A DNA stretch of 64,000 nt from Segetibacter sp. 3557_3 (GTDB lineage Bacteria > Bacteroidota > Bacteroidia > Chitinophagales > Chitinophagaceae). Of the stretch, positions 1 to 64,000 are shown in pieces; position 1 is the stretch's first letter, and every line of letters begins with the position of its first letter. The stretch covers positions 930,001 to 994,000 of the forward strand of contig NZ_SMSK01000001.1 of the NCBI RefSeq assembly GCF_004354985.1. The letters are read 5' to 3'. The notes under the pieces are model-generated. The model saw only the letters and a program-made list of their open reading frames with translations, was not told the DNA's origin and did not search any database. The translations under genes were made by a program, and so were the position numbers.

Positions 1-300
1 CTCATTCCATCATTGCACCGGTTGGTTTTCAACTCAGGTGTCATTGCAAAGAAAAGGGGATCTCATCGCGGTCTGAACAGTTCCGCAGAACTACAATCCA
101 CATTCAGCGTATAATACCGTTTACTAAGTTTGTCGGCGAAAATGGGGTGAATAAAGCGATGCGGTAAAAGTGAGTGACACCCCCGTCCGAACCGGTTCCT
201 CCGGGCGGGCGTCCGAACGGGGTTCATCCGGGCCGGCAACGATGGAGAATAGCATTCCTGCAGCTGGTCACCAAAAAATGATTTGAAGTAACCGGCGTTA
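1..300. other. Non-coding left edge
   Basis: No supported gene was seen in this stretch. A GC-rich patch near 181-235 contains partly self-complementary words (CCCCGT near 182-187 and ACGGGG near 217-222) that could form a weak hairpin. A short frame open from the window edge to about 105 is too short and featureless to call. Confidence 0.5.
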
Positions 301-650
301 ACTTAGCATACAACATACTACAGAATCCCCACCCTTTCTCCTCATCCCAGAACCTACTCATAACTCTTAACTCATAACTCTCAACTCCATACCCTTCATC
401 CAACATTTAGCATACAACATTCAACATAACCCCAAACCTTTCCCCTGATTACAAAGCCCACTCATAACTCTTAACTCATATTTCTCAACTCCATACCCTT
501 CATCTAACATTTAGCATACACATTCAACATAACCCCAAACCTTTCCCCTGATTACAGAGCCCACTCATAATGCTTAACTCATAATGCTCAACTCTCTACT
601 CCTCATTCAACATTTAGCAGACAACATTCAACATAGCCCTAACCGCTTAT
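301..650. repeat. 104-bp tandem repeat array with internal 7-bp period
   Basis: Copies begin with the word A[TC]TTAGCA at 301, 405, 509 and 612, giving periods of 104, 104 and 103 bases. The fourth copy is truncated and diverged. Read on the minus strand, part of each unit is itself a chain of heptads such as ATGTTGA, ATGTTGT, GTTGAGA, GTTATGA and GTTAAGA. The last partial copy covers the stop codon (639-641) and last few codons of the oxidoreductase gene to the right. The structure resembles heptanucleotide intergenic repeats known from other bacteria; its function is unknown. Confidence 0.85.
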
Positions 651-1298
651 CTCATCATACCGGTAAACCTTAACCCCGGATACACTTGATTTTGCTACAG
701 CAACCATCTTTTGCGCGACTGTTGCCGCTTCAATGGCCCTGAACTTTCGTAGCGGACCCATCATCATGAATCCGAATACATTCATAAGCACCTTTCCCAC
801 CTTTTCACCAAGTCTAAACTCGTTTCGTTCGCCAAGCAGCATCGAAGGTTGAAAGATGTGTACCGCCTGGAACGGTAATGTTTTGACTGCTTCTTCAACA
901 CTACCCTTTAAGCGCAGGTAATGGTTTCGGGATTTTGCATTTGCACCAACAGACGACACCAACAAAAAGTTTTTGTATCCACGCCCTGCAGCCGCCGTCG
1001 CGGCACCAACTGGAATATCATAGTCGATCCTGCGATAGGCTTCCAGGTCGCCTTTTACCTGCTTCAAGGTGGTTCCTATACAACAGAACAAACTGTCGCC
1101 TGCCCCAAGCTTCTGTTGCAGCTCCGCCTTGTCCTCAAGATTACATATTACCACTTGCAGCCTGGGATGCTCAATCTGTATTGGCTTTCTTACCAATACC
1201 CGTACCATTGTAAAGGTCTCGTCTTGCAGCAATAATTTTAAAACATGACCACCGGTCAACCCCGTAGCGCCTAAGACCACTGCCGTTTGTCCGACCAT
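639..1298 (-). CDS. NAD(P)-binding oxidoreductase, atypical SDR (HTATIP2-like)
   Basis: The 219-residue protein opens with a Rossmann dinucleotide-binding loop (GATGLTGG at about residues 10-17). It keeps an SSVGA motif and a YLRLKG segment in the place of the SDR YxxxK. This fits NmrA/HTATIP2-like small NAD(P)H-binding proteins, which often act in redox sensing or as reductases; the substrate cannot be told. It is probably cytoplasmic, with no signal peptide. The gene is divergent from murB with only 30 bases between the two start codons, so each promoter must overlap the other transcript. Its C-terminal codons lie inside a decayed repeat unit, so the tail may be of recent origin. Confidence 0.75.
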   Translation of the reverse strand: MVGQTAVVLGATGLTGGHVLKLLLQDETFTMVRVLVRKPIQIEHPRLQVVICNLEDKAELQQKLGAGDSLFCCIGTTLKQVKGDLEAYRRIDYDIPVGAATAAAGRGYKNFLLVSSVGANAKSRNHYLRLKGSVEEAVKTLPFQAVHIFQPSMLLGERNEFRLGEKVGKVLMNVFGFMMMGPLRKFRAIEAATVAQKMVAVAKSSVSGVKVYRYDEISG

Positions 1299-1328
1299 AA
1301 TTTGCTATTTTGTGTTGGAATTCACTCC

Positions 1329-2339
1329 ATGCAAATTCAAGAAAATATTTCACTTAAGCCTTACAATACTTTTGGCATTAACGCTACTGCAAAACACTTT
1401 GCCCCTTTCGCCGATGTTGATCAACTTAACCAGCTGTTGGACCTGAAGGGAACAGGTAGTCCCCTGATACTGGGTGGAGGAAGCAACATGTTATTAACCC
1501 GGGACCTCGATACCCTGGTGCTGAAAAATGAAATCACCGGAATTACAATAACCGGTGAAGACGAAAACCATTTTTACGTTACCGCGGGCGGCGGAGAAAA
1601 CTGGCACAAGTTCGTATTACACTGCATTGATCATGGATATGCCGGTGCCGAAAACCTAAGTCTTATTCCGGGTAGCGTTGGCGCCAGTCCCATGCAAAAC
1701 ATAGGTGCTTATGGGATGGAACTAAAAGACATCTTCTATCAGCTCGAGGCCTTCCATATCGCCGATCGTCAACTGGTTCATTTCAAGCTGAATGATTGCA
1801 GGTTTGGATACCGCGACAGTGTGTTTAAGGGAAAGTACAAAAACCAGTTTGTGATCACGAGTGTCACTTTCCGCTTGCTGAAAACACCAAAATTTAATAT
1901 CACCTATGGCGCGATTCAGCAGGAGCTGAATGCTATGAACATTAACGACCTGAGTATTCGTGCCGTATCGCAAGCGGTTATCAATATTCGCCGCAGCAAG
2001 CTCCCGGATCCGAATGTTATTGGTAATGCCGGAAGCTTCTTTAAAAATCCAAGTGTTCCAACTGAACAATTCGAGGTGTTAAAACGAAACTTTCCCGGTA
2101 TAGTTGGCTTTTCAAATGGCAGTAATTACGTGAAGCTTGCCGCCGGTTGGCTGATCGAACAATGTGGATGGAAGGGTTACCGCAAAGATGATGCAGGATG
2201 TTATGATAAACAGGCGCTCGTGCTCGTAAATTATGGCGGTGCTTCGGGAACCGACATCCTTGCTTTATCTACCGAGATTATGCATAGTGTAGAAAAGAAA
2301 TTTGGCGTACTACTCGAGCGGGAAGTGAATATTATATAG
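1329..2339 (+). CDS. murB: UDP-N-acetylenolpyruvoylglucosamine reductase
   Basis: MurB makes UDP-MurNAc by NADPH-dependent reduction of the enolpyruvyl ether, an early cytoplasmic step of peptidoglycan synthesis. The 336-residue product has the FAD-binding motifs LGGGSNML and LIPGSVGASPMQNIGAYG. It also has GYRDSVFK, typical of the E. coli-type (type I) enzyme, and GNAGSFFKNP, which carries the proton-donor serine. The C-terminal KLAAGWLIE segment is conserved too. An upstream in-frame ATG at 1287 exists, but it would overlap the divergent gene and adds 14 residues that do not look like the family. The ATG at 1329 gives the usual MxIQENxSLKPYNTFG beginning. Confidence 0.95.
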   Translation: MQIQENISLKPYNTFGINATAKHFAPFADVDQLNQLLDLKGTGSPLILGGGSNMLLTRDLDTLVLKNEITGITITGEDENHFYVTAGGGENWHKFVLHCIDHGYAGAENLSLIPGSVGASPMQNIGAYGMELKDIFYQLEAFHIADRQLVHFKLNDCRFGYRDSVFKGKYKNQFVITSVTFRLLKTPKFNITYGAIQQELNAMNINDLSIRAVSQAVINIRRSKLPDPNVIGNAGSFFKNPSVPTEQFEVLKRNFPGIVGFSNGSNYVKLAAGWLIEQCGWKGYRKDDAGCYDKQALVLVNYGGASGTDILALSTEIMHSVEKKFGVLLEREVNII

Positions 2340-2392
2340 CTAATGCAGCGTTTTTTGATCATCGGTGTTCTTAATGAGACAATCGATACAGT

Positions 2393-2872
2393 ATGAAGAA
2401 GATGTTGCTTTCGTTATGCACCATGATGGTGCTTTCAGGTACGATCATGGGCCAAAAAGCGGCCAAAGTAGTTTACGCGGAACTTGGCGGTCCAGGCCTT
2501 GCTTCAATCAACTACGACATGCGCTTTGCCAAAAGGGAAGATGGCTTTGGTTTTCGTGCTGGTGTTGGTGGATTTTCTATTGATAATACAAGCATTTTAC
2601 TGGTCCCGCTTGGCGTGAATTATATTGTAAGCAAAGACAAAAGAAACTACTTCGAAACCGGCGCGGGGGTAACATTTGTCAGCGCTAACGAAAATGATCC
2701 GTTTTACTCCGACGATAGTCGTTTCAGGGGCACCTTCGGACACTTAAACATTGGCTATCGCCTGCAACCTGCAGATGGCGGTTTCTTTTTTAGAGCTGCG
2801 GTAAATCCCATTTTTGGTAACAACGGCTTTTTCCCATTTTACGGAGGAATTGCGTTTGGTTACAAGTTCTAA
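2393..2872 (+). CDS. Secreted outer-membrane beta-barrel-like protein
   Basis: The 159-residue protein has a clear signal peptide (MKKMLLSLCTMMVLSG, cleavage near residue 20). After it come alternating aromatic/glycine strands such as GFGFRAGVGGF and FFRAAVNPIFG, and an aromatic C-terminal phenylalanine (GGIAFGYKF), as in small outer-membrane barrels. No catalytic motif is visible. It starts 53 bases after murB and may be co-transcribed, though no functional link is evident. Function unknown. Confidence 0.7.
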   Translation: MKKMLLSLCTMMVLSGTIMGQKAAKVVYAELGGPGLASINYDMRFAKREDGFGFRAGVGGFSIDNTSILLVPLGVNYIVSKDKRNYFETGAGVTFVSANENDPFYSDDSRFRGTFGHLNIGYRLQPADGGFFFRAAVNPIFGNNGFFPFYGGIAFGYKF

Positions 2873-2974
2873 GTGACTGCAAGTGAGATTTTATTCTGCT
2901 ACTGCTTTCATACAAGATTAAACGTGACAAGCTCAAGCGATATACAACGGTAATTTTTACCTGATACCATAGAA

Positions 2975-3006
2975 AAGGCCGGCAACGAATAAATCGTTCC
3001 GGCCTT
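2975..3006. terminator. Hairpin terminator between convergent genes
   Basis: AAGGCCGG-c-AACGA pairs with TCGTT-CCGGCCTT around an ATAAA loop, with one bulged base. On the minus strand the stem is followed by TTTTCTA, so it best serves the AAA+ gene that ends at 3091. It can also stop transcription arriving from the left. Confidence 0.75.
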
Positions 3007-3090
3007 ATTATAGTATTGAAGTTCCTATGCGAGCACTGGTATTTTGCCTTTCTTAATACCGTACAAAGCGAAGCACACGATCCGGGAGTC

Positions 3091-4641
3091 CTACCTGAAG
3101 TCGTCGTCGGTCAGGTCATCTTCTTCCTCCTGCATCTGTCCGAGGTTCATCATGCTGCCAATAAGATCTTTAAACACAATCCTGCCCTCTATCATCCGCT
3201 TACTGATCAGCGAATAAGTCGCAAGTCCGTGTAGAACAAACTCCATCAACAGTGCGTTCTCCTTTTGGTTGGCTTGTGGAAAATGCTTCTTCACAAATGC
3301 ATGTAGACCATCCACCTGGTAAAGCGCATTCACCTTTAGCGCATCAGTGCTGTCAAGGGTAAGATCGAGATGGTTACCGGCATCAAACCACCTTGTAATG
3401 GCTTTATACGGATTTTCATCCTCGGCTTTTGGGGCCTGGCTACCTTTGCCTGTTGTGGTAGGCTTTCTTTTTTTAGCAACTTCAGGATTTGGAAAATACT
3501 GCAGAAACTGGGTCCTGATTGCCTTGTCCAACAGGTTAACGGCAACCTGGTAAGGTCCTTCCTGCTCACCTTCGTATACCAGTTCTATTTTTCCGGTGAT
3601 GGAAGGAATAATACCCATCAGATCGCTGATCCAAACCTGGGTTTGTGTTTCACTGTGAATGATTGCACGTCGCTCAGCACTGCTCACCGCATTTTCGTAC
3701 GCAGCTATTGTTAACCTGGCGCTTACCCCGCTTTTCTTGTCGACATATTCATTGCTGCGGGCTTCGAAAGCTACCTGTTCGATCAACCGTTTTACCAGGT
3801 CGCTTACATTAACCCTGGTTAGCTGTTCTTCCAGCACATCTGCTTCCTGCTCGGTAATGGCCAGGGAGGTTTCAATGGTACGTGGGTAGTGGGTGAGTAT
3901 CTGGCTTTCTATCCGGTCTTTCAATGGAGTCACGATACTTCCGCGATTGGTGTAATCCTCCGGGTTTGCCGTAAATACAAACAGAATGTCAAGCGGCATT
4001 CTTAATTTGAACCCCCGGATCTGGATATCACCTTCCTGCAGGATATTAAAGAGGGCAACCTGTATCCTGGCTTGTAAATCGGGCAACTCATTAATCACAA
4101 AAATTCCACGGTTACTGCGTGGAATGATACCATAGTGAATCACCAGCTCATCAGCAAAGCTGAGCTTGAGGTTTGCAGCTTTAATCGGGTCAATGTCACC
4201 AATAAGATCAGCCACACTAACGTCGGGGGTAGCAAGTTTTTCACCATAGCGTTCACCCCGGTGTATCCATTGAATAGGGGTGTTATCGCCTTCTTTAACA
4301 ATGAGGTCTTTTGCAAACCTGCTTAACGGGTTAAACGGATCATCATTGATTTCACTGCCTTCCACCGTTGGAATGTACTCGTCTAATAAGTCGATAACCT
4401 GCCGCGCCATCCTTGTTTTCGCCTGTCCCCTTAAACCCAGGAACAGGATATTGTGGCGGCTAAGAAGTGCACGCTCTGTGTCTGGAATTACACTGTCTTC
4501 GTACCCTAGTATACCCGGAAATGGATTCTCTTTGGCCTTTATTTTCGTGATGAGGTTTTCTCTTATTTCTTCTTTTATGTTCCTGCTTTTGTAACCGCTC
4601 TTCTTAAGATCACCAAGTGTCTTAATTTTCTTTATGTCCAT
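3091..4641 (-). CDS. AAA+ ATPase, magnesium-chelatase/MoxR-like
   Basis: This 516-residue cytoplasmic ATPase has a Walker A loop GLRGQAKTR at residues 69-77. An hhhhNE-type Walker B (GIFVINELPDL) follows, then FTANPEDYTNRG and PLKDRIESQ, the sensor and arginine-finger region of the ChlI/MoxR clade. The C-terminal ~120 residues are charged, with a Lys/Ala/Glu linker and an acidic EEEDDLTDDDF tail. The gene lies 93 bases downstream of a VWA-domain gene on the same strand. Such ATPase/VWA pairs are known to act as chaperone-like machines that insert metals or remodel client proteins. The client is not evident; no chlorophyll or cobalamin genes are nearby. Confidence 0.85.
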   Translation of the reverse strand: MDIKKIKTLGDLKKSGYKSRNIKEEIRENLITKIKAKENPFPGILGYEDSVIPDTERALLSRHNILFLGLRGQAKTRMARQVIDLLDEYIPTVEGSEINDDPFNPLSRFAKDLIVKEGDNTPIQWIHRGERYGEKLATPDVSVADLIGDIDPIKAANLKLSFADELVIHYGIIPRSNRGIFVINELPDLQARIQVALFNILQEGDIQIRGFKLRMPLDILFVFTANPEDYTNRGSIVTPLKDRIESQILTHYPRTIETSLAITEQEADVLEEQLTRVNVSDLVKRLIEQVAFEARSNEYVDKKSGVSARLTIAAYENAVSSAERRAIIHSETQTQVWISDLMGIIPSITGKIELVYEGEQEGPYQVAVNLLDKAIRTQFLQYFPNPEVAKKRKPTTTGKGSQAPKAEDENPYKAITRWFDAGNHLDLTLDSTDALKVNALYQVDGLHAFVKKHFPQANQKENALLMEFVLHGLATYSLISKRMIEGRIVFKDLIGSMMNLGQMQEEEDDLTDDDFR

Positions 4642-4734
4642 GTTTAAGTAATCAGCTGTTTAAATTGTAAATAAGTGTTTGATCTGAGTTTCTGTACCAC
4701 ATGTACTTTGTTGCGGATACATTATAGCGCGGCA

Positions 4735-5832
4735 TTAGTAAACGGTTTTGCGTTTGCCACTTTCGAAATCTTTAAAAATAAATGAACCAAGTTTATCCAG
4801 TGAAGCAAAAAACGCCTTGCCATTATTGGTTTCGGTGAACTCCTGGACAAATCGCTGTAAATAAGGATCACTTGCGATCATAAACGTCGTAATGGTGATC
4901 TTTAGCTTCTTGCATTGCGCTGCCAGGTTTATACACCTGTTTACGACTTTGCGGTCGAGCCCAAAGCTGTTTTTGTAATACTTCTTACCAATCTTTAAAC
5001 AGGTGGGTTTTCCATCGGTGATCATAAAAATCTGCTTGTTAGGATTTTTTCGTCTCCGCAACAGATCCATTGCAAGTTCGAGCCCCGCTACCGTATTGGT
5101 GTGGTAAGGGCCCACCGTAAGATATGGCAGGTCTTTAATTTCAATGGTCCAGGCATCGTTTCCAAAAACAACGATATCCAGGGTGTCTTTGGGGTACCGG
5201 GTAGTGATCAGTTCACTGAGCGCCATGGCTACTTTCTTTGCAGGCGTAATCCGGTCCTCGCCATACAGGATCATAGAATGCGAGATGTCGATCATCAGCA
5301 CCGTAGAGGTCTGTGTTTTGTAATCGGTCTCCCTGATGTGAAGGTCATCCTCATGCATACTAAAGCTCTCCACCCCATGGTTGATCTGTGCCGTACGTAT
5401 GCTTTCTGTAAAGTCAATCTGCTCCAGCGTATCGCCAAACTGGAACGGTCTTACGTCGGAACTTGTTTCGTCTCCGCCCCCCGGTTTAAAGGTGTTGTGG
5501 TTTCCCTGCTTCGACTTCTTGAGCTTACCAAAGATTTCTTCGAGGCTGCTTTTCCGGATCCCCTGTTCTGTTTTTGGTGTAATCGATATTGAACCAGTAG
5601 CAGGGTCTTCGTCCAGGTACCCCTTCTCTTTGAGTTCGTCCATAAAATCGCCCATCCCATAATCATCATCGGTAAGCTTGTATTGCTGGTCCAGTTGATT
5701 CATCCATTGCAATGCTTCACTTACATCGCCGCTTGTATAGGTGAGTAGCTGCATGAAAAGGTTCAGCAGTTCTTCAAAACGGGTTTTGCCTTCGAGGTTG
5801 GGGTCAAACTTTGTAAAACGGTGTCCTAACAT
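4735..5832 (-). CDS. VWA-domain protein, partner of the AAA+ ATPase
   Basis: The 365-residue protein has an alpha-helical N-terminal part and a C-terminal von Willebrand factor A domain from about residue 175. A complete MIDAS motif DISHS lies at residues 182-186, and ITDGKPT supplies the further metal ligand region. It has no signal peptide, so it is cytoplasmic. The start at 5832 (MLGHRFTKF) was chosen because the 35 residues of the longer frame upstream look non-coding. It is the first gene of a two-gene operon with the MoxR/ChlI-like ATPase. By family knowledge the VWA partner delivers substrates to the ATPase ring. Confidence 0.85.
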
Positions 5833-6090
5833 ATAGATTATTTTAAGGCGGCTGGGTTTGATGTTACAACATTTAAGCCATTCAAAAGGTTCAGGTTCCA
5901 GTCGTTGTCCATATGCCAGCCGGGGAGACAACCTCAACTATTGACCTTTTTTGAATGACATTCAGGCAGGGAAATTATGCAGCAGCGGGGTATTGTAAAA
6001 CAGCAGACAAAATTAATCAGAAATAACGATATCCTGGCCAAATTACAATCCATTAGCCTATCTAAACCACAAACCTCTATAAAAAGAAAA

Positions 6091-6117
6091 CCCCGCCCTT
6101 GCTTTCACACGGCGGGG
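6091..6117 (-). terminator. Rho-independent terminator of the DUF2723 gene
   Basis: A CCCCGCC / GGCGGGG stem with a 13-base loop is followed on the minus strand by TTTTCTTTTT. It sits about 40 bases past the DUF2723 stop codon. The rest of the 324-base gap (5833-6156) shows no gene; it should hold the promoter of the VWA operon, but I see no clear TAnnTTTG there. Confidence 0.85.
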
Positions 6118-6156
6118 AGAAAACAGCGGTTGCCCGCTTATTTTTTACCAGTATTC

Positions 6157-9100
6157 TTATGGAGTTTTTCCAGCATCTGTCCGGTCGGGTCTTGCAGCAG
6201 CTGGAGCCGGGGACGTATTGATATTGGCCCCCGTTTCAGGTGTCTTTGATGCAGTATTAAACATTTGCTCCATATTGTCGAGCGCACCAAGATACTGTTC
6301 AGCCGTTTTGCGATCATAATCCATCCATTCGGCTTTAGAACCATTAAGTGAGTTATAGAACTTGATCTGCTGTTGAAGGTCTTTTTTCACTGAGCTGGTA
6401 ACCTTTTTAGCCAGCTCCTTTGCATCCGACCGGTAACAAGCTTCCAGGAACGCAAGCGAATTTCGGTTATGCTGGTTTCCACGGCTAATGTGCCCATATG
6501 GGAAATTCTCCTGCAACATCATCTTGTCAACTTTCTCCAGTGCTTTGCGCGCATCCTCTTTCCTGTTCTTAGAAGAAAGATCGTATGCCAGTTCAGTGTA
6601 CGCACTACGAATAGAGTTCAGGTGGCGACGATTTTCTTCGTCGAAATAAACACCGGGGATATTTGCATTTCCAAAAGCAAACTTGTTCATGAGTTTGTCA
6701 ACCATCCAGTCGGTATTCACCTGCTCGCCAACTACGGGCACAAGGCGGTAGGCAAGCCCGTCTTTCCTGAGATAGGAACCAAAGCCAAGCTCATCAAATG
6801 GCGATGTAAAGTAAATGGGTCGTGACCATTTGTTTGCGGCAATCACGTTCAGCACCGCAAGGTCATTTTTCATCAGGTTGTTTTTGCCTTCAGGAAGTTT
6901 AAACCGCATATCGGTAACAACGCTGTCGGCAGCAGTTACTGTCCCGTTTTGTTTAACTGCATTTACGTCTACAGGAACCGACACATTTCTTACGGGGAAG
7001 GTATTAATCATATCGCCACCGCCACCGCTCATCATCTTTGCAGGGTCATCGCTACCAACATAGTTTTTCATGAGGTCATAAAGATCGAAAAACTGGTTAT
7101 CGCCAACGCCCTCAACAGGCCTGTACTGAATATAGTCGCGTTTACGTCCCTGCACCTGCTCAGGAGACCAAATGACATCGATCGGATTGCTTGCGTTCAC
7201 CTTGTAACGAAGTTGGTTGATATACCAGTCGATACCCAATAAGCTATAGTTAATAACGCGGATATCCCGGCGAATGCCTTCAACTTCCTGCGCATACCAT
7301 AACGGGTAAGTATCATTATCTCCGAACGTAAACAAGATTGCATTTGGTGCACAACTTTCGAGATAGTCTTTCGCAAGGTCACGCGCAAGTTGTTTCTTAC
7401 TGCGATCATGGTCGTCCCACTCCTGGGCCGCCATTAAAACGGGTACTGCTAAAAGGCAAATAAGGGTAGCAAGATTCGTAGCAATGTTACCACTAAGCTT
7501 TTTAGAGAGCCAGTCTCTCACCTGTAAAACACCCAGACCAATCCAGATTGCAAAGGCGTAGAAAGAACCAACATAGGCGTAGTCACGTTCCCTTGGTTGG
7601 TTGCCCGCCTGGTTCAGGTAAAGCACAATAGCGAAGCCGGTAAAGAAAAACATCAGGAAGGTTACAAAAGCGTCTTTCTTGTCTTGTTTGGACTGGTAAT
7701 ACACACCAATTACACCCAGGATAAAAGGCAATAAAAACAGGGTATTATGGGCCTTGTTGTTTTTGCTGCTGTCCGGCATCAGGCTTTGATCGCCATACAT
7801 GGTGTTATCAATAAAAGGAATACCTGTTATCCAGTTACCATCACGGATGTTACCGTTGAATATGCCTTGTACGTCGTTTTGTTTACCGGAGAAGTTCCAC
7901 ATAAAATATCGGAAATACATCCAGTAAAACTGGTAACCGGTAAAAAACTTCAGGTTATCACCAAAATTTGGATCGCGCTCATAACTTCCATCCTGCAAGC
8001 GGTTGATACCAAGGAACTGTGCGTAGTAATCGGCATGGCCCTGGTCGTTACTGGCATCCCAAACCCTCGGGAAAAGCATCTCCTGTGATGGGTCGTACAC
8101 ATAATGCCCATCTTTACCATTTTCAACATACCGGCCGTTTGCCTTTATGTATTTGGTAGAAGTTTCTTTATAGTCAACCGGCCTTGCAGTGAACTTTTGG
8201 CCATAGAGAAGTGGAAAATCACCATACTGTTCACGACCAAGATAACCCACAAGACTCATCGGGTTGTCTACATTATACATGTCAACTGCCGGGTCTGCAC
8301 TACTGCGGATCATGGTGGTAAGATAGGTGCTATAACCAATAAGGATAAAGGCGACCGACCACATACCAAGACGAAGAAAACTCCAGTTGTTTTTGCGGGC
8401 AACTTTAAGTCCGTACCAGATAAGCACAGCAACCAACAGAAAGAAGAATATAAAACCGCTGAAAAACGGCATTCCGAAACTGTTCACGAAAATCCGGTCA
8501 AACAACCCGGCTCCGCTGATAGAATATTGAATAACTACTTTTTGAACGATACCCGTGATTAAACAGCCTATCAAAAAAGCCCATAAAACACCGGTTGTGG
8601 TTGTACGGTAACGCTTGTAATAGTACACCATTACGATCGCAGGAATGGTCAACAGGTTCAAAAGGTGAACACCGATAGACAGCCCCATCATAAAAAAGAT
8701 GAACACGATCCAGCGATCAGCGTTCATCCCAGACTCTTTTTCGTGGTCAACGGCTTGCTCCCACTTGAGGATGGCCCAAAAAACGAGGGCAGTAAAAAAA
8801 GAACTCAATGCATAAACCTCGCCTTCAACTGCCGAATACCAAAAAGAGTCGCTAAAAGTGTAAGCAAGTGCTCCCACAACACCGGCACCCATAATGGCAA
8901 ATACCTGGTTTTGGGTAAGATCACCCAGCGGAGTACCTTTTTGAATGATTTTTCTTGCGAAGTGAGTAATGGTCCAGAAAAGAAATAGAATGGTAAACCC
9001 ACTGGCAAGGGCGCTCATGATGTTTACGGCCTTGGCAGCAGTGGCAGGATTATCACCAAAGAGGATAATGAAAAAACGTCCAAGTAAAACGAATAAAGGA

Positions 9101-9258
9101 GCCCCGGGTGGATGCGGAATCTGGAGTTTAAAAGCACTACTCACAAATTCGCCGCAATCCCAGAGACTTCCGCCTGCTTCCGCCGTCAGGATGTAAGTTC
9201 CACTTGCTATAATACACACGATCCATCCAACAATGTTGTTAATCCTGTTGAAATTCAT
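6157..9258 (-). CDS. DUF2723 multi-pass membrane protein, glycosyltransferase-like
   Basis: At 1033 residues this is full length for the Bacteroidota DUF2723 (PF11028) family, now grouped with GT-C-fold glycosyltransferases and with human TMEM260, a protein O-mannosyltransferase. The N-terminus carries the family signature (TAEAGGSLWDCGEFV and LQIPHPPGAPLF). Roughly a dozen hydrophobic segments fill the first ~600 residues, then a large soluble C-terminal part, probably periplasmic. WDCGEF and FGDNDTYPLWYAQE are the likely acidic active-site regions. By analogy it may glycosylate exported proteins from a lipid-linked donor; acceptor and sugar are unknown. A possible -7 box TAGTTTCG, one mismatch from consensus, lies about 40 bases upstream. 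Confidence 0.85.
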   Translation of the reverse strand: MNFNRINNIVGWIVCIIASGTYILTAEAGGSLWDCGEFVSSAFKLQIPHPPGAPLFVLLGRFFIILFGDNPATAAKAVNIMSALASGFTILFLFWTITHFARKIIQKGTPLGDLTQNQVFAIMGAGVVGALAYTFSDSFWYSAVEGEVYALSSFFTALVFWAILKWEQAVDHEKESGMNADRWIVFIFFMMGLSIGVHLLNLLTIPAIVMVYYYKRYRTTTTGVLWAFLIGCLITGIVQKVVIQYSISGAGLFDRIFVNSFGMPFFSGFIFFFLLVAVLIWYGLKVARKNNWSFLRLGMWSVAFILIGYSTYLTTMIRSSADPAVDMYNVDNPMSLVGYLGREQYGDFPLLYGQKFTARPVDYKETSTKYIKANGRYVENGKDGHYVYDPSQEMLFPRVWDASNDQGHADYYAQFLGINRLQDGSYERDPNFGDNLKFFTGYQFYWMYFRYFMWNFSGKQNDVQGIFNGNIRDGNWITGIPFIDNTMYGDQSLMPDSSKNNKAHNTLFLLPFILGVIGVYYQSKQDKKDAFVTFLMFFFTGFAIVLYLNQAGNQPRERDYAYVGSFYAFAIWIGLGVLQVRDWLSKKLSGNIATNLATLICLLAVPVLMAAQEWDDHDRSKKQLARDLAKDYLESCAPNAILFTFGDNDTYPLWYAQEVEGIRRDIRVINYSLLGIDWYINQLRYKVNASNPIDVIWSPEQVQGRKRDYIQYRPVEGVGDNQFFDLYDLMKNYVGSDDPAKMMSGGGGDMINTFPVRNVSVPVDVNAVKQNGTVTAADSVVTDMRFKLPEGKNNLMKNDLAVLNVIAANKWSRPIYFTSPFDELGFGSYLRKDGLAYRLVPVVGEQVNTDWMVDKLMNKFAFGNANIPGVYFDEENRRHLNSIRSAYTELAYDLSSKNRKEDARKALEKVDKMMLQENFPYGHISRGNQHNRNSLAFLEACYRSDAKELAKKVTSSVKKDLQQQIKFYNSLNGSKAEWMDYDRKTAEQYLGALDNMEQMFNTASKTPETGANINTSPAPAAARPDRTDAGKTP

Positions 9259-9637
9259 ATTGGTTTTGGGTTTTTAAAAGACTGGCGAAACTAGCTTAAA
9301 AACCGGAAAGACGAAAATGGAAATAAACCGAAGAAAAAGGTTTAACAAATCACGAAAACGTAGGCACCACAACGGTAAAAATGTATTGTTACCCCTCCAC
9401 CTTGGAGGCTTAAACGGGCAAATAGGACATCCTTTAAATTCAAGCTTATGTTGAAGCCCAGGGAACGCTGGTAGTAGATGTCTCCCTTCAATTTAAGAAA
9501 GGCAAAAAAACGGGGGGGCACAAGATCAGGTGAACCTCAACGAGCAGTCAGCAAAAATACTGCTGTTCATATCCCTATAGGCCGAAAGCAGTATCGAGGT
9601 TTATGTCTCTAATGTCGCTTGAATGCCTAAATGAAAA
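9259..9637. other. Non-coding gap
   Basis: No gene seen in this stretch. It should contain the promoter of the DUF2723 gene. Small self-complementary words occur (CTCCA/TGGAG near 9396-9408) but are not strong. A run of seven G at about 9511-9517 is the only compositional oddity. Confidence 0.5.
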
Positions 9638-9659
9638 AACCCCTCGGTGGAGGGGTTTA
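9638..9659 (-). terminator. Terminator of the T9SS cargo gene
   Basis: AAACCCCTC / GAGGGGTTT with a GGTG loop, followed on the minus strand by a T run (TTTTTTCATT). It lies 20 bases past the stop of the T9SS cargo gene. Confidence 0.9.
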
Positions 9660-9678
9660 ACAAATCTTAACGGATAAA

Positions 9679-10803
9679 CTATTGCTTAACGAAGCGGGTT
9701 GCCGAATGGTTACCATTATTGTTAAAAACAAGAACGTAACTGCCCCGGCTTAGCTCGCTTACCGATAGCGCTGTTTGAATGGCTCCGGCTTCAACCGCGT
9801 ATGATTTAACCTGCTTGCCTTCAAGGTCTATTATCCTGATAAAGGAGTTGGACTCTGCTTTTGGATGGGTGATCGCGAGGTTACCTTTTGTAGGATTTGG
9901 AAACACGGAAGCGCTAAGCACTTTCGCATTTTTCACCACTACAACAGGGCTATATTTTGCTGTACCATCTTTATCAACCATTCTCAAACGATAGTAATTG
10001 GTACCATCCTGAACACCGGCATCATCAAGGGTATAAATATTAGTGGCAGTTGAGTTTTTCGCGTTTACGAAAGCAATCTCGGAAAATCTTGCTGCGTTTT
10101 GGCTTCTTTCTACAGAGAAACCGCTAACATTATATTCGTTGGTGGTATTCCAGTTCAGCTGAGCTACTTTACCGTTCAACGATGCTTTAAACGATACAAG
10201 GCCCAAAGGCAATGGCTGAGGGTTGATGGTCAGGTCGTCGATTCTCCAGTTGGCAGTTCCGGCGGTAGCTGTACCTGCGCCATTATAACCGAAGATGCGA
10301 AGTGTTACAGGCTGCCCTGCTAAACCGGTCAGGTTCAGATCACCTGCATAACGCATCCATGTATTGTTATTGGTAAGAATAAAAGTAAGGCGATCGGTAG
10401 AGAAATTATCAACACTACTCCGGATGGTTACACCCTGTGGACCGGTTGCTGCTGAATTAGAACCAAATGAAATACCGGTTAAAACAACAGAATTGTTTCC
10501 CATTGGCGTAATTACTACCTGGAAGTAACCCGTTTGTGCAGGATCGAAACCCACAACTGGTGCTGCAAGGCCGGCGTTATTACCACCAGAGGCACCGGAA
10601 TATCCGGAGGATGGACTGGTGTTCGTGATTAGGGTTGTGGTGCCGTTGTTGTTACCAACTGTTAACGGACCTGCGCTTACATTTGTGTAAGAGTTACTCG
10701 TTGGGTTAGCAGTGGCAAAATCCCAGTAGATTTGGGCACTTGCTGTAAACGAGGCAAACAATAAAAAGGCCGGTAAAAGGGTAAGTGTAAAGATTTTTTT
10801 CAT
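9679..10803 (-). CDS. Secreted protein with T9SS type A sorting domain
   Basis: The 374-residue protein has a Sec signal peptide (MKKIFTLTLLPAFLLFASF, cleavage after ASA). Next comes a Gly/Asn/Thr-rich beta domain of about 170 residues. A fibronectin-III-like region at about 195-285 contains the WNTTNEYNVSGFSVERS motif. A C-terminal domain of about 80 residues has SVFPNPTKG, GKQVKSY and GSYVLVF, the hallmark of type A cargo for the type IX secretion system. It is therefore exported across the outer membrane and probably anchored or released at the surface. No catalytic motif is visible. It shows the organism has a T9SS, although no machinery genes are in this window. Confidence 0.9.
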   Translation of the reverse strand: MKKIFTLTLLPAFLLFASFTASAQIYWDFATANPTSNSYTNVSAGPLTVGNNNGTTTLITNTSPSSGYSGASGGNNAGLAAPVVGFDPAQTGYFQVVITPMGNNSVVLTGISFGSNSAATGPQGVTIRSSVDNFSTDRLTFILTNNNTWMRYAGDLNLTGLAGQPVTLRIFGYNGAGTATAGTANWRIDDLTINPQPLPLGLVSFKASLNGKVAQLNWNTTNEYNVSGFSVERSQNAARFSEIAFVNAKNSTATNIYTLDDAGVQDGTNYYRLRMVDKDGTAKYSPVVVVKNAKVLSASVFPNPTKGNLAITHPKAESNSFIRIIDLEGKQVKSYAVEAGAIQTALSVSELSRGSYVLVFNNNGNHSATRFVKQ

Positions 10804-10945
10804 ACGTTATGATTTTGTTAAGCAAAGTAACGATATCCATCTGTACTAAGGTGATCTTTCCCGTTTAAAATCATGAAAGCAATATATTATTTTGTTGGTA
10901 TTCCTAACCCCGAAAAGACAATTGTCTAACCCCATCAGCAATCCT

Positions 10946-13435
10946 ATGAAAATTAGCTGGATAGCGCTATTGCTTTTTGTTTTTGTTGCAGTGCACAGCC
11001 CATCTCTTATTGCACAAAAAAAGCTTTCGCAGGTTTCGGGGCTTGTACTCGATGAGAATGACAAACCCCTGTTCAGGGTTAGTGTTGCCATTCTTGGCCG
11101 CGATAAGGGAACCTTCTCCAACGACTCAGGGCGATTTATCATACAGGTACCGCCACGAATGCCTTTCGCGCTGGTATTTAGCTTTACAGGTTACCGCCCG
11201 GTACAACGAAACTTCAATCTCGCCGAAGGTGAAGCGGAAACGATAACCATTAAACTTGAACCAACCCAATCAAGGCTGGAAGACGTATTAGTAAGAGACA
11301 ACCGCGCCCGAACCGAAGCAGGGCGGATCAATATCGATCCGGGAAAGGCACTCCTGAATCCATCGCCCCTGGGCAACATAGAAAGCCTGATCAAAATTTT
11401 TGTCGGCAGCAATAATGAGCTAACGAGCCAGTATAACGTTCGTGGAGGTAGTTACGACGAAAACCTGGTATACGTGAACGACTTTGAAGTTTACCGCCCC
11501 TATCTTGTCCGAAGCGGGCAACAGGAAGGACTTAGTTTCATTAACCCTGAACTAACCGGCAATGTCAAATTTTACAACGGTGGTTTCCAGGCAAAGTATG
11601 GCGACAAAATGAGTAGTGTGCTCGATGTTGGCTACCGTAAGCCCACAAAGTTTGCAGGTTCGGCTTACTTCGGTCTCCTTGAGCAGGGGCTCCATCTTGA
11701 AGGAACAGATCGCGCGAAGCGGTTTACGTACCTCGTGGGAGTGCGAAACCGAAGCAACCGAAACCTGCTCAGCAGCCAGGATACAAAAGGAAATTATATC
11801 CCTTCATCCGCCGACCTGCAGGCGCTGTTGACTTACCAACTAAGCAACAAATGGCTAATTGAATTTCTGGGAAATGCATCCAGGAGTAAGTTTACCCTGT
11901 ATCCTGAGGAGAGTAAATTATCATCTGCGGTTTTCTCCCCACTTTTTACCGCAAACCTGGCGTTAGACATTGCCTTCCAGGGCCAGGAAAAAGACCAGTA
12001 CCAAACCAATATGGCGGGCCTTTCTGCAACCTGGTCGCCAAATAAAAAGGTTCGTCTGAAGTGGATGTTAAGCCGTTTCGAAAACAATGAGGCAGAAAAC
12101 ATTGATATCAGAGGTGCCTATCTGTTCGGAGAGCGGGATTTCGATAAAAGCAAAGCCACCTATGGACTCATTGTAAATCCACTTGGTGCCGGCATCTTCC
12201 AGAATTTCACCCGTAATAAACTCGATATTTCTGTCTGGAATGCCTCAGTAAAGGGGAGTATTGATAAGGGTAAGCATTTTATCCAGTTTGGTTCAGGCAT
12301 CGATCGTCAACACATTAACGATAAGCTGCACGAATGGGAATACAACGACTCGGCAGGTTATTCTCTCCCCTATTCACCCAACGTAATAAACTTAAACAAA
12401 GTAACAAATGCACGGGCAGCTATCAACATTACAAGGCTAAGTGGGTTTATTCAGGATAACATCCAGTTTAGCGATACTTCCGGGCTGGGGCTTCAGTTGG
12501 GTGTACGCTATAACTACAACACACTAAACAATGAGCTGCTCGTATCGCCACGTTTGGGTGTTTCCTTCAAACCGCGAAACTGGAAAAAAGATATCATCTT
12601 CAGGGGTGCTGCGGGCAGATACGATCAACCGCCTTTTTACCGGGAACTCCGGCGATACGATGGTACAATTAACGAAGACTTACGCGCGCAAAAAAGCTGG
12701 CAGGTTTCAGCCGGGTTCGACTATGCCCTTACCCTGCTTAAAAGGCCTGGACGAATTACCACGGAGCTATATTATAAGCACATGAACGATGTTGTTCCCT
12801 ACGACATCGATAATGTCAGGCTGCGATACTTTGGTGAAAACATTGCAAAGGCCTATGCTGCGGGTGCAGAAGTGCGATTGTTTGGCGAACTCGTAAAAGA
12901 CGCTGAGAGTTGGGTCAGTATAGGCTTTATGAAAACGAAAGAGAACCTGGCAAATGATCAATATCAACGTTACGAGCTGAACGACCAGAATGTTGCTGTT
13001 GACAGCACATTGGTCGACGTAGGTTATTTGCGTAGGCCAACTGACCGGACACTTACGTTTGGTATGTTTTTCCAGGATTACCTGAGCACCAACAAAAACT
13101 TTAAGGTATACCTGAACACATTATATGGAAGCAACCTCCCCTACAATATTCCAGGCAGTGTGCGTTACCGCAACGCACTGGTCATCGATCCATATATCCG
13201 GATCGATCTTGGGTTGAGTGCATTGTTGCTTGACGGCGATAAATCTACCCGCCGGAGTCATAGTCCTTTCCGGGGCATCAATAATATATGGGCAAGCCTC
13301 GAAGTTTTTAATTTGATTGACCGCCCGAATACCATTAGTTACCTGCTGATAAAAGATTTTGCCAACAACACTTTTACGCTGCCCAACCGCCTTACACCAA
13401 GACTATTGAATCTTAAACTTGTTACCCGCTGGTAA
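10946..13435 (+). CDS. TonB-dependent receptor with carboxypeptidase-like N-domain
   Basis: An 829-residue outer-membrane receptor. The signal peptide (MKISWIALLLFVFVAVHS) is followed by a carboxypeptidase-D regulatory-like domain (SGLVLDENDKPLFRVSVAI to FTGYRPV). The plug contains YNVRGGSYDENLVYVNDFE, and the remainder is a beta-barrel of about 600 residues. This plug signature marks a conserved single-copy Bacteroidota receptor family that lacks a SusD partner; none is adjacent here. Its substrate is unknown. The ATG at 10946 was preferred over the in-frame 10892 because it starts directly at the signal peptide. Confidence 0.9.
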   Translation: MKISWIALLLFVFVAVHSPSLIAQKKLSQVSGLVLDENDKPLFRVSVAILGRDKGTFSNDSGRFIIQVPPRMPFALVFSFTGYRPVQRNFNLAEGEAETITIKLEPTQSRLEDVLVRDNRARTEAGRINIDPGKALLNPSPLGNIESLIKIFVGSNNELTSQYNVRGGSYDENLVYVNDFEVYRPYLVRSGQQEGLSFINPELTGNVKFYNGGFQAKYGDKMSSVLDVGYRKPTKFAGSAYFGLLEQGLHLEGTDRAKRFTYLVGVRNRSNRNLLSSQDTKGNYIPSSADLQALLTYQLSNKWLIEFLGNASRSKFTLYPEESKLSSAVFSPLFTANLALDIAFQGQEKDQYQTNMAGLSATWSPNKKVRLKWMLSRFENNEAENIDIRGAYLFGERDFDKSKATYGLIVNPLGAGIFQNFTRNKLDISVWNASVKGSIDKGKHFIQFGSGIDRQHINDKLHEWEYNDSAGYSLPYSPNVINLNKVTNARAAINITRLSGFIQDNIQFSDTSGLGLQLGVRYNYNTLNNELLVSPRLGVSFKPRNWKKDIIFRGAAGRYDQPPFYRELRRYDGTINEDLRAQKSWQVSAGFDYALTLLKRPGRITTELYYKHMNDVVPYDIDNVRLRYFGENIAKAYAAGAEVRLFGELVKDAESWVSIGFMKTKENLANDQYQRYELNDQNVAVDSTLVDVGYLRRPTDRTLTFGMFFQDYLSTNKNFKVYLNTLYGSNLPYNIPGSVRYRNALVIDPYIRIDLGLSALLLDGDKSTRRSHSPFRGINNIWASLEVFNLIDRPNTISYLLIKDFANNTFTLPNRLTPRLLNLKLVTRW

Positions 13436-13507
13436 ACCGCAAAAGGTGTGATCAACCAGGATGAATCGAAAAGTGAACGTTTGTAACTTTAAGCCAAAAC
13501 AACTTCC

Positions 13508-13729
13508 ATGAAAAAATACAGGGTTGAATTTGTGCGCTACCAGGTAATGTCTGTAACGGAAACAGAACAGGAGATCCCGACAAACGACACGTTTTTAGAA
13601 GAACATACAGGCGATACCATCTGGGCAATTCTACATGCCGAAGACGATCAGAAAGCAAGGCAGAAAGCGGAACAACTTGCCCACAGCCTCGCAACCGGCG
13701 ATCGGCCCAACCACAACAATACTGCTTAG
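13508..13729 (+). CDS. Small hypothetical protein (73 aa)
   Basis: A small soluble, charged protein (MKKYRVEFVRYQVMSVTETE...) with no recognised domain, signal or membrane segment. It starts 72 bases after the TonB receptor gene. A near-consensus -7 box TAACTTTA at 13484-13491, just upstream of the ATG, supports it being a gene with its own short leader. Function unknown. Confidence 0.55.
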   Translation: MKKYRVEFVRYQVMSVTETEQEIPTNDTFLEEHTGDTIWAILHAEDDQKARQKAEQLAHSLATGDRPNHNNTA

Positions 13730-13931
13730 CAACAATGCTCGTGGTCTTCGCCAAAGCGGAATAATTAACGGGAGTTATGCTCAATATTGCGTTGCCGTAC
13801 AAGAGATGCGACGCAACAGTTGCTGCCATAACATACCAATGCCCGCGCCATAAAAATTCTGTAGCTGCGCAGCTTCAGGTCCTGGAAAGCGGGAATGTGT
13901 TGTTACAGCATTAAAGCATTTCTTCGGGCAA

Positions 13932-14441
13932 CTACTTTCGCTGGGTAATCGTTCCGTAATAAGATATTCCCTGCCGGTTATTGCTGGTTACCTGTAGTGT
14001 GCCGTAGCCACTTGATGTTACGCTTAATGATAACTGGCGAACATCCTGGGCGTCTTGCGGCCTGATGAGAATGTCCCAACCACCTTTTCTTTTTGGCTGC
14101 ACAGTGTATTCGAATTTAGTTGAGGTAAAGCGAAAACCACCGCGGGTAGGGTCTACAGGAGCACTAAATGCCCGGCCAAAAAATGGAAGGTCGCTCTGGA
14201 TGGTATCTCTTGATATGCGAAGGTCATACTGACTTGTTAACTGGATCACCCTTCCCCCCGTTGGTGTGGCCGTTTGTACATTGAACCTAAAGTCGCGTGC
14301 ATTGATCAATTGCTCTATGTTCGTGCGCCTACTACTATCATTGTTTGTTTTCGAAGAGTCCCGCGCAACACCACACGCCGCCACGGTCAGCATGGCAGCA
14401 AACAACATGTATATCGAAAACACCCGGTTATATCTGGTCAT
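13932..14441 (-). CDS. DUF4251 lipoprotein
   Basis: The 169-residue protein starts with a lipoprotein signal (lipobox LTVAAC, modified Cys near residue 23). The DUF4251 pattern follows: A-R-D-F near the start, TPTGGRVIQLTSQYDLRIS, LPFFGRAF, GGFRF and KGGWDI. It is probably periplasmic or tethered to a membrane. Function unknown in the family. An alternative start lies 24 bases upstream (14465), but MTRYNRVFSIYML at 14441 gives a normal lipoprotein leader. Confidence 0.8.
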   Translation of the reverse strand: MTRYNRVFSIYMLFAAMLTVAACGVARDSSKTNNDSSRRTNIEQLINARDFRFNVQTATPTGGRVIQLTSQYDLRISRDTIQSDLPFFGRAFSAPVDPTRGGFRFTSTKFEYTVQPKRKGGWDILIRPQDAQDVRQLSLSVTSSGYGTLQVTSNNRQGISYYGTITQRK

Positions 14442-14715
14442 ATTTTTTTTCACCTGATGGCTCAAAGCACATACCAGCGCATGTAAAACAGTATATATGC
14501 TACGTTAAAGTTCCCTGCATCAATTGAGCTATAGCTATTGCCAATAACAGGATACGTTTGTGCTTAGGGGCACTCAACAGGGGTTTAAGCACCGGCTTCG
14601 GTTCCGGCTGTTGGTTCCAAATCCGCCACAACACCAACGCACAAAAGCTTCAGCGTGTTTTCCACGTCCATCCGGCAGCCCTTCAGCAGGGTAACACTTC
14701 CGGACGAGAGCACAC

Positions 14716-14757
14716 AAGTAAACTACGGTACTTTACAAGTAGACTACGGTACTTTAT
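14716..14757. repeat. Tandem pair of 21-bp imperfectly palindromic elements
   Basis: Two adjacent 21-base units (14716-14736 and 14737-14757) differ at two positions. Each has the inverted ends AAGTA and TACTT around an ACTACGG centre. They lie just past the stop of the barrel gene (14767, minus strand) and about 275 bases upstream of the DUF4251 lipoprotein gene. The rest of the 325-base gap 14442-14766 shows no gene. The form suggests tandem binding sites, but this is inference. Confidence 0.6.
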
Positions 14758-14766
14758 ATAACGCGA

Positions 14767-15528
14767 CTACCAGACAGATGGACAACGATAGCCACCAGGA
14801 CGGAAGGTTAAACCGACAGATATACCATAATAAGCGTCTTCGTTTTTGGGATTTCCCGCGTATTTAAATCCGTCGATATAGTCAGCCTTCGTGAACCGGT
14901 AAGTTAAGGCTGCATTCAGCGATATGCTTGACGACAAAACCATGTCAACACCCAGTCCCACAGGTAATACGGGCAGTGCGCGTGGAAGTGATCTTACAGT
15001 GTCTCTGCCGAGTCCTAACTGCACATCGGATTTTGCACCAAAGACGGTAGTATCGACCCTGCTATAATCGCGCTTGACGTTTAAAAACGATACCCCTACG
15101 CCGGCAAAAACATATGGAGAGATTTTACGGTCAGTAGGATCAGTTCCTTTTGCCGTAGGTCGAAAAACAACCGTCGCCGACAACTCGGTTACGGGCGTAG
15201 AGAATTTGAAATTCCTGCTTTGCCGCCATTCAGGCTTTGTATACCTGGCCTCATCAGCCAGAATTTTACCTACCGTAAGATTGCCACGAACAGAAAAGAA
15301 AGGGTCTATAGCCTTACCAGCAAAAACGTTTAATGCAGGCTTAAGGGTTCTGTAGTCGCCAAGAAAGCCCGGAACAAGGTCGCCCTGGTAAATCAGGGTT
15401 CCAACACCTATCCCAAACTCATAGCCTGACTCCCTTTGCTGGGCAATGGTTTTGGTGGTGGTAGTAATACAAACGGAAGCAATAACCAGGATCCGGCCGA
15501 GCACGCGCATACCTTTGAATTTAAACAT
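14767..15528 (-). CDS. Outer-membrane beta-barrel protein (DUF6089/PorG-like)
   Basis: A 253-residue protein with a signal peptide (cleavage near TIAQ). The first strand EFGIGVGTLIYQGDL closely resembles the start of DUF6089/OmpA-like barrels. Further alternating strands follow, including SPYVFAGVGVSFLN and SISLNAALTYRFT. A periplasmic plug or OmpA peptidoglycan-binding domain is absent. PorG of the T9SS belongs to this type of fold, but identity with PorG cannot be claimed from sequence reading alone. A second possible start is the Met at residue 7. Confidence 0.65.
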   Translation of the reverse strand: MFKFKGMRVLGRILVIASVCITTTTKTIAQQRESGYEFGIGVGTLIYQGDLVPGFLGDYRTLKPALNVFAGKAIDPFFSVRGNLTVGKILADEARYTKPEWRQSRNFKFSTPVTELSATVVFRPTAKGTDPTDRKISPYVFAGVGVSFLNVKRDYSRVDTTVFGAKSDVQLGLGRDTVRSLPRALPVLPVGLGVDMVLSSSISLNAALTYRFTKADYIDGFKYAGNPKNEDAYYGISVGLTFRPGGYRCPSVW

Positions 15529-15718
15529 GAGATAATAGATAGGTAAAACTTTTACGTGTGTTTCGGTTTAAGTGTAAGCAAACAGGTTCTGATATGTGAA
15601 GTAACGTACAGCAGCGGTTAGTGAATGTGAAAGAAACCTTAAGTCTGATTGTAGTTTACTCCCGGCCACTGAACATTTTCAAACCTGCAAGCCGTTGAGA
15701 AAATTACTCAATAAAAAA

Positions 15719-15749
15719 TCCCTGCATCCGGCATTGTGCCGTGCAGGGA
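15719..15749 (-). terminator. Terminator of the 82-aa gene
   Basis: TCCCTGCA / TGCAGGGA outer stem with an inner CGGCA-ttg-TGCCG stem. On the minus strand it is followed by TTTTTTATTG. It lies 22 bases past the stop of the gene at 15771. Confidence 0.9.
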
Positions 15750-15770
15750 CTTTTGTATCGAACGATGTAA

Positions 15771-16019
15771 TTAGAATGAAAAATTATTTTCATCTCCAAA
15801 GCTCTTCTCCTGTGTATCTTTTTTTGCAAATATGTTTTTGAGATTGCTTTTGATATTCTCGGGAACATATTCATCGTACAACTTCTGTCCTTTTTGCTTT
15901 ACATCGCTAACCATAGTACGCTTTTCTTCTTCTGTCATTTTGTTATACTTATAATAAGCGTAGGCTGCAAGACCAGCTACAAGCAAAGTTCCGGAAGACA
16001 ATTTTTTGTTCGGATACAT
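15771..16019 (-). CDS. Small single-span membrane protein (82 aa)
   Basis: MYPNKKLSSG leads into one transmembrane segment (LLVAGLAAYAYYKY at about 12-25), then a charged amphipathic helix (MTEEEKRTMVSDVKQKGQK). The layout resembles YtxH-like gas-vesicle/stress-type small proteins, but no firm family match can be claimed. The start at 16019 excludes 14 upstream residues of the longer frame. A strong terminator follows, so it is a monocistronic unit. Confidence 0.65.
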   Translation of the reverse strand: MYPNKKLSSGTLLVAGLAAYAYYKYNKMTEEEKRTMVSDVKQKGQKLYDEYVPENIKSNLKNIFAKKDTQEKSFGDENNFSF

Positions 16020-16262
16020 GATAATATGTTTTAGTGAGATAATTAGTTCTTGAAAGACCAAAATCGTACCAACAACGGCTCAATTTGCTTAAATACAATC
16101 ATGTACATTGCTGATTAAACATAAAAGCTTTTCTGCAAATGACTTTCCCGCGGGTAGCTCGTGGTATTTACACCCAAAGTTTATCCCTGTTAACCAGGTT
16201 CCAGGAAGGTAATGCTGTTTCCTCACCAGATTGAATGGTATAATTCTTTCTTAAACTATCAA

Positions 16263-18341
16263 ATGTTACTGACCTTCTTCAAACGGCTTTATCCGGCCAG
16301 TGTTCTTTGGATACTCTTAAGTGTTCCTGTTATCACGATTGCACAAAGCGATACTTTGTCAGCTTCTTTAGATGAAGTAGTCATTCGCGCGTACGAGTCG
16401 AGCCGACCATTAAAAGATGTTCCCGCAGCAGTAAACCACTTTAATCGCGGCAACCTGCAGATGTTTGGTACCGGAAGTATAATAGCGGCTGTAAACACAC
16501 AGCCCGGCGCGCGAATCGAAGAGAGGTCGCCGGGAAGCTACCGGGTAAACATCAGGGGTAGTTCGTTGCGTTCACCATTCGGTGTGAGAAATGTAAAAGT
16601 ATACTATAACAATATCCCGATAACTGATCCTGGTGGTATCACCTACTTAAACCAGTTGGGAGTTTATAATTTCGAAACCCTCAGCATTATCAAAGGCCCG
16701 GGTAGCAGTGTATATGGTGCAGGTACCGGCGGTGTCATGCTGATTGGCAGCCTTAGTGAAAATGAACCTGGCGGGGTAACACTCGAGTATAGCGGAGGTA
16801 GTTATGGCTATAGCAATATATTTGGAAGTGTGGCGACCAGCAATGAGCGCTACACGGGAAAAGTCTCTTTTCAACATCAATCTTCTGATGGTTTTCGTGA
16901 TCATTCAGCGATGAAAAGAGATGTATTTAGCTGGAGTGGCCGGTTTAAGCTTTCTGAGAAAGAGAGCCTGTCAACTACCTTTTTGTATGGCAACCTGTTT
17001 TACGAAACACCAGGCGCACTCACCCGGACGGAATTTAATATTAACCCGCGAATGTCCCGACCCCGGGCAGGAGCTTTTCCAGGGGCAGAAGGAGCAAATG
17101 CATCCATCAATCAAAAGCAATTTATTGCCGGTGCATCTTATTCGTTGCAGCTATCCAGCGCTTTAGAAAGCACTACAACCCTTTATGGCATGTTTACCGA
17201 CCTTAGGAACCCGGCCATTCAGAATTATGCCCACAGTGCCGAACCACATGCAGGTGGTCGAACCGTACTCAGTTTGAATACCGGGGGTGAAGGTTCGAAG
17301 CTTCGCCTTCAGGTTGGAACGGAATGGCAACAGGGGTTTACTTCAGTTAGTATATTTAAGAACTTTGCCGGGAGAGCAGACAGCATGCAATCAGCCGACG
17401 AAATCATAAACCGGCAAGGACTCGTGTTTGCACAGGCAGTTACTGAAATAAAAAACTGGACGTTGACGGCAGGTGCCAGCGTAAATTTTCTAAGGGTGAA
17501 TTTTGAGCGGTTTGCTCCTGCGAGCCTTGGTAAGCAGGTTAAGAACTTTGGCAACCAGATAGCGCCACGTATTGCCATTCTCAGGAAATTGGGTAAACTT
17601 AATGTATACTCCAGCGTATCGCGGGGATTTTCGCCACCCACCACCTCCGAACTTTTGCCCACCGGCGGAGCAGTTAATCTCGACCTTAGTGCTGAACATG
17701 GAACGAATTACGACCTTGGTCTGAAAGGTACGGTGCTGAAGAATTTATATGCCGACATCAACCTGTTCTATTTTGGTTTAACCAACACGATTGTACAACG
17801 TAGAACTGCTGGTGGTGGGGATTATTTCATCAATGCGGGGAAAACAAAGCAGCAAGGCATCGAGTCTCACCTCTCGTATTCGATACCAATTAAGGATACC
17901 TGGTTTAAGCAGGGAAGCGTTTGGCTCAGCCATACCCTTCACGATTTTCACTATGCTGATTTCCGGCAATTGGAAAATGACTATTCAGGTAATCGTATGC
18001 CGGGTGAGCCATTGCACAACATCTCGGCAGGAATACAGGCAGAAACGAAAAGCGGCTTTAACGGCCTTGTTAGCTACCTGTATAACGATCGCATTTACTT
18101 AAACGACGCGGGTTCAGCTTGGGCATCTCCTTTTCATATTGTTTCACTTAAACTTGGTTACACAGCCCGGCTAAACAAGCTGCTGGTAAGGTTTTCGGCA
18201 GGTGCAGACAACCTGTTAGACCAGGCTTACAGTCTTGGCAACGATGTTAACGGCTTCAACGGAAGGTACTACAACACCGCAGCCGGCCGAAATTATTATG
18301 CTATGATCACGTTCCAATTTGGCCAGGGTAAATCTCATTAG
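16263..18341 (+). CDS. TonB-dependent receptor (FecA/Cir-like)
   Basis: A 692-residue outer-membrane receptor with signal peptide (cleavage near ITIAQ). The first residues of the mature protein form a TonB-box-like segment (LDEVVIRAY). The plug has NIRGSSLRSPFGVRNVKVYYN and IIKGPGSSVYGAGTGGV, and a 22-strand-type barrel ends in YYAMITFQFG. No carboxypeptidase-like domain and no SusD partner are present, which points to siderophore, vitamin or metal-complex uptake rather than glycans. The substrate cannot be read from sequence. The start was set at 16263, dropping 17 residues of the longer frame. Confidence 0.9.
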   Translation: MLLTFFKRLYPASVLWILLSVPVITIAQSDTLSASLDEVVIRAYESSRPLKDVPAAVNHFNRGNLQMFGTGSIIAAVNTQPGARIEERSPGSYRVNIRGSSLRSPFGVRNVKVYYNNIPITDPGGITYLNQLGVYNFETLSIIKGPGSSVYGAGTGGVMLIGSLSENEPGGVTLEYSGGSYGYSNIFGSVATSNERYTGKVSFQHQSSDGFRDHSAMKRDVFSWSGRFKLSEKESLSTTFLYGNLFYETPGALTRTEFNINPRMSRPRAGAFPGAEGANASINQKQFIAGASYSLQLSSALESTTTLYGMFTDLRNPAIQNYAHSAEPHAGGRTVLSLNTGGEGSKLRLQVGTEWQQGFTSVSIFKNFAGRADSMQSADEIINRQGLVFAQAVTEIKNWTLTAGASVNFLRVNFERFAPASLGKQVKNFGNQIAPRIAILRKLGKLNVYSSVSRGFSPPTTSELLPTGGAVNLDLSAEHGTNYDLGLKGTVLKNLYADINLFYFGLTNTIVQRRTAGGGDYFINAGKTKQQGIESHLSYSIPIKDTWFKQGSVWLSHTLHDFHYADFRQLENDYSGNRMPGEPLHNISAGIQAETKSGFNGLVSYLYNDRIYLNDAGSAWASPFHIVSLKLGYTARLNKLLVRFSAGADNLLDQAYSLGNDVNGFNGRYYNTAAGRNYYAMITFQFGQGKSH

Positions 18342-18436
18342 CATGAGTAGCTAACGATGAACGCATTAGACATTAAAAATCCCTAAAATTGAGGTGGGTG
18401 GCATGGTAATTTATATAGGTTACAAAAAATAGTTTT

Positions 18437-18649
18437 ATGAAAAAAGCAATTGTTATTTTGTCAATGGGTGTTGTATTTACCTGTTGCAATACACCAAACC
18501 AAACTGATCAATCTGTAGGTGACACTTCCCGGATGTCAACAGGCGCCGGTACCGGAGCCGGAACCGATACCAGTGGAACCACAGCCCCTGATACAACAAG
18601 GCCTGTACCCGACACCGTTCGTCCTGACACTATTCCAAGAGGATTGTAA
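18437..18649 (+). CDS. Small Thr/Pro/Asp-rich lipoprotein (70 aa)
   Basis: A lipoprotein signal with VFTCC at residues 13-17 is followed by about 50 residues of low-complexity, disordered sequence (GAGTGAGTDTSG, then PDTTRPVPDTVRPDT). Such short disordered lipoproteins are frequent in this phylum and have no known role. Confidence 0.65.
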   Translation: MKKAIVILSMGVVFTCCNTPNQTDQSVGDTSRMSTGAGTGAGTDTSGTTAPDTTRPVPDTVRPDTIPRGL

Positions 18650-18658
18650 TGATCCCTG

Positions 18659-18774
18659 CAGGTGTTTCTGTTCTTACCTTTATCCTAAAACTATGTAGTA
18701 AAATCCGGCAGGACGTTGTTGTAATTTCACCATCAAACGTGTAAATCAATCAGTTGTCCTGCCGGAAACACCTG
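18659..18774. repeat. Split inverted repeat, possible structured RNA
   Basis: The right arm at 18756-18774 is 19 contiguous bases. It is perfectly complementary to two left segments, 18659-18668 (CAGGTGTTTC) and 18706-18714 (CGGCAGGAC), that are separated by about 37 bases. The fold would be one long helix with a single large bulge. It lies between the small lipoprotein and the 39-aa membrane protein. Could be a non-coding RNA, a 5' leader structure or a decayed element. Confidence 0.5.
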
Positions 18775-18875
18775 GTAAATCCACAACATCAATGCCTGAA
18801 AACGGGTAAATTACCCACCTGGGTTAGCTTGTCTAGTGGCATGATTATTAAACAAACACCGCTAAACACACAACA

Positions 18876-18995
18876 ATGAATAATCTTTTTAGAGCATTAA
18901 TTGCTGGCTATGGCGCAAAGAAACTTGGCGGTGGTTGTTTCGGTACCGTTATCGTTTTCATCATCATTTGGTATGCACTTGGTCATTGCAACTAA
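18876..18995 (+). CDS. Very small membrane protein (39 aa)
   Basis: The frame encodes MNNLFRALIAGYGAKKLGGG followed by a hydrophobic segment (CFGTVIVFIIIWYALGHC) and ends in N-stop. The layout is a short amphipathic N-terminus, a Gly-rich turn and one membrane span. Small proteins of this form are common in Bacteroidota. A strong terminator begins 10 bases after the stop, which supports expression. Function unknown. Confidence 0.6.
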   Translation: MNNLFRALIAGYGAKKLGGGCFGTVIVFIIIWYALGHCN

Positions 18996-19004
18996 CGCAT
19001 TAGG

Positions 19005-19031
19005 GGCTGTCTGAATAAGACAGCCTTTTTT
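19005..19031 (+). terminator. Terminator of the 39-aa gene
   Basis: GGCTGTC / GACAGCC with a 7-base loop, followed by TTTTTT on the plus strand. Confidence 0.9.
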
Positions 19032-19149
19032 GTATTTTCCAACATCCCGTACTTATGCCGGGGTAAGTCGTACAAAGAAACCGCTTACGGATAGGTAACT
19101 TACGGTGGCAACAAGCCTTTCTAGTATACCAGCCACGTTGACGATTATC

Positions 19150-19596
19150 TTAGTTACAATCACAAGCATGTTCAACACCTAAGTCTATAACGGTTACTAC
19201 GCTTGTATGGCGCTGCTTGGGGGCAAAGATCACCCTGATAGACTGGCCGTCGGTTGTTTTTCCTTCCAGCGCAAAAGTTGCTCCTTTTGGGTCTTTCAGA
19301 TTAGACTTCCCGTAGTTTATGGTTCCCTTTTGAAGCACAGAGCGAATCTCCTGCTGGGTTATATGGCGGCACTTCATTCTGCATCGCGCGTGTTTTGTGA
19401 AATACAGCTTTGCTGAGTTTCTGTCCAGCTTTGTATTATCACGGGGTGCAATTGAAACATCAGGCGCGCTTTTCTCCTTTTCAGACTCCGGGTTCCGGTT
19501 GTGATAACGAATGGCAATGGTAATTACTGCCATCAACACGAGTAGCAAAAAAGGTAATGAGCGTTTAAATACGGAGGTTCTGCTGCTTTTCGTCAT
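19150..19596 (-). CDS. DUF4258 protein with N-terminal membrane anchor
   Basis: A 148-residue protein. A Lys/Arg-rich N-terminus precedes a membrane span (PFLLLVLMAVITIAI, about 14-28), then a polar linker. The DUF4258 core follows: FTKHARCRMKCRHI, IRSVLQKGTINYG and IRVIFAPKQ. Cysteines cluster in the core and at the very end (HACDCN), so metal binding is possible but unproven. The longer frame's 42 upstream residues were dropped because the membrane anchor starts right after MTKSSRTS. It is divergent from mtaB. Confidence 0.75.
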   Translation of the reverse strand: MTKSSRTSVFKRSLPFLLLVLMAVITIAIRYHNRNPESEKEKSAPDVSIAPRDNTKLDRNSAKLYFTKHARCRMKCRHITQQEIRSVLQKGTINYGKSNLKDPKGATFALEGKTTDGQSIRVIFAPKQRHTSVVTVIDLGVEHACDCN

Positions 19597-19784
19597 GTTA
19601 TGTACTGGAGATTTGAACCTGAATGTACATGGATTCCCAAGAGTTATCAGCACTCGCAACTTATGACTGAGCTGAAAATTCGTAGCTCCGTCATTTACCA
19701 TCACGTTAAAGTTAAAGGTCAACTAAAGCTGCTGGTGCGCATCTTCCATGGCTTCGACAACTAGAAAATACATTCGTGATGACC

Positions 19785-19792
19785 TATCTTTG
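19785..19792 (+). promoter_or_regulatory. mtaB -7 promoter box, nearly leaderless
   Basis: TATCTTTG matches the Bacteroidota -7 consensus TAnnTTTG and ends 6 bases before the ATG at 19799. Transcription should then start at or within a base or two of the start codon. No clear -33 TTTG is visible at the usual distance. It also argues against the longer frame from 19748. Confidence 0.6.
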
Positions 19793-19798
19793 CACCTT

Positions 19799-21082
19799 AT
19801 GTCGTCAAAAAAATCAGTAGCATTTCATACGCTCGGCTGTAAACTTAATTTCTCGGAAACATCAACCCTATCAAGACTTTTGGAGAATGAGGGTTTCGAG
19901 AAGCGTCAGTTCGAAGATACTGCAGATGTTTACGTGATCAATACCTGTTCGGTCACCGAAAACGCCGATAAAGAATGTAGGATGCTGGTAAGGCGGATTC
20001 AAAAGAAAGCGCCCGAGAGTGTTGTGGTAATCACGGGGTGTTATGCGCAACTTAAAGCAGAAGAAATATCAAAGATCGAAGGGGTTGACCTGGTGCTTGG
20101 CGCCGCCGAGAAATTTAATCTTGTAAAGCACCTCAATGACTTTACCAAAGGCGATAGTACAAAAATATGCAGCTGCGATATTTCAGACGTAGCAGGTTTT
20201 AATAGTTCTTTTTCAGTAAATGATCGTACCCGAACGTTTTTGAAGGTGCAGGATGGATGTGACTTTACCTGTGCTTTTTGTACGATTCCAATGGCCCGTG
20301 GCAAAAGCAGAAGCGACACTATTGAGAATGTGGTTAATAATGCACGTGCCCTTGCGAGGGACGGGGTTAAAGAAATTGTACTTACCGGGGTAAACCTTGG
20401 TGATTTCGGCAAGCAAACACCAGGAATACTTACATCGGGCATACAGAATCCAAACTTTTTGGAGTTAATACAAGCTCTGGAGAACGTTGATGGCGTAGAA
20501 CGCTATCGGATATCATCTATCGAGCCCAACTTGCTAAGTCCGGCTATTATTGAGTTTGTAGCAGCAAGCATGAAGTTTATGCCACACTTCCATATACCAT
20601 TACAGAGTGGTAGCAACAGGATACTGGGGCTCATGCGGAGGAGATATCGTCGCGAGCTTTATGCCGAAAGGGTGAACCTGATTAAGCAGCTGATGCCGGA
20701 TTGTTCCGTTGGAGTAGATGTAATTGTTGGCTTTCCGGGGGAAGACGAACAGGCTTTTAACGAAACGTACCAGTTCTTATCGGATCTTGATGTTTCTTAC
20801 CTGCACGTTTTTACCTATAGCGAGCGCCCGAATACCAGGGCAATCGAGATGGATGGCATAGTTCCTATTCACACCAGGAATGAAAGGAATAAGGCACTAC
20901 GGAACCTTAGTTTTCAAAAACAGGCTGAGCACACCCGGCGACACATCGGGCAGACAAGAAGTGTTCTTTTCGAGGGTGCGAGGAAAAACGGGCTTATGGA
21001 AGGTTATACCGACAACTATATCAGGATAAACGCCCCGTACAAACAAGAATGGGAGAACCAAATTGTTCACTGGACCGTATAA
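19799..21082 (+). CDS. mtaB: tRNA t6A37 methylthiotransferase MtaB
   Basis: MtaB converts t6A37 to ms2t6A37 in tRNAs reading ANN codons, using two 4Fe-4S clusters and S-adenosylmethionine. The 427-residue protein has the UPF0004 N-terminal cysteines (TLGCKLNFSE, NTCSVTENAD, TGCYAQ). The radical-SAM CxxxCxxC lies at C154, C158 and C161 (CDFTCAFC), and a short TRAM-like C-terminus follows. The order and the LGCKLN signature separate MtaB from MiaB and RimO. A small unknown gene follows after 8 bases. Confidence 0.95.
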   Translation: MSSKKSVAFHTLGCKLNFSETSTLSRLLENEGFEKRQFEDTADVYVINTCSVTENADKECRMLVRRIQKKAPESVVVITGCYAQLKAEEISKIEGVDLVLGAAEKFNLVKHLNDFTKGDSTKICSCDISDVAGFNSSFSVNDRTRTFLKVQDGCDFTCAFCTIPMARGKSRSDTIENVVNNARALARDGVKEIVLTGVNLGDFGKQTPGILTSGIQNPNFLELIQALENVDGVERYRISSIEPNLLSPAIIEFVAASMKFMPHFHIPLQSGSNRILGLMRRRYRRELYAERVNLIKQLMPDCSVGVDVIVGFPGEDEQAFNETYQFLSDLDVSYLHVFTYSERPNTRAIEMDGIVPIHTRNERNKALRNLSFQKQAEHTRRHIGQTRSVLFEGARKNGLMEGYTDNYIRINAPYKQEWENQIVHWTV

Positions 21083-21090
21083 TATAAGCT

Positions 21091-21408
21091 ATGGAGAATA
21101 TACCGACAGACTCAGACCTGAAGAAGTTTATTGTGACAATCAACTTTTACATGGACGAGCATTTCATGAATCTTGTGCAACCTCATCGTACGTATATCAA
21201 TTTTCTGATTAACAAGGGCATCATTGATTCTTACGCGGTTAGCATGGAAAGTTATCGTTCGTGGATCATGATGACGGGAGAAACCAAAACTCAGATCAAA
21301 GAGTACTTAGAGAAATCACCCCTATATCACTACTGGACGTACGACATCGACGAACTATTCCTCTACGACGGGCAGACGTACAGGCTACCTGCATTACAAA
21401 TGAACTAA
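21091..21408 (+). CDS. Hypothetical protein (105 aa), downstream of mtaB
   Basis: The 105-residue soluble protein has an alternating beta/alpha pattern (KKFIVTINFYMDEHFMNLV, SWIMMTGETKTQI). This recalls ferredoxin-fold YciI/muconolactone-isomerase-like proteins, without clear active-site residues. It starts 8 bases after mtaB and is probably co-transcribed. Function unknown. Confidence 0.7.
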   Translation: MENIPTDSDLKKFIVTINFYMDEHFMNLVQPHRTYINFLINKGIIDSYAVSMESYRSWIMMTGETKTQIKEYLEKSPLYHYWTYDIDELFLYDGQTYRLPALQMN

Positions 21409-21651
21409 CAAAGAAACGGCATGCAGGAAAAGGCTGCTCTCTAATCGTGTATCGACATAAAGGGTACAAACTGAGCAACTTCTCACTTGAAATCACCACG
21501 GTAAGCATATTGAATATTCATTTAGCCGTACCTGGGAAAAGTTAAGGTTGATTACACTAAAACACGCATCTTTAATGTTATCCTAAAGTTGGCTATGCCT
21601 TGCTTTATCCACGCCGGTCTTTGCAACTTTGTATAGAATAATTTTACACTT

Positions 21652-23397
21652 ATGCATATGGGGAAATCGCGGCTGCTCCTTTCAATCTTACTATTTGGTT
21701 TAAGTGTTCAGGCACAACAAGCGAGGCAACAGGTTACTGCGGGATCACAGACTGACGTACCTCGTGGTTGGCACCTGATGGATGCGACAAGAGACAGCTT
21801 TCATGGAATTAGTATCAATAGATCTTACGAATATTTGAAGGGTAAGAAAAGCAAACCTGTTATTGTAGCAGTAATTGACAGCGGTGTAGATACCACACAC
21901 GAAGACCTGAAGAACGTTTTTTGGAGGAATACCGGCGAGATACCTGGAAATGGCATTGACGATGATGGCAATGGTTATATTGATGATGTACGTGGGTGGA
22001 ACTTTCTTGGTGGCAAAGATGGCCGAAATGTGAAAAAAGAGTCTGGTGAAGTAGCGCGTATCTATCACCGCTATAAAGCACGTTTTGAAAACATTAACCT
22101 TGATAGTCTCCGGAATGATGAAAAGGATCAATACGCATTATGGAAGCGTGCCGATAAGGAATTACAGGTAGACCCGCAATCGCAGGTGGAGCTCATGTTT
22201 TTAGAAATGGCGGTAAAGGCTGCAAAAAAACATGATAAGCTGTTGCGCGAACAGTTGGGTAAAGAAAAGTTTACCAGTGAGGACCTTGAGAAATTTCAAC
22301 CTACATCAACCCAGGGTCAGCAGGCCAAAATGGGCTTTTTAACTTTTGTCAAGATTATCGAAATGGATCCCGAAGAAACGAATGCAAGCATTTTGTCGCA
22401 GCTTGATGAGTACATCTCCGGAAAAAAGCAGTCCTACGAAGCAAAGGACACCCCACCTGTAAACTACCGGGCAGATATTGTTAAAGACAATTATAACGAC
22501 ATCAACGATCGGTTTTATGGTAATAACGACGTTATGGGCCCCGACTCCCGCCATGGAACCCATGTAAGTGGAATTATCGCAGCACAGCGCGACAATGGTA
22601 TTGGTGTAGACGGTGTTGCCGATGATGTACGCATCATGGTGCTAAGGGCGGTACCCGATGGAGACGAATACGATAAAGATGTTGCATTAGCAATCCGCTA
22701 TGCAGTTGACAACGGCGCCAAAGTCATCAACATGAGCTTTGGTAAAGGTTTTAGTCCTGAAAAGAAGTGGGTAGATGAGGCTGTTAAATACGCGGAGAAA
22801 AAAGACGTTTTGTTGGTGCATGCAGCTGGCAACGATGCTGAAGATAACGATGTAACAGAAAACTACCCTAATCCAAATTTAAAGTCGCTTGGAACAAATG
22901 CAGCAAACTTTATAACCGTGGGCGCGAGTAGTGATCCGCGTATAAAGGGTCAATACGTAGCAGACTTTAGCAACTACGGCAAAAAAACAGTTGATGTTTT
23001 TGCCCCGGGAGTTAAAATATACTCAACCGTAAACGGTGGTAACACTTATGCAAACCTACAGGGTACAAGTATGGCATCACCGGTAGTGGCTGGTGTTGCA
23101 GCTTTAATCCGTTCGTACTTTCCGTTGCTTACTGCAAAACAAGTTAAGTATGCGATAGAGAAATCAGTAAACACTGCTGATACGCTTTGGGTGAACAAAC
23201 CAGGCACCAAGAACAAAGTAAATATGCAGGACCTATGTAGAACTGCTGGCTGGGTTAACGCTTATAATGCAGTAAAGGTTGCTTCTACACTGTTGGCAGA
23301 AGGTGCGGACCCAGATAAAAAAGAAGTTAAGAAGGAAACCAAGAGGGAAGAAAGATTACCTGTTTCAACTTTTAAAAATTTAAAAACTAAACAATAG
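21652..23397 (+). CDS. Secreted S8 family serine protease (subtilase)
   Basis: The 581-residue protein has a signal peptide (cleavage near VQAQ). The subtilisin triad is complete: Asp76 in VIDSGVD, His301 in RHGTHVSG, Ser473 in GTSMASP, with the oxyanion Asn in HAAGN. Some 225 residues separate Asp and His, far more than in subtilisin; the insert is charged, helical and Gln/Lys-rich. No pro-domain and no T9SS tail are visible. The C-terminus ends in a Lys/Glu-rich stretch. A second possible ATG lies 6 bases downstream. The following DinB-like gene starts directly after the stop codon, indicating co-transcription. Confidence 0.9.
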   Translation: MHMGKSRLLLSILLFGLSVQAQQARQQVTAGSQTDVPRGWHLMDATRDSFHGISINRSYEYLKGKKSKPVIVAVIDSGVDTTHEDLKNVFWRNTGEIPGNGIDDDGNGYIDDVRGWNFLGGKDGRNVKKESGEVARIYHRYKARFENINLDSLRNDEKDQYALWKRADKELQVDPQSQVELMFLEMAVKAAKKHDKLLREQLGKEKFTSEDLEKFQPTSTQGQQAKMGFLTFVKIIEMDPEETNASILSQLDEYISGKKQSYEAKDTPPVNYRADIVKDNYNDINDRFYGNNDVMGPDSRHGTHVSGIIAAQRDNGIGVDGVADDVRIMVLRAVPDGDEYDKDVALAIRYAVDNGAKVINMSFGKGFSPEKKWVDEAVKYAEKKDVLLVHAAGNDAEDNDVTENYPNPNLKSLGTNAANFITVGASSDPRIKGQYVADFSNYGKKTVDVFAPGVKIYSTVNGGNTYANLQGTSMASPVVAGVAALIRSYFPLLTAKQVKYAIEKSVNTADTLWVNKPGTKNKVNMQDLCRTAGWVNAYNAVKVASTLLAEGADPDKKEVKKETKREERLPVSTFKNLKTKQ

Positions 23398-23940
23398 ATG
23401 CCCAAACCTGCAGCTGGAGAATATGCTGTTTACCATGAAGCATACATTAACCTTGTAGAAGCGCCGGATGTCACTGAAGCGATACGAATTTATTCCCCGC
23501 AGATTAATGAATTCTTCAACCTCATTCCTGAAAACAAGGCGGCTTTTCGTTATGCACCTGGTAAATGGTCGCTAAAAGAAATGCTTCAGCACATCATTGA
23601 TGCGGAAAGAATTTTCTGCTATCGCGTGCTCACGTTTGTAAGAAAAGATCAAACTCCACTCCCTGGTTTCGATGAGAATAGTTATGCAGCGAACAGCAAT
23701 GCAGACGCAAGGTCATGGCTAAACCTTTTGGAAGAATTTCAGGCTGTCAGAAAAGCTACTGACTTATTATATGCAAGCCTTAACGAGGAGCAACTTGGTG
23801 TTATGAGTGTTGCAAATAATTACCCGGTAACAGCAAATACGTTTTGCTTTGTAACATTCGGTCATATTCTGCATCATTGTAACATCATAAGGGAGCGTTA
23901 CCTCTTGGTGGCTGAGTCCTCCTCTCCTATCGAACTGTAA
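23398..23940 (+). CDS. DinB-family protein
   Basis: The 180-residue protein has the four-helix DinB/YfiT fold signature: PGKWSLKEMLQHIIDAERIF, with a metal-ligand His, and GHILHHCNIIRERYL near the end, with the other His ligands. These proteins bind a divalent metal and many act as thiol transferases or are uncharacterised. It begins immediately after the S8 protease stop, so it forms one transcript with the protease. Exact reaction unknown. Confidence 0.85.
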   Translation: MPKPAAGEYAVYHEAYINLVEAPDVTEAIRIYSPQINEFFNLIPENKAAFRYAPGKWSLKEMLQHIIDAERIFCYRVLTFVRKDQTPLPGFDENSYAANSNADARSWLNLLEEFQAVRKATDLLYASLNEEQLGVMSVANNYPVTANTFCFVTFGHILHHCNIIRERYLLVAESSSPIEL

Positions 23941-24122
23941 GCTGCTTGTGTCATTCGTTAACGGGTTAATGCCCCGGTTCTGCAGCTTTTTCATAGAGAG
24001 TGGCCGTTGATCTCTAAAACTCGGGCTAGTTGACCTGCCTAACGCAATGAGCCTGATTCATCGGGGTACCTCACCCCGCAATTACTTTTTGGTTCTTACA
24101 CCTTAATGTATGTTTACATCTA

Positions 24123-24656
24123 CTAAACAGGAGAGGTTAGGGTTTTCTTCATGAGCCAATCGGTTTGCTTATCGTTCCCAAGCATGAAAGTGTGTTCTCC
24201 AAATTTTTCAAAGCCAAAGCGCCGGTAAAACTGGATCGCGCGTTGGTTTTGTTCCCATACACCTAACCACAACTGGCGCTTCTTTTTACTTCGCGCAAGT
24301 GCAATACAATGTTGTAATAATGCACTTCCTACTCCTGTACCAATCTTTTGTTTTTGCGCATAAAGCTGGCATATCTCAAAGTTGGTTTCCCCCGGCAACA
24401 AACCGTTTGGGTATGCGTCTTCAGCAACTTTAACATAGCCAACCGCTTCTTTCCCAAGGTAAGCCAGGAAGTACGTCTTTGATTTATTGTCAAACTCCGC
24501 CGTGACCTTTTCGGGAGTGAAATTCGACGTCAGGTAGAGTTCCATGTCTTCCCGGGTGTTGTCTGCCTGGAACGTATCAAAAAACGTTTGCCAACCAAAT
24601 CGGGCGAGTAGCGGAATATCGGTTACCGTAGCTTGTCTGATTATAGGTGTATGCAT
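24123..24656 (-). CDS. GNAT-family N-acetyltransferase
   Basis: The 177-residue protein has the acetyl-CoA binding motif A (QKIGTGVGSALLQ), a preceding EICQLYAQ strand and NQRAIQFYRRFGFE (motif B). It resembles PaiA-type polyamine or general GNAT enzymes. The acceptor substrate is not evident. The start at 24656 (MHTPIIRQA) drops eight residues of the longer frame. A weak hairpin CGGGG/CCCCG at 24062-24078 lies in the convergent gap. Confidence 0.85.
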   Translation of the reverse strand: MHTPIIRQATVTDIPLLARFGWQTFFDTFQADNTREDMELYLTSNFTPEKVTAEFDNKSKTYFLAYLGKEAVGYVKVAEDAYPNGLLPGETNFEICQLYAQKQKIGTGVGSALLQHCIALARSKKKRQLWLGVWEQNQRAIQFYRRFGFEKFGEHTFMLGNDKQTDWLMKKTLTSPV

Positions 24657-24741
24657 AATAAAGGACCACCATCTTAGCAACGGTGTATAGATGTGGCTTG
24701 ATTTAACATCAGATAGCGGATTTACTATAAGTGATTAAGAC

Positions 24742-25923
24742 TTAAACAAGAGAGATTACCATAGCTCCAGCTCCGCCCCCGCCATTACAGATGCCGGCAG
24801 CACCAGTTACGCCGCCATTTTGTTTAAGCACGTTGATCAGGGTAACTATGATTCTGGCACCGCTGCAACCAAGTGGATGACCAAGGCTAACCGCCCCACC
24901 ATGTACGTTTACTTTGCTTGGGTCGAGTTTCATCCTTCGTGTATTTTCAATACCGACCACAGAGAAGGCCTCATTGAGCTCAAAAAATTCGATGTCGTCC
25001 ATCGTTAAACCTGCTTTTTCAACTGCTTTCGGTACCGCAATTGAAGGAGTAGTTGTAAACCACTTGGGTTCCTGCTCCGCGTCTGCATAAGATATAATTT
25101 TTGCTATAGGCTTCAACCCAAGTTCATCGGCTTTCTCTTTGCTGATCAATACCACAGCAGCTGCGCCGTCGTTCATGGTTGAAGCATTAGCTGCTGTAAC
25201 CGTCCCGTCTTTGCTGAAAGCCGGGCGTAATCCGGCAACCTTATCGAACTTAACATTAAAGGGTTCCTCATCTTTGTCAACGATTAGAGCATCACCTTTT
25301 TTTTGAGGGATTTCAACGGGCACAACCTCTTCGCTGAACTTTCCGGAAGCCCATGCATCCTGGCTGCGCCTGTAACTTTCAACCGCAAAGGAGTCCTGTT
25401 CCTCTCTTGTGATACCACACTCGCGTGCACACATATCAGCTGCATTGCCCATTGCCAATCCATCATAAACGTCGGTTAAACCATCTTTTGCTATTCCGTC
25501 GATCATTGGGATATTTCCGTATTTGTTGCCCCATCTAACATCTGCATAAAAGGGAACATTGCTCATGCTTTCCATACCTCCTGCAACAATTATATCAGCA
25601 TCTCCCAGCGCGATTGAAGCGGCACCCTGCGCAATTGCTTTCATCCCGCTTGCACATACCTTGTTTACTGTTGTACAAATAACATGATCAGGTAAGCCGG
25701 ATATACGACAGGCCTGCCTTGCTGGAGCCTGGCCAAGGTTAGCCTGGATCACACAGCCCATTAATAGCTCCTGAACGAGTTCCGGATTCAAACCAGCCCG
25801 GGCAATGGCTCCATTTATTGCAATGGCCCCCAGTTGAACGGCACTAAGTTCTTTTAAAGCGCCGCCAAAGCTGCCAATTGGCGTACGCACAGCCGACAAA
25901 ATGTATACTTCTCTCTTATTCAT
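24742..25923 (-). CDS. Acetyl-CoA C-acyltransferase (thiolase)
   Basis: The 393-residue thiolase has the acyl-accepting Cys90 ([10 protein letters not shown]), an NEAF segment, His349 in GHPLGCSG and the second catalytic Cys379 in [11 protein letters not shown]. The length and the N-terminal [12 protein letters not shown] fit the biosynthetic-type acetyl-CoA acetyltransferase (AtoB/PhaA), which condenses two acetyl-CoA to acetoacetyl-CoA. A degradative role cannot be excluded. No other fatty-acid or PHB genes are adjacent. A promoter with TATCTTTG is seen upstream. Confidence 0.9.
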
Positions 25924-25951
25924 ATGGCGTTAAATTCGTTCTTCTAAACAT

Positions 25952-25980
25952 CAAAGATAAGGTTTGAAGGATGCCCAAAA
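25952..25980 (-). promoter_or_regulatory. Thiolase promoter
   Basis: On the minus strand, TTTTG at 25980-25976 and TATCTTTG at 25959-25952 are separated by 16 bases. The predicted leader is about 20 bases before the ATG at 25923. Confidence 0.6.
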
Positions 25981-26171
25981 TGATAACAAAAAGTTGGAGC
26001 TGCCAGCTTAACAATTCGCATTGATTGACACTGATAACAGTACTTGCCTCTAAAAGGTGCCCTTGTTGCTGAATGTTTAAATTGCGAATACTCCTCACCA
26101 AAAAATACTTGTTTTCCAAAGCATGATTAAGGAACTTACACGGCAACCAAAAGCAGTTAAAAACAAAAGCT

Positions 26172-27290
26172 ATGCGATTCTACTGTGTTCTGTTGTTGAT
26201 TCTGGTAACGAATATTGCATCAGGCCAGAACTTTTACTTGTTTGTGGGCACCTATACCGACCGTGGCAGTAAAGGTATCTATGTCTACGACTTCAATTCG
26301 GTTACTGGTACAGCAACCTGGGTCAGTAATACCGAAGGAACGGTAAATCCATCTTACCTCGCTGTTGCACCTGGCAATCGGCACCTTTACGCAGTTACGG
26401 AAACCGCACGTGAAAACGCCGGCAGTGTAAGCGCTTTTTCTTTTGATCCTGTTTCCGGTAAACTAACGTTTATAAACAAACAACTTAGCGGTGGCGATAA
26501 CCCGTGTTATGTTTCCGTTCATTCGGGCGGGAAGTGGATTGCCGTTGGCAATTACTCGGGTGGAAGCTTGTCAGTTTTGCCTGTTGACTCCGACGGGAGT
26601 TTGCAGCCGTTTTCGCAAAACATTGTGTTCACGGGCAAGAGCGTCCATAAAAGCAGGCAGGAAAAGTCGCATGTGCATAGCACGGTCTTCTCCCCGGACT
26701 ATAAACAGCTGTTTGTGCCTGACCTTGGCACAGACAAAGTAATGATCTATGACTTTAATGCCTCCGCTAAACAACCCCTAACCCCCGCGAAAAAGCCCTT
26801 TGAAGCAGTAACAGCTGGAAACGGACCACGACATTTTACCTTTCACCCGGGTGGCAAGTTTGCCTACCTAATTGAAGAAATGAATGGTAGCGTAGCTGCA
26901 TACCGTTACTCCAAAAAGAGTTTACACTTTATTGGTCGAACGCTTACCCACCCGGAAGGTTACAGTGGAGCGATTGGTAGTGCTGATATTCACCTGTCAC
27001 CTGATGGCAGGTTCCTCTATGCTTCCAACCGCGGTGATGAGAATACTATCTCTATATTTGCCGTTGACCAACAAAGCGGAAAGCTAAAAACCGTTGGTCA
27101 TGTGTCCACACAGGGCAAAGTGCCAAGAAACTTTACGATAGACCCAACTGGCAACTTTCTGCTTGTGGCGAATCAGGCAACTAACAACATCGTCATTTTC
27201 AAAAGAGACCTCCAGACCGGGCTGGTAACAGCTACCGGGCAGGAACTAAAAGTACCAACCCCGGTATGCCTGCAAATGATTACAAAATGA
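26172..27290 (+). CDS. Secreted lactonase family protein (beta-propeller)
   Basis: The 372-residue protein has a signal peptide (cleavage near IASGQ), then the seven-bladed propeller repeats of PF10282. Repeats include FVGTYTDRGSKGIYVYDF, PSYLAVAPGNRHLYAVTE, GPRHFTFHPGGKFAYLIEE and SPDGRFLYASNRG. The family includes 6-phosphogluconolactonase (Pgl), but the signal peptide places this one in the periplasm. Sugar-lactone hydrolysis there is a possibility rather than the pentose phosphate step. Confidence 0.85.
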   Translation: MRFYCVLLLILVTNIASGQNFYLFVGTYTDRGSKGIYVYDFNSVTGTATWVSNTEGTVNPSYLAVAPGNRHLYAVTETARENAGSVSAFSFDPVSGKLTFINKQLSGGDNPCYVSVHSGGKWIAVGNYSGGSLSVLPVDSDGSLQPFSQNIVFTGKSVHKSRQEKSHVHSTVFSPDYKQLFVPDLGTDKVMIYDFNASAKQPLTPAKKPFEAVTAGNGPRHFTFHPGGKFAYLIEEMNGSVAAYRYSKKSLHFIGRTLTHPEGYSGAIGSADIHLSPDGRFLYASNRGDENTISIFAVDQQSGKLKTVGHVSTQGKVPRNFTIDPTGNFLLVANQATNNIVIFKRDLQTGLVTATGQELKVPTPVCLQMITK

Positions 27291-27744
27291 CGGCAGTTGT
27301 TTTAGGATTAAGTTGCATTTAAGCAATTTCCGGACTGGAGCACTTTGGTTAGGGTATTCCCGCTGTAACACTTCCCGTAATTTTACTAAAATTCAGGTAT
27401 TTCCTGATGGTTGTATATCGGGCACTTTTACTCTTTTCAGCGAGAACGATCGTGGCTAAATTGTGACACACAAAAGCCCCGTTTTTAATACCATTATTGA
27501 AAATTCTAATACCTATGCCTTGAAGTCCTTTAGAAGCCTCCATTGGGGGCTTCTTTATTTTACTGCCACCAATCCTTATTTCTCTTAATGTAACTCCTTG
27601 CCTTATATGCATAGAAGACAAAGGAAGATCAATCCACCTGGCTAGTGAATTTTACCTGATTGACCTTGTGAGAATGCAAAGTCTTCAAACTTCAATGATT
27701 TCTGTTGTATAGGCTTATACCATTGGTAGTTTCACTAAATTACA
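27291..27744. other. Non-coding gap with a terminator-like hairpin
   Basis: No convincing gene. A strong hairpin GAAGCCTCC-att-GGGGGCTTC at 27533-27553 (one T-G wobble) is followed by TTTATTTTA on the plus strand. It lies 240 bases past the lactonase stop, which is unusually far; it could end a long 3' UTR or an independent short RNA starting within the gap. A minus-strand frame at 27349-27621 is not supported. Confidence 0.5.
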
Positions 27745-30700
27745 ATGTCATTGACTGGATTTGGATATAAAAACCACGACATAGAAATGTTGACGGATCG
27801 TAAGACTTACAATTTCAATCTCGATTTTAAATACCTGCCAGGTTATGCCTCGTTTTTATTGGATCATAAACTTGAGGAATATGTTGGCTACCAGCTTTGG
27901 TTAAGCCGGGAAATAAAGCTACCGGTGATGAAATTCCTGGAAAGCATGTCGGAACCAGCCCTGCAGGAACTGGTAACCACCAATGCAACAATTTTTCTAA
28001 ACTATTTCAAGGAGAATAATGTGGCATCGCTGATTGCCGAATCTCTTCAGGAATGGCTTTCAGACAAAATTCCGTTGATCGACCGCTACAGCATTGTGGC
28101 AGCAGACATTACGCAGATTAGCTACATCCGTAAACAGGCCTTCCTGGAGTGTTTGCCTGCATATACCACTGATCCAGGCCTGGTAATTAAGATTGTAAAA
28201 GAAATCGATGTATATGTTGCCTACGCAGACCAAGGCGCGACGAGCACTTACATCAAACTACTTGAAGACAAGATTAACGAACATATTCATTTTGTAGAGA
28301 AGATTACGGCAACCACGCCTGGAACCATCTACGTTTATGATCTTGAAGCACAAAAAGAAATTTACAGCAACAACAAATTTCACGACCTGCCACTTGATGA
28401 AGCGGGTGATGTGAGGCAAAACAGTTCACACCAGGATGAAGCTGAAAGGCCCGGTACTATAAATGGCGTTCATCACAAAAAAATGTTTTACGAGGGGGTG
28501 GCGGACGGCATGACAATTTCGTACGAACACAGGCGCCGTGATTACCATGGTAATTATCGGTGGATAAGAAATTATGAGTCTGTTTTTAAAAGGGATAACA
28601 ATGGATCAGTGGTTCAGGTTATCGGAATAGCGCTCGATATTGAAAATGAAAAGAAAATGGCAGATGAACTCCGGCAAAGGGAAGAACAGCTATTGGAGGC
28701 ACAAAGTCTTGCTGAGATCGGGAGCTTCAATTGGAACCTGGTAACGGAAGAGTCCGACGTTACCCCACAACTCATGCAGATATTCGAATTGGAAAACCAG
28801 AAAAAATTGGGAGATTTTTTGGCAATGGTGCATCCCGGCGACCGGCATCTGGTAAACAAAGCATTACAGGAGGCGGTTAACGACACAGGACTTTATGATT
28901 GTGAATTCCGGTTCCTGGCCAAAAACAAGGAAAAGGTAATTTGGAGCAGGGGTATTGTAACCAAAGCTGAAGGACAAGATGCCGTGATGAAAGGAACAGT
29001 GATGGATGTGACGAATAGAAATCACATGATCCGTCAACTACAAAGAAGTGAGGAGCTCTACAAACAGGCGCAGTCGCTGACCCACCTTGGAAACTGGACC
29101 TACGAAGTAAGGTCGGGCAAAATCACCTGGACTGATGAGTTATTCCGGATATTTGGCCTTGAACCACAATCGGTAGAGATAAACATGGATCTTTTACTAT
29201 CGTTTGTTCAGCAGCGGGATCAAGAATTTTTCCTGCAAACGGTTTCACGACACCTTGAGAGCTCACGTGCCGGTGATTACTTTATGCGTATTGTTCGCAG
29301 AGATGGAACAACCAGGATCCTGCACGTGAAGGCAGATGTGTTGCTAAGTAATGATGAAAAAGTTTATAAGCTCATTGGCACTGCTCAGGACGTAACCGAA
29401 CAAAAGCTAAATGAAAGGCGACTGAGAGAAAGTCAAAACTTCAGCAGGAAAATAACTGATGCCACCCCATCAATTATCGCGGCTTATAATGTCAACACCG
29501 GGAAGTACCTGTTTATCAACCAGGCCTTCGAGAAGATCCTGGGCTATTCATCAGAAATGCTGCTTAGCCAGGGCGCAAAATTTCTTATCGACCGTATACA
29601 TCCCGACGATCTTCAACCCCTGCTTGAGCTGAATACCCGGGTAATGGAAGAAGCAAACAATGACACGGCTTTAGCCAACGAAAGGGTTGTTGAATTTAAG
29701 TATCGCGTTCGCCATAGTAATGGAAGCTATCGCTGGCTGCATACTTATGGAACTGTCTTCGATAGAAATGAACAGAAAAAAGTAGAGCACATTCTAAATG
29801 TCTCCCTCGATATTACCGAACGGATTGAAGCAGAAGATAAGCTAAAAGAACAGGAACAACTCATTCAATATATTGCAGAGGCATCGCCAACTATCCTTTA
29901 CCTGCTTGATCTTCCCACGCGCTCAATCGTTTATGTCAACAAAGAAATCACCCCGGTCCTGGGGTATAGTCCGGAGGAAATTCTGCAGATGAAGTCTGAT
30001 GTGCTTGACCAGGTGTTTCACCAGGATGATGTTAAAAAGTTTGGTGAACTGGGTTCTCCGGGTGCCGAAACCGACATAAGGGAATATGAATGTAAGGTGC
30101 GGCAAAAAGGCGACGGATGGAAGTGTATGCTTGTACGTGAGATTGTGTTCAAGCGAAATGAGTTACAGCAGCCCTCCATGTTGTTGTGTGCAGCCCTTGA
30201 TATTACGGAACGCAAGAGAATAGAAGATGCTTTATACGAAAAAACGATCGAGCTGCAGCAATCCAATGCAAATCTTGAGGAGTTTGCATATGTTGCCAGT
30301 CATGATCTAAAGGAGCCACTCAGGAAGATAGCCACATTTGGCGATCGGCTAATGCTGAATGAAGAGAATACGATGTCTGATGAAAGCCTTAGCTACCTGA
30401 ATAAGATGATCGATTCTTCGCGGAGGATGCAGCGCATGATTGATGATCTGCTTTCCATTTCAATGATCACCGGCGAAAAAAATTATACAGATTGCAGCTT
30501 GATGAACATCCTCAAAGAGGTGCTTCAAACCCTGGAGTTTAAAATAGAAGAAAGTAAAGCAAGCATAACTTATGACGAACTGCCAAAAGCAAGGGTGAGT
30601 GAGTCGCAATTCAGGCAGCTGTTTCAGAACCTGATCAGCAATGCGCTTAAATTTAGCAAAAAAGAAACAACACCAGTAGTCCATATTGCTCACCAATACC

Positions 30701-30972
30701 TTGGCGAGAATGATAAAGAGCAGCTTCGACTATCGCGGAGCTTGCGATATCTTGAAATAAGTGTTACGGATAATGGAATTGGATTTGATGAAAAACACGC
30801 ACAAAAAATCTTCACCATATTTCACCGGCTACATAATAAATCGGAATACGAAGGTACCGGGATTGGTCTGGCCATTTGTAAAAAGGTTGTCGAAAATCAT
30901 GGCGGACTTATTATAGCAGAAAGTGTTTCAAACGTTGGTTCAAAATTCAGGATTATATTTCCGGTTAGCTAA
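27745..30972 (+). CDS. Multi-PAS sensor histidine kinase
   Basis: The 1075-residue protein has no membrane segment, so it is cytoplasmic. The N-terminal ~190 residues are helical and not recognised. Five PAS/PAC modules follow, at about 192-300, 322-420, 444-548, 569-688 and 709-818, each closing with a D[IV]T[EN]R-like PAC signature. HisKA carries the phospho-acceptor His853 (ASHDLKEPLR). The HATPase has NLISNALKFS (N box, about 965), DNGIGFDE (about 1009) and GTGIGLAI (about 1038). It is an orphan; no response regulator is adjacent, so the output partner is unknown. The many PAS domains suggest light, redox or small-ligand sensing. Confidence 0.9.
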   Translation: MSLTGFGYKNHDIEMLTDRKTYNFNLDFKYLPGYASFLLDHKLEEYVGYQLWLSREIKLPVMKFLESMSEPALQELVTTNATIFLNYFKENNVASLIAESLQEWLSDKIPLIDRYSIVAADITQISYIRKQAFLECLPAYTTDPGLVIKIVKEIDVYVAYADQGATSTYIKLLEDKINEHIHFVEKITATTPGTIYVYDLEAQKEIYSNNKFHDLPLDEAGDVRQNSSHQDEAERPGTINGVHHKKMFYEGVADGMTISYEHRRRDYHGNYRWIRNYESVFKRDNNGSVVQVIGIALDIENEKKMADELRQREEQLLEAQSLAEIGSFNWNLVTEESDVTPQLMQIFELENQKKLGDFLAMVHPGDRHLVNKALQEAVNDTGLYDCEFRFLAKNKEKVIWSRGIVTKAEGQDAVMKGTVMDVTNRNHMIRQLQRSEELYKQAQSLTHLGNWTYEVRSGKITWTDELFRIFGLEPQSVEINMDLLLSFVQQRDQEFFLQTVSRHLESSRAGDYFMRIVRRDGTTRILHVKADVLLSNDEKVYKLIGTAQDVTEQKLNERRLRESQNFSRKITDATPSIIAAYNVNTGKYLFINQAFEKILGYSSEMLLSQGAKFLIDRIHPDDLQPLLELNTRVMEEANNDTALANERVVEFKYRVRHSNGSYRWLHTYGTVFDRNEQKKVEHILNVSLDITERIEAEDKLKEQEQLIQYIAEASPTILYLLDLPTRSIVYVNKEITPVLGYSPEEILQMKSDVLDQVFHQDDVKKFGELGSPGAETDIREYECKVRQKGDGWKCMLVREIVFKRNELQQPSMLLCAALDITERKRIEDALYEKTIELQQSNANLEEFAYVASHDLKEPLRKIATFGDRLMLNEENTMSDESLSYLNKMIDSSRRMQRMIDDLLSISMITGEKNYTDCSLMNILKEVLQTLEFKIEESKASITYDELPKARVSESQFRQLFQNLISNALKFSKKETTPVVHIAHQYLGENDKEQLRLSRSLRYLEISVTDNGIGFDEKHAQKIFTIFHRLHNKSEYEGTGIGLAICKKVVENHGGLIIAESVSNVGSKFRIIFPVS

Positions 30973-31021
30973 GCCTGCAAGCTTCTTGTAAGTTTTAAGT
31001 CATCAGAAGAAATAAACAGAA

Positions 31022-31052
31022 ACGACCATTCAGTATAAAACTGAATGGTCGT
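31022..31052. terminator. Bidirectional terminator
   Basis: A perfect 13-base stem (ACGACCATTCAGT / ACTGAATGGTCGT) with an ATAAA loop lies between the convergent PAS kinase and ferritin-like genes. ATTTTG follows on the plus strand. Confidence 0.85.
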
Positions 31053-31073
31053 ATTTTGTATGTACAGGGTTAC

Positions 31074-31910
31074 TTACGAGACACCAAAAGGTGCTACCAG
31101 CGCAAGTACTTCTGCTGTCGTTAATGGTTCGTCAAAAGCCTCTGTTGCTGCATTAGCTGAGATCGGCAACCCGTTGATATTGGTAATCGTTATGCCAGCC
31201 TGCACCACATTACTCTCCGGGGTAGCTCCCCCATAATTGCCATTGGCTGCTGGTACTCCGGTATCGTTACCACCGGTGATATAAGGCTTAGTTGCGGGAG
31301 CTCCATTCGTCCGTCGCATATACCTGATCTTAGCTGCGTGACGTGCCTCTACCGCATGTATGCCAAGTGCTGCTGTGAGGTAAACTTTTTGTCCGGCTAA
31401 TTCTCCTGCCCTGCCCTTGTAAGCACGCACACCTGTGTCTTCCAAAACCTGTGCTACTGCAAGAAAAACGGGATAGCTCGTGAAGACAGTAGGAAAGGTG
31501 TTTCCAGCAGTAAAATCATAAGCAGCTTTCTCTGCCACCGGTGTTGCACCAGCTGCTGTGATCACGGTTCTCAGAAAATCAACGTGTTTCTTTTCACTGT
31601 CCCTTATGGCTTCTATTGCCGTTCTTTCGGCGCCTGCAGTTATTGGTGCAAGTGCTGCGCCGCGTTCGTAAAAACGATATTCAAAGTGCTCAAGCGTAAG
31701 TGCGTATTGCAGCACGTTTATGATGCCCGCTGGTGTGGTTTGGCCATATGCTTTTTTAAACATTGAACCGATGGCCATTGGAGCAGCTACTATGGCCACC
31801 TTAGACCCAACCCGGAAGAAGTCTTTCATTGCTTTTCTTCTTGGACTTATCCGATCGTAAATTTCACCATCAACCTTTTCAATCTCGTCTAATATGTTTG
31901 CGATATTCAT
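31074..31910 (-). CDS. Ferritin-like domain protein (second of a pair)
   Basis: The 278-residue protein has an N-terminal Arg-Arg stretch (SPRRKAMKDFFRVG) before a hydrophobic segment (VAIVAAPMAIGSMF), a Tat-like export signal with a long n-region. A ferritin-like four-helix domain follows, with ALTLEHFEYRFYERG, RDSEKKHVDFL and HAVEARHAAKIRYMRR supplying Glu/His metal ligands. The C-terminal ~70 residues are Gly/Asn-rich. It starts 10 bases after its paralogue and is co-transcribed with it. Probably exported and di-iron binding; the reaction is unknown. The start at 31910 drops 24 residues that overlap the preceding gene. Confidence 0.85.
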   Translation of the reverse strand: MNIANILDEIEKVDGEIYDRISPRRKAMKDFFRVGSKVAIVAAPMAIGSMFKKAYGQTTPAGIINVLQYALTLEHFEYRFYERGAALAPITAGAERTAIEAIRDSEKKHVDFLRTVITAAGATPVAEKAAYDFTAGNTFPTVFTSYPVFLAVAQVLEDTGVRAYKGRAGELAGQKVYLTAALGIHAVEARHAAKIRYMRRTNGAPATKPYITGGNDTGVPAANGNYGGATPESNVVQAGITITNINGLPISANAATEAFDEPLTTAEVLALVAPFGVS

Positions 31911-31920
31911 AATGATATTT

Positions 31921-32613
31921 TTAACCAGTTGGTAAATTGTTAGCGTTGATCTTTGTTTTAATATACATACCCGCAATTCCAAGAACCTCTGACGGAGTGC
32001 GTGAAATGTTTACAGAATTGTTGTCGACCTGGTCGCCAAGAAAAGTATTAGGACTCCTCAATTCGCGAATCAACGCTGCATGCCGGGCCTCAACTGAAAC
32101 GATTTTGCCGGCAAGCAAAAGGTAATTGGTATCCTTAATCAGGTAGCCAGCACCATTATATGCGGTAACGCCAAGGTCCTCGAACGCCTGTGCTGTGCCC
32201 AGCACACTATCCCTGCTCATAAAATTTATGGTTGAGAAATCCACTTCCAGGCCGGGAATAGCATTATCGCCAAGTGCTCTTTTAAAGAACTCACGGTGGG
32301 CAATTTCATGATCACGTATATCCGTTAAGAATGCGAGTTCATTTGCAGAAATACTCGTGTAAGGTGTTAATACAGCCTGGGCATAAAAAGCCGCTTCTAA
32401 TTGTTCAAGTGCATAGGCATAGTTAAGTATACCAAAGTCTCCACTGCCAAGATCAACGCCGTCGTTATTATCGTTTTTCTTACATGCAGCAGCCAACATG
32501 ATTAATCCGGATGTTGCACCTGCATAGCCGAGAAATTTTCTGCGCGACACCTGTGCGTTTGGTGCGCCCTTAGGAGCAGGCATTACCGTTTCCAATGGTG
32601 TTTCTTTTGTCAT
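31921..32613 (-). CDS. Ferritin-like domain protein, Tat lipoprotein (first of a pair)
   Basis: The 230-residue protein has a Tat motif SRRKFLGYAGATSG leading into LIMLAAACKK, a lipobox-like end, so it is likely an exported Tat lipoprotein. The ferritin-like core has YALEQLEAAFYAQA, RDHEIAHREFFKRAL and SVEARHAALIRELR, with EXXH-type ligands. It is a clear paralogue of the next gene and first in their operon. The start at 32613 was chosen because 56 upstream residues of the longer frame are not family-like. The 292 bases upstream hold no gene. Confidence 0.85.
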   Translation of the reverse strand: MTKETPLETVMPAPKGAPNAQVSRRKFLGYAGATSGLIMLAAACKKNDNNDGVDLGSGDFGILNYAYALEQLEAAFYAQAVLTPYTSISANELAFLTDIRDHEIAHREFFKRALGDNAIPGLEVDFSTINFMSRDSVLGTAQAFEDLGVTAYNGAGYLIKDTNYLLLAGKIVSVEARHAALIRELRSPNTFLGDQVDNNSVNISRTPSEVLGIAGMYIKTKINANNLPTG

Positions 32614-32905
32614 AAAGATGGTTTTGAATGAATGTAATTTTTCCTGTAGGTTATGATGTTCTAACGATCTACGATAGATGTAAATCAATAGTTTGAATGA
32701 ATACAAAAAATCGGATGAAAGCAAGCTGTATGCTTCCGCCATGGTTAACGTTTTAGCTTCTATTTGAAAGCTGGAGCCCAAAACATTTACGCCAACATTT
32801 TTTAAATTGATTACTGTATTATAGCCGTTAAATAAGCAGCAGTTTACAAAGCATTAGCACGCTTAATGGGTGATTGAAATCAACGCCAGTTCTTGTTCTT
32901 TCAAC

Positions 32906-33121
32906 TTAATTACACCCATAATTGTATACGTAAAACAAGCCTGATGCCCCATGAACAATATAAGGTGGCAGGTAGTAGCGCTTTACCCAATATCGTTGAC
33001 GGCTGACGAGCCGTTTTGGCGGAAGTTCTTTCTCTTGTACTGTTGTATGTAATGCTGCAGCATAACAATAATTACAAACAGAGCAGGTATCGCAAACATT
33101 ACAACTTGTGCAGCCTAACAA
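32906..33121 (-). CDS. Cys-rich mini-protein with six CxxC-spaced cysteines
   Basis: This 71-residue frame has cysteines at positions 4, 7, 10, 13, 16 and 19, i.e. an unbroken CxxCxxCxxCxxCxxC run, then a basic, Tyr-rich tail (RQRYWVKRYYLPPY). The only possible start is TTG at 33121, since an in-frame TAA lies directly before it. Codon use looks like the neighbours. It is divergent from the DUF6496 gene, whose -7 box overlaps this start. Metal or cluster binding is plausible; no family was recognised. Expression is unproven. Confidence 0.45.
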   Translation of the reverse strand: MLGCTSCNVCDTCSVCNYCYAAALHTTVQEKELPPKRLVSRQRYWVKRYYLPPYIVHGASGLFYVYNYGCN

Positions 33122-33122
33122 T

Positions 33123-33130
33123 TATTTTTG
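33123..33130 (+). promoter_or_regulatory. DUF6496 -7 promoter box
   Basis: TATTTTTG matches TAnnTTTG, 27 bases before the DUF6496 ATG at 33158. A TTG at 33106-33108 is 14 bases further upstream, short for a -33 element. Confidence 0.45.
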
Positions 33131-33157
33131 TTGATTACTAACCCACAAAAATTAAGT

Positions 33158-33618
33158 ATGGCAAAGTATTCCAAAGCAGCTGCAAAAAAAGTAGCACAGG
33201 TAATGCATGAGCAAAAGATTGGCAATTTAAAGTCAGGATCAGGACAGAAGGTTACCAGTCGAAAACAGGCTATTGCAATAGCGCTTTCAGAGGCAAGGGA
33301 AGCTGGTGAAAAGGTTCCAAAAAAAGCACCTGCTAACAAGAGCGAAACTGCACCTAAGAAAACAACTGTAAAAAAACTGCAACTAAAAAAGCTGCAGCCA
33401 CTAGATCTTCTCCCAAAAAGGTAGTTGCAAAAAAAGCGGCAACAAAGAAAGCTGCGCTAACCAATCCTGGCTCCAAAGAAAGAGCGATCAAAAAGGCAGG
33501 AACTAAGAAACCAGCTATCAAGCAAACAGCACATAAGAAGGCAGCAAATGATAAATCAGCAGCTCCAAAGTCTGCCACGAAAAAAGCTAAGCAAGCATCA
33601 AACTCACTCAGGAAATGA
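33158..33618 (+). CDS. DUF6496 histone-like protein, interrupted by a -1 frameshift
   Basis: The N-terminal ~55 residues match DUF6496 (MAKYSKAAAKKVAQVMHEQK, then SRKQAIAIALSEAREAGEKVPKK). A Lys/Ala/Thr tail begins after residue 55. In the starting frame it ends at 33424, giving 88 residues whose last ~15 are uncharacteristic Leu/Gln-rich sequence. At an A7 run (33370-33376) the -1 frame takes over and continues the Lys/Ala-rich tail without a stop to 33618, with KKAAATRSSPKK and KKVVAKKAATKKAA-type repeats. The fused product would be 153 residues and strongly basic, like a histone-H1-type DNA-binding tail. Either one A is missing in the sequence, or slippage makes two products. Confidence 0.75.
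33370..33376 (+). other. A7 slippery site in the DUF6496 gene
   Basis: The codons read GTA AAA AAA CTG, so the heptamer A AAA AAA is a classical slippery type. A -1 shift continues as ACT GCA ACT AAA AAA GCT into the 80-codon Lys/Ala frame. Confidence 0.6.
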
Positions 33619-33663
33619 TTGCCAGGTAAGATTAAAGTTGTAAAAGGAATTCTTGATACTTAG

Positions 33664-33691
33664 GAATAGCCGTAGCTGGGTCCGGCTATTC
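33664..33691. terminator. Terminator between DUF6496 and ligD
   Basis: GAATAGCCG / CGGCTATTC, a 9-base stem with a 10-base loop, ends directly before the ligD stop codon (33692). TTATTG follows on the plus strand. It is shared by the two convergent genes. Confidence 0.7.
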
Positions 33692-35926
33692 TTATTGTTG
33701 TTCAAGATTGGCCAGGCATGTCATAAGGTCTGCTGGTTTTTTAAAGATATCACCAAAGATGTCGCCAATTTCAGCCACACGTTTAGGGACAGTTTGGAAG
33801 GTAAAATCAAGAGGCGACAACCCTGGTTTGACTTCCTCCCAGCGCAGCGGGGTAGAAACTGTGGCTCCTTTTTTAGGCCGCATACTATATACACAGGCGA
33901 TGGTCTGCCCTTTCCGGTTTTGTAGATAGTCCATGTAGATCTTATCCTTGCTTCTCTTACTTAAACTACGTTCAAGCGTTGTTATTTCCGGTAGTTCTTC
34001 ACTCGCAAGCATACAAATCAGGTAAGCAAAATCCTTTACCTGTTCGTATGTATATTTCTTGCCCATGGGAACGTATACGTGCAAACCTGATGCACCCGAA
34101 GTTTTACAGATGCTGTAAGCACCAGCTTTATCTAGTATCTGTTTAACCGTTAATGCAGCTTCAACTACATGATCGAATGTGTTATTGTCTGAAGGGTCAA
34201 TATCGATGATCATGTAATCAGGATTATCGAGATTTTTCACCGTGGAATGCCATGGATTGATTTCGATGCAACCCATATTATTCATATAAGTGAGCGTAGC
34301 CTGGTTGTTACAAAGTATATAATCAATGGTCTTTTTTGCAGAGTCAGAATACAGGCCAATGCTCTTGACAAAATCAGGTGCTTCGTTGCCCGCATCTTTA
34401 TGAAAAAAACCTTTTGAATTAATCCCGTTAGGGGTCCGCATCAATGACTCAGGCCGATCTTTTAAATAGGGAAGAATAAATTCTCCCATGTTTATATAAT
34501 AGTCAATTACATCCCCCTTTGTCACGCCCTCATCGGGGAAGAAAATTTTTTGCCTGTTTGTTGTTTTGAATTTTATCTTTCCGAAAGTGATGATCTTATC
34601 ATTCGTTTTTTCGTCGGGTGGTTCGGCAACGGGGATCTTATTTCCGGCGTTTTCAGATGCTGGATCAGCTGTTTCAGTAACGGACTTTTCTTTTGTTTTC
34701 GCTGCTACTTCTGTAGCTGCTTTCACCGGTTTGGTGGCCTTAGGGGTTGTTTTTTTAGCCGGTTTTGCTGTTTCTTCGCTGGTTGACTTTGCCGCTTTTA
34801 ACTTCTTGGGAGGTACTGGTGCAACTGCGGAGGCATTGGATTTATCGTTTGATTTTGTTGCTTTCGCAGGTTGCTGACCAACCAGCCTTGAGGGAACTTG
34901 CTTATCGTTCATGGTAGCTTCGTTTGGCGATTTATCTTCCCGTAAGCGCAGGAATATTGGATGCCTCATTTTTCCATCAGACGTGATTTCTGCGAACTTC
35001 ATTTCTGCAACCAACACGGGCTTGACCCAGGTTACGGGCATGTTTGTTTTCACCCGCTCAGCAAACGGAGATGCTTCCTGAATTAGCGGCTGCAGCTTGT
35101 CCCACATCATTTTCAAGTTCTCCTGGTCAAAGCCGGACCCGGTGTGACCGATGTATTCCAGTTTGCCGTCCTGCATCATTCCCAAAACGAGCGCACCGAA
35201 ATATTTTCTTCCACCCCTGGGTGCGGTAAATCCGCAGATTATTGCTTCATCACTTTTATGGTGTTTTATCTTTAACCACTCGTTTGTTCGTTTACCCGGA
35301 TAGTAGAGGCTTTCCGATTTTTTTGCAATGACCCCTTCCAGATCTTTTTCCTTTGCTACTTCAAAAAAAGACTCACCTTCTTCCAACACATGATCGGAAT
35401 ATTTAATCACCTGGCTTTCGATAAATATATCCCGCAACAATTCTTTCCGTTGAATCAAGGGCATCGAGTAAAGGTCATTGCCGTTTAAGCGCAAGAGATC
35501 AAACACGTAATAAAGGATTGGCAAATGCCGGTTCTCGTCGAAGTGTTGCAGCTTCTGAAATTCGGGATTGCCTTCTTCGTTAAATACAACAATTTCACCG
35601 TCTACCACCGCCTCCACGTCCCATTTTTTCAATTCCTGTACAACTTCGGGGTATTTATCAAGGAATGAATTTCCATTCCGTGAATAGAGTTGCAAACCTT
35701 TCGAACCAAGTTCAGCTATAGCACGATAGCCGTCCCATTTAATTTCAAACAACCAATCCGCATCGCTAAATGGTTGATCAGTTTCCTTGGCAAGCATAGC
35801 AGGAACATAGTCATCCAATTTCCTGGAGTCCTTAGCTTTTGTTTTCGTTGCTTTCGCTGGCGGGGCCGGTTCCGGAACTATAGGAGGGCTTTTTTTTTTG
35901 AACCTGATTTCTGTTGTTTGAGCCAT
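33692..35926 (-). CDS. ligD: DNA ligase D, ligase and polymerase domains
   Basis: LigD repairs double-strand breaks with Ku. This 744-residue frame has the ATP-dependent ligase domain (about 37-330) with the adenylated Lys63 in EIKWDGYRA and IKHHKSDEAII. A Lys/Ala/Thr/Pro-rich linker of about 100 residues (about 350-445) follows. The primase-polymerase domain (about 455-744) carries the catalytic acidic motif IDIDPSD and GLHVYVPMG. The phosphoesterase domain that normally begins the protein is in another frame upstream, overlapping by 49 bases. The ATG at 35926 lies inside that gene, and the first 36 residues are linker-like. A single -1 shift at an A10 run would join the two into one 930-residue LigD. 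Confidence 0.9.
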   Translation of the reverse strand: MAQTTEIRFKKKSPPIVPEPAPPAKATKTKAKDSRKLDDYVPAMLAKETDQPFSDADWLFEIKWDGYRAIAELGSKGLQLYSRNGNSFLDKYPEVVQELKKWDVEAVVDGEIVVFNEEGNPEFQKLQHFDENRHLPILYYVFDLLRLNGNDLYSMPLIQRKELLRDIFIESQVIKYSDHVLEEGESFFEVAKEKDLEGVIAKKSESLYYPGKRTNEWLKIKHHKSDEAIICGFTAPRGGRKYFGALVLGMMQDGKLEYIGHTGSGFDQENLKMMWDKLQPLIQEASPFAERVKTNMPVTWVKPVLVAEMKFAEITSDGKMRHPIFLRLREDKSPNEATMNDKQVPSRLVGQQPAKATKSNDKSNASAVAPVPPKKLKAAKSTSEETAKPAKKTTPKATKPVKAATEVAAKTKEKSVTETADPASENAGNKIPVAEPPDEKTNDKIITFGKIKFKTTNRQKIFFPDEGVTKGDVIDYYINMGEFILPYLKDRPESLMRTPNGINSKGFFHKDAGNEAPDFVKSIGLYSDSAKKTIDYILCNNQATLTYMNNMGCIEINPWHSTVKNLDNPDYMIIDIDPSDNNTFDHVVEAALTVKQILDKAGAYSICKTSGASGLHVYVPMGKKYTYEQVKDFAYLICMLASEELPEITTLERSLSKRSKDKIYMDYLQNRKGQTIACVYSMRPKKGATVSTPLRWEEVKPGLSPLDFTFQTVPKRVAEIGDIFGDIFKKPADLMTCLANLEQQ

Positions 35927-36483
35927 TCATTTATCGGAGAGTCTTCATCGGTGAGATCTTCGCTGGAGTATGGTTTGGAAACCGCGTGTTTATCGTTGTG
36001 CTTAATCAACAACCAGGTGTTTTCTTCTTCTCTGCCTTTTATTTTGACCAATGCAAATTCTCCTTTTAACTTGCTTCCATTGAGGGCAACTTTCAAGTTT
36101 CCCGCTTTAAGTCCTGCCTTGAGGTTTTTCACTGCCGTAGTAAAATCTGAATTGTCGATGTCGGTATATGTTCCCTGGTCCCAAATTTCCACAATGCCGG
36201 CACCGTAACCGGAGGGAATCACTCCTTCAAAATTTTTGTAATCGTAAGGATGATCTTCGACCATCATGGCCAGTCGCTTATCTGCGGGGTTCATCGACGG
36301 CCCTTTCGGCACGGCCCAGCTTTTTAAAACACCTTCAAGCTCCAGCCTGAAATCGTAATGCAATCGTGAAGCCTTGTGACGCTGGATAACAAAAATAAGT
36401 TGATCGCCGCTTTTTGAGGTAGCGCCCGTGGGTTCAGGTGACTCCTTGAAGTTTCGTTTGTTTTTATACTCAGATAAACCCAT
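35878..36483 (-). CDS. ligD: LigD 3'-phosphoesterase domain, separate frame
   Basis: The 201-residue product is the PE domain of LigD, which trims 3' ends: FVIQRHKASRLHYDFRLE, LKSWAVPKGPS, VEDHPYDYKNFEGVIP, GAGIVEIWDQGTY and LKGEFALVKIKG. It ends SGSKKKALL-stop right after a run of ten A (positions 35899-35890 on the minus strand). Family LigD proteins in Bacteroidota are usually one chain, PE-ligase-polymerase. The split is therefore either a sequence or real indel in the A10 run, or slippage making both forms. It starts 50 bases after the ku gene. Confidence 0.85.
   Translation of the reverse strand: MGLSEYKNKRNFKESPEPTGATSKSGDQLIFVIQRHKASRLHYDFRLELEGVLKSWAVPKGPSMNPADKRLAMMVEDHPYDYKNFEGVIPSGYGAGIVEIWDQGTYTDIDNSDFTTAVKNLKAGLKAGNLKVALNGSKLKGEFALVKIKGREEENTWLLIKHNDKHAVSKPYSSEDLTDEDSPINEWLKQQKSGSKKKALL
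35890..35899 (-). other. A10 homopolymer at the LigD domain junction
   Basis: In the PE frame the codons are TCA AAA AAA AAA GCC; in the ligase frame TTC AAA AAA AAA AGC. One extra A, or a -1 slip, moves from the first frame to the second. Tracts of this length are known to allow RNA polymerase slippage. Confidence 0.6.
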
Positions 36484-36533
36484 GTTGCCGGGTGTTTAGG
36501 TTGCTTTAAGCCTGTTAAATGATAATTTAAGCC

Positions 36534-37310
36534 CTATGACGCTTTCTTTTTCTTTCCATCAAGACTTGCCTTAAGTTGAGAAAACAGGTCTTCTTTTGCG
36601 CTGTGAACCACCTTCATTTGCGTTGCCTTAGGCTTCACACCTTTAGCTTTGTCCTGTATCAGTTTAAGAAGTTGCTCGGTATAAGTGTCTTTGTACGCGG
36701 AGATATCGAACTTTGACGTAAGCTGGTTAATCAAAGAGATAGCCATTTCAAGTTCAGCTTTTTTGATTTCTGGCTTTTCAGGTAGCTTTAATTCTTCAGG
36801 GTCACGTATTTCCTCTGCAAATCGTATCCGGTTTAGAACAATGACTTTTTCGTTTGCTCTTAATATAGCAAGCCCTTCTTTGCTTCGCATCACAAAGGTG
36901 GCAATACCTACCTTTTTCGTTTTTCTCAATGCCTCGCGCAGTAAAGCGTAAGCACGTTCGCCAGATTTATCCGGTTCCAGGTAATAAGGTGTTTCGAAGT
37001 AGACACTATCGATTTCATCTTCATTCACAAAATCGGAAATTTCGATGGTCTTGGTCTTTTTGGCATTTGCGCTTTCAAAGTCTTTATCCGTAAGAATCAC
37101 GTATTGATCGTCCAGTTTATAACCTTTCACAATACTTTCCCAGGTAACCTCTTTACCTGTGCTTTCATTTACACGCTTATATTTGATATGCGACATATCG
37201 TTTTTGTCGAGCATATCAAGATCAAGTTCGCTTCTTTGCGTAGCGCTATACATTTTAACGGGAATGTTTACCAATCCAAACCCTATAGCACCCGTCCAAA
37301 TCGGTCTCAT
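36534..37310 (-). CDS. ku: Ku protein (bacterial NHEJ)
   Basis: Bacterial Ku forms a homodimeric ring that binds DNA ends and recruits LigD. The 258-residue protein starts with [19 protein letters not shown], the Ku-core signature, and contains [25 protein letters not shown] and [13 protein letters not shown]. The C-terminus is Lys-rich (DGKKKKAS), as in other bacterial Ku proteins where the tail contacts DNA or LigD. It is first in an operon with the two ligD frames. Confidence 0.95.
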
Positions 37311-37596
37311 AACAACGTGTTTTAAGAATGGTGAGCATATTAGATACCGGTTTTTTGCCTGGTAAACCAGGTGAAGAATTCCCGTTCTAAATATTACAAC
37401 CTGGCTGCCGCATCAAAACAAACGCATTTGCCTGCTACAAAGTAGCTGAAAGCCAATCCATTGAAAACGCACAACTGCTTGCTGCTGGTAATTACTAAAG
37501 TATTGTGCCCGTTTCAGGATCAGCCAAGAGGCCTGGTTAGCAGTGCACGATTACTAAACGTAGAATTATCTCTACACCGCTGCAAGACAAATTCGT

Positions 37597-39177
37597 TTAC
37601 TTAGCCGGTGGCGAAATTGGTTTTAAGTTACTTAGTGCCGGTCCATTCATAACTACTCCGTTGCAGTCGAACCTGGAGCCATGACAAGGACAATCAAATG
37701 AATTTTCGTCGTCATTCCAATGTACAATACATCCAAGATGAGGACACACTGCCGAGAATGTTTGTACTATCCCTGCTTCAGTTTTGTATGCTGCAACCTT
37801 GTTAAGTCCTTTTCCTACTACAGCACCCTGACCGGGTTGTAGCTCCTCAGCGGATTTGATTTTGGCTGGTTTAATTAAATCTGTGTACTGAGCTGCCATG
37901 TTTGCGCCTTCCTTCAAGAAGTCGCCTGTAGCTTTGAGCGAAATTCTTGATGGGGAATAGAGTTTTTCATAGGGTGTGTCAATACCAAGGATAAGGTCAG
38001 ACACCAGCATTCCACCCAATGTTCCGTTTGTCATACCATTGCCTGAGTCGCCGGTAATGATATAAATGTGCTTGTCACCTGGGTTTAACCCGAGAAATGG
38101 CAAGAGGTCTACGGGTTCCATAACCTGACCCGACCAACGGTACTTAACTTCCTGCATTGCAGTAAAACGCAGCTTAGCCCAGTTTTCAAGATTTCGGTAG
38201 CGCTCTTCCTGCGAAAGATCCTCTTCATCGTGTTGCCCGGTTTTATGATCCTGGCCACCTACAATCAAAAGATCATTTGTTTCATCATAAGCCTGTAGCC
38301 GGGCGTAAGTATATGGCTGGTTCACCCATTTCGATTCACGATCACCCGTGTCCCACCACAGGGCATGCTGAACAGTTCCTTTCGGGATCGTTGCTGCAAT
38401 TACATAAGTTCTATAAGGATGTTGTTTGGTGTGAATGGTCACCCGGTCGTTTACTGGCGTATTGGTGGCAACCACAACTTCTTTTGCTGTAATCCTAAAT
38501 CCGTTAGCCACTACTTCATGCTCCTTTATTTCGGTAGCGTGTGTTTTGGTATAAATGGTATTACCAAGTGCGGTGATTGCTTTTGCAAGACCAGTTACAT
38601 ATTTAAGTGGGTGAAACTGCGCCTGCCCCGGAAATCTTAAGGCTGGTCCTTTCTCATAGGCAAGGCCAGGAATCGCATCAACAAAGCTCGACTCGATTCC
38701 TGCTTTATTTGATGCGTTATATTCTTCTTCCAGCGTTTTTATTTCATCGGTTGGATGCAAAAACAAATATCCATCGAGGATCTCGTGCTCGCAGCCGATA
38801 GACTCCTTTGCGACAACGTCGGCGATAAACTGCATGGCATCAACCTGGCTTTCTGCCGCAAGTTTGGCATTTTCTTCACCGTGCATTTTGGCAATTTCGA
38901 AATAAAAATCATCAAGTTCTTTGGCAATGTGTGCAGTGGTTCTGCCGGTTTCGCCACTGGCGATTTCGCCATCATCTATTACCACTACTTTACGCCCCGC
39001 AGTTGCAAGGCAATATGCAGCGGTTAAGCCCGAGATGCCTGCACCGATAATTAGTACATCTGTATCAAGGTCGTTTGCGAGCGGCGTAAAAGATTGCCTT
39101 TCGACGCTGTCGATCCAAAAACTCAAATGTGTGCCCGAGGTACTTGTTGTATTCTGTTCTAAAGATTCATTTATCAT
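37597..39177 (-). CDS. FAD-dependent oxidoreductase with C-terminal Rieske domain
   Basis: The 526-residue protein has a DAO-type FAD-binding N-terminus (LIIGAGISGLTAAYCLA) and GETGRTTAH. The C-terminal Rieske 2Fe-2S domain contains CPHLGCIVHW and CPCHGSRFD, giving the Cys/His ligand pairs. The arrangement matches the B. subtilis YhfW-type family, whose substrate is unknown; an amine or amino acid is possible. There is no signal peptide, so it is cytoplasmic. The start at 39177 (MINESLEQN) drops 14 residues of the longer frame. The 286-base gap to ku shows no gene. Confidence 0.9.
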   Translation of the reverse strand: MINESLEQNTTSTSGTHLSFWIDSVERQSFTPLANDLDTDVLIIGAGISGLTAAYCLATAGRKVVVIDDGEIASGETGRTTAHIAKELDDFYFEIAKMHGEENAKLAAESQVDAMQFIADVVAKESIGCEHEILDGYLFLHPTDEIKTLEEEYNASNKAGIESSFVDAIPGLAYEKGPALRFPGQAQFHPLKYVTGLAKAITALGNTIYTKTHATEIKEHEVVANGFRITAKEVVVATNTPVNDRVTIHTKQHPYRTYVIAATIPKGTVQHALWWDTGDRESKWVNQPYTYARLQAYDETNDLLIVGGQDHKTGQHDEEDLSQEERYRNLENWAKLRFTAMQEVKYRWSGQVMEPVDLLPFLGLNPGDKHIYIITGDSGNGMTNGTLGGMLVSDLILGIDTPYEKLYSPSRISLKATGDFLKEGANMAAQYTDLIKPAKIKSAEELQPGQGAVVGKGLNKVAAYKTEAGIVQTFSAVCPHLGCIVHWNDDENSFDCPCHGSRFDCNGVVMNGPALSNLKPISPPAK

Positions 39178-39349
39178 AGCAAGTAGATTGTTTATCAAAA
39201 GAGTCAATTCATATGCCATCTAACTTTTTTACCGCTATAGCTCCAGGGAAACAGTTGTATAATTGCCTGGTCTGGATGGCATGGTTTTATCTCTATTCTT
39301 CTAAACAGCATAGCTTCTCAAACCTTAATTCTCCATTTTTAAATTTATC

Positions 39350-39715
39350 ATGATGACACCTTTAAAACGGAATATGGGCCATCAGCTTACCCAATCAGAA
39401 TTGGACCAGGATGTACCCGAAAACGCGAATGATTTGACCGGAACCGCATTTATTAGCGACGACCAGCAAAGTAACGATTATGTAATTTCAGCTGTGATCG
39501 GCGGCAATAACGCAGATGATGAGGACCTTGATGATGAAGATCTTGACGACGACGACCTGGATGATGATGATGACCTGGATGTGGATGAGATAGATGTAGT
39601 GGAGGGTGATGATGACGAAGGCGTAACAGAGGTCGTACCAACAGACGATGATCTGGACGATGATGATTTATTGGATGACGATGACGACGATGATGATGAC
39701 GATGATGTTGTTTAG
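39350..39715 (+). CDS. Asp-rich acidic protein
   Basis: The 121-residue protein has an ordinary first 55 residues (HQLTQSELDQDVPENANDLT). The remainder is dominated by Asp and Glu, with DDEDLDD and DDDLDDDD type repeats and an 11-Asp run near the end. No signal peptide. It may buffer cations or interact with basic proteins, but this is inference. Acidic proteins of this kind recur in the phylum without known function. An ATG-ATG pair gives two possible starts three bases apart. Confidence 0.7.
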   Translation: MMTPLKRNMGHQLTQSELDQDVPENANDLTGTAFISDDQQSNDYVISAVIGGNNADDEDLDDEDLDDDDLDDDDDLDVDEIDVVEGDDDEGVTEVVPTDDDLDDDDLLDDDDDDDDDDDVV

Positions 39716-39751
39716 TTAACAACATGGTAGTTTATATTAAAACAAGCTAAA

Positions 39752-39782
39752 AAAAGCGCCTTGATTAAGGGCGCTTTTTTTT
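39752..39782. terminator. Bidirectional terminator overlapping the cinA-like stop
   Basis: AAAAAGCGCC / GGGCGCTTTTTT with an 8-base loop is flanked by A and T runs on both sides. The stop codon of the convergent CinA-like gene (39765-39767) lies in the loop and stem top, so that mRNA would end inside the hairpin. Confidence 0.85.
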
Positions 39783-40262
39783 GCTTACCAGGAATTGGCT
39801 CACCTCGGCAATTACCTGGTTGGCGAAATCAACCTGCGTTTCGAAACCGTCGGGCCTGGATGATGTGATTTGCTTTTCGAGAACTACTTCGTATCTAAAA
39901 GATAGCGCAAAAAACGCGTGCAATCCCTCTTCTTCACACTCAGGAACAATAGATGCGTAACCCGTAATGCCGATGCCATAATCGCTTAGAAAAAGTTTAC
40001 TTACTTCAACAGCCAGCTTCCTGGCTACTGTCTCATCGACGCTATTGACTTTTTGTGCGTGAATAGGTTCGACATTAAGATGGCGACACTTCTGCCCGAC
40101 GTTATACGCCGTTAATCCACCCTGGAAATATTGTGAAGCATCCATTCCTAAAGACATTGCAGCTTGCAGGTGACCTGAAGTAACGCTTTCAGCAACGGCG
40201 ATCGTAAGCACATGCTCTTTCAGGTAAGCGCCAATCTGGTCAGCGGAGTTTTGGTCGTACAT
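39765..40262 (-). CDS. CinA C-terminal domain protein (PncC-like amidase)
   Basis: The 165-residue protein is the stand-alone CinA C-terminal domain. Family members hydrolyse nicotinamide mononucleotide to nicotinate mononucleotide (PncC). Visible motifs are AVAESVTSGHLQAAM, with the AES serine, and YGIGITGYAS. The usual AESCTGG is changed to AESVTSG, and the highly conserved GIAGPGG-type motif reads GITGYAS, so activity is uncertain and the protein may be a divergent paralogue. Confidence 0.8.
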   Translation of the reverse strand: MYDQNSADQIGAYLKEHVLTIAVAESVTSGHLQAAMSLGMDASQYFQGGLTAYNVGQKCRHLNVEPIHAQKVNSVDETVARKLAVEVSKLFLSDYGIGITGYASIVPECEEEGLHAFFALSFRYEVVLEKQITSSRPDGFETQVDFANQVIAEVSQFLVSKKKRP

Positions 40263-40337
40263 TTTATTAGGTTTATTTAGGTTAACGTATTAACGACATT
40301 GTGGATAGCGGGATTAGAATAGCGGTATAAAAAAAAA

Positions 40338-40355
40338 GTCAGCCGTTAGGCTGAC
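40338..40355 (-). terminator. Terminator of the DUF892 gene
   Basis: GTCAGCC / GGCTGAC with a GTTA loop, followed on the minus strand by a run of nine T. It lies 22 bases past the DUF892 stop. Confidence 0.9.
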
Positions 40356-40376
40356 CCTTTTTGGACAAGCTTTAAA

Positions 40377-41144
40377 TTATGCTTCTTCATCTTCTTCGTC
40401 TTCTTCGCCGCCATCACCTTCAGTTCCTTCATCCTCCTGTTCAGCACCGATGTTAATTTTTGTTTCCGCAATCTGGGTTAGTAATTCGTCTGTTCTTTTT
40501 TCTTCATCAAGTGTTTGACCCAACAGGTTTTTCACTTCTTCAAGTCCAAGCGTTTTTGCCAGTTGAGCAAGGCTACCGTAGCTTGCGATCTCGTAGTGTT
40601 CTACTTTTTGAGCAGCCATGATCAAACCTACATCACGCGTCATCGTACCGCTTTGGGTATCCTCTATGATGCTTTCTGCTTCTTTAATGATCCCATCCAT
40701 AGCCTCGCACTTTTTACCCTGTGCCCTTTTACCCATGCTTTGGAATACTTGCTCTAAACGTGCGACTTGTTGTTTTGTTACTTCAGTATGCTCTTCAAAT
40801 GTTGTTTTAAGATCGTCAGTTGTTGCTGCTTTCCTAAGTCTTGGAAGTGTTTTCACAAGAGCTTTTTCAGCATAGTAAATATCTTTCAGGGAGTCGTAAA
40901 ACAATTTTTCCAACAATGGTCCCTGGTCTACCGTATTGTTATAAGAAGCTGCCTTTGCTGCTTTCTTTGGAGCGGCAGATTTAGCAGATGCTTTAGGAGC
41001 AGCCGATTTTGCCGAAGCCTTAGGAGCAGCCGACTTTGCAGATGCTTTTGGAGCAGCTGATTTAGCAGCAGCCTTTGGAGCAGCGGCTTTAGCTCCTTTC
41101 GGACCGCTTGATTTGGGAGGTGCTTTTTTAGTTTGCTTTGCCAT
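40377..41144 (-). CDS. DUF892 (YciE/YciF) ferritin-like protein with histone-like tail
   Basis: The 255-residue protein has three parts. Residues 1-66 are Lys/Ala/Ser/Pro-rich and contain near-identical 9-residue repeats (ASAKSAAPK), encoded by 27-bp DNA repeats at about 40960-41075. Residues 67-220 are the DUF892 ferritin-like four-helix domain (LEKLFYDSLKDIYYAEKALV, FEEHTEVTKQQVARLEQVF, AAQKVEHYEIASYGSL). The last 35 residues are acidic. DUF892 proteins bind di-iron and are induced by stress. The basic N-tail suggests DNA binding in the manner of Dps, which is inference. A 17-bp palindrome lies upstream. Confidence 0.85.
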   Translation of the reverse strand: MAKQTKKAPPKSSGPKGAKAAAPKAAAKSAAPKASAKSAAPKASAKSAAPKASAKSAAPKKAAKAASYNNTVDQGPLLEKLFYDSLKDIYYAEKALVKTLPRLRKAATTDDLKTTFEEHTEVTKQQVARLEQVFQSMGKRAQGKKCEAMDGIIKEAESIIEDTQSGTMTRDVGLIMAAQKVEHYEIASYGSLAQLAKTLGLEEVKNLLGQTLDEEKRTDELLTQIAETKINIGAEQEDEGTEGDGGEEDEEDEEA

Positions 41145-41653
41145 AATATAGATTTTACTGGTTAATAATTACGTCAACAACAGAAAAATTAATGCCACTG
41201 ATTATTAATCAGTTCTATTTTACATGATGAAAATATTCCACATGTAAATGAAGGATTAGCTTCAAGGCACTTTGCAGCGCAATAATCTTTTACATCACGA
41301 ATGAAGTATAATAAAAGTTCAGCACTATTGAAATCCTTTCTGCACCACTTCATAAGTGAAGATGGGTTTCACCTGCCACCGGGCAAAGCAGGAACGTGAG
41401 ATTGGAAGAAATCTACCCTGGCAATAATAGGCGATGTTGTTAAACTAAATCCCGGAAAACGTTCGCTCAATAGCATTACCCAAAGTACAAGAGTGCGACG
41501 CAAGGATGTTAAATAGTCCAACTTCAGCCTGGTCCAAAAAAAAATCCGAAACACCTATCGGCAACCAGGTCCTCCGTGCCGGGCAAAAGAAAATACAAGG
41601 GAAAGGATGTTAAAGTGCGTTCGGTAAATAGACCAATTTACTGGTGCAAAAAA
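41145..41653. other. Non-coding gap
   Basis: No supported gene between the DUF892 start and the DUF952 terminator. It holds the 17-bp palindrome at 41197-41213. A 32-codon frame at 41301-41399 is too weak to call. The rest has no recognisable signal. Confidence 0.5.
41197..41213. promoter_or_regulatory. Perfect 17-bp palindrome, candidate operator
   Basis: ACTGATTA-T-TAATCAGT is perfectly symmetrical and begins 53 bases upstream of the DUF892 start codon. A near-consensus box TAATTTTT lies between them on the minus strand. Position and symmetry fit a dimeric repressor or activator site. Confidence 0.5.
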
Positions 41654-41714
41654 GCCTGCCCGCACATTACCGGAGCACTGCTGAAGGTACATCGGTTGTA
41701 ATTCAGCGGCAGGC
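41654..41714 (-). terminator. Terminator of the aro operon
   Basis: The outer stem GCCTGCC (41654-41660) / GGCAGGC (41708-41714) stacks on an inner stem GCTGAA / TTCAGC (41680-41685 / 41702-41707). TTTTTT follows on the minus strand. It lies just past the DUF952 stop at 41720. Confidence 0.7.
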
Positions 41715-41719
41715 ACGAG

Positions 41720-42037
41720 TTACTTTTTGTAGTTGTTGATTTCTTTAATACTGGAAACCGCCGTGATGTTTAATGGCCCATACAGGTGTGGGAACACATC
41801 GTTACTTGCGGGCACGTATTCATACTTTAGTATAGCCTCAAGTAGGTTGGTGTTGATTTCGAGTTGCAGCAGTTCGCCGGCACCTGCAAAATAGCGGGCT
41901 AACACGCCCTCGATCTGGGTGGCGGTACAGCAATGTATAAACCCTTCACTTTCCAAAGACGGGTGTAAATAGAAGCCATCCCGCTGGTTGTTAAGCCAGC
42001 TTTTTTCATTGGTTATATGGAAAACCTTTTCGGTCAC
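41720..42037 (-). CDS. DUF952 family protein
   Basis: The 105-residue protein matches DUF952: VFHITNEKSW, SEGFIHCCTATQIEGVL and FPHLYGPL. The start is GTG at 42037, three bases after the aroC stop, so it is translationally coupled to the aromatic operon. The family is small and cytoplasmic with unknown function; no link to shikimate metabolism is established. Confidence 0.85.
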   Translation of the reverse strand: MTEKVFHITNEKSWLNNQRDGFYLHPSLESEGFIHCCTATQIEGVLARYFAGAGELLQLEINTNLLEAILKYEYVPASNDVFPHLYGPLNITAVSSIKEINNYKK

Positions 42038-42040
42038 AAG

Positions 42041-43060
42041 CTATGCAGATTGATAGACCCTTGGGATCTTTTGTTCCAGCATCATCAGGTCGGCAAGCAC
42101 TATTGCGGTAACTGCTTCCAATACCACCGGAACCCTTAGTGCTATGCATAAATCGTGACGGCCACGTACAGCAAACGGTTCTACCTGGCCGGTTTGCCAG
42201 TTCAATGTGTTCTGTTCTTTGGGGGTTGATGAGGTAGGTTTTATGGCGATCCGAAAGATAAGTTCGTTTCCGTTTGTGATACCACCTACAACACCGCCAG
42301 CATGATTCGTTGAAGTCAGTCCATCCATATTTTCGATAGGATCGTTGTGCTGGCTGCCAAACATTCGTGCGGACCAGAAACCTGTACCAAACTCTATTCC
42401 GCGAACGGCCGGAATAGCAAACACCGCATGACTTAAAACCGATTCAACAGAGTCGAAAAATGGCTCCCCCAAACCAACCGGCAAACCTGCTACCATACAT
42501 TCAACGATACCGCCAATACTGTCTTTTGCTTCAATCGCCTTTTGGAGTCCTTTTTCAATATCTGTTTCACCCCCTGCTTCTGTAACGAAAGCCCTCACCT
42601 GGATACCGGGCGAGTGTGGCAGTGGAGCAGCCAGGATACGTTTCGCGATGACACCGGCAGCAACAAGGGCTACAGTAAGGCGACCGCTGAAATGACCTCC
42701 GCCGCGGTAGTCTTCGTTACCACCATACTTTTTACTGGCGACAAAATCTGCATGACCGGGCCTTGGAACATCCCGCTGTTTCTGGTAGTCGCCACTGCGG
42801 GTATTGTTGTTTTCGAAAAGTATGGTTATCGGCGCACCGGTAGTTTTGCTTTCGAAAACACCACTTTTAAAGAAAACCTTGTCTTCCTCTTTCCTGGGTG
42901 TTGTTCCTTTGGAGCCTCCTTTACGGCGCTCGATATCTACTTCAAAATCTTCGGCAGTAAGCGGCAGGCCGGCAGGACAACCATCGATATTTATGCCTAC
43001 TGACTCACCATGTGATTCACCAAATATATTTACCCGGAATAAGCGTCCAAATGTGTTCAT
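42041..43060 (-). CDS. aroC: Chorismate synthase
   Basis: AroC makes chorismate from EPSP with reduced FMN, the last step of the shikimate pathway. The 339-residue protein shows LFRVNIFGESHG, RPGHADF, GGHFSGRLTVALVAAG and the late RGRHDLC motif, all family signatures. The start at 43060 (MNTFGRLFR) is the standard one; the longer frame adds 46 non-family residues. Third gene of aroB-aroA-aroC-DUF952. Confidence 0.95.
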   Translation of the reverse strand: MNTFGRLFRVNIFGESHGESVGINIDGCPAGLPLTAEDFEVDIERRKGGSKGTTPRKEEDKVFFKSGVFESKTTGAPITILFENNNTRSGDYQKQRDVPRPGHADFVASKKYGGNEDYRGGGHFSGRLTVALVAAGVIAKRILAAPLPHSPGIQVRAFVTEAGGETDIEKGLQKAIEAKDSIGGIVECMVAGLPVGLGEPFFDSVESVLSHAVFAIPAVRGIEFGTGFWSARMFGSQHNDPIENMDGLTSTNHAGGVVGGITNGNELIFRIAIKPTSSTPKEQNTLNWQTGQVEPFAVRGRHDLCIALRVPVVLEAVTAIVLADLMMLEQKIPRVYQSA

Positions 43061-43209
43061 AATAGTATTCGATAACTGTGGAAATAAATTTAACCCAATT
43101 GGAAGAAAAATCGTGGTTCCGTGACATGTATCCAACTGAGGGCTAACACCGGCCTGAAACACCATCCTTTCAATTGCAACAATCAAAACCTGATTCAAGG
43201 AATTGGCGC

Positions 43210-44496
43210 CTACTCCTTACTTTCCTTTACAATCGTAACCTTTGCACCAATTGCCTGCAGGTCGTCGAAGAAGTCGGGGTACGACTTATTAATTGCATCG
43301 GCAGCCAGAACCTCTACCCGCCCGTTTGCACGTAAGCCAGCCACTGCACAAGCCATAGCAATCCTGTGATCATGCCGGGAGTGAACGGTATTACCTTTAA
43401 CGGCTGATGAACCCGTGATGAGCATATCGTCGTTAACAAGCCTGATTTCAACACCGAGCTTACCAAATTCTTCCTGCAGCGTTTGCGCGCGATTGCTTTC
43501 TTTATGGGTTAGTCTTGAAATACCCCGTATGGCAGTTGTGCCGTTACAGAAAGCAGCTAATGCAACAAGTGGAGGAAACAAGTCAGGACAATCTGTTGCA
43601 TCGAAGACAAATGACTTAAGTGAAGCGGGTTGGAGGATAATTTGATTGTTATCTATGCTAATGTTTGCGCCGGAGTCTTGTACCGCCTGCAAAACAGCTC
43701 TATCCGCCTGTGTTGAGTTTAGATCAAGGCCCTGGATGACAAGTTTGTTACCAGCTATTGCCCCGGCTACGAGCAGGAATGCAGCCCCACTCCAATCACC
43801 CTCTACCTGGTAAGTCTGCGGCGAGTAACCAACTGCCTGTGGTTCGAAATAAAATATTTGATAATTGTCGTGCGTAACCTTTCGACCAAAGTGTGCCATC
43901 ACACTTAGAGTAAGATCGATGTAAGGCTTGCTCTTGAGTTCGTTTACTTTGATCGCCACGGGCTCATGCACTCCTGCACCAAATGCCATTAGCAATCCGG
44001 TTAAAAACTGTGAACTAAGAGAGCCGTCAATTTCAACAGGAGATGGCTGTAGGGGTCCTTTTATGTGAATGGGCAACTTGCCCCCGTTTGATTGAACATC
44101 GATGTTTAACAAGGGAAATATTTCATCGAAGAAATCCATCGGTCTATTCAAGAGGCTACCCGTGCCGGTAATCGTCAAAGCTTTGTCGCTTAAGGCGGCT
44201 ATAGGGGCAAACATTCGTATACCAAGCCCACTTTCACCACAATTGATCTCTGCACTTACTGGCTTTACCCCGTTTGAAGTTATTAGCAAGGAACCATCTG
44301 GCTGATGACTGACTGTTGCTCCTAATTTCGTAATTACGTCAAGGGCAGCTAAGTCGTCGTTGCTGACACCAGCATTCAATATATGGGATGTTCCGACTGC
44401 CAGCAAAGCCGCTGCACATGCGCGCTGCATACTACTTTTACTTGCGGGTGCGTCGATGGTTCCGGTAACTTCAGCGTTTTCGATATAGACTGTCAT
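43210..44496 (-). CDS. aroA: 3-phosphoshikimate 1-carboxyvinyltransferase (EPSP synthase)
   Basis: AroA transfers enolpyruvyl from PEP to shikimate-3-phosphate. The 428-residue protein has APASKSSMQRACAAALL (phosphate-binding Lys/Ser), GESGLGIRMFAPI in place of the common NSGTxxR motif, SSQFLTGLLMA, and DCPDLFPPLVALAA. The HDHRIAMA segment is present. The GESGLG variant is typical of Bacteroidota AroA, which are class-II-like in this loop (family-level inference). It starts 13 bases after the aroB stop. Confidence 0.92.
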   Translation of the reverse strand: MTVYIENAEVTGTIDAPASKSSMQRACAAALLAVGTSHILNAGVSNDDLAALDVITKLGATVSHQPDGSLLITSNGVKPVSAEINCGESGLGIRMFAPIAALSDKALTITGTGSLLNRPMDFFDEIFPLLNIDVQSNGGKLPIHIKGPLQPSPVEIDGSLSSQFLTGLLMAFGAGVHEPVAIKVNELKSKPYIDLTLSVMAHFGRKVTHDNYQIFYFEPQAVGYSPQTYQVEGDWSGAAFLLVAGAIAGNKLVIQGLDLNSTQADRAVLQAVQDSGANISIDNNQIILQPASLKSFVFDATDCPDLFPPLVALAAFCNGTTAIRGISRLTHKESNRAQTLQEEFGKLGVEIRLVNDDMLITGSSAVKGNTVHSRHDHRIAMACAVAGLRANGRVEVLAADAINKSYPDFFDDLQAIGAKVTIVKESKE

Positions 44497-44509
44497 TGAA
44501 ATATTCTCT

Positions 44510-45529
44510 TTATAAACTTCTGACCATTTCGTCGAGTTCGGCAAACTGTAATACCACTGTTCTCGCCTTACCTATTTTGTCTAAAACAACATAGCTTATG
44601 GCGTCATTGTCCTTCTTTTTATCAGATCTCAAAATGCGCAATGCTTCATCTTTGTCGAACTGGAAATCCGGTGGTAGACCATACTTTTTCAAAACCGTTT
44701 TCACGGCGTCAGTATCGCGAAACCCGGTAATCTTTGTTGATACATTGCAGGCAACACCCATTCCGATACTTACTGCATGACCATGCGGTATTTTATACAG
44801 GTTCTCAATTGCATGCCCCATGGTATGACCGAAGTTCAATAGTTTTCTATCTCCATTTTCAAACTCGTCTGATATAACCACTTTGGTTTTTATCAGTACG
44901 TTTTTAAGAATAAGACTTTGAAGCAGCTTTTCATCTTTCCTGAAACTGCCCAGGTTGTTCTCCTGGAGCAACTTAAACATTTTTGCATCTTTTATACAGG
45001 CATGTTTGATCACCTCTGCAAAACCATTGATCCATTCTTCTTTCGGTAATGTTTTCAGAAACGAAAAGTCGAAGAGCAAAAAAGACGGCTGACGTATTAA
45101 ACCCACAAGGTTTTTGTAAACACCTACGTCTACCCCATTTTTACCCCCGATGGCGGCATCAACGATTGAAAGTATCGAGGTGGGAACAAAACCACATTTA
45201 ATACCCCGCATATAAACTCCGGCTACATAGCCCGCAAGATCAGTAACTACTCCGCCACCAACGCCGATGATCACCGATTTTCGATCTGCTCCCATTTCGA
45301 TCAACTGATTGATCACGTTGTCGACGGTGGATTGAACTTTGTATTGCTCGCCAGCTTGCAAGACAATTACCTTCCACCCAGCGAATCTTTTGCGATGACT
45401 TTTGTATATATTTTCATCTGTAATGATGATGCCTTTTTCTATGGGTACCAACTTACTTAGGTCAGCAAAGGAGGCATTAAACAAGTAGTCTACTGTCGAC
45501 GAGGAAAATGTGTATGATCGTTTGGTCAT
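44510..45529 (-). CDS. aroB: 3-dehydroquinate synthase
   Basis: AroB cyclises DAHP to 3-dehydroquinate using NAD and a metal. The 339-residue protein has IGVGGGVVTDLAGYVAG (NAD binding), TSILSIVDAAIGGKNGVD, GFAEVIKHACI and NFGHTMGHAIE with the metal-binding His residues. The start at 45529 (MTKRSYTF) fits the family. First gene of the aro operon, with a clear TAnnTTTG promoter upstream. Confidence 0.95.
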   Translation of the reverse strand: MTKRSYTFSSSTVDYLFNASFADLSKLVPIEKGIIITDENIYKSHRKRFAGWKVIVLQAGEQYKVQSTVDNVINQLIEMGADRKSVIIGVGGGVVTDLAGYVAGVYMRGIKCGFVPTSILSIVDAAIGGKNGVDVGVYKNLVGLIRQPSFLLFDFSFLKTLPKEEWINGFAEVIKHACIKDAKMFKLLQENNLGSFRKDEKLLQSLILKNVLIKTKVVISDEFENGDRKLLNFGHTMGHAIENLYKIPHGHAVSIGMGVACNVSTKITGFRDTDAVKTVLKKYGLPPDFQFDKDEALRILRSDKKKDNDAISYVVLDKIGKARTVVLQFAELDEMVRSL

Positions 45530-45600
45530 ATTGCAGAAAGCTTTCCGGAGATTAGAACAGTTTTCGGTTTTTCCGGGTAAACTGCGCCTGAAAAATGTGC

Positions 45601-45635
45601 CAAATGTATGTCTTTGGCCGCAATTGAATTTCAAA
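45601..45635 (-). promoter_or_regulatory. aroB operon promoter
   Basis: On the minus strand, TTTG (45635-45632) and TACATTTG (45608-45601) are 23 bases apart. The predicted leader is about 65 bases before the aroB ATG. Confidence 0.6.
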
Positions 45636-45653
45636 TACAAGCATCAATAAAAA

Positions 45654-45692
45654 AGCCGGGCAAGCAATGCATTAATACATTGTAGCCCGGCT
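45654..45692 (-). terminator. Terminator of the DEAD-box helicase gene
   Basis: AGCCGGGC / GCCCGGCT outer stem with an inner CAATG / CATTG stem, followed on the minus strand by TTTTTT. It lies 22 bases past the helicase stop. Confidence 0.9.
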
Positions 45693-45713
45693 GCTATTTG
45701 ACTGTCTTAAATG

Positions 45714-47384
45714 TTAGCCCCTGCTGTTCGCATCGTTCATTCGAATTCTTCTTCCTTTATAAGTTTTCCCATCAACTGCTTTAATCATCTTTGGTGCAGC
45801 ACTCTTTTCAATCTCAACCCAGCTGTTCATATCCTTCATATCAATCCGCCCCAAAACTTCTTTCTTGAGTTCGCTCATATCGAGAATAAATTGCAGGAAG
45901 CTGGCTTTGTAGAAACCATCTTTAGTTCCAAGGTTCACAAACAAACGCATATAATCTCCACTGCCTCCGAATTCGGTCCCACGGGTATCCCTTCTTCTTC
46001 CCTGTTCGCGATCATCGCGGCTAAAGGTCGCGCGATCCCTGCTGTCCCGAACAGTTGCACGAACATTAAGGTCCTCAGCATTTTCGTAATATTTAAGGAA
46101 CCGGTCAAATTCCATTGCAGCAACCCGCTTTAGCACCTCCTCTTTGGTAACGTCTGCGAATTTCTCCTGGAGCATTGGAACATAGGTTTCGTAATCACCA
46201 TGGCTCACATCAGTTTGTAGCAGCTTGTCCATGAAATAGAAAAACTGCTTGCGGCAAACATCTTTACCAGCAGGAATATCAAGTTTGTGAAATGGCTGTG
46301 CAACCATTCGTTCAATTTGCTTCAGTTTGAAAATTTCACGGCTATGTACAATCGACATACAGATACCCTGGCTTCCAGCCCGGCCTGTCCGTCCGCTTCT
46401 GTGTGTGTAAACCTCTACGTCATCGGGCAATTCGTAGTTGATAACGTGCGAAATGTCTTTTACATCAATTCCTCTTGCGGCTACGTCGGTCGCGATAAGT
46501 AGTTGTAAAGTCCTCTCCCTGAACTGACCCATCACCTTATCGCGTTGGGCCTGGGTAAGATCGCCGTGTAAGGCGTCGATGTCATATCCTTCCCTTGTGA
46601 GGCGCTCGGTTATTTCCTGTGCGTCAAGCTTTGTTCTGGTAAAGATGATCCCGTAAATACCCGGTGTAAAGTCGATGATCCTTTTAAGTGTTTCATACCT
46701 ATGTTGAGCAGAAGTAACATAATACTGGTGATCTATACTGGCATTTCCGGTATTGACCTTTCCGACGGTAACTTCAATCGGGTTTTGCATGTAGCGCTTA
46801 CTTACCTGCCTTACTTCGGGTGGCATGGTTGCACTAAAAAGCCAGGTGCTTTCACGCTTAGGTGTGTTTTTTAAGATAAATTCTATATCATCCCTGAAAC
46901 CCATATTCAGCATTTCATCAGCCTCGTCGAGCACGACGTACTTGATTTGTTCAAGATCGATGGCCTTTCTTTCAATCAGGTCGATAAGGCGACCAGGCGT
47001 GGCTACGATGATCTGTACTCCTCTCCTTAGATCGCGGATCTGCATAGTGATGGACGTGCCGCCGTAAACAGCCACAACATTCATCCCTTTCAGGTGTTTT
47101 TTAAAAAGTTCTACTTCCTTAACAATTTGCATGCAGAGTTCACGTGTCGGGCAAACAATGAGTGCCTGAGGAAACTTATCGGAAATATTAATTAGTTGTA
47201 ATAGTGGAAGTCCAAAGGCAGCAGTTTTACCTGTTCCTGTTTGAGCAAGTCCTACGAAGTCGGTAGTACCACTCAACAACACAGGTATCGCTTTTTCCTG
47301 GATGGGTGTCGGGTTCACAAAGCCTAATTCATCGGTTGCCTGAATTAACCTTGCGTCAATGCCCAACCCTTCAAATGTCATCAT
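45714..47384 (-). CDS. DEAD-box ATP-dependent RNA helicase (DeaD/CsdA-like)
   Basis: The 556-residue RNA helicase has all core motifs: Q motif GFVNPTPIQ, Walker A AQTGTGKT, PTREL, VLDEADEML, FSATMP and HRSGRTGRAG. An Arg/Asp-rich linker (RDSRDRATFSRDDREQGRRR) leads to a C-terminal DbpA-type RNA-binding domain (DYMRLFVNLGTKDG to KTYKGRRIRM). Such enzymes assist ribosome assembly and mRNA turnover, often in the cold. Two adjacent ATGs (47384, 47381) are possible starts. A clear promoter lies upstream. Confidence 0.93.
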   Translation of the reverse strand: MMTFEGLGIDARLIQATDELGFVNPTPIQEKAIPVLLSGTTDFVGLAQTGTGKTAAFGLPLLQLINISDKFPQALIVCPTRELCMQIVKEVELFKKHLKGMNVVAVYGGTSITMQIRDLRRGVQIIVATPGRLIDLIERKAIDLEQIKYVVLDEADEMLNMGFRDDIEFILKNTPKRESTWLFSATMPPEVRQVSKRYMQNPIEVTVGKVNTGNASIDHQYYVTSAQHRYETLKRIIDFTPGIYGIIFTRTKLDAQEITERLTREGYDIDALHGDLTQAQRDKVMGQFRERTLQLLIATDVAARGIDVKDISHVINYELPDDVEVYTHRSGRTGRAGSQGICMSIVHSREIFKLKQIERMVAQPFHKLDIPAGKDVCRKQFFYFMDKLLQTDVSHGDYETYVPMLQEKFADVTKEEVLKRVAAMEFDRFLKYYENAEDLNVRATVRDSRDRATFSRDDREQGRRRDTRGTEFGGSGDYMRLFVNLGTKDGFYKASFLQFILDMSELKKEVLGRIDMKDMNSWVEIEKSAAPKMIKAVDGKTYKGRRIRMNDANSRG

Positions 47385-47403
47385 GTTTTATCAAAATTTT
47401 GCG

Positions 47404-47437
47404 CAAAGGTACTGTATATTCAACTTCGGGCATACAA
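47404..47437 (-). promoter_or_regulatory. Helicase promoter, short leader
   Basis: TTG at 47437-47435 and TACCTTTG at 47411-47404 on the minus strand are 23 bases apart. The -7 box ends 19 bases before the ATG, so the leader is about 13 bases. This would be short for a cold-shock helicase, whose leaders are long in E. coli. Confidence 0.6.
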
Positions 47438-47569
47438 GTAATGAACAGAAACCCCGCCTGAGACCTTCTGAGGCAGTGTAATTACTGTTAAACTACAGAT
47501 GAATGCCGCATGTTGGTTATGCCGATGCGTTTGCTTGTTTAAGGTAGCCTGAGTAAGTGCCAAAAAAAA

Positions 47570-47592
47570 GCCGCCCTCAAAATGAGGACGGC
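47570..47592 (-). terminator. Terminator of the repeat lipoprotein gene
   Basis: GCCG-c-CCTC pairs with GAGG-a-CGGC around an AAAAT loop, followed on the minus strand by eight T. It lies about 90 bases past the lipoprotein stop. The rest of the gap 47385-47681 is empty. Confidence 0.85.
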
Positions 47593-47681
47593 CTCTATCG
47601 ATTGCCTGCCTTATGAAATTTAATCAACTTTACAATGTGATGCAAGCCGTTGCTCTCACAGGAACTTTCAACCCCGTAACA

Positions 47682-47897
47682 CTAGTCTTTTTTCTGAAGA
47701 GTGTCAATCTTTGCGTCGCGGCTGGAATCAATCTTGTTTGTCAAAGAATCTGTTTTTGACTCCAGTGAATCGATCTTTGCATCAGCAGATGAATCAACCC
47801 TGTTTGTCAAAGAGTCAGAAGTTTCTTCTGTAGAAGTTGCTGAATCGTTACATGCTACGAATGCGCCAAGTGCTAAAATCATTAACAGCTTTTTCAT
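47682..47897 (-). CDS. Small lipoprotein with two 22-residue repeats
   Basis: The 71-residue protein has a lipobox LGAFVAC (Cys near residue 16). Two copies of a 22-residue unit follow (DSLTNRVDSSADAKIDSLES and DSLTNKIDSSRDAKIDTLQK), encoded by a 66-bp DNA duplication. The repeats have a helical, heptad-like pattern of Leu/Ile and Asp/Ser, suggestive of a short coiled coil. It recalls Lpp-like or stalk-like envelope lipoproteins, without identity. Confidence 0.7.
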   Translation of the reverse strand: MKKLLMILALGAFVACNDSATSTEETSDSLTNRVDSSADAKIDSLESKTDSLTNKIDSSRDAKIDTLQKKD

Positions 47898-48040
47898 TTC
47901 TTGAGGTTTTAGTTTGTATAATTTGTAGTTGATACAGCAGAGAGAGAAAGGTAACCCGACCCATTCAGAAATTTTTTTAAAATTCTTTTGCGATTACTTT
48001 GGGTTACTTTTCGCACCAACAGGTATTAAAAATCACACAT

Positions 48041-48607
48041 GTGAAATCGGAACCCAACGAACAACATCTATTAAAAGGTTTGGCGGAGAATGATGCCAAA
48101 ACGGTGGAGATCTTATACAAACAGAACTTTGGGCTGATACAGAGTTTTATAACAAATAACAATGGTTCATATGATGACGCAAGGGATATATTCCAGGAAG
48201 CAATGATTGTGCTTTATGAAAATGTCAAGAACCCTTCTTTTATATTAACCTGTAAAATCAGCACTTATTTGTATAGTGTTTGCCGGAGGTTGTGGCTAAG
48301 AAAATTGCAACATAATAATCGTTTTGTTGCTCATGTGCAAAATCTTGAAGAAACGGTGCCCGTAGAAGAGGACATTGAAACAAACGACCGTCGTAATACA
48401 GATTTTGCAATTATGGAACAGTCACTGGGTAGTCTCGGCCAGCCATGTAAGGGACTACTTGAAGCGTATTACCTTCAGAAAAAAGACATGGCTGAAATTG
48501 CCGGGTCGTTTGGTTACACGAATGCAGATAATGCAAAGAATCAAAAGTATAAATGCCTGATGAGGCTCAAGAAATTGTTTTTTGCGAGTTATAAGAACGA
48601 GGACTAA
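48041..48607 (+). CDS. ECF-type RNA polymerase sigma factor
   Basis: The 189-residue sigma-70-family protein has region 2 (FGLIQSFITNNNGSYDDARDIFQEAMIVLYEN, promoter -10 and core binding) and region 4 (LLEAYYLQKKDMAEIAGSFGYTNADNAKNQKYKCLMRLKKL, the HTH for -35). The start was set at GTG 48041; the TTG at 47999 lies in promoter-like sequence (TTACTTTGGG and TACTTTTCG). The next gene, an anti-sigma/protease fusion, follows after 11 bases. Probably controls envelope-stress genes; targets unknown. Confidence 0.88.
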   Translation: MKSEPNEQHLLKGLAENDAKTVEILYKQNFGLIQSFITNNNGSYDDARDIFQEAMIVLYENVKNPSFILTCKISTYLYSVCRRLWLRKLQHNNRFVAHVQNLEETVPVEEDIETNDRRNTDFAIMEQSLGSLGQPCKGLLEAYYLQKKDMAEIAGSFGYTNADNAKNQKYKCLMRLKKLFFASYKNED

Positions 48608-48618
48608 TATAATATGTT

Positions 48619-49725
48619 ATGGATGAAATTTTACTTATAGATGCCGTTGAGCGCTATTTGAACGGCGAGATGACAAAAGAGGAACGGCTCTTTTTCGAAG
48701 AGTTGCGCAAGAATAACCAGGAGGTTGACCAAATGGTGGTAGAACACATGTTGTTTGTTCGCCAGATGAATGCCTTTGGTGAAAACCGCGCTATGCGCAG
48801 CACATTACAAACCGTTCACAACAATCTCAGTGAGTCGGGAGAAATCAGGAATGAGAACGTAAATACCGATAACCAGGTGATTAAACTTTGGCGGAGGTAT
48901 AAAAAGGTTGTAGCAATTGCCGCAACCATCGCCAGCGTGACTGCTTTGGTAATAAGTGGACTGGTGACCTACTTTACCCCTGTTTCCAACAAAAACATGA
49001 TCCGCGACCTGAACAGGAAATTACAGCAAATCAATCATACGCTGAATGTGCAGGGCAATCAAATTAGTGAGATAAAAAAGAGCAAAGCCCCTACTGACCA
49101 GATGCCTGCCAATGCCGGTACAAGCTTCCTGATTGATGGAAAAGGATACCTGGCCACAAACGCGCACGTTGTAAGCGGATCTTCGACCATATTGGTGCAG
49201 AACAGTAAAGGCCAGGAATTTAAAGCAAGGATTGCTTACCTGGATGAACAAAAAGATTTGGCTATTTTAAAGATTGACGATGCGGACTTTAAACCGCTTA
49301 CAACCTTACCTTACGGAATAAGAAGAACCAATATTGATCTTGGAGAACAACTATTTACGCTTGGATTTCCGAAAGACGAAATCGTTTATAACGAAGGTTA
49401 CCTAAGTGCAAAAACAGGTTATAATGGTGATACCATCAACTGCCAGATTGCTGTTAGCGCAAACCCGGGAAATAGTGGAGGTCCTGTATTGAACAAAAAT
49501 GGCGAGGTAATCGGTATACTCAGCACCGCCCAGGTTCAAGCGGAAGGTGTTGTGTTTGCTATAAAATCAAGAAACATATACCAGGCGCTTGAAAACCTTA
49601 AGAAGGACACCAGCTATCAGAAAGTAAAAATGCCGGTTTCTTCAAGCATCAAGTCGCTTGACAGGGTTCAACAGATCAAACAGATTGAAGATTGTGTATA
49701 TATGGTACGCGGTTTTACGAGATAA
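48619..49725 (+). CDS. Anti-sigma-like domain fused to periplasmic trypsin-like protease
   Basis: The 368-residue protein has a cytoplasmic N-terminus of about 95 residues (LIDAVERYLNGEMTKEERLFFEEL), the zinc-free anti-sigma-like pattern. One membrane span lies at about 96-117 (VVAIAATIASVTALVISGL). The periplasmic trypsin-like (S1C/DegP-type) domain has the triad His183 (TNAHVVSG), Asp213 (QKDLAIL) and Ser286 (NPGNSGGP). No PDZ domain is present. It lies 11 bases downstream of the ECF sigma gene. It likely holds the sigma factor at the membrane and senses envelope damage through the protease domain. This is inference from the domain order. Confidence 0.82.
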   Translation: MDEILLIDAVERYLNGEMTKEERLFFEELRKNNQEVDQMVVEHMLFVRQMNAFGENRAMRSTLQTVHNNLSESGEIRNENVNTDNQVIKLWRRYKKVVAIAATIASVTALVISGLVTYFTPVSNKNMIRDLNRKLQQINHTLNVQGNQISEIKKSKAPTDQMPANAGTSFLIDGKGYLATNAHVVSGSSTILVQNSKGQEFKARIAYLDEQKDLAILKIDDADFKPLTTLPYGIRRTNIDLGEQLFTLGFPKDEIVYNEGYLSAKTGYNGDTINCQIAVSANPGNSGGPVLNKNGEVIGILSTAQVQAEGVVFAIKSRNIYQALENLKKDTSYQKVKMPVSSSIKSLDRVQQIKQIEDCVYMVRGFTR

Positions 49726-49742
49726 TCAAAGAGACACTTATG

Positions 49743-49775
49743 AAAAGAGGGATTTGCAATGCAAATCCCTCTTTT
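49743..49775 (+). terminator. Terminator of the sigma / protease operon
   Basis: A perfect 15-base stem (AAAAGAGGGATTTGC / GCAAATCCCTCTTTT) with an AAT loop, followed by GTTTT. It starts 18 bases after the stop codon. Confidence 0.92.
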
Positions 49776-49819
49776 GTTTTATCGAAATGTTTCTTTGACA
49801 AATTGCCTCCCGGACCTCA

Positions 49820-49895
49820 GTTCATGTTAAGCTTTCATTTAACCCGTGAAAGGCGGAGACTTAGTTCACTAACAAGCGCAGCTTAACATGTGAAC
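49820..49895. repeat. Long inverted repeat with nested hairpin
   Basis: GTTCATGTTAAGCT (49820-49833) is complementary to AGCTTAACATGTGAAC (49880-49895), with a 2-base bulge. Inside it, GTGAA and TTCAC (near 49846 and 49865) form a second stem. It lies between the sigma-operon terminator and the convergent nucleotidyltransferase stop (49923). No gene in the gap. Confidence 0.45.
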
Positions 49896-49922
49896 GAAAG
49901 TGGGGTTTATTGGATGTAAGAG

Positions 49923-50828
49923 TCAGGAAGCCCAAAGATTTTGTGGATACTCGCCACTGTTTACGAGTTTGTCGAGACTTGCCTGTACACTCGGAGCATC
50001 TTCCTTATAAGTAACGCCAAACCATTGCGACTGGGTTGGGATAACTTTGATCACACCCTGACCAGACTTACTGAAATGGTCTGCAACAATAGGAATAAAG
50101 AACTCTGATTTTGGATTTGATGCATTTTGAACCAAAAACTCCTCAAACTGCTGAGCTGTAATATCGAATACATTAGGAGCAAAGCCCCAAAAGTTCATGC
50201 TTACTTTGCTGTCTTCACTCACCTCGTGTTTACCGCTTTCATCTTCATAGGTAATGCTGCCGCTTTCATCGCGGTATATCTTTGTTCTTTCGCTGATTGA
50301 GACCAGGTTTTGCTGATCATCAACTTCGCATACACCACGGCTTACACTCCCATTTTCGCTAAGTGTCCTTTTTAACTCATAGCCCACAATACACCAGGTT
50401 TTGTCGTTTACTTCGCTTGTTAAAAAGTCGTAAGCTTTCCTGAAAGCGTCGGTGCCATAGAAGTCATCTGCATTAATCACCGCAAATGGTTCTTTAACCG
50501 CCTCACGGCAGCAAAGTACCGCATGTGCGGTTCCCCATGGCTTGGTTCTCTCTGCCGGCAGCTCATGTTTCCCCAGGTGGTCACCCAACTTTTGATAAAC
50601 ATAGTCAGTAGCTATGCTTCCCTTCAGCTTTGGTTCAAACTGTTCTTTGAAAGCTTCTGCAAAGTCTTCCCGAATTATGAATACAACTTTTCCGAAACCA
50701 GCACGAATGGCATCATATATGGAATAATCCATAATGGTTTCGCCGCTTGGGCCGAAAGATTGCGTTTGTTTCATACTTCCATAGCGACTCGCCATGCCTG
50801 CAGCTAGAATTACCAGAGTTGGTTGCAT
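49923..50828 (-). CDS. Sugar-phosphate nucleotidyltransferase-like protein
   Basis: The 301-residue protein has the nucleotide-binding start LVILAAGMASRYGSMKQ, with the usual G-x-G-T-R-x replaced by GMASRYG. FAVINADDFYG provides the metal-binding Asp pair, as in NTP-transferase enzymes such as UTP-glucose-1-phosphate uridylyltransferase. The mid-region is charged and unlike the classical enzymes. Sugar and nucleotide cannot be read. It is divergent from the PLP-enzyme gene with 60 bases between starts. Confidence 0.8.
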   Translation of the reverse strand: MQPTLVILAAGMASRYGSMKQTQSFGPSGETIMDYSIYDAIRAGFGKVVFIIREDFAEAFKEQFEPKLKGSIATDYVYQKLGDHLGKHELPAERTKPWGTAHAVLCCREAVKEPFAVINADDFYGTDAFRKAYDFLTSEVNDKTWCIVGYELKRTLSENGSVSRGVCEVDDQQNLVSISERTKIYRDESGSITYEDESGKHEVSEDSKVSMNFWGFAPNVFDITAQQFEEFLVQNASNPKSEFFIPIVADHFSKSGQGVIKVIPTQSQWFGVTYKEDAPSVQASLDKLVNSGEYPQNLWAS

Positions 50829-50847
50829 AGATAAATTTTAAACTTTG

Positions 50848-50855
50848 CGAAACTA
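50848..50855 (-). promoter_or_regulatory. Possible nucleotidyltransferase -7 box
   Basis: TAGTTTCG on the minus strand, one base from TAnnTTTG, 19 bases before the ATG. The same octamer appears upstream of the DUF2723 gene. On the plus strand the overlapping AAACTTTG may serve the divergent gene. Confidence 0.35.
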
Positions 50856-50888
50856 ACTGATCGTGTATAATCAGCAAATAATTATTAG

Positions 50889-51803
50889 ATGGACATAAAA
50901 ACTTTGCCACTTGATTTCGAGAAGGTTTGTATAGAAGAGATCCAGGCAAGCTGGCTTTCAGAGAAAAACATTGGCCTGTCTGTGTTGCGCCTCGATAAAC
51001 TCCACCCGGTAGTGAGTGGGAATAAGTGGTTTAAACTTAAGTATTACCTCGAGGAAGCCTTACTGCTCGAAAAACCTACGGTTGCCACATTTGGCGGGGC
51101 GTATTCAAACCATATTGTCGCAACCGCTTTTGCATGTAAAGCTTACGGATTACAGAGTGTGGGTATCATCAGGGGCGAACAGTCGGACGTGGCCTCTCCC
51201 ACACTTTACCAGGCAGAAAGCTATGGCATGCAGCTGCTATATGTAAGCCGTGAACAATTCCGCGAGAAAGAAAAAGTTGCTGAACAGTTCGGCCAGTTCA
51301 ACTGGTACTGGATAGGAGAAGGCGGTTATGGCTCTACGGGTGCAAAAGGAGCCGCGGAAATTTTAGGTCTTGCAAACCACCAGGATTACACCGACATCGT
51401 TGCATCGGTAGGAACAGGAACGATGCTTGCAGGCATCATACAATCAGCAAGGGAAAGTCAACGGATCACAGGGGTCAGCAGTTTAAAAGGAAATTTTTCG
51501 CTCGAGCAGGAAGTAAGAGACTTGCTTCCCATGAATGTAAAGCAACGACCGTTCAGGATCATTCACGATTACCATTTTGGCGGATATGGTAAACAATCAG
51601 AGGACCTTATCCAATTCATTCAACAGGTGTATGACGAACACCAGCTGCCCTTAGACTTTGTATATACCGGCAAATTGTTTTATGCGATCAAAGATCTTGT
51701 AAATGGTCAATACTTTAAGGATAACGCTTCGATACTGATGATTCATAGCGGGGGACTCCAGGGCAATGCTTCCCTGGGTAAAAGCCAGTTATCATTTTTG
51801 TAA
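50889..51803 (+). CDS. ACC deaminase / D-cysteine desulfhydrase-like PLP enzyme
   Basis: The 304-residue protein is a fold-type-II PLP enzyme. SGNKWFKLKYYLEEA holds the PLP-binding Lys, AYSNHIVATAFACKAYG follows, and GTGTMLAGI forms the phosphate-binding loop. It belongs to the ACC deaminase/D-cysteine desulfhydrase group, and in this phylum most members are thought to act on D-cysteine or similar amino acids rather than ACC. The substrate is undecided. It ends 38 bases before the next gene. Confidence 0.85.
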   Translation: MDIKTLPLDFEKVCIEEIQASWLSEKNIGLSVLRLDKLHPVVSGNKWFKLKYYLEEALLLEKPTVATFGGAYSNHIVATAFACKAYGLQSVGIIRGEQSDVASPTLYQAESYGMQLLYVSREQFREKEKVAEQFGQFNWYWIGEGGYGSTGAKGAAEILGLANHQDYTDIVASVGTGTMLAGIIQSARESQRITGVSSLKGNFSLEQEVRDLLPMNVKQRPFRIIHDYHFGGYGKQSEDLIQFIQQVYDEHQLPLDFVYTGKLFYAIKDLVNGQYFKDNASILMIHSGGLQGNASLGKSQLSFL

Positions 51804-51823
51804 CAGCCCGGTAATTATCTTTG
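51797..51823 (+). promoter_or_regulatory. Promoter of the secreted protein gene
   Basis: TTTG at 51797-51800 and TATCTTTG at 51816-51823 are 15 bases apart. The -7 box covers the TTG at 51821 that would otherwise be a start, so translation must begin later (GTG 51842). Confidence 0.55.
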
Positions 51824-51841
51824 TTCAAAACCAAACTGCCG

Positions 51842-52636
51842 GTGAATCGATTATTAGCGCTGACCATAACTATACTGTTTTTTCAAACAGCCCAGGCACA
51901 GGATACTCTACCAAACTTTACCCTTGTTGAACGTGGTAATAAGGTAATCGTAAGTTGGGTGAATCCATATCCAAATTGCATTCAGTTAAACGTACAACGG
52001 TCATATGATAGTTTGCGTTATTTTCAAACGGTTTACTCTGCCGTATCACCGCAGCTACCGCAAAACGGGTTTACCGAAACCAAGATGCCTACTAACCGGA
52101 TCTTCTATCGCATCTTTTACGTTTTGCAGGGCGGCTCATACTTTTTTACCAAAAGCCAAAGGGTTGGCGGCGCATTTACACCCGAACGCACCATCAGCCT
52201 CTTCAGCATCGGCAACAATCAGAAAAATATTACTGTTCAGCTGCGCGGAAGTGTATTTGCAACCTTGCCTCCGACCGGGTACCGCTTTTTCAGGGATTCA
52301 ATCCTGAAGAATACCCGCGATACAATTTTTGCGCTTAACGACACAACCATACAATTGCTACCCTATTCTGGTCCGGAGTATTACAGGGCCTCCATGTACG
52401 TTTATACCATGCGCGATGGTGTGACAATTTCGTTGCCGAATGCCGCGAGCCGGAAATACAGCCTGAAATTTTTTGAAGAAGATGGAAGCCCATTGTTTAA
52501 CATAGCCCATGTGAAGGAGCCACAACTGATTTTGGATAAGTCAAACTTCTTCCATGCCGGATGGTTCCTTTTTGAACTATACGAAGATGACCGGCTTAAA
52601 GAAAAAAACAAGTTCTTTATTTCAAAAGACTTTTAA
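51842..52636 (+). CDS. Secreted hypothetical protein, GTG start
   Basis: The 264-residue protein has a signal peptide (NRLLALTITILFFQTAQAQ). The mature part is beta-rich, with fibronectin-like strands (NKVIVSWVNPYPNC, LNVQRSYDSLRYFQTV) and no catalytic motif. It ends in KNKFFISKDF, which is not a T9SS tail. The GTG at 51842 was chosen because the longer frame begins inside the promoter. Convergent with lipB at 20 bases. Function unknown. Confidence 0.7.
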   Translation: MNRLLALTITILFFQTAQAQDTLPNFTLVERGNKVIVSWVNPYPNCIQLNVQRSYDSLRYFQTVYSAVSPQLPQNGFTETKMPTNRIFYRIFYVLQGGSYFFTKSQRVGGAFTPERTISLFSIGNNQKNITVQLRGSVFATLPPTGYRFFRDSILKNTRDTIFALNDTTIQLLPYSGPEYYRASMYVYTMRDGVTISLPNAASRKYSLKFFEEDGSPLFNIAHVKEPQLILDKSNFFHAGWFLFELYEDDRLKEKNKFFISKDF

Positions 52637-52656
52637 GCCATCCGATGTTGCCGGGT

Positions 52657-53397
52657 TTAACTTACTTCTGCAGTCATTTCAGGGGTTGTTGCCGGAATAA
52701 TCGTCGCCCCAAAGACACTTGAGAAATGATATAGCACCCTTGCTTTAAGCTCTTCCATGTCAATCTTGGTTCCGAGTTCCCGCTGAAGAGAAGTGACCTG
52801 TTTGTTGCGGATGCCGCAAGGAATGATATGGTCGTAAAAAGAAAGGTCCGTATTCACGTTTAACGCAAAGCCATGCATGGTGATCCATCTGCTGCAACGT
52901 ATTCCCATAGCACAGATCTTTCTTTCCCGGCCTTTTTCGCCGGGATCTAACCATACTCCGGTTTCCCCCTGGCTCCTGTCGCCCTTAAGCCCGTAATCCC
53001 CCAGAGTGAGTATGATTATTTCTTCAAGACTCCTCAGGTACCAACCGATGTCAGTCCGGTATTGTTCAAGGTCGAGAATGGGGTAGCCAACGAGTTGACC
53101 GGGGCCATGAAAAGTGATATCACCTCCACGATTAATCCTGAAAAATTGAATGCCTTTTTGTTTTTGTGCCTCCTCGCTAATAAGTACGTGGGCAATATCC
53201 CCGCTTTTTCCAAGGGTGTAAACGGGCGAGTGTTCTACGAACAGTAAGTGGTCCTGTGTATGTAAATCCAGGCCAGGTTCCGTACGGAGCTTTGTTTTAG
53301 TAGCTACAGCTTGCTGAAGAAGTTTTTCCTGGTAATCCCAAATGGGCTGATAGGGCTTTTCACTTCCGAGATCCTGGTAGTGTATCTGGCGGTTCAT
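52657..53397 (-). CDS. lipB: Octanoyl-[acyl-carrier-protein]:protein octanoyltransferase
   Basis: LipB moves octanoyl from ACP to lipoyl-dependent enzymes, the first step of lipoate synthesis. The 246-residue protein has RGGDITFHGPGQLVGYPILDL, the ICAMGIRCSRWITMHGFALN segment (Lys and His of the active site) and the catalytic Cys in IIPCGI. A promoter with TAGCTTTG ends 5 bases from the ATG, so the mRNA is probably leaderless. No lipA is adjacent. Confidence 0.95.
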   Translation of the reverse strand: MNRQIHYQDLGSEKPYQPIWDYQEKLLQQAVATKTKLRTEPGLDLHTQDHLLFVEHSPVYTLGKSGDIAHVLISEEAQKQKGIQFFRINRGGDITFHGPGQLVGYPILDLEQYRTDIGWYLRSLEEIIILTLGDYGLKGDRSQGETGVWLDPGEKGRERKICAMGIRCSRWITMHGFALNVNTDLSFYDHIIPCGIRNKQVTSLQRELGTKIDMEELKARVLYHFSSVFGATIIPATTPEMTAEVS

Positions 53398-53402
53398 AAT
53401 AA

Positions 53403-53436
53403 CAAAGCTATTGAAGTTTAGGCTGTTTTTTCCAAA
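53403..53436 (-). promoter_or_regulatory. lipB promoter, predicted leaderless
   Basis: TTTG (53436-53433) and TAGCTTTG (53410-53403) on the minus strand are 22 bases apart. The -7 box ends 5 bases before the ATG at 53397. Confidence 0.65.
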
Positions 53437-53631
53437 GGTTGGCGCCCGGCTTACGCGCCGCTCATTTGTTTATTCGACATATAAGTCATCGAAAAGCTTC
53501 TATTGCCCCCTGCCCAAAAAGAACAATGCTGTACATCCGGGTGTTTTAGAAAAATTTTAGACAGAAATGGTACATCGACAAGTTATCTACCTGCTTCACC
53601 TCTCACCGATTATATGTACTTTTTAATCCAG

Positions 53632-53667
53632 TTTGTTTCGGGGCGGCTTGGTACATCAATAGATTTG
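53632..53667 (+). promoter_or_regulatory. Promoter of the LytS-like kinase
   Basis: TTTG at 53632-53635 and TAGATTTG at 53660-53667 are 24 bases apart. A start site near 53674 leaves a 17-base leader to the TTG start codon. Confidence 0.55.
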
Positions 53668-53690
53668 TTGATTAATTCAAAAACATATAG

Positions 53691-54737
53691 TTGAATAGAA
53701 AGCTTCTTACCATAACCGTTCACATTGCCGCCTGGGCATGCTTCTTCCTCTTGCCCTTCGTCTTTTTTCCGCGTCCAAGGGATCCAAACTACCAGATGAG
53801 TGAGGCTGTCAGGTGGATGTTCATTTCTATAAACTTTTACCTCGTTGCGTTTTACTACCTTAATACGCAGGTGTTGATCCCCAACCTGCTTGCAAAAAAG
53901 CGCTATTTGTGGTACCTGCTTGCTATTATCGTCTGCCTGTTTCTCTTTATCCAGTTGCCGCGCTTGTTTGATGATGCCATTGCTGCCGAACTGCCGGAAA
54001 AATCAAGGTTCAGGCGGGGGCTTCGTCGCAGAACTTTGTTTCCATATCCATTTACGGGTTCTACCGCGGTATTCTTTCTGGTGTTTACTGTCAGTACGTG
54101 TATCAAGGTGATCCAGGAATGGTTAGCTGCCGAACAAACCAGGAAGGAAATCGAAAATGAAAAACTAAACACCGAACTTTCCTTTCTTAAGTCGCAGATC
54201 AACCCCCATTTTCTTTTTAATACACTGAACAACATTTACTCCCTTGCAGTTTCGAAAAGCGATGCCACGGCAGGTGCGGTAATGAAACTGTCGTCAATAA
54301 TGCGGTATGTATTAAGCGAAACGAAACAGCACCTCGTTCCCCTTGAGAAAGAGATCACTTTTATTAAAGACTATATCAACCTGCAACAGGTCAGGCTTAC
54401 CGATAAAGTTCATGTAAGTTTTAACGTGGAGGGCAATATCGACGGGCATTCAATCGCACCGCTCATTTTCATTCCTTTTGTTGAAAACGCTTTTAAATAC
54501 GGGATCAGCACAAAGGAACATTCCGATATCGTTATCCTGGTAAAAGCGACTTCCAACGAAGTTCATTTGTATCTTGATAATCCTATAGTGTCCCAGGAAA
54601 AGCAACTGAATGAAAACACCGGCATTGGTCTTCAAAATACCCGGAGGCGACTGGAACTGCTTTACCCGGGAAGGCACACACTTGAAGTAAAGCCTGAGAA
54701 CAATCATTTTCATGTTCACTTAATGCTAAAAAAATGA
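53691..54737 (+). CDS. LytS/YehU-type sensor histidine kinase
   Basis: The 348-residue protein has four membrane spans (about 8-25, 45-65, 73-92, 122-142). A short coiled linker leads to the His_kinase domain with phospho-acceptor His173 in SQINPHFLFNTLNNI, and a HATPase with IPFVENAFKYG and NTGIGLQNTRRRLELLY. The start is TTG at 53691: an in-frame TAG lies directly before it and a promoter lies upstream. The LytTR regulator overlaps its stop by four bases (ATGA). Loop lengths suggest no large periplasmic sensor, so the stimulus may be in the membrane. Confidence 0.88.
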   Translation: MNRKLLTITVHIAAWACFFLLPFVFFPRPRDPNYQMSEAVRWMFISINFYLVAFYYLNTQVLIPNLLAKKRYLWYLLAIIVCLFLFIQLPRLFDDAIAAELPEKSRFRRGLRRRTLFPYPFTGSTAVFFLVFTVSTCIKVIQEWLAAEQTRKEIENEKLNTELSFLKSQINPHFLFNTLNNIYSLAVSKSDATAGAVMKLSSIMRYVLSETKQHLVPLEKEITFIKDYINLQQVRLTDKVHVSFNVEGNIDGHSIAPLIFIPFVENAFKYGISTKEHSDIVILVKATSNEVHLYLDNPIVSQEKQLNENTGIGLQNTRRRLELLYPGRHTLEVKPENNHFHVHLMLKK

Positions 54738-55435
54738 TCAGAACAATTGCAATCGACGACGAACCTTTAGCCTTGAAGTTAATTGAAGAATATGCTTCTA
54801 AGATTCCTTTTCTTCAGTTGGAACACACCTTTACGAACACTGATGAAGCAAGGGCGTGGCTGAATGTAAACGAGGTTGACCTATTGTTGCTCGACATACA
54901 AATGCCAGATATCAACGGTTTACAATTCTATCGATCGCTTGCAGCAAAACCCCTCGTTATTTTCACAACAGCATACAGCGAATTTGCTGTGGAAGGCTTC
55001 AACGTGGATGCTATTGACTATCTCTTGAAACCATTTGAGTACGACCGTTTTCTCAAGGGTGTTTACAAAGCAAAAGAATATATCGAGTTCCTGAGCAGCC
55101 AGGACATGCAAATGGCATCCATATTTATCAAGGTCGATTATCAATTGATGAAGATCAACCTGAAGGAGGTTGAGCTGATTGAAGGTCTTGACGACTATAT
55201 CCGGATCCATATTGCACCGAGACCTGTGCTTACCCTGATGACCCTTAAGAGCCTGCAGGAAAAACTACCCGCAAAAGAGTTCATCCGCATACATCGTTCC
55301 TATATCGTTCCCGTGAACAAAATCGAAAGCTTCGGCCGTAATAAGGTGAAGGTTGCCGGCAAAGAAATTCCGATCGGAAGCAGCTATACCGAAGTCTACC
55401 AACAACTGCTTAAAGCAAAGGGAATCGAAAATTAG
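54734..55435 (+). CDS. LytTR-family response regulator
   Basis: The 233-residue protein has a receiver domain (acidic pair IDDEP; phospho-acceptor Asp54 in LLLLDIQMP; TTAYS; YLLKPFE). A LytTR DNA-binding domain at about 135-230 contains LKEVELIEGLDDYIRIH and FIRIHRSYIVPVNKI. It overlaps the kinase stop by four bases, so the two are translationally coupled partners. Target genes unknown. No gene was seen in the 287 bases after it. Confidence 0.92.
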   Translation: MIRTIAIDDEPLALKLIEEYASKIPFLQLEHTFTNTDEARAWLNVNEVDLLLLDIQMPDINGLQFYRSLAAKPLVIFTTAYSEFAVEGFNVDAIDYLLKPFEYDRFLKGVYKAKEYIEFLSSQDMQMASIFIKVDYQLMKINLKEVELIEGLDDYIRIHIAPRPVLTLMTLKSLQEKLPAKEFIRIHRSYIVPVNKIESFGRNKVKVAGKEIPIGSSYTEVYQQLLKAKGIEN

Positions 55436-55722
55436 TATCGATTCATTACCACGCTTATTCACCCCTACAACGATAATCAGGAGGCCCGCTTCCCTGTTGA
55501 AATCATCTGTTCCGATATAACCATCCTTTTAAATTCCTCAATTGACAGCCGTAGTCATGCTTTGCAGGAGTGCTTTTCGGCATAGCACCCACCTTCCCAC
55601 CCCCTGGTTTATACAATTTGACCAACAATGACACCCGATTTATTATTTTGCAGCAGGTAGCAACAACAATGCGGTTCAATACTTCTGGTTGATCCACAAT
55701 CATACCTGAAATTCTACTTATT

Positions 55723-57246
55723 ATGGACTTCTTCAAAGAATTTAATATCAAACCTGAGAATGCGGGTGTCTCCACGGGAAACAACTGGCTTGATGGCGGC
55801 GGTGAACTTATTTCGTCCTATTCGCCCGTGGATGGAAAACTCATTGCAAAGGTGCGGTCAGCTGATGAAAGTTCATATCGCTTTGCAATCAGCAAAGCTG
55901 CGGAAGCATTTGAAGAATGGAAGATGTGGCCCTCTCCAAAACGCGGAGATATTGTCAGGCAAATCGGTGACGCGCTCAGGACTAAAAAGGAAGGTTTGGG
56001 TAGGTTGGTAAGTTATGAAATGGGAAAAAGCCTGCAGGAAGGATATGGCGAAGTGCAGGAGATGATCGACATTTGCGACTTTGCGGTAGGCTTATCAAGG
56101 CAGCTGCATGGGCTCACCATGCACAGTGAAAGACCAGGTCACAGGATGTATGAACAATGGCATCCACTGGGCATCGTAGGTGTTATCAGCGCTTTCAATT
56201 TCCCTGTTGCCGTCTGGAGTTGGAATGCAATGCTTGCATGGGTTTGTGGAGATGTTTGCATCTGGAAACCCAGCGAAAAGACACCCCTTTGCGGCATTGC
56301 ATGCCAGGAAATTGTTGCTGCTGTTTTCAAGGAGAATGGCGTTCCTGAAGGTGTAAGTTGCCTTGTGCAAGGCGGCAAAGAAGTTGGCGAATGGATGGCA
56401 AATGACGGCCAGGTACAACTGGTTTCTGCAACAGGTTCCACACGAATGGGCAAGGCGGTTGGGGCAGCTGTAGGTGCGAGATTGGGGCGTTCGTTGCTTG
56501 AGCTTGGCGGCAACAACGCGATCATCATCAGCAAGGATGCTGACCTGGAGATGGCCCTTGTTGGTGCCGTGTTTGGAGCCTGCGGAACCGCGGGTCAAAG
56601 GTGTACGACCACCAGGAGGCTGATCATTCATCAAGACATTTACGAGGAGTTCAAGAACCGTTTGGTAAAAGCCTACCAGCAACTGCGCATTGGCAATCCG
56701 CTGGAGGAACACAACCATGTAGGACCGCTAATCGACCAAAATGCCGTGCATGCCTACCTTGATGCAATCGACCAATGCAAGCAACAAGGCGGAAAGTTTC
56801 TTTTGGAGGGAGGTGTGCTTACAGGAGAACAGTTCCAAAGCGGCTGCTATGTTCAACCCTGTATTGCTGAGGTAACAAACGACATGTCGATTGTGCAGCA
56901 TGAGACTTTTGCTCCCATCTTGTACATGATTAAGTATTCAACCTTTGACGAGGCGATCCGGATTCAGAACGGGGTTCCGCAGGGATTGTCTTCTTCAATA
57001 ATGACGCTGAACCTAAGGGAAGCTGAGTTGTTTCTTTCTTCAAAAGGCAGTGATTGCGGTATCGCTAATGTGAACATTGGCACCAGTGGAGCAGAGATTG
57101 GCGGAGCATTCGGGGGTGAAAAAGAAACAGGCGGGGGACGTGAAAGCGGCAGCGATGCCTGGCGGATATATATGCGAAGGCAAACCAATACCATCAATTA
57201 TTCAACGAGCTTGCCCTTGGCACAAGGCATTAAGTTCGACCTGTAG
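55723..57246 (+). CDS. Aldehyde dehydrogenase, ALDH7 (aminoadipate semialdehyde) type
   Basis: The 507-residue enzyme has the ALDH catalytic Cys294 in GTAGQRCTTTRR and the general-base Glu in LELGGNNA. NAD-binding residues lie in WKPSEKTPL and SATGSTRMG. The length and the GTAGQRCTT and WSWNAMLAW segments fit the ALDH7/AASADH family, which oxidises alpha-aminoadipate semialdehyde in lysine breakdown. No other lysine genes are adjacent, so the substrate is a family-level inference. Confidence 0.88.
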   Translation: MDFFKEFNIKPENAGVSTGNNWLDGGGELISSYSPVDGKLIAKVRSADESSYRFAISKAAEAFEEWKMWPSPKRGDIVRQIGDALRTKKEGLGRLVSYEMGKSLQEGYGEVQEMIDICDFAVGLSRQLHGLTMHSERPGHRMYEQWHPLGIVGVISAFNFPVAVWSWNAMLAWVCGDVCIWKPSEKTPLCGIACQEIVAAVFKENGVPEGVSCLVQGGKEVGEWMANDGQVQLVSATGSTRMGKAVGAAVGARLGRSLLELGGNNAIIISKDADLEMALVGAVFGACGTAGQRCTTTRRLIIHQDIYEEFKNRLVKAYQQLRIGNPLEEHNHVGPLIDQNAVHAYLDAIDQCKQQGGKFLLEGGVLTGEQFQSGCYVQPCIAEVTNDMSIVQHETFAPILYMIKYSTFDEAIRIQNGVPQGLSSSIMTLNLREAELFLSSKGSDCGIANVNIGTSGAEIGGAFGGEKETGGGRESGSDAWRIYMRRQTNTINYSTSLPLAQGIKFDL

Positions 57247-57602
57247 CCGGATCAGTTACAATTGTCTTCTCCGAAGTAAATCATGAGTCGGGGCAAATTC
57301 CAGTAGATATCGTGTCGAATTTCATGCAATCATAACACCGGCTGAAACATGCTATAGAAAGGGATTGCTCATCCAGATAAGCGCTGTTTGGATCGGCTGT
57401 TACTTACAGCAATTTCTTATTCGCCTGGTTTTAGTATGCGTGCAGTTTATCGGAGGATCATCAAGAAGAGATCTGAAGGTACCTGGTCGCAGTTCAAATC
57501 TCAAAAGGAGACATCCATTTTCTCCTATTTACAGCAACAAATAAAGTAATCATTGTTCTGCTCGCAAATGCTCGGACCGCGGGTACAATAGCCTCTTCCC
57601 TT
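57247..57602. other. Non-coding gap
   Basis: No gene, terminator or clear promoter seen between the convergent aldehyde dehydrogenase and cupin genes. A stem-like pair of T/C-rich words near 57510-57530 is weak. Confidence 0.5.
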
Positions 57603-58103
57603 TCAATCTAAATAGTCAGGCGGGTATAGCTTCTGCTCATATTTATCAGCAATCGCGATCAATCTTTTCAGTTCACCAGCATCCGGAACATGAGGTTCTA
57701 AAAACGTTCCTGCTTCAACCGGAACACCTACTTCCTTAAAAAACTCCTCTAAACCAGAGGGTGTGACTGTGCACAGCATGTGAGCCGGCTTATCACCAAG
57801 ATTTTTAAAGCTATGTACTGCTCCACCCAGAGGAATGTAAACCAAAGAACCTTCGGTTGCGATATACCTTCCGCCTTCCATTTTGAATTCAATTTCACCC
57901 TCTACTATATAAAAACTTTCCTGCATATTGGGATGAGCATGCGGGCCAGGACCACCTCCAGGTGGAACAACCATGTCTATTATGGCGTAACTACCACCTG
58001 TTTGTTGGCCCGAGATAAGGGTGCGATAAGTATTCCCCGCAATCGACAAGGACTTTCCTTCGTTGTGGTTTACGGTAAGAATTTTTGATTGAAGATCTGA
58101 CAT
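57603..58103 (-). CDS. Cupin domain protein
   Basis: The 166-residue protein is a single-domain cupin with motif 1 at His55, His57 and Glu62 (PHAHPNMQESFYIVEGE) and motif 2 His97 (PLGGAVHSFKN), a complete metal site. The C-terminal ~50 residues are helical. The family spans dioxygenases, isomerases and sensors, so the reaction is not evident. Confidence 0.85.
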   Translation of the reverse strand: MSDLQSKILTVNHNEGKSLSIAGNTYRTLISGQQTGGSYAIIDMVVPPGGGPGPHAHPNMQESFYIVEGEIEFKMEGGRYIATEGSLVYIPLGGAVHSFKNLGDKPAHMLCTVTPSGLEEFFKEVGVPVEAGTFLEPHVPDAGELKRLIAIADKYEQKLYPPDYLD

Positions 58104-58365
58104 AGTAAATGTTTAGGAGAAAGGCTACTTCTGGAAACCAGTTTAAAGCCTTTCACACAAAACTCCAAATACAAACCCGAACAAAATAACCGTAAACAGC
58201 AACGAAATACTCCTATCCGGCAGCCAGAGAGCAACAAGGCTAGGAAAGCGTTGTACTTTTAGGAGGTGAGCAGTCTCATTACGTGATGGGGAACATACCA
58301 ATGGCTCTTTCCATTCCATGTTAATCAATTACGCAGAACGGCTACGAATTGTAATAACCTCCATT

Positions 58366-58854
58366 ATGATTTTTGAATTTACAGCATCTAAAGACTTTGA
58401 CTTTATAACTGAATTTTCAGAAAAATTCAAGCTTCCTGTTCGGGATGGCCTCCTCACATTTCCTGGTGCAATAGGTCAGGGATATATTCGTAAGATTGGA
58501 TTTAGCCCGGATTTCAGGATACTGATGCATCATTATATTCTCAAAGAAGATTTTGTCATTGTTCGCAATGCTACTAAAGTACCTAATGACCTGATAAGCA
58601 TCTTCTACTATAATAATGAACAACCGCTTGACCTCGTCTACAACGAACAAAATTCTCTCAGGTTTTCGCGTAAAAATGAGTCTGCCATCCAGGTAACGAC
58701 CAATGATCTCAATTCCATCATTCGGTTCCCGGCTAACACCGAGATACATTATATCGTCGTTGGCATTACAGGTCAAAAACTTGCTACTCTGCTGAATGTA
58801 GAAAAGCCAAATAATTTACTACAAACCATTACGGGTGGTTATGCAAGTTTATAA
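58366..58854 (+). pseudogene. AraC-type regulator sensor domain without DNA-binding domain
   Basis: The 162-residue frame matches the N-terminal ligand domain of a Chitinophagaceae AraC-family regulator group (LPVRDGLLTFPG, IGQGYIRKIGFSPDFRIL, SAIQVTTNDLNSIIRFPANTEIHY). It stops where these proteins normally continue into two helix-turn-helix motifs. No such motif is visible in any frame of the 650 bases after it, only degraded-looking sequence. Most likely a truncated remnant; a stand-alone sensor is possible. The start at 58366 drops 16 residues. Confidence 0.6.
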
Positions 58855-59479
58855 CATGCGCAAAGTACAAGGGCAATTGACTCCTTCAACCAGATAAAAA
58901 AATCGGCCTAATGATTAAATCAAAAATCATATGCCTTTAAGTTGCCGGGGATCAAACCCCCAAAAATTGCAGATCATTTCAAAAGCCGGTCAGTTCCTTG
59001 GTGTGATCGATCTGAACTATTTCCATCCGAAGAACTGCAGACATACTGCAATAAGCATCTGATCTAAAATCAATACTTCTTTAAACACCTCTGGATTTTT
59101 CTTTGTGCACCAACAGCTGAATAGTATTCAACATCGTTGTGTCACTCACTTGTACATGTATTTATCTATTCAGCTTTACTTGTGTTTTGCGCTCGTTCGG
59201 GTTTATAGCAATGAAGCCCATCCGATAATGCGATAAATTATACTTGCAGAGTCTACGCAAGTTGTTTCACGAAATTGAAACACGGAAAAGGCCTAAGTTA
59301 AAATACCCTCAGGCTTTAGTATTGCTTTGCTATGAGCCACAATATTCAGTAAGGTTTAGCATAGCCGCTGCAGATACTTGTGTGTCCAGCCTGCCTTATG
59401 TGATACTTGAAGCAGTTTGAATGTGCGTTTTTAAAATGGCGAAAAGTATAATCTAAGAAAAGCCTTTGTAGAAATAAAA
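58855..59479. other. Non-coding, gene-poor stretch
   Basis: No gene seen. The sequence has many stops in all frames and could be the decayed C-terminal part of the AraC-type gene, but no helix-turn-helix signature can be made out. No insertion-sequence ends were found. Confidence 0.5.
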
Positions 59480-59512
59480 AAAGGTTCAGAACTTTTTTTG
59501 TTCTAAACCTTT
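59480..59512 (-). terminator. tRNA-Val terminator
   Basis: AAAGGTTCAGAAC / GTTCTAAACCTTT, a 13-base stem with one mismatch and a 7-T loop. On the minus strand it is followed by CCTTTTTTTATTT. It lies 10 bases past the tRNA 3' end. Confidence 0.8.
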
Positions 59513-59522
59513 ATTTACTAGG

Positions 59523-59597
59523 TGGGAGCACACGGGTTCGAACCGCGGACCCTCTGCTTGTAAGGCAGATGCTCTAAACCAGCTGAGCTATGCTCCC
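59523..59597 (-). tRNA. tRNA-Val (anticodon TAC)
   Basis: The 75-nt cloverleaf is complete. The acceptor is GGGAGCA / TGCTCCC with discriminator A, and the D arm is GCTC...GAGC. The anticodon stem TCTGC / GCAGA holds the loop CTTACAA (anticodon TAC, reading GUA). The T arm is CGCGG-TTCGAAC-CCGTG with one G-U pair. CCA is not encoded. The 210 bases to the next gene (59808) are empty. Confidence 0.95.
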
Positions 59598-59807
59598 TTT
59601 CGATTGGAGTGCAAATATAGCTACCGAATGCATTCGCCCAAACTTTTTTTTATAAAAAATGAGATCGTATTCAGTGGCTTAAATCGGGTACAAACTTCAA
59701 CTACAAATCCGTTCCGTAAATCTCTTCAATTGCCCAGAAAAAACACTTCGGTTTCAACTTAAAACGAACGGTCAATCTCTCATAGATCTCAACATTGAAA
59801 AACAGAT

Positions 59808-60911
59808 TTACTTTTTCCAGTCAAAGTAAAAAGTACTGCCCTGGCCAGGTGAAGATTCAACCCAGATCTTTCCGCCCTGCTCCTCAACAAGCATTTTTAA
59901 AAGGTTCAACCCGATGCCCGTGCTACTCTCCATTCTCGACTTATTGGAGGTAACTTCAAACAGTTTGAAAATTCTTTGGTTGTCGTCTTTTGATATACCA
60001 GGGCCATTGTCTGAGACATAGAACTCATAGAACTCTCCTTTTGGCTTCGCTCCTATTTCGATCAGTCCTCTCTCCTTATCCATATACTTTATGGCATTAC
60101 TGATCAGGTTCTGGAACACCTGTTGCAATTTCAATTTCCGGGTCATGATCACCGGTAGACTTTCGTGTATTTTTATGTTGATGTTATCTGGTGGAAACAA
60201 CAAAAAGGCTATCTGGCTGACGAGTTCATTGGTATCAACTTCCTCAACGGTCTGCTCCGACAAACTTTGCTTCGAATATTCAAGTATCGAGTTGATCATG
60301 TCTGCAAGATGATTTGCCGAAAGATGCAATAAGTCAATCTTATCCTCTAAAACAGGGTCACTTGCAACAGTCTCATTTTGACGGAGTGTTGACAACATCA
60401 GAATGATACTGGCTAAAGGCGACTTAAGATCATGTGATACGATGTAAACAAAGCGCTCAAGCTGTTTGTTTATGCTGGCCACTTTTTGAATCGACATCTT
60501 GAGATCGTGCTGATAGAAGTAAAGCTTCTCAAATACGTCAACTTTAGCCTGGGTAACATTTACATCGAGAGGCTTTTGAAGGTAATCAACAGCACCTTCC
60601 TTAAAGCCCTGCAATACATATTGTTCTTCGGTATTGATTGCCGTAACAAAGATGATCGAGATCTCACGTGTTTTAGCATTTGACTTGAGTATCCTCGCCA
60701 CTTCAAAGCCGTCCATCTCGGGCATTTGCACATCAAGCATAATCAGGCCGATTTCATCGTTCTTAAGCACTAGCCTTAAGGCTTCATTCCCGGAATTGGC
60801 TTTGATAAAAACGCGTTTTTCGCCCGCAAGCAGGGCTTCAAGTGAAACAAGATTTTCAGGCCTGTCGTCAACTAGAAGTATCGTGAATATGCGGGTGTTG
60901 TCCTGATCCAT
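59808..60911 (-). CDS. Response regulator / histidine kinase hybrid
   Basis: The 367-residue cytoplasmic protein starts with a receiver domain (LLVDDRPEN; Asp60 in IMLDVQMPEMDG; FVTAI; YLQKPL). Then come HisKA with His160 (IVSHDLKSPLASI) and a HATPase (NLISNAIKYMD, VSDNGPGISKDD, GIGLNLLKMLVEEQGG). The receiver-first order means it can be switched by another kinase, probably the multi-REC hybrid kinase upstream in the same operon. It begins one base after the cheB stop. Confidence 0.9.
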   Translation of the reverse strand: MDQDNTRIFTILLVDDRPENLVSLEALLAGEKRVFIKANSGNEALRLVLKNDEIGLIMLDVQMPEMDGFEVARILKSNAKTREISIIFVTAINTEEQYVLQGFKEGAVDYLQKPLDVNVTQAKVDVFEKLYFYQHDLKMSIQKVASINKQLERFVYIVSHDLKSPLASIILMLSTLRQNETVASDPVLEDKIDLLHLSANHLADMINSILEYSKQSLSEQTVEEVDTNELVSQIAFLLFPPDNINIKIHESLPVIMTRKLKLQQVFQNLISNAIKYMDKERGLIEIGAKPKGEFYEFYVSDNGPGISKDDNQRIFKLFEVTSNKSRMESSTGIGLNLLKMLVEEQGGKIWVESSPGQGSTFYFDWKK

Positions 60912-60912
60912 T

Positions 60913-61491
60913 TCAGCGGCTTGGGTTAAGATTTTTGTTGAGGTATTCTATAATCTGTTCTGGATACAGTGTCGGTATCCCTTTGTTCGACGCGATTGCT
61001 GCTGAAGGCATTGCCGGGTACAATGCGCTATCGGGATGTTGCACAATAGCTTTACCACCCCTTACGATCACTGCACCAATGCCATTGGTTCCATCTTTAT
61101 TACCGCCACTTAGCAAGACGGCAAATGCCTTCTTGCCATATACCTTGGCTGCACTTTCGAAAGTTACGTCGATAGAGGGTCTGCTATATTGAACAACTTC
61201 GCTGTAATCAAGACTAAAGGTAAAGTCACTTTCTATCAGAAGATGGTAGTTCTGTGGAGCAAGGTATATAAAACTGTTTTTGATCGGGTCTTTGTCATCA
61301 GGCTCAACGATCACTTTATTGGTCTGTGCGGACAATATTTTGCTCATTTCACTAGCGACGTTTTTCAGCCGGTGTAGCACAATAACAACAGGCACAGGAA
61401 GCACAGCCGGAAGTTCATGGATAATTTGACTGATCACCTGAACACTGCCTGCAGACCCCCCAATGATGATGATATCAAAAGCTTTTGCCAT
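60913..61491 (-). CDS. CheB-type methylesterase (catalytic domain only)
   Basis: The 192-residue protein is the CheB C-terminal domain without a receiver. The catalytic triad is Ser13 (GGSAGS), His40 (VIVLHRLKN) and Asp133 (SGGNKDGTNG). It removes methyl groups from glutamates of chemoreceptors or related HAMP/PAS kinases. No receptor or CheA gene is in the window. The start at 61491 (MAKAFDIIIIGG) drops 31 residues. Confidence 0.9.
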   Translation of the reverse strand: MAKAFDIIIIGGSAGSVQVISQIIHELPAVLPVPVVIVLHRLKNVASEMSKILSAQTNKVIVEPDDKDPIKNSFIYLAPQNYHLLIESDFTFSLDYSEVVQYSRPSIDVTFESAAKVYGKKAFAVLLSGGNKDGTNGIGAVIVRGGKAIVQHPDSALYPAMPSAAIASNKGIPTLYPEQIIEYLNKNLNPSR

Positions 61492-61608
61492 AGAACACTT
61501 TAAATCACGCTGCAGGGAAACATCCGTGGTATTGAGTCTGCCCAATGCAACCATGCCGAAATAGAGCCATTGCAAAAAATGCACCCACCACCATATTACC
61601 CCGGTTTG

Positions 61609-62436
61609 TTATTGGTTCCGTCGAAAGATTTTAAATGCAGGGCTTATCACTTCAAACCGGTCCGCAATATCGGTAAACAGGAGCGATTCTTTTGGGCCAA
61701 GCGCCAGGTAACCAAGCGGTGCAAGACTGTCGTGTAAAAGATGTAGCACTTTATTTTGCAATCCCTTGTTGAAGTATATCATTACGTTTCGGCAACAAAC
61801 CAGTTGAAACTCATTAAAAACCTGGTCGGTAACAAGATTGTGCTGCGAAAAAAGTATGTTTTCCCTGAGTTCTTTACTTATAAGTGCGTTGTTGTAGAGG
61901 GCGGTATAGTAGCCGGAAAAGTCTTTTGAGCCCCCTGACTTGATGTAGTTTGCCGTATAATCCTTTATCACCTGCAGGGTCATTATTCCTTTTTTCGCTT
62001 TTTCAATGTTGACAGGATTTATATCTGTTGCATATATTCTCGTGCGTTCCAGCAGACCCGCTTCTTTGAGCAAAATGGCCATCGAGAATACCTCTTCACC
62101 GGTTGCACAGCCGGCATGCCAGATCCTGATCAGCGGATAAGTCGCGAGCCTTGGAAAAACCTCTTCTTTGATCGTTTTAAAAAACTCAGGATCCCTGAAC
62201 ATCTCCGTGACATTCACGGATATAAACTCGAGGAAGTGTTCAAAGGTTGCTTTCTGTTCGCTCAGGTTGTAACGTAAATCATCATAGGTATTTAATCCTG
62301 ATGCGTGCATAAATCGGTACACCCTTCGATGCATAGAGGCAGATGCATAACCTGTGAAGTCGTAGCCATATAACTGGTTGATCAGCTGCAACACTTCCGT
62401 CAACTCTTGATCTGTTAACTCAATAACTCGGGACAT
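61609..62436 (-). CDS. CheR-type protein-glutamate methyltransferase
   Basis: The 275-residue SAM-dependent methyltransferase has an N-terminal helical domain (MHRRVYRFMHASG) and the SAM site HAGCATGEEVFSMAIL at about 107-122. NVTEMFRDPEFF and CCRNVMIYF follow. It is paired with the CheB domain downstream, and together they set the methylation state of a receptor or of the hybrid kinase. Confidence 0.93.
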   Translation of the reverse strand: MSRVIELTDQELTEVLQLINQLYGYDFTGYASASMHRRVYRFMHASGLNTYDDLRYNLSEQKATFEHFLEFISVNVTEMFRDPEFFKTIKEEVFPRLATYPLIRIWHAGCATGEEVFSMAILLKEAGLLERTRIYATDINPVNIEKAKKGIMTLQVIKDYTANYIKSGGSKDFSGYYTALYNNALISKELRENILFSQHNLVTDQVFNEFQLVCCRNVMIYFNKGLQNKVLHLLHDSLAPLGYLALGPKESLLFTDIADRFEVISPAFKIFRRNQ

Positions 62437-62521
62437 AACCTCGCATATTCATGTTTTTGGGATCATACCCCGACCCTCACCTCTAACATTAAAATGAGCA
62501 TACACCATCTTTCTTATTGCA

Positions 62522-64000
62522 TCAGGAGAGCCACACCTTCATCAACGATTTTAATTTCTGCATGTCCAGAGGCTTCGATATGTAGTCTGATGCACCCGCA
62601 GCAATACACTTCTCCTTGTCTTCGGTCATTGCCTTTGCAGTAAGTGCGATAATCGGGAGCCGGGTTAAAGACATCTGCTTCCTGATATAATCCATAGCTT
62701 GGTAACCATCCATGTTTGGCATCATGATATCCATCAATACAATGTCTACCGGTGATGCGTCTGATAACTGCTGCACTGCCTCACGACCATCACAAGCGGT
62801 AAGAATCTCCATTTCCTCCGATTCAAGGGCTGCTGTAAGGGCAAAAATGTTTCGCATATCGTCATCCACCAGTAATGCCTTTTTTCCCTTTAAAATGCCA
62901 TCGCCTAATGCCACTACTTTGTGCTTTTTCTCGGGCATATTTGTTTCCTGCTGTACCTTGTAAAGGAAGAGTTCCAGTTCATCCATCAGCCTTTCCGGAG
63001 ACCAGGAAGAACTTCGAACCACTACATCACTGATCTTTTTAAGTTGGAGATCATCACCTGGTGTAATATCCTCATCCAGGTAAATGATTACCGGTATACC
63101 CGGTGCCATATGGTCGTGTAGCCGGTTAAGTGCTGTAATACCGGGTCCCACGTTTTTTCCAATGTCCGCGATTACACAGTCATATCGTGTGTTGTTTGTC
63201 TTTTCAATTGCTTCTTCAACTGATACGGCAACTTCGCACTGAACGTCAAGCTGACGGTCGGCAATAAGCTTATTCAATACATTATCTTTAAGGTGCTCAC
63301 CCGTAATGAGCAGCACCCGTTTAACATCATTCTGGATGATCTCACCGATCAATACAAAAACATTGTCGAGATCCTTTTTGGATAAGGGCTTTTGTAAATA
63401 GGCAAAAGCGCCAGGCAGAATCGTTGGGTTATCCCGGGCGGTAATGATGTGAACAGGAATGTTCTTTAGTTCATTGTCGCTTTTAATCATCTGCAATACC
63501 GTGGCTCCGTCAATGTCGGGCAAGTGCATATCCAGGATGACAGCACCCGGCTTAAACTTTTTTGCCAGCTGAACACCTTCGTTACCCGTAAGTGCAAGAA
63601 TTGTTTTGAAATCATGGCTGAACCCAAATTGCCTGACAATTTTCGCAAATGTGTCATCGTCTTCAATAACCAGCAAAACTTTGTCACCCGGTTTAATGTC
63701 AAAGCGGTCATCAACTAGTCCTGAAGGGGTTACTGGTGCTTCGCTATGAAGGTTCCTAATATTCAGCGTTTTTGCAGTATCCTTCGACGTGCCTTTGAAT
63801 ATCGGGATGGTAACTTTGAAACGGCTCCCCTTGCCTTCGGTGCTTTCCAGCTTGATGTTCCCACCCAGCATTCGCACAAGTTCCTTCGAAATGGACAGTC
63901 CCAGACCCGTACCGCCATACTTCCTGTTGGTGGCACCATCTGCCTGCTGAAAAGCTTCGAAAATGAGCATTTGTTGAGAAGCAGAAATGCCGATACCGTT
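62522..64000 (-). CDS. Hybrid sensor kinase with three receiver domains (5' part off the window)
   Basis: The visible 493 residues begin inside the HATPase (NGIGIS N-box, then KYGGTGLGLSISKELVRMLGG). Three receiver domains follow: REC1 with LLVIEDDD and AVILDMHLPDIDG; a degenerate middle one (LLITGEHLK, CVIADIGKN) with weak acidic residues; and REC3 with LLVDDDMRN and IVLMDIMMPNMDG. The N-terminal sensor lies beyond the edge. It is first of the visible operon kinase-CheR-CheB-RR kinase. CheB and CheR beside it suggest receptor-like methylation control of the sensor, which is inference. Confidence 0.88.
   Translation of the reverse strand, partial: NGIGISASQQMLIFEAFQQADGATNRKYGGTGLGLSISKELVRMLGGNIKLESTEGKGSRFKVTIPIFKGTSKDTAKTLNIRNLHSEAPVTPSGLVDDRFDIKPGDKVLLVIEDDDTFAKIVRQFGFSHDFKTILALTGNEGVQLAKKFKPGAVILDMHLPDIDGATVLQMIKSDNELKNIPVHIITARDNPTILPGAFAYLQKPLSKKDLDNVFVLIGEIIQNDVKRVLLITGEHLKDNVLNKLIADRQLDVQCEVAVSVEEAIEKTNNTRYDCVIADIGKNVGPGITALNRLHDHMAPGIPVIIYLDEDITPGDDLQLKKISDVVVRSSSWSPERLMDELELFLYKVQQETNMPEKKHKVVALGDGILKGKKALLVDDDMRNIFALTAALESEEMEILTACDGREAVQQLSDASPVDIVLMDIMMPNMDGYQAMDYIRKQMSLTRLPIIALTAKAMTEDKEKCIAAGASDYISKPLDMQKLKSLMKVWLS

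Follow-up and report, generated by a model that had tools for sequence, protein, structure and literature searches.

A conserved run of nine or ten A's in ligD of Segetibacter and related Bacteroidota as a probable site of programmed slippage

Described slippage systems and LigD

Few cellular genes are known in which transcriptional slippage serves a purpose. One described case is dnaX of Thermus thermophilus, where a run of nine lies in the coding sequence, stop codons of the other frames follow just past it, and the gene yields two products through slippage by insertion (PMC5009743 and PMC1088944). The Thermus dnaX transcripts have one or more extra A's (PMC5009743), and insertion is the favoured direction of RNA-polymerase slippage according to PMC6260861. 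Baranov et al. (2005; PMC1088944) regard a 9A run whose length is conserved among homologues as very likely used for purposeful slippage. A second case is the transcriptional slippage of Shigella mxiE/spa13, where the longer product requires slippage; in mxiE, one inserted nucleotide joins two overlapping open reading frames (PMC1088944 and PMC5009743). A related process is the −1 ribosomal frameshifting of Escherichia coli dnaX at the motif A AAA AAG.

The ligD locus described here resembles Thermus dnaX in the run, the nearby stops and the two products proposed for it, and resembles mxiE in having two overlapping frames that one inserted nucleotide would join. It differs from Thermus dnaX in gene and pathway, and also in its default product: the long protein is the default in Thermus, whereas the ligD default is the short one in 69 loci and the long one in 32 fused loci that have A9 or A10. 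The Shigella genes belong to a secretion system; ligD encodes a multi-domain DNA repair enzyme, and both default frames are found among its relatives.

With LigD of bacterial non-homologous end joining (NHEJ), the locus shares the same 3′-phosphoesterase (PE), ligase (Lig) and primase-polymerase (Pol) domains and a Ku gene next door; unlike that LigD, the PE domain is here in another frame, and only a slip would join it. About 6,000 complete genomes were surveyed in PMC7719229, which may not include the genomes compared here; it placed all Bacteroidetes NHEJ in the conventional class, and its main text lacks the words ‘frameshift’ and ‘split’. Searches found no paper linking LigD to transcriptional slippage or programmed frameshifting, and an earlier listing, for example in the supplement of PMC3711429, is possible. 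Programmed slippage is a known kind of mechanism; the ligD case would add an unusual twist, the frame flips described below.

The split ligD locus of Segetibacter sp. 3557_3

The window, i.e. the whole 64 kb stretch of DNA that was analysed, contains the following features.

36534-37310, minus strand: Ku gene (PF02735, TIGR02772), directly upstream of the PE open reading frame
35878-36483, minus strand: ORF 1, LigD 3′-phosphoesterase (PE) domain, 201 residues (PF13298, E = 6.1e-41; TIGR02777)
33692-35926, minus strand: ORF 2, ligase and primase-polymerase (Lig-Pol), 744 residues (PF01068, PF04679, PF21686), in the −1 frame relative to ORF 1
35878-35926, minus strand: overlap of the ORF 1 and ORF 2 frames, 49 bases
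35890-35899, minus strand: A10 run in the linker that separates PE from the ligase domain (T10 on the plus strand)
35924-35926, minus strand: ATG heading the Lig frame, a candidate start, 37 nt before the end of the A10 run

The PF13298 and TIGR02777 matches span the full length of their profiles in the PE frame. ORF 2 encodes the ATP ligase core, the ligase C-terminal domain and the LigD primase-polymerase domain (LigD_Prim-Pol), so that all three domains of the NHEJ enzyme are present with Ku nearby. The frame junction coincides with a run of the size associated with slippage in coding sequences (about nine or more A or T), and only two other A or T runs of at least nine are found in the 64 kb window, an A9 at 40329 and an A9 at 41536. 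At the junction the PE frame reads TCA AAA AAA AAA GCC CTC CTA TAG and ends at a stop codon 12 nt beyond the run, and the Lig frame reads TTC AAA AAA AAA AGC CCT. The initial annotation had reported a 49-base overlap of the two frames around the A10 run, which is exact in every coordinate. Its statement that one additional A would fuse them into a LigD of 930 residues likewise agrees with arithmetic from the open reading frames (198 + 732 residues). The order PE-Lig-Pol, which it gave as usual for the phylum, is borne out by single-frame versions in relatives and in the same genome.

The genome (35 contigs) has further ligD-like sequences. Contig C21 encodes a single-frame LigD paralogue of 926 residues, and contig C5 has a Lig-Pol open frame of 691 residues. 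Because a second, single-frame LigD is present, the split copy need not be essential, and redundancy among the LigD copies is possible. A third ligD-like gene is in three pieces near the end of contig C20 (positions 38500-43010). It was considered as a further case of the same slippage type and rejected, as no A-run of seven or more was found in the stretch; decay or assembly would account for its state.

Another broken gene is found in the window. At 33158-33620 on the plus strand, a small lysine/alanine-rich gene shifts frame at an A7 run, a break that led to suspicion of homopolymer errors. Its open frame is 88 residues in the window; among seven related loci the open frames are 172 residues in L003, 123 in L094 and 58-124 in the others. 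No A9 is present in this gene or in the seven related loci. The break is therefore outside the ligD pattern and is put down to decay or a miscount.

Frame states and A-runs among relatives

A comparison with ligD of related genomes, which the initial annotation had proposed, was made with 219 loci. These consist of 34 from relatives and the genome itself, 80 named genome loci, two own-genome stretches, 30 obtained by searching 394 genomes of the family, 60 further stretches from among the places listed in that search, and 13 obtained by searching 395 genomes across the phylum. Loci were dropped when they lacked a PE match (18), a ligase match (5), the ligase start motif (10) or the PE end motif (7), and 27 more were removed as duplicates with identical linker and class. 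This leaves 152 unique Bacteroidota ligD loci, with one genome per species. Four of the loci dropped are of the −1 split type: L027 (A10), L172 and L180 (both A9), and L010.

The 152 loci comprise 69 in which PE is followed by Lig-Pol after a −1 step, 70 fused, nine with a +1 split and four split without a frame change (+0). It should be pointed out that 69 of 152 is not a population frequency, because the loci were picked as best matches to the Segetibacter and Chryseobacterium LigD, i.e. as near relatives. In the −1 class the longest A-run of the linker is A9 in 55 loci, A10 in 13 and A8 in one. The fused class has A9 in 16 loci, A10 in 16 and shorter runs in 38. A run of at least nine is found in two of the nine +1 splits (A9 and A12) and in none of the four +0 splits. 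In the genus Segetibacter, nine of ten loci (L001-L010) are split by the same −1 step at an A9 (A10 in the window) within the overlap. The tenth, L010, is from a 71%-complete genome; here PE itself contains the frame break, and the linker, which has two A9 runs, shares the Lig frame.

These counts bear directly on the simplest alternative, that the split is a base-call or assembly error and the true gene is fused. Homopolymers are error-prone, and the gene about 2.5 kb off also breaks, at its A7 run. However, 68 of the 69 unique −1 split loci have A9 or A10, the split falls at the run and has the same direction in nine of the ten Segetibacter loci, and a miscount would alter the state of one member only, whereas both states occur in the group. 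An error, which the initial annotation had offered as the simpler alternative, thus fails as an explanation of the split, and its probability is negligible.

The +1 and +0 loci suggest that true fission also happens. A clade of one genus (g3), comprising L019, L137, L140, L147 and L151 (genomes G011, G271, G344, G312 and G149, respectively), has PE and Lig-Pol apart, in the +1 or the same frame, with a linker that has no A9; these are apparent true fissions. The longest run seen, an A12, is in the overlap of the +1 split locus L063 of Paenimyroides ummariense DS-12. The other +1 split counted with nine or more A's, L217, has no A-run of seven or more in its overlap.

Could the −1 loci also be ordinary fissions, with PE and Lig-Pol as coupled overlapping genes and the A-run a relic of the indel that split them? 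A start codon is found at the PE stop in seven of the ten Segetibacter loci, and some Lig-Pol alone may arise there by re-initiation. Both halves also retain catalytic motifs in the −1 split loci (the PE motif in 65 of 69 and the ligase motif in all 69). Yet a relic run should decay, and this one remains at nine or ten; only two of the 13 +1 and +0 splits have A9 or more, and the run is also found in 32 of the 70 fused loci. In addition, the Lig frame of 38 of the 68 split loci with A9 or more has no ATG, GTG or TTG from its opening up to the PMLA motif's Met, at the beginning of the ligase core; 47 of the 68 have no ATG or GTG there. Fission as the origin of the −1 loci is highly improbable.

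The stretch between the run and this Met is under selection. For 20 Chryseobacterium-type loci, whose kinship makes them fewer than 20 independent cases, the Lig frame gives a pN/pS of 0.40, the PE frame 1.07 and the third frame 0.98; towards the end of the stretch, a TTG or GTG occurs in five of them. As the 20 were picked as −1 splits, they show selection on the frame and not the frequency of the split. There is purifying selection on the start-less Lig-frame stretch of these loci, in the Lig frame only. Ribosomes coming from the PE frame would be its simplest source.

The genomic frame itself changes among relatives. A tree of 152 rows, made by a quick method and weak at many forks, requires 20 changes of the split label, and starred branches force at least ten of them. 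Sister loci L171 (split, A9) and L178 (fused, A10) differ in run length at the same place. In the fused loci with A9 or A10, the −1 frame reaches a stop 4-62 nt past the run and the +1 frame 4-111 nt past it, so that slipping there would give PE alone. Such flips are expected if a locus can yield both products whichever frame is its default.

Flips of this kind can also be looked at as phase variation, in which DNA replication slippage toggles a contingency locus between split and fused states with no programmed slip of transcript or ribosome. Homopolymers are mutable, and sister loci one A apart are in opposite states. Nevertheless, random indels predict −1 and +1 states in equal number, and the counts for split loci with at least nine A's are 68 and two, respectively; the two out-of-frame states are not equally tolerated. 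In one supported clade, all 20 rows (mostly Chryseobacterium) have the split and an A9, and the selection on the start-less Lig frame also argues against phase variation, which is a very improbable explanation.

How often would such runs arise by composition? The PE and ligase domain sequences of the same loci (200,817 nt) have 381 A6, 180 A7, 51 A8 and one A9, and the linkers (33,807 nt) have 105 runs of nine or more. The linker is lysine-rich and thus more prone than the domains to long A-runs, which explains part of the contrast. In the fused loci, A9 or A10 is present in 32 of 70 compared with 13.7 expected when the codon order of the linker is shuffled, and 19.4 when lysine codons are resampled with the gene's own AAA/AAG usage. 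One feature counts against the slippage reading: the base 3′ of the A9 is G in all 55 of the split loci with this run, in all three codon phases, compared with 118 of 230 for A6-A8 linker runs. Simple slippage does not account for it.

The probable slipping machine and the two proposed products

The reading that best fits the locus is programmed slippage at a conserved site, the A10 run; it is probably transcriptional and would give both PE alone and the fused PE-Lig-Pol. Judged from sequence comparison, this reading is probable. RNA polymerase copying the T10 template would occasionally insert one extra A. An unslipped transcript would give the PE domain alone, and one with the extra A the fused 930-residue LigD. 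PE alone may trim 3′ ends and the full LigD join them, with the slip setting the ratio.

Run length fits the published description of slippage sites. A9 or A10 in 68 of 69 −1 split loci and in 32 of 70 fused loci is the kind of length conservation that Baranov et al. describe, and the split loci, with 55 A9, 13 A10 and one A8, nearly fit their statement on conserved 9A runs (PMC1088944). The runs are in codon phases 0, 1 and 2 in 15, 25 and 28 of the 68 split loci, respectively. Independence of codon phase is a property of transcriptional slippage, and with all three phases in use, the constant is run length and not a codon-phased motif. The direction also matches: 68 splits by −1 compared with two by +1, all with A9 or more, are as expected of insertion-biased slippage (PMC6260861 and PMC5009743). 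On the other side, PMC6260861 reports that poly(T) is a better slippage substrate than poly(A) for E. coli RNA polymerase, which counts against a transcriptional reading.

The alternative of a −1 ribosomal frameshift like that of E. coli dnaX, on A AAA AAG or A AAA AAA, with RNA-polymerase slippage minor, has points in its favour. The ligD locus shares with E. coli dnaX the −1 step on lysine codons, and this step is seen in 69 of the 82 split loci. Every A9 has A AAA AAA in any phase, and A AAA AAG is in the PE frame in 28 of the 68 loci (26 with A9 and two with A10). The only tRNA-Lys found in this genome has the anticodon TTT, in a recovered tRNA list that is incomplete (there is no Ile and no Ala-TGC tRNA among it); PMC5009743 connects frameshifting at the E. 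coli dnaX site with the presence of a single tRNA-Lys. From the tRNA and the heptamer, −1 slippage by ribosomes is possible.

E. coli dnaX differs, however, in that ligD has no common SD-like motif or strong downstream structure, and has nine or ten A's in all phases. An SD-like motif is upstream of the run in nine of 68 loci and in six of 68 in a control window. Folding z averages −0.51 downstream of the run and −0.46 upstream of it, compared with −0.25 and +0.07 in two control windows. Thus no common strong stimulator was found in the 68 loci by scans for SD-like motifs and for pseudoknot-free folding. Folding with z below −2 is seen downstream in six and upstream in seven of the 68 loci, compared with two and one in the control windows, and from this small excess some loci may have structural stimulators. 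For a ribosomal shift, six or seven A's in one phase suffice; runs of A6-A8 are plentiful in these linkers, yet in 68 of 69 loci the run has nine or ten A's, whatever the phase. The use of three codon phases and the lack of a strong common stimulator favour RNA-polymerase slippage over ribosomal frameshifting, which is unlikely as the main source of the fusion.

The dnaX gene of the same bacteria provides a useful comparison.

G000:C5:60504-61565, minus strand: dnaX of this genome (L220; L222-L250 are the loci of relatives), with an A-run just past the conserved N-terminal domain

The 30 loci compared are from 30 of the 35 genomes in which a dnaX match was found. In this genome dnaX reads GTA AAA AAA AAG CGG at codon 417 of the open frame, with stops 9 and 20 nt past the run in the other frames. 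In 29 of the 30 loci of the order, a run of A9-A11 is present in various phases with stops near in both other frames; the thirtieth match ends 72 nt from the end of its contig. The run and stops together have the anatomy described for Thermus dnaX in PMC5009743. By this analogy, the dnaX loci suggest that the RNA polymerase of the lineage may slip on such A-runs.

The slippage reading of the initial annotation, in which RNA polymerase slips on the run and both split and fused proteins may be made, is thus supported. It gains from the conservation of the run, the three codon phases, the selection on the start-less Lig frame and the dnaX run. The split, the run and their conservation, the selection on the start-less Lig frame and the frame flips are seen in the sequences themselves; a slip by RNA polymerase and not the ribosome, the ratio of the products and the usefulness of both are inferred.

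A wider proposal is more tentative, and we hold it at somewhat less than even confidence. In much of Bacteroidota, ligD, like dnaX, may have an A9-A10 device that sets the mixture of PE and full LigD whatever the genomic frame, with the default frame drifting between species and the mixture held. If slippage at ligD is real, a DNA repair enzyme would join the users of slippage, with a site found in Chitinophagaceae and Weeksellaceae in both default-frame states. The ligD gene in such bacteria could be annotated as two genes or as a pseudogene. The loci would also represent a natural experiment on slippage freeing a gene from strict frame keeping, and bacterial end joining may regulate how much PE is made relative to full LigD. 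Under the wider proposal, expression of the gene would compensate for a frameshift across long spans of evolution, and NHEJ in these organisms would have a built-in dose control of end-processing versus end-joining.
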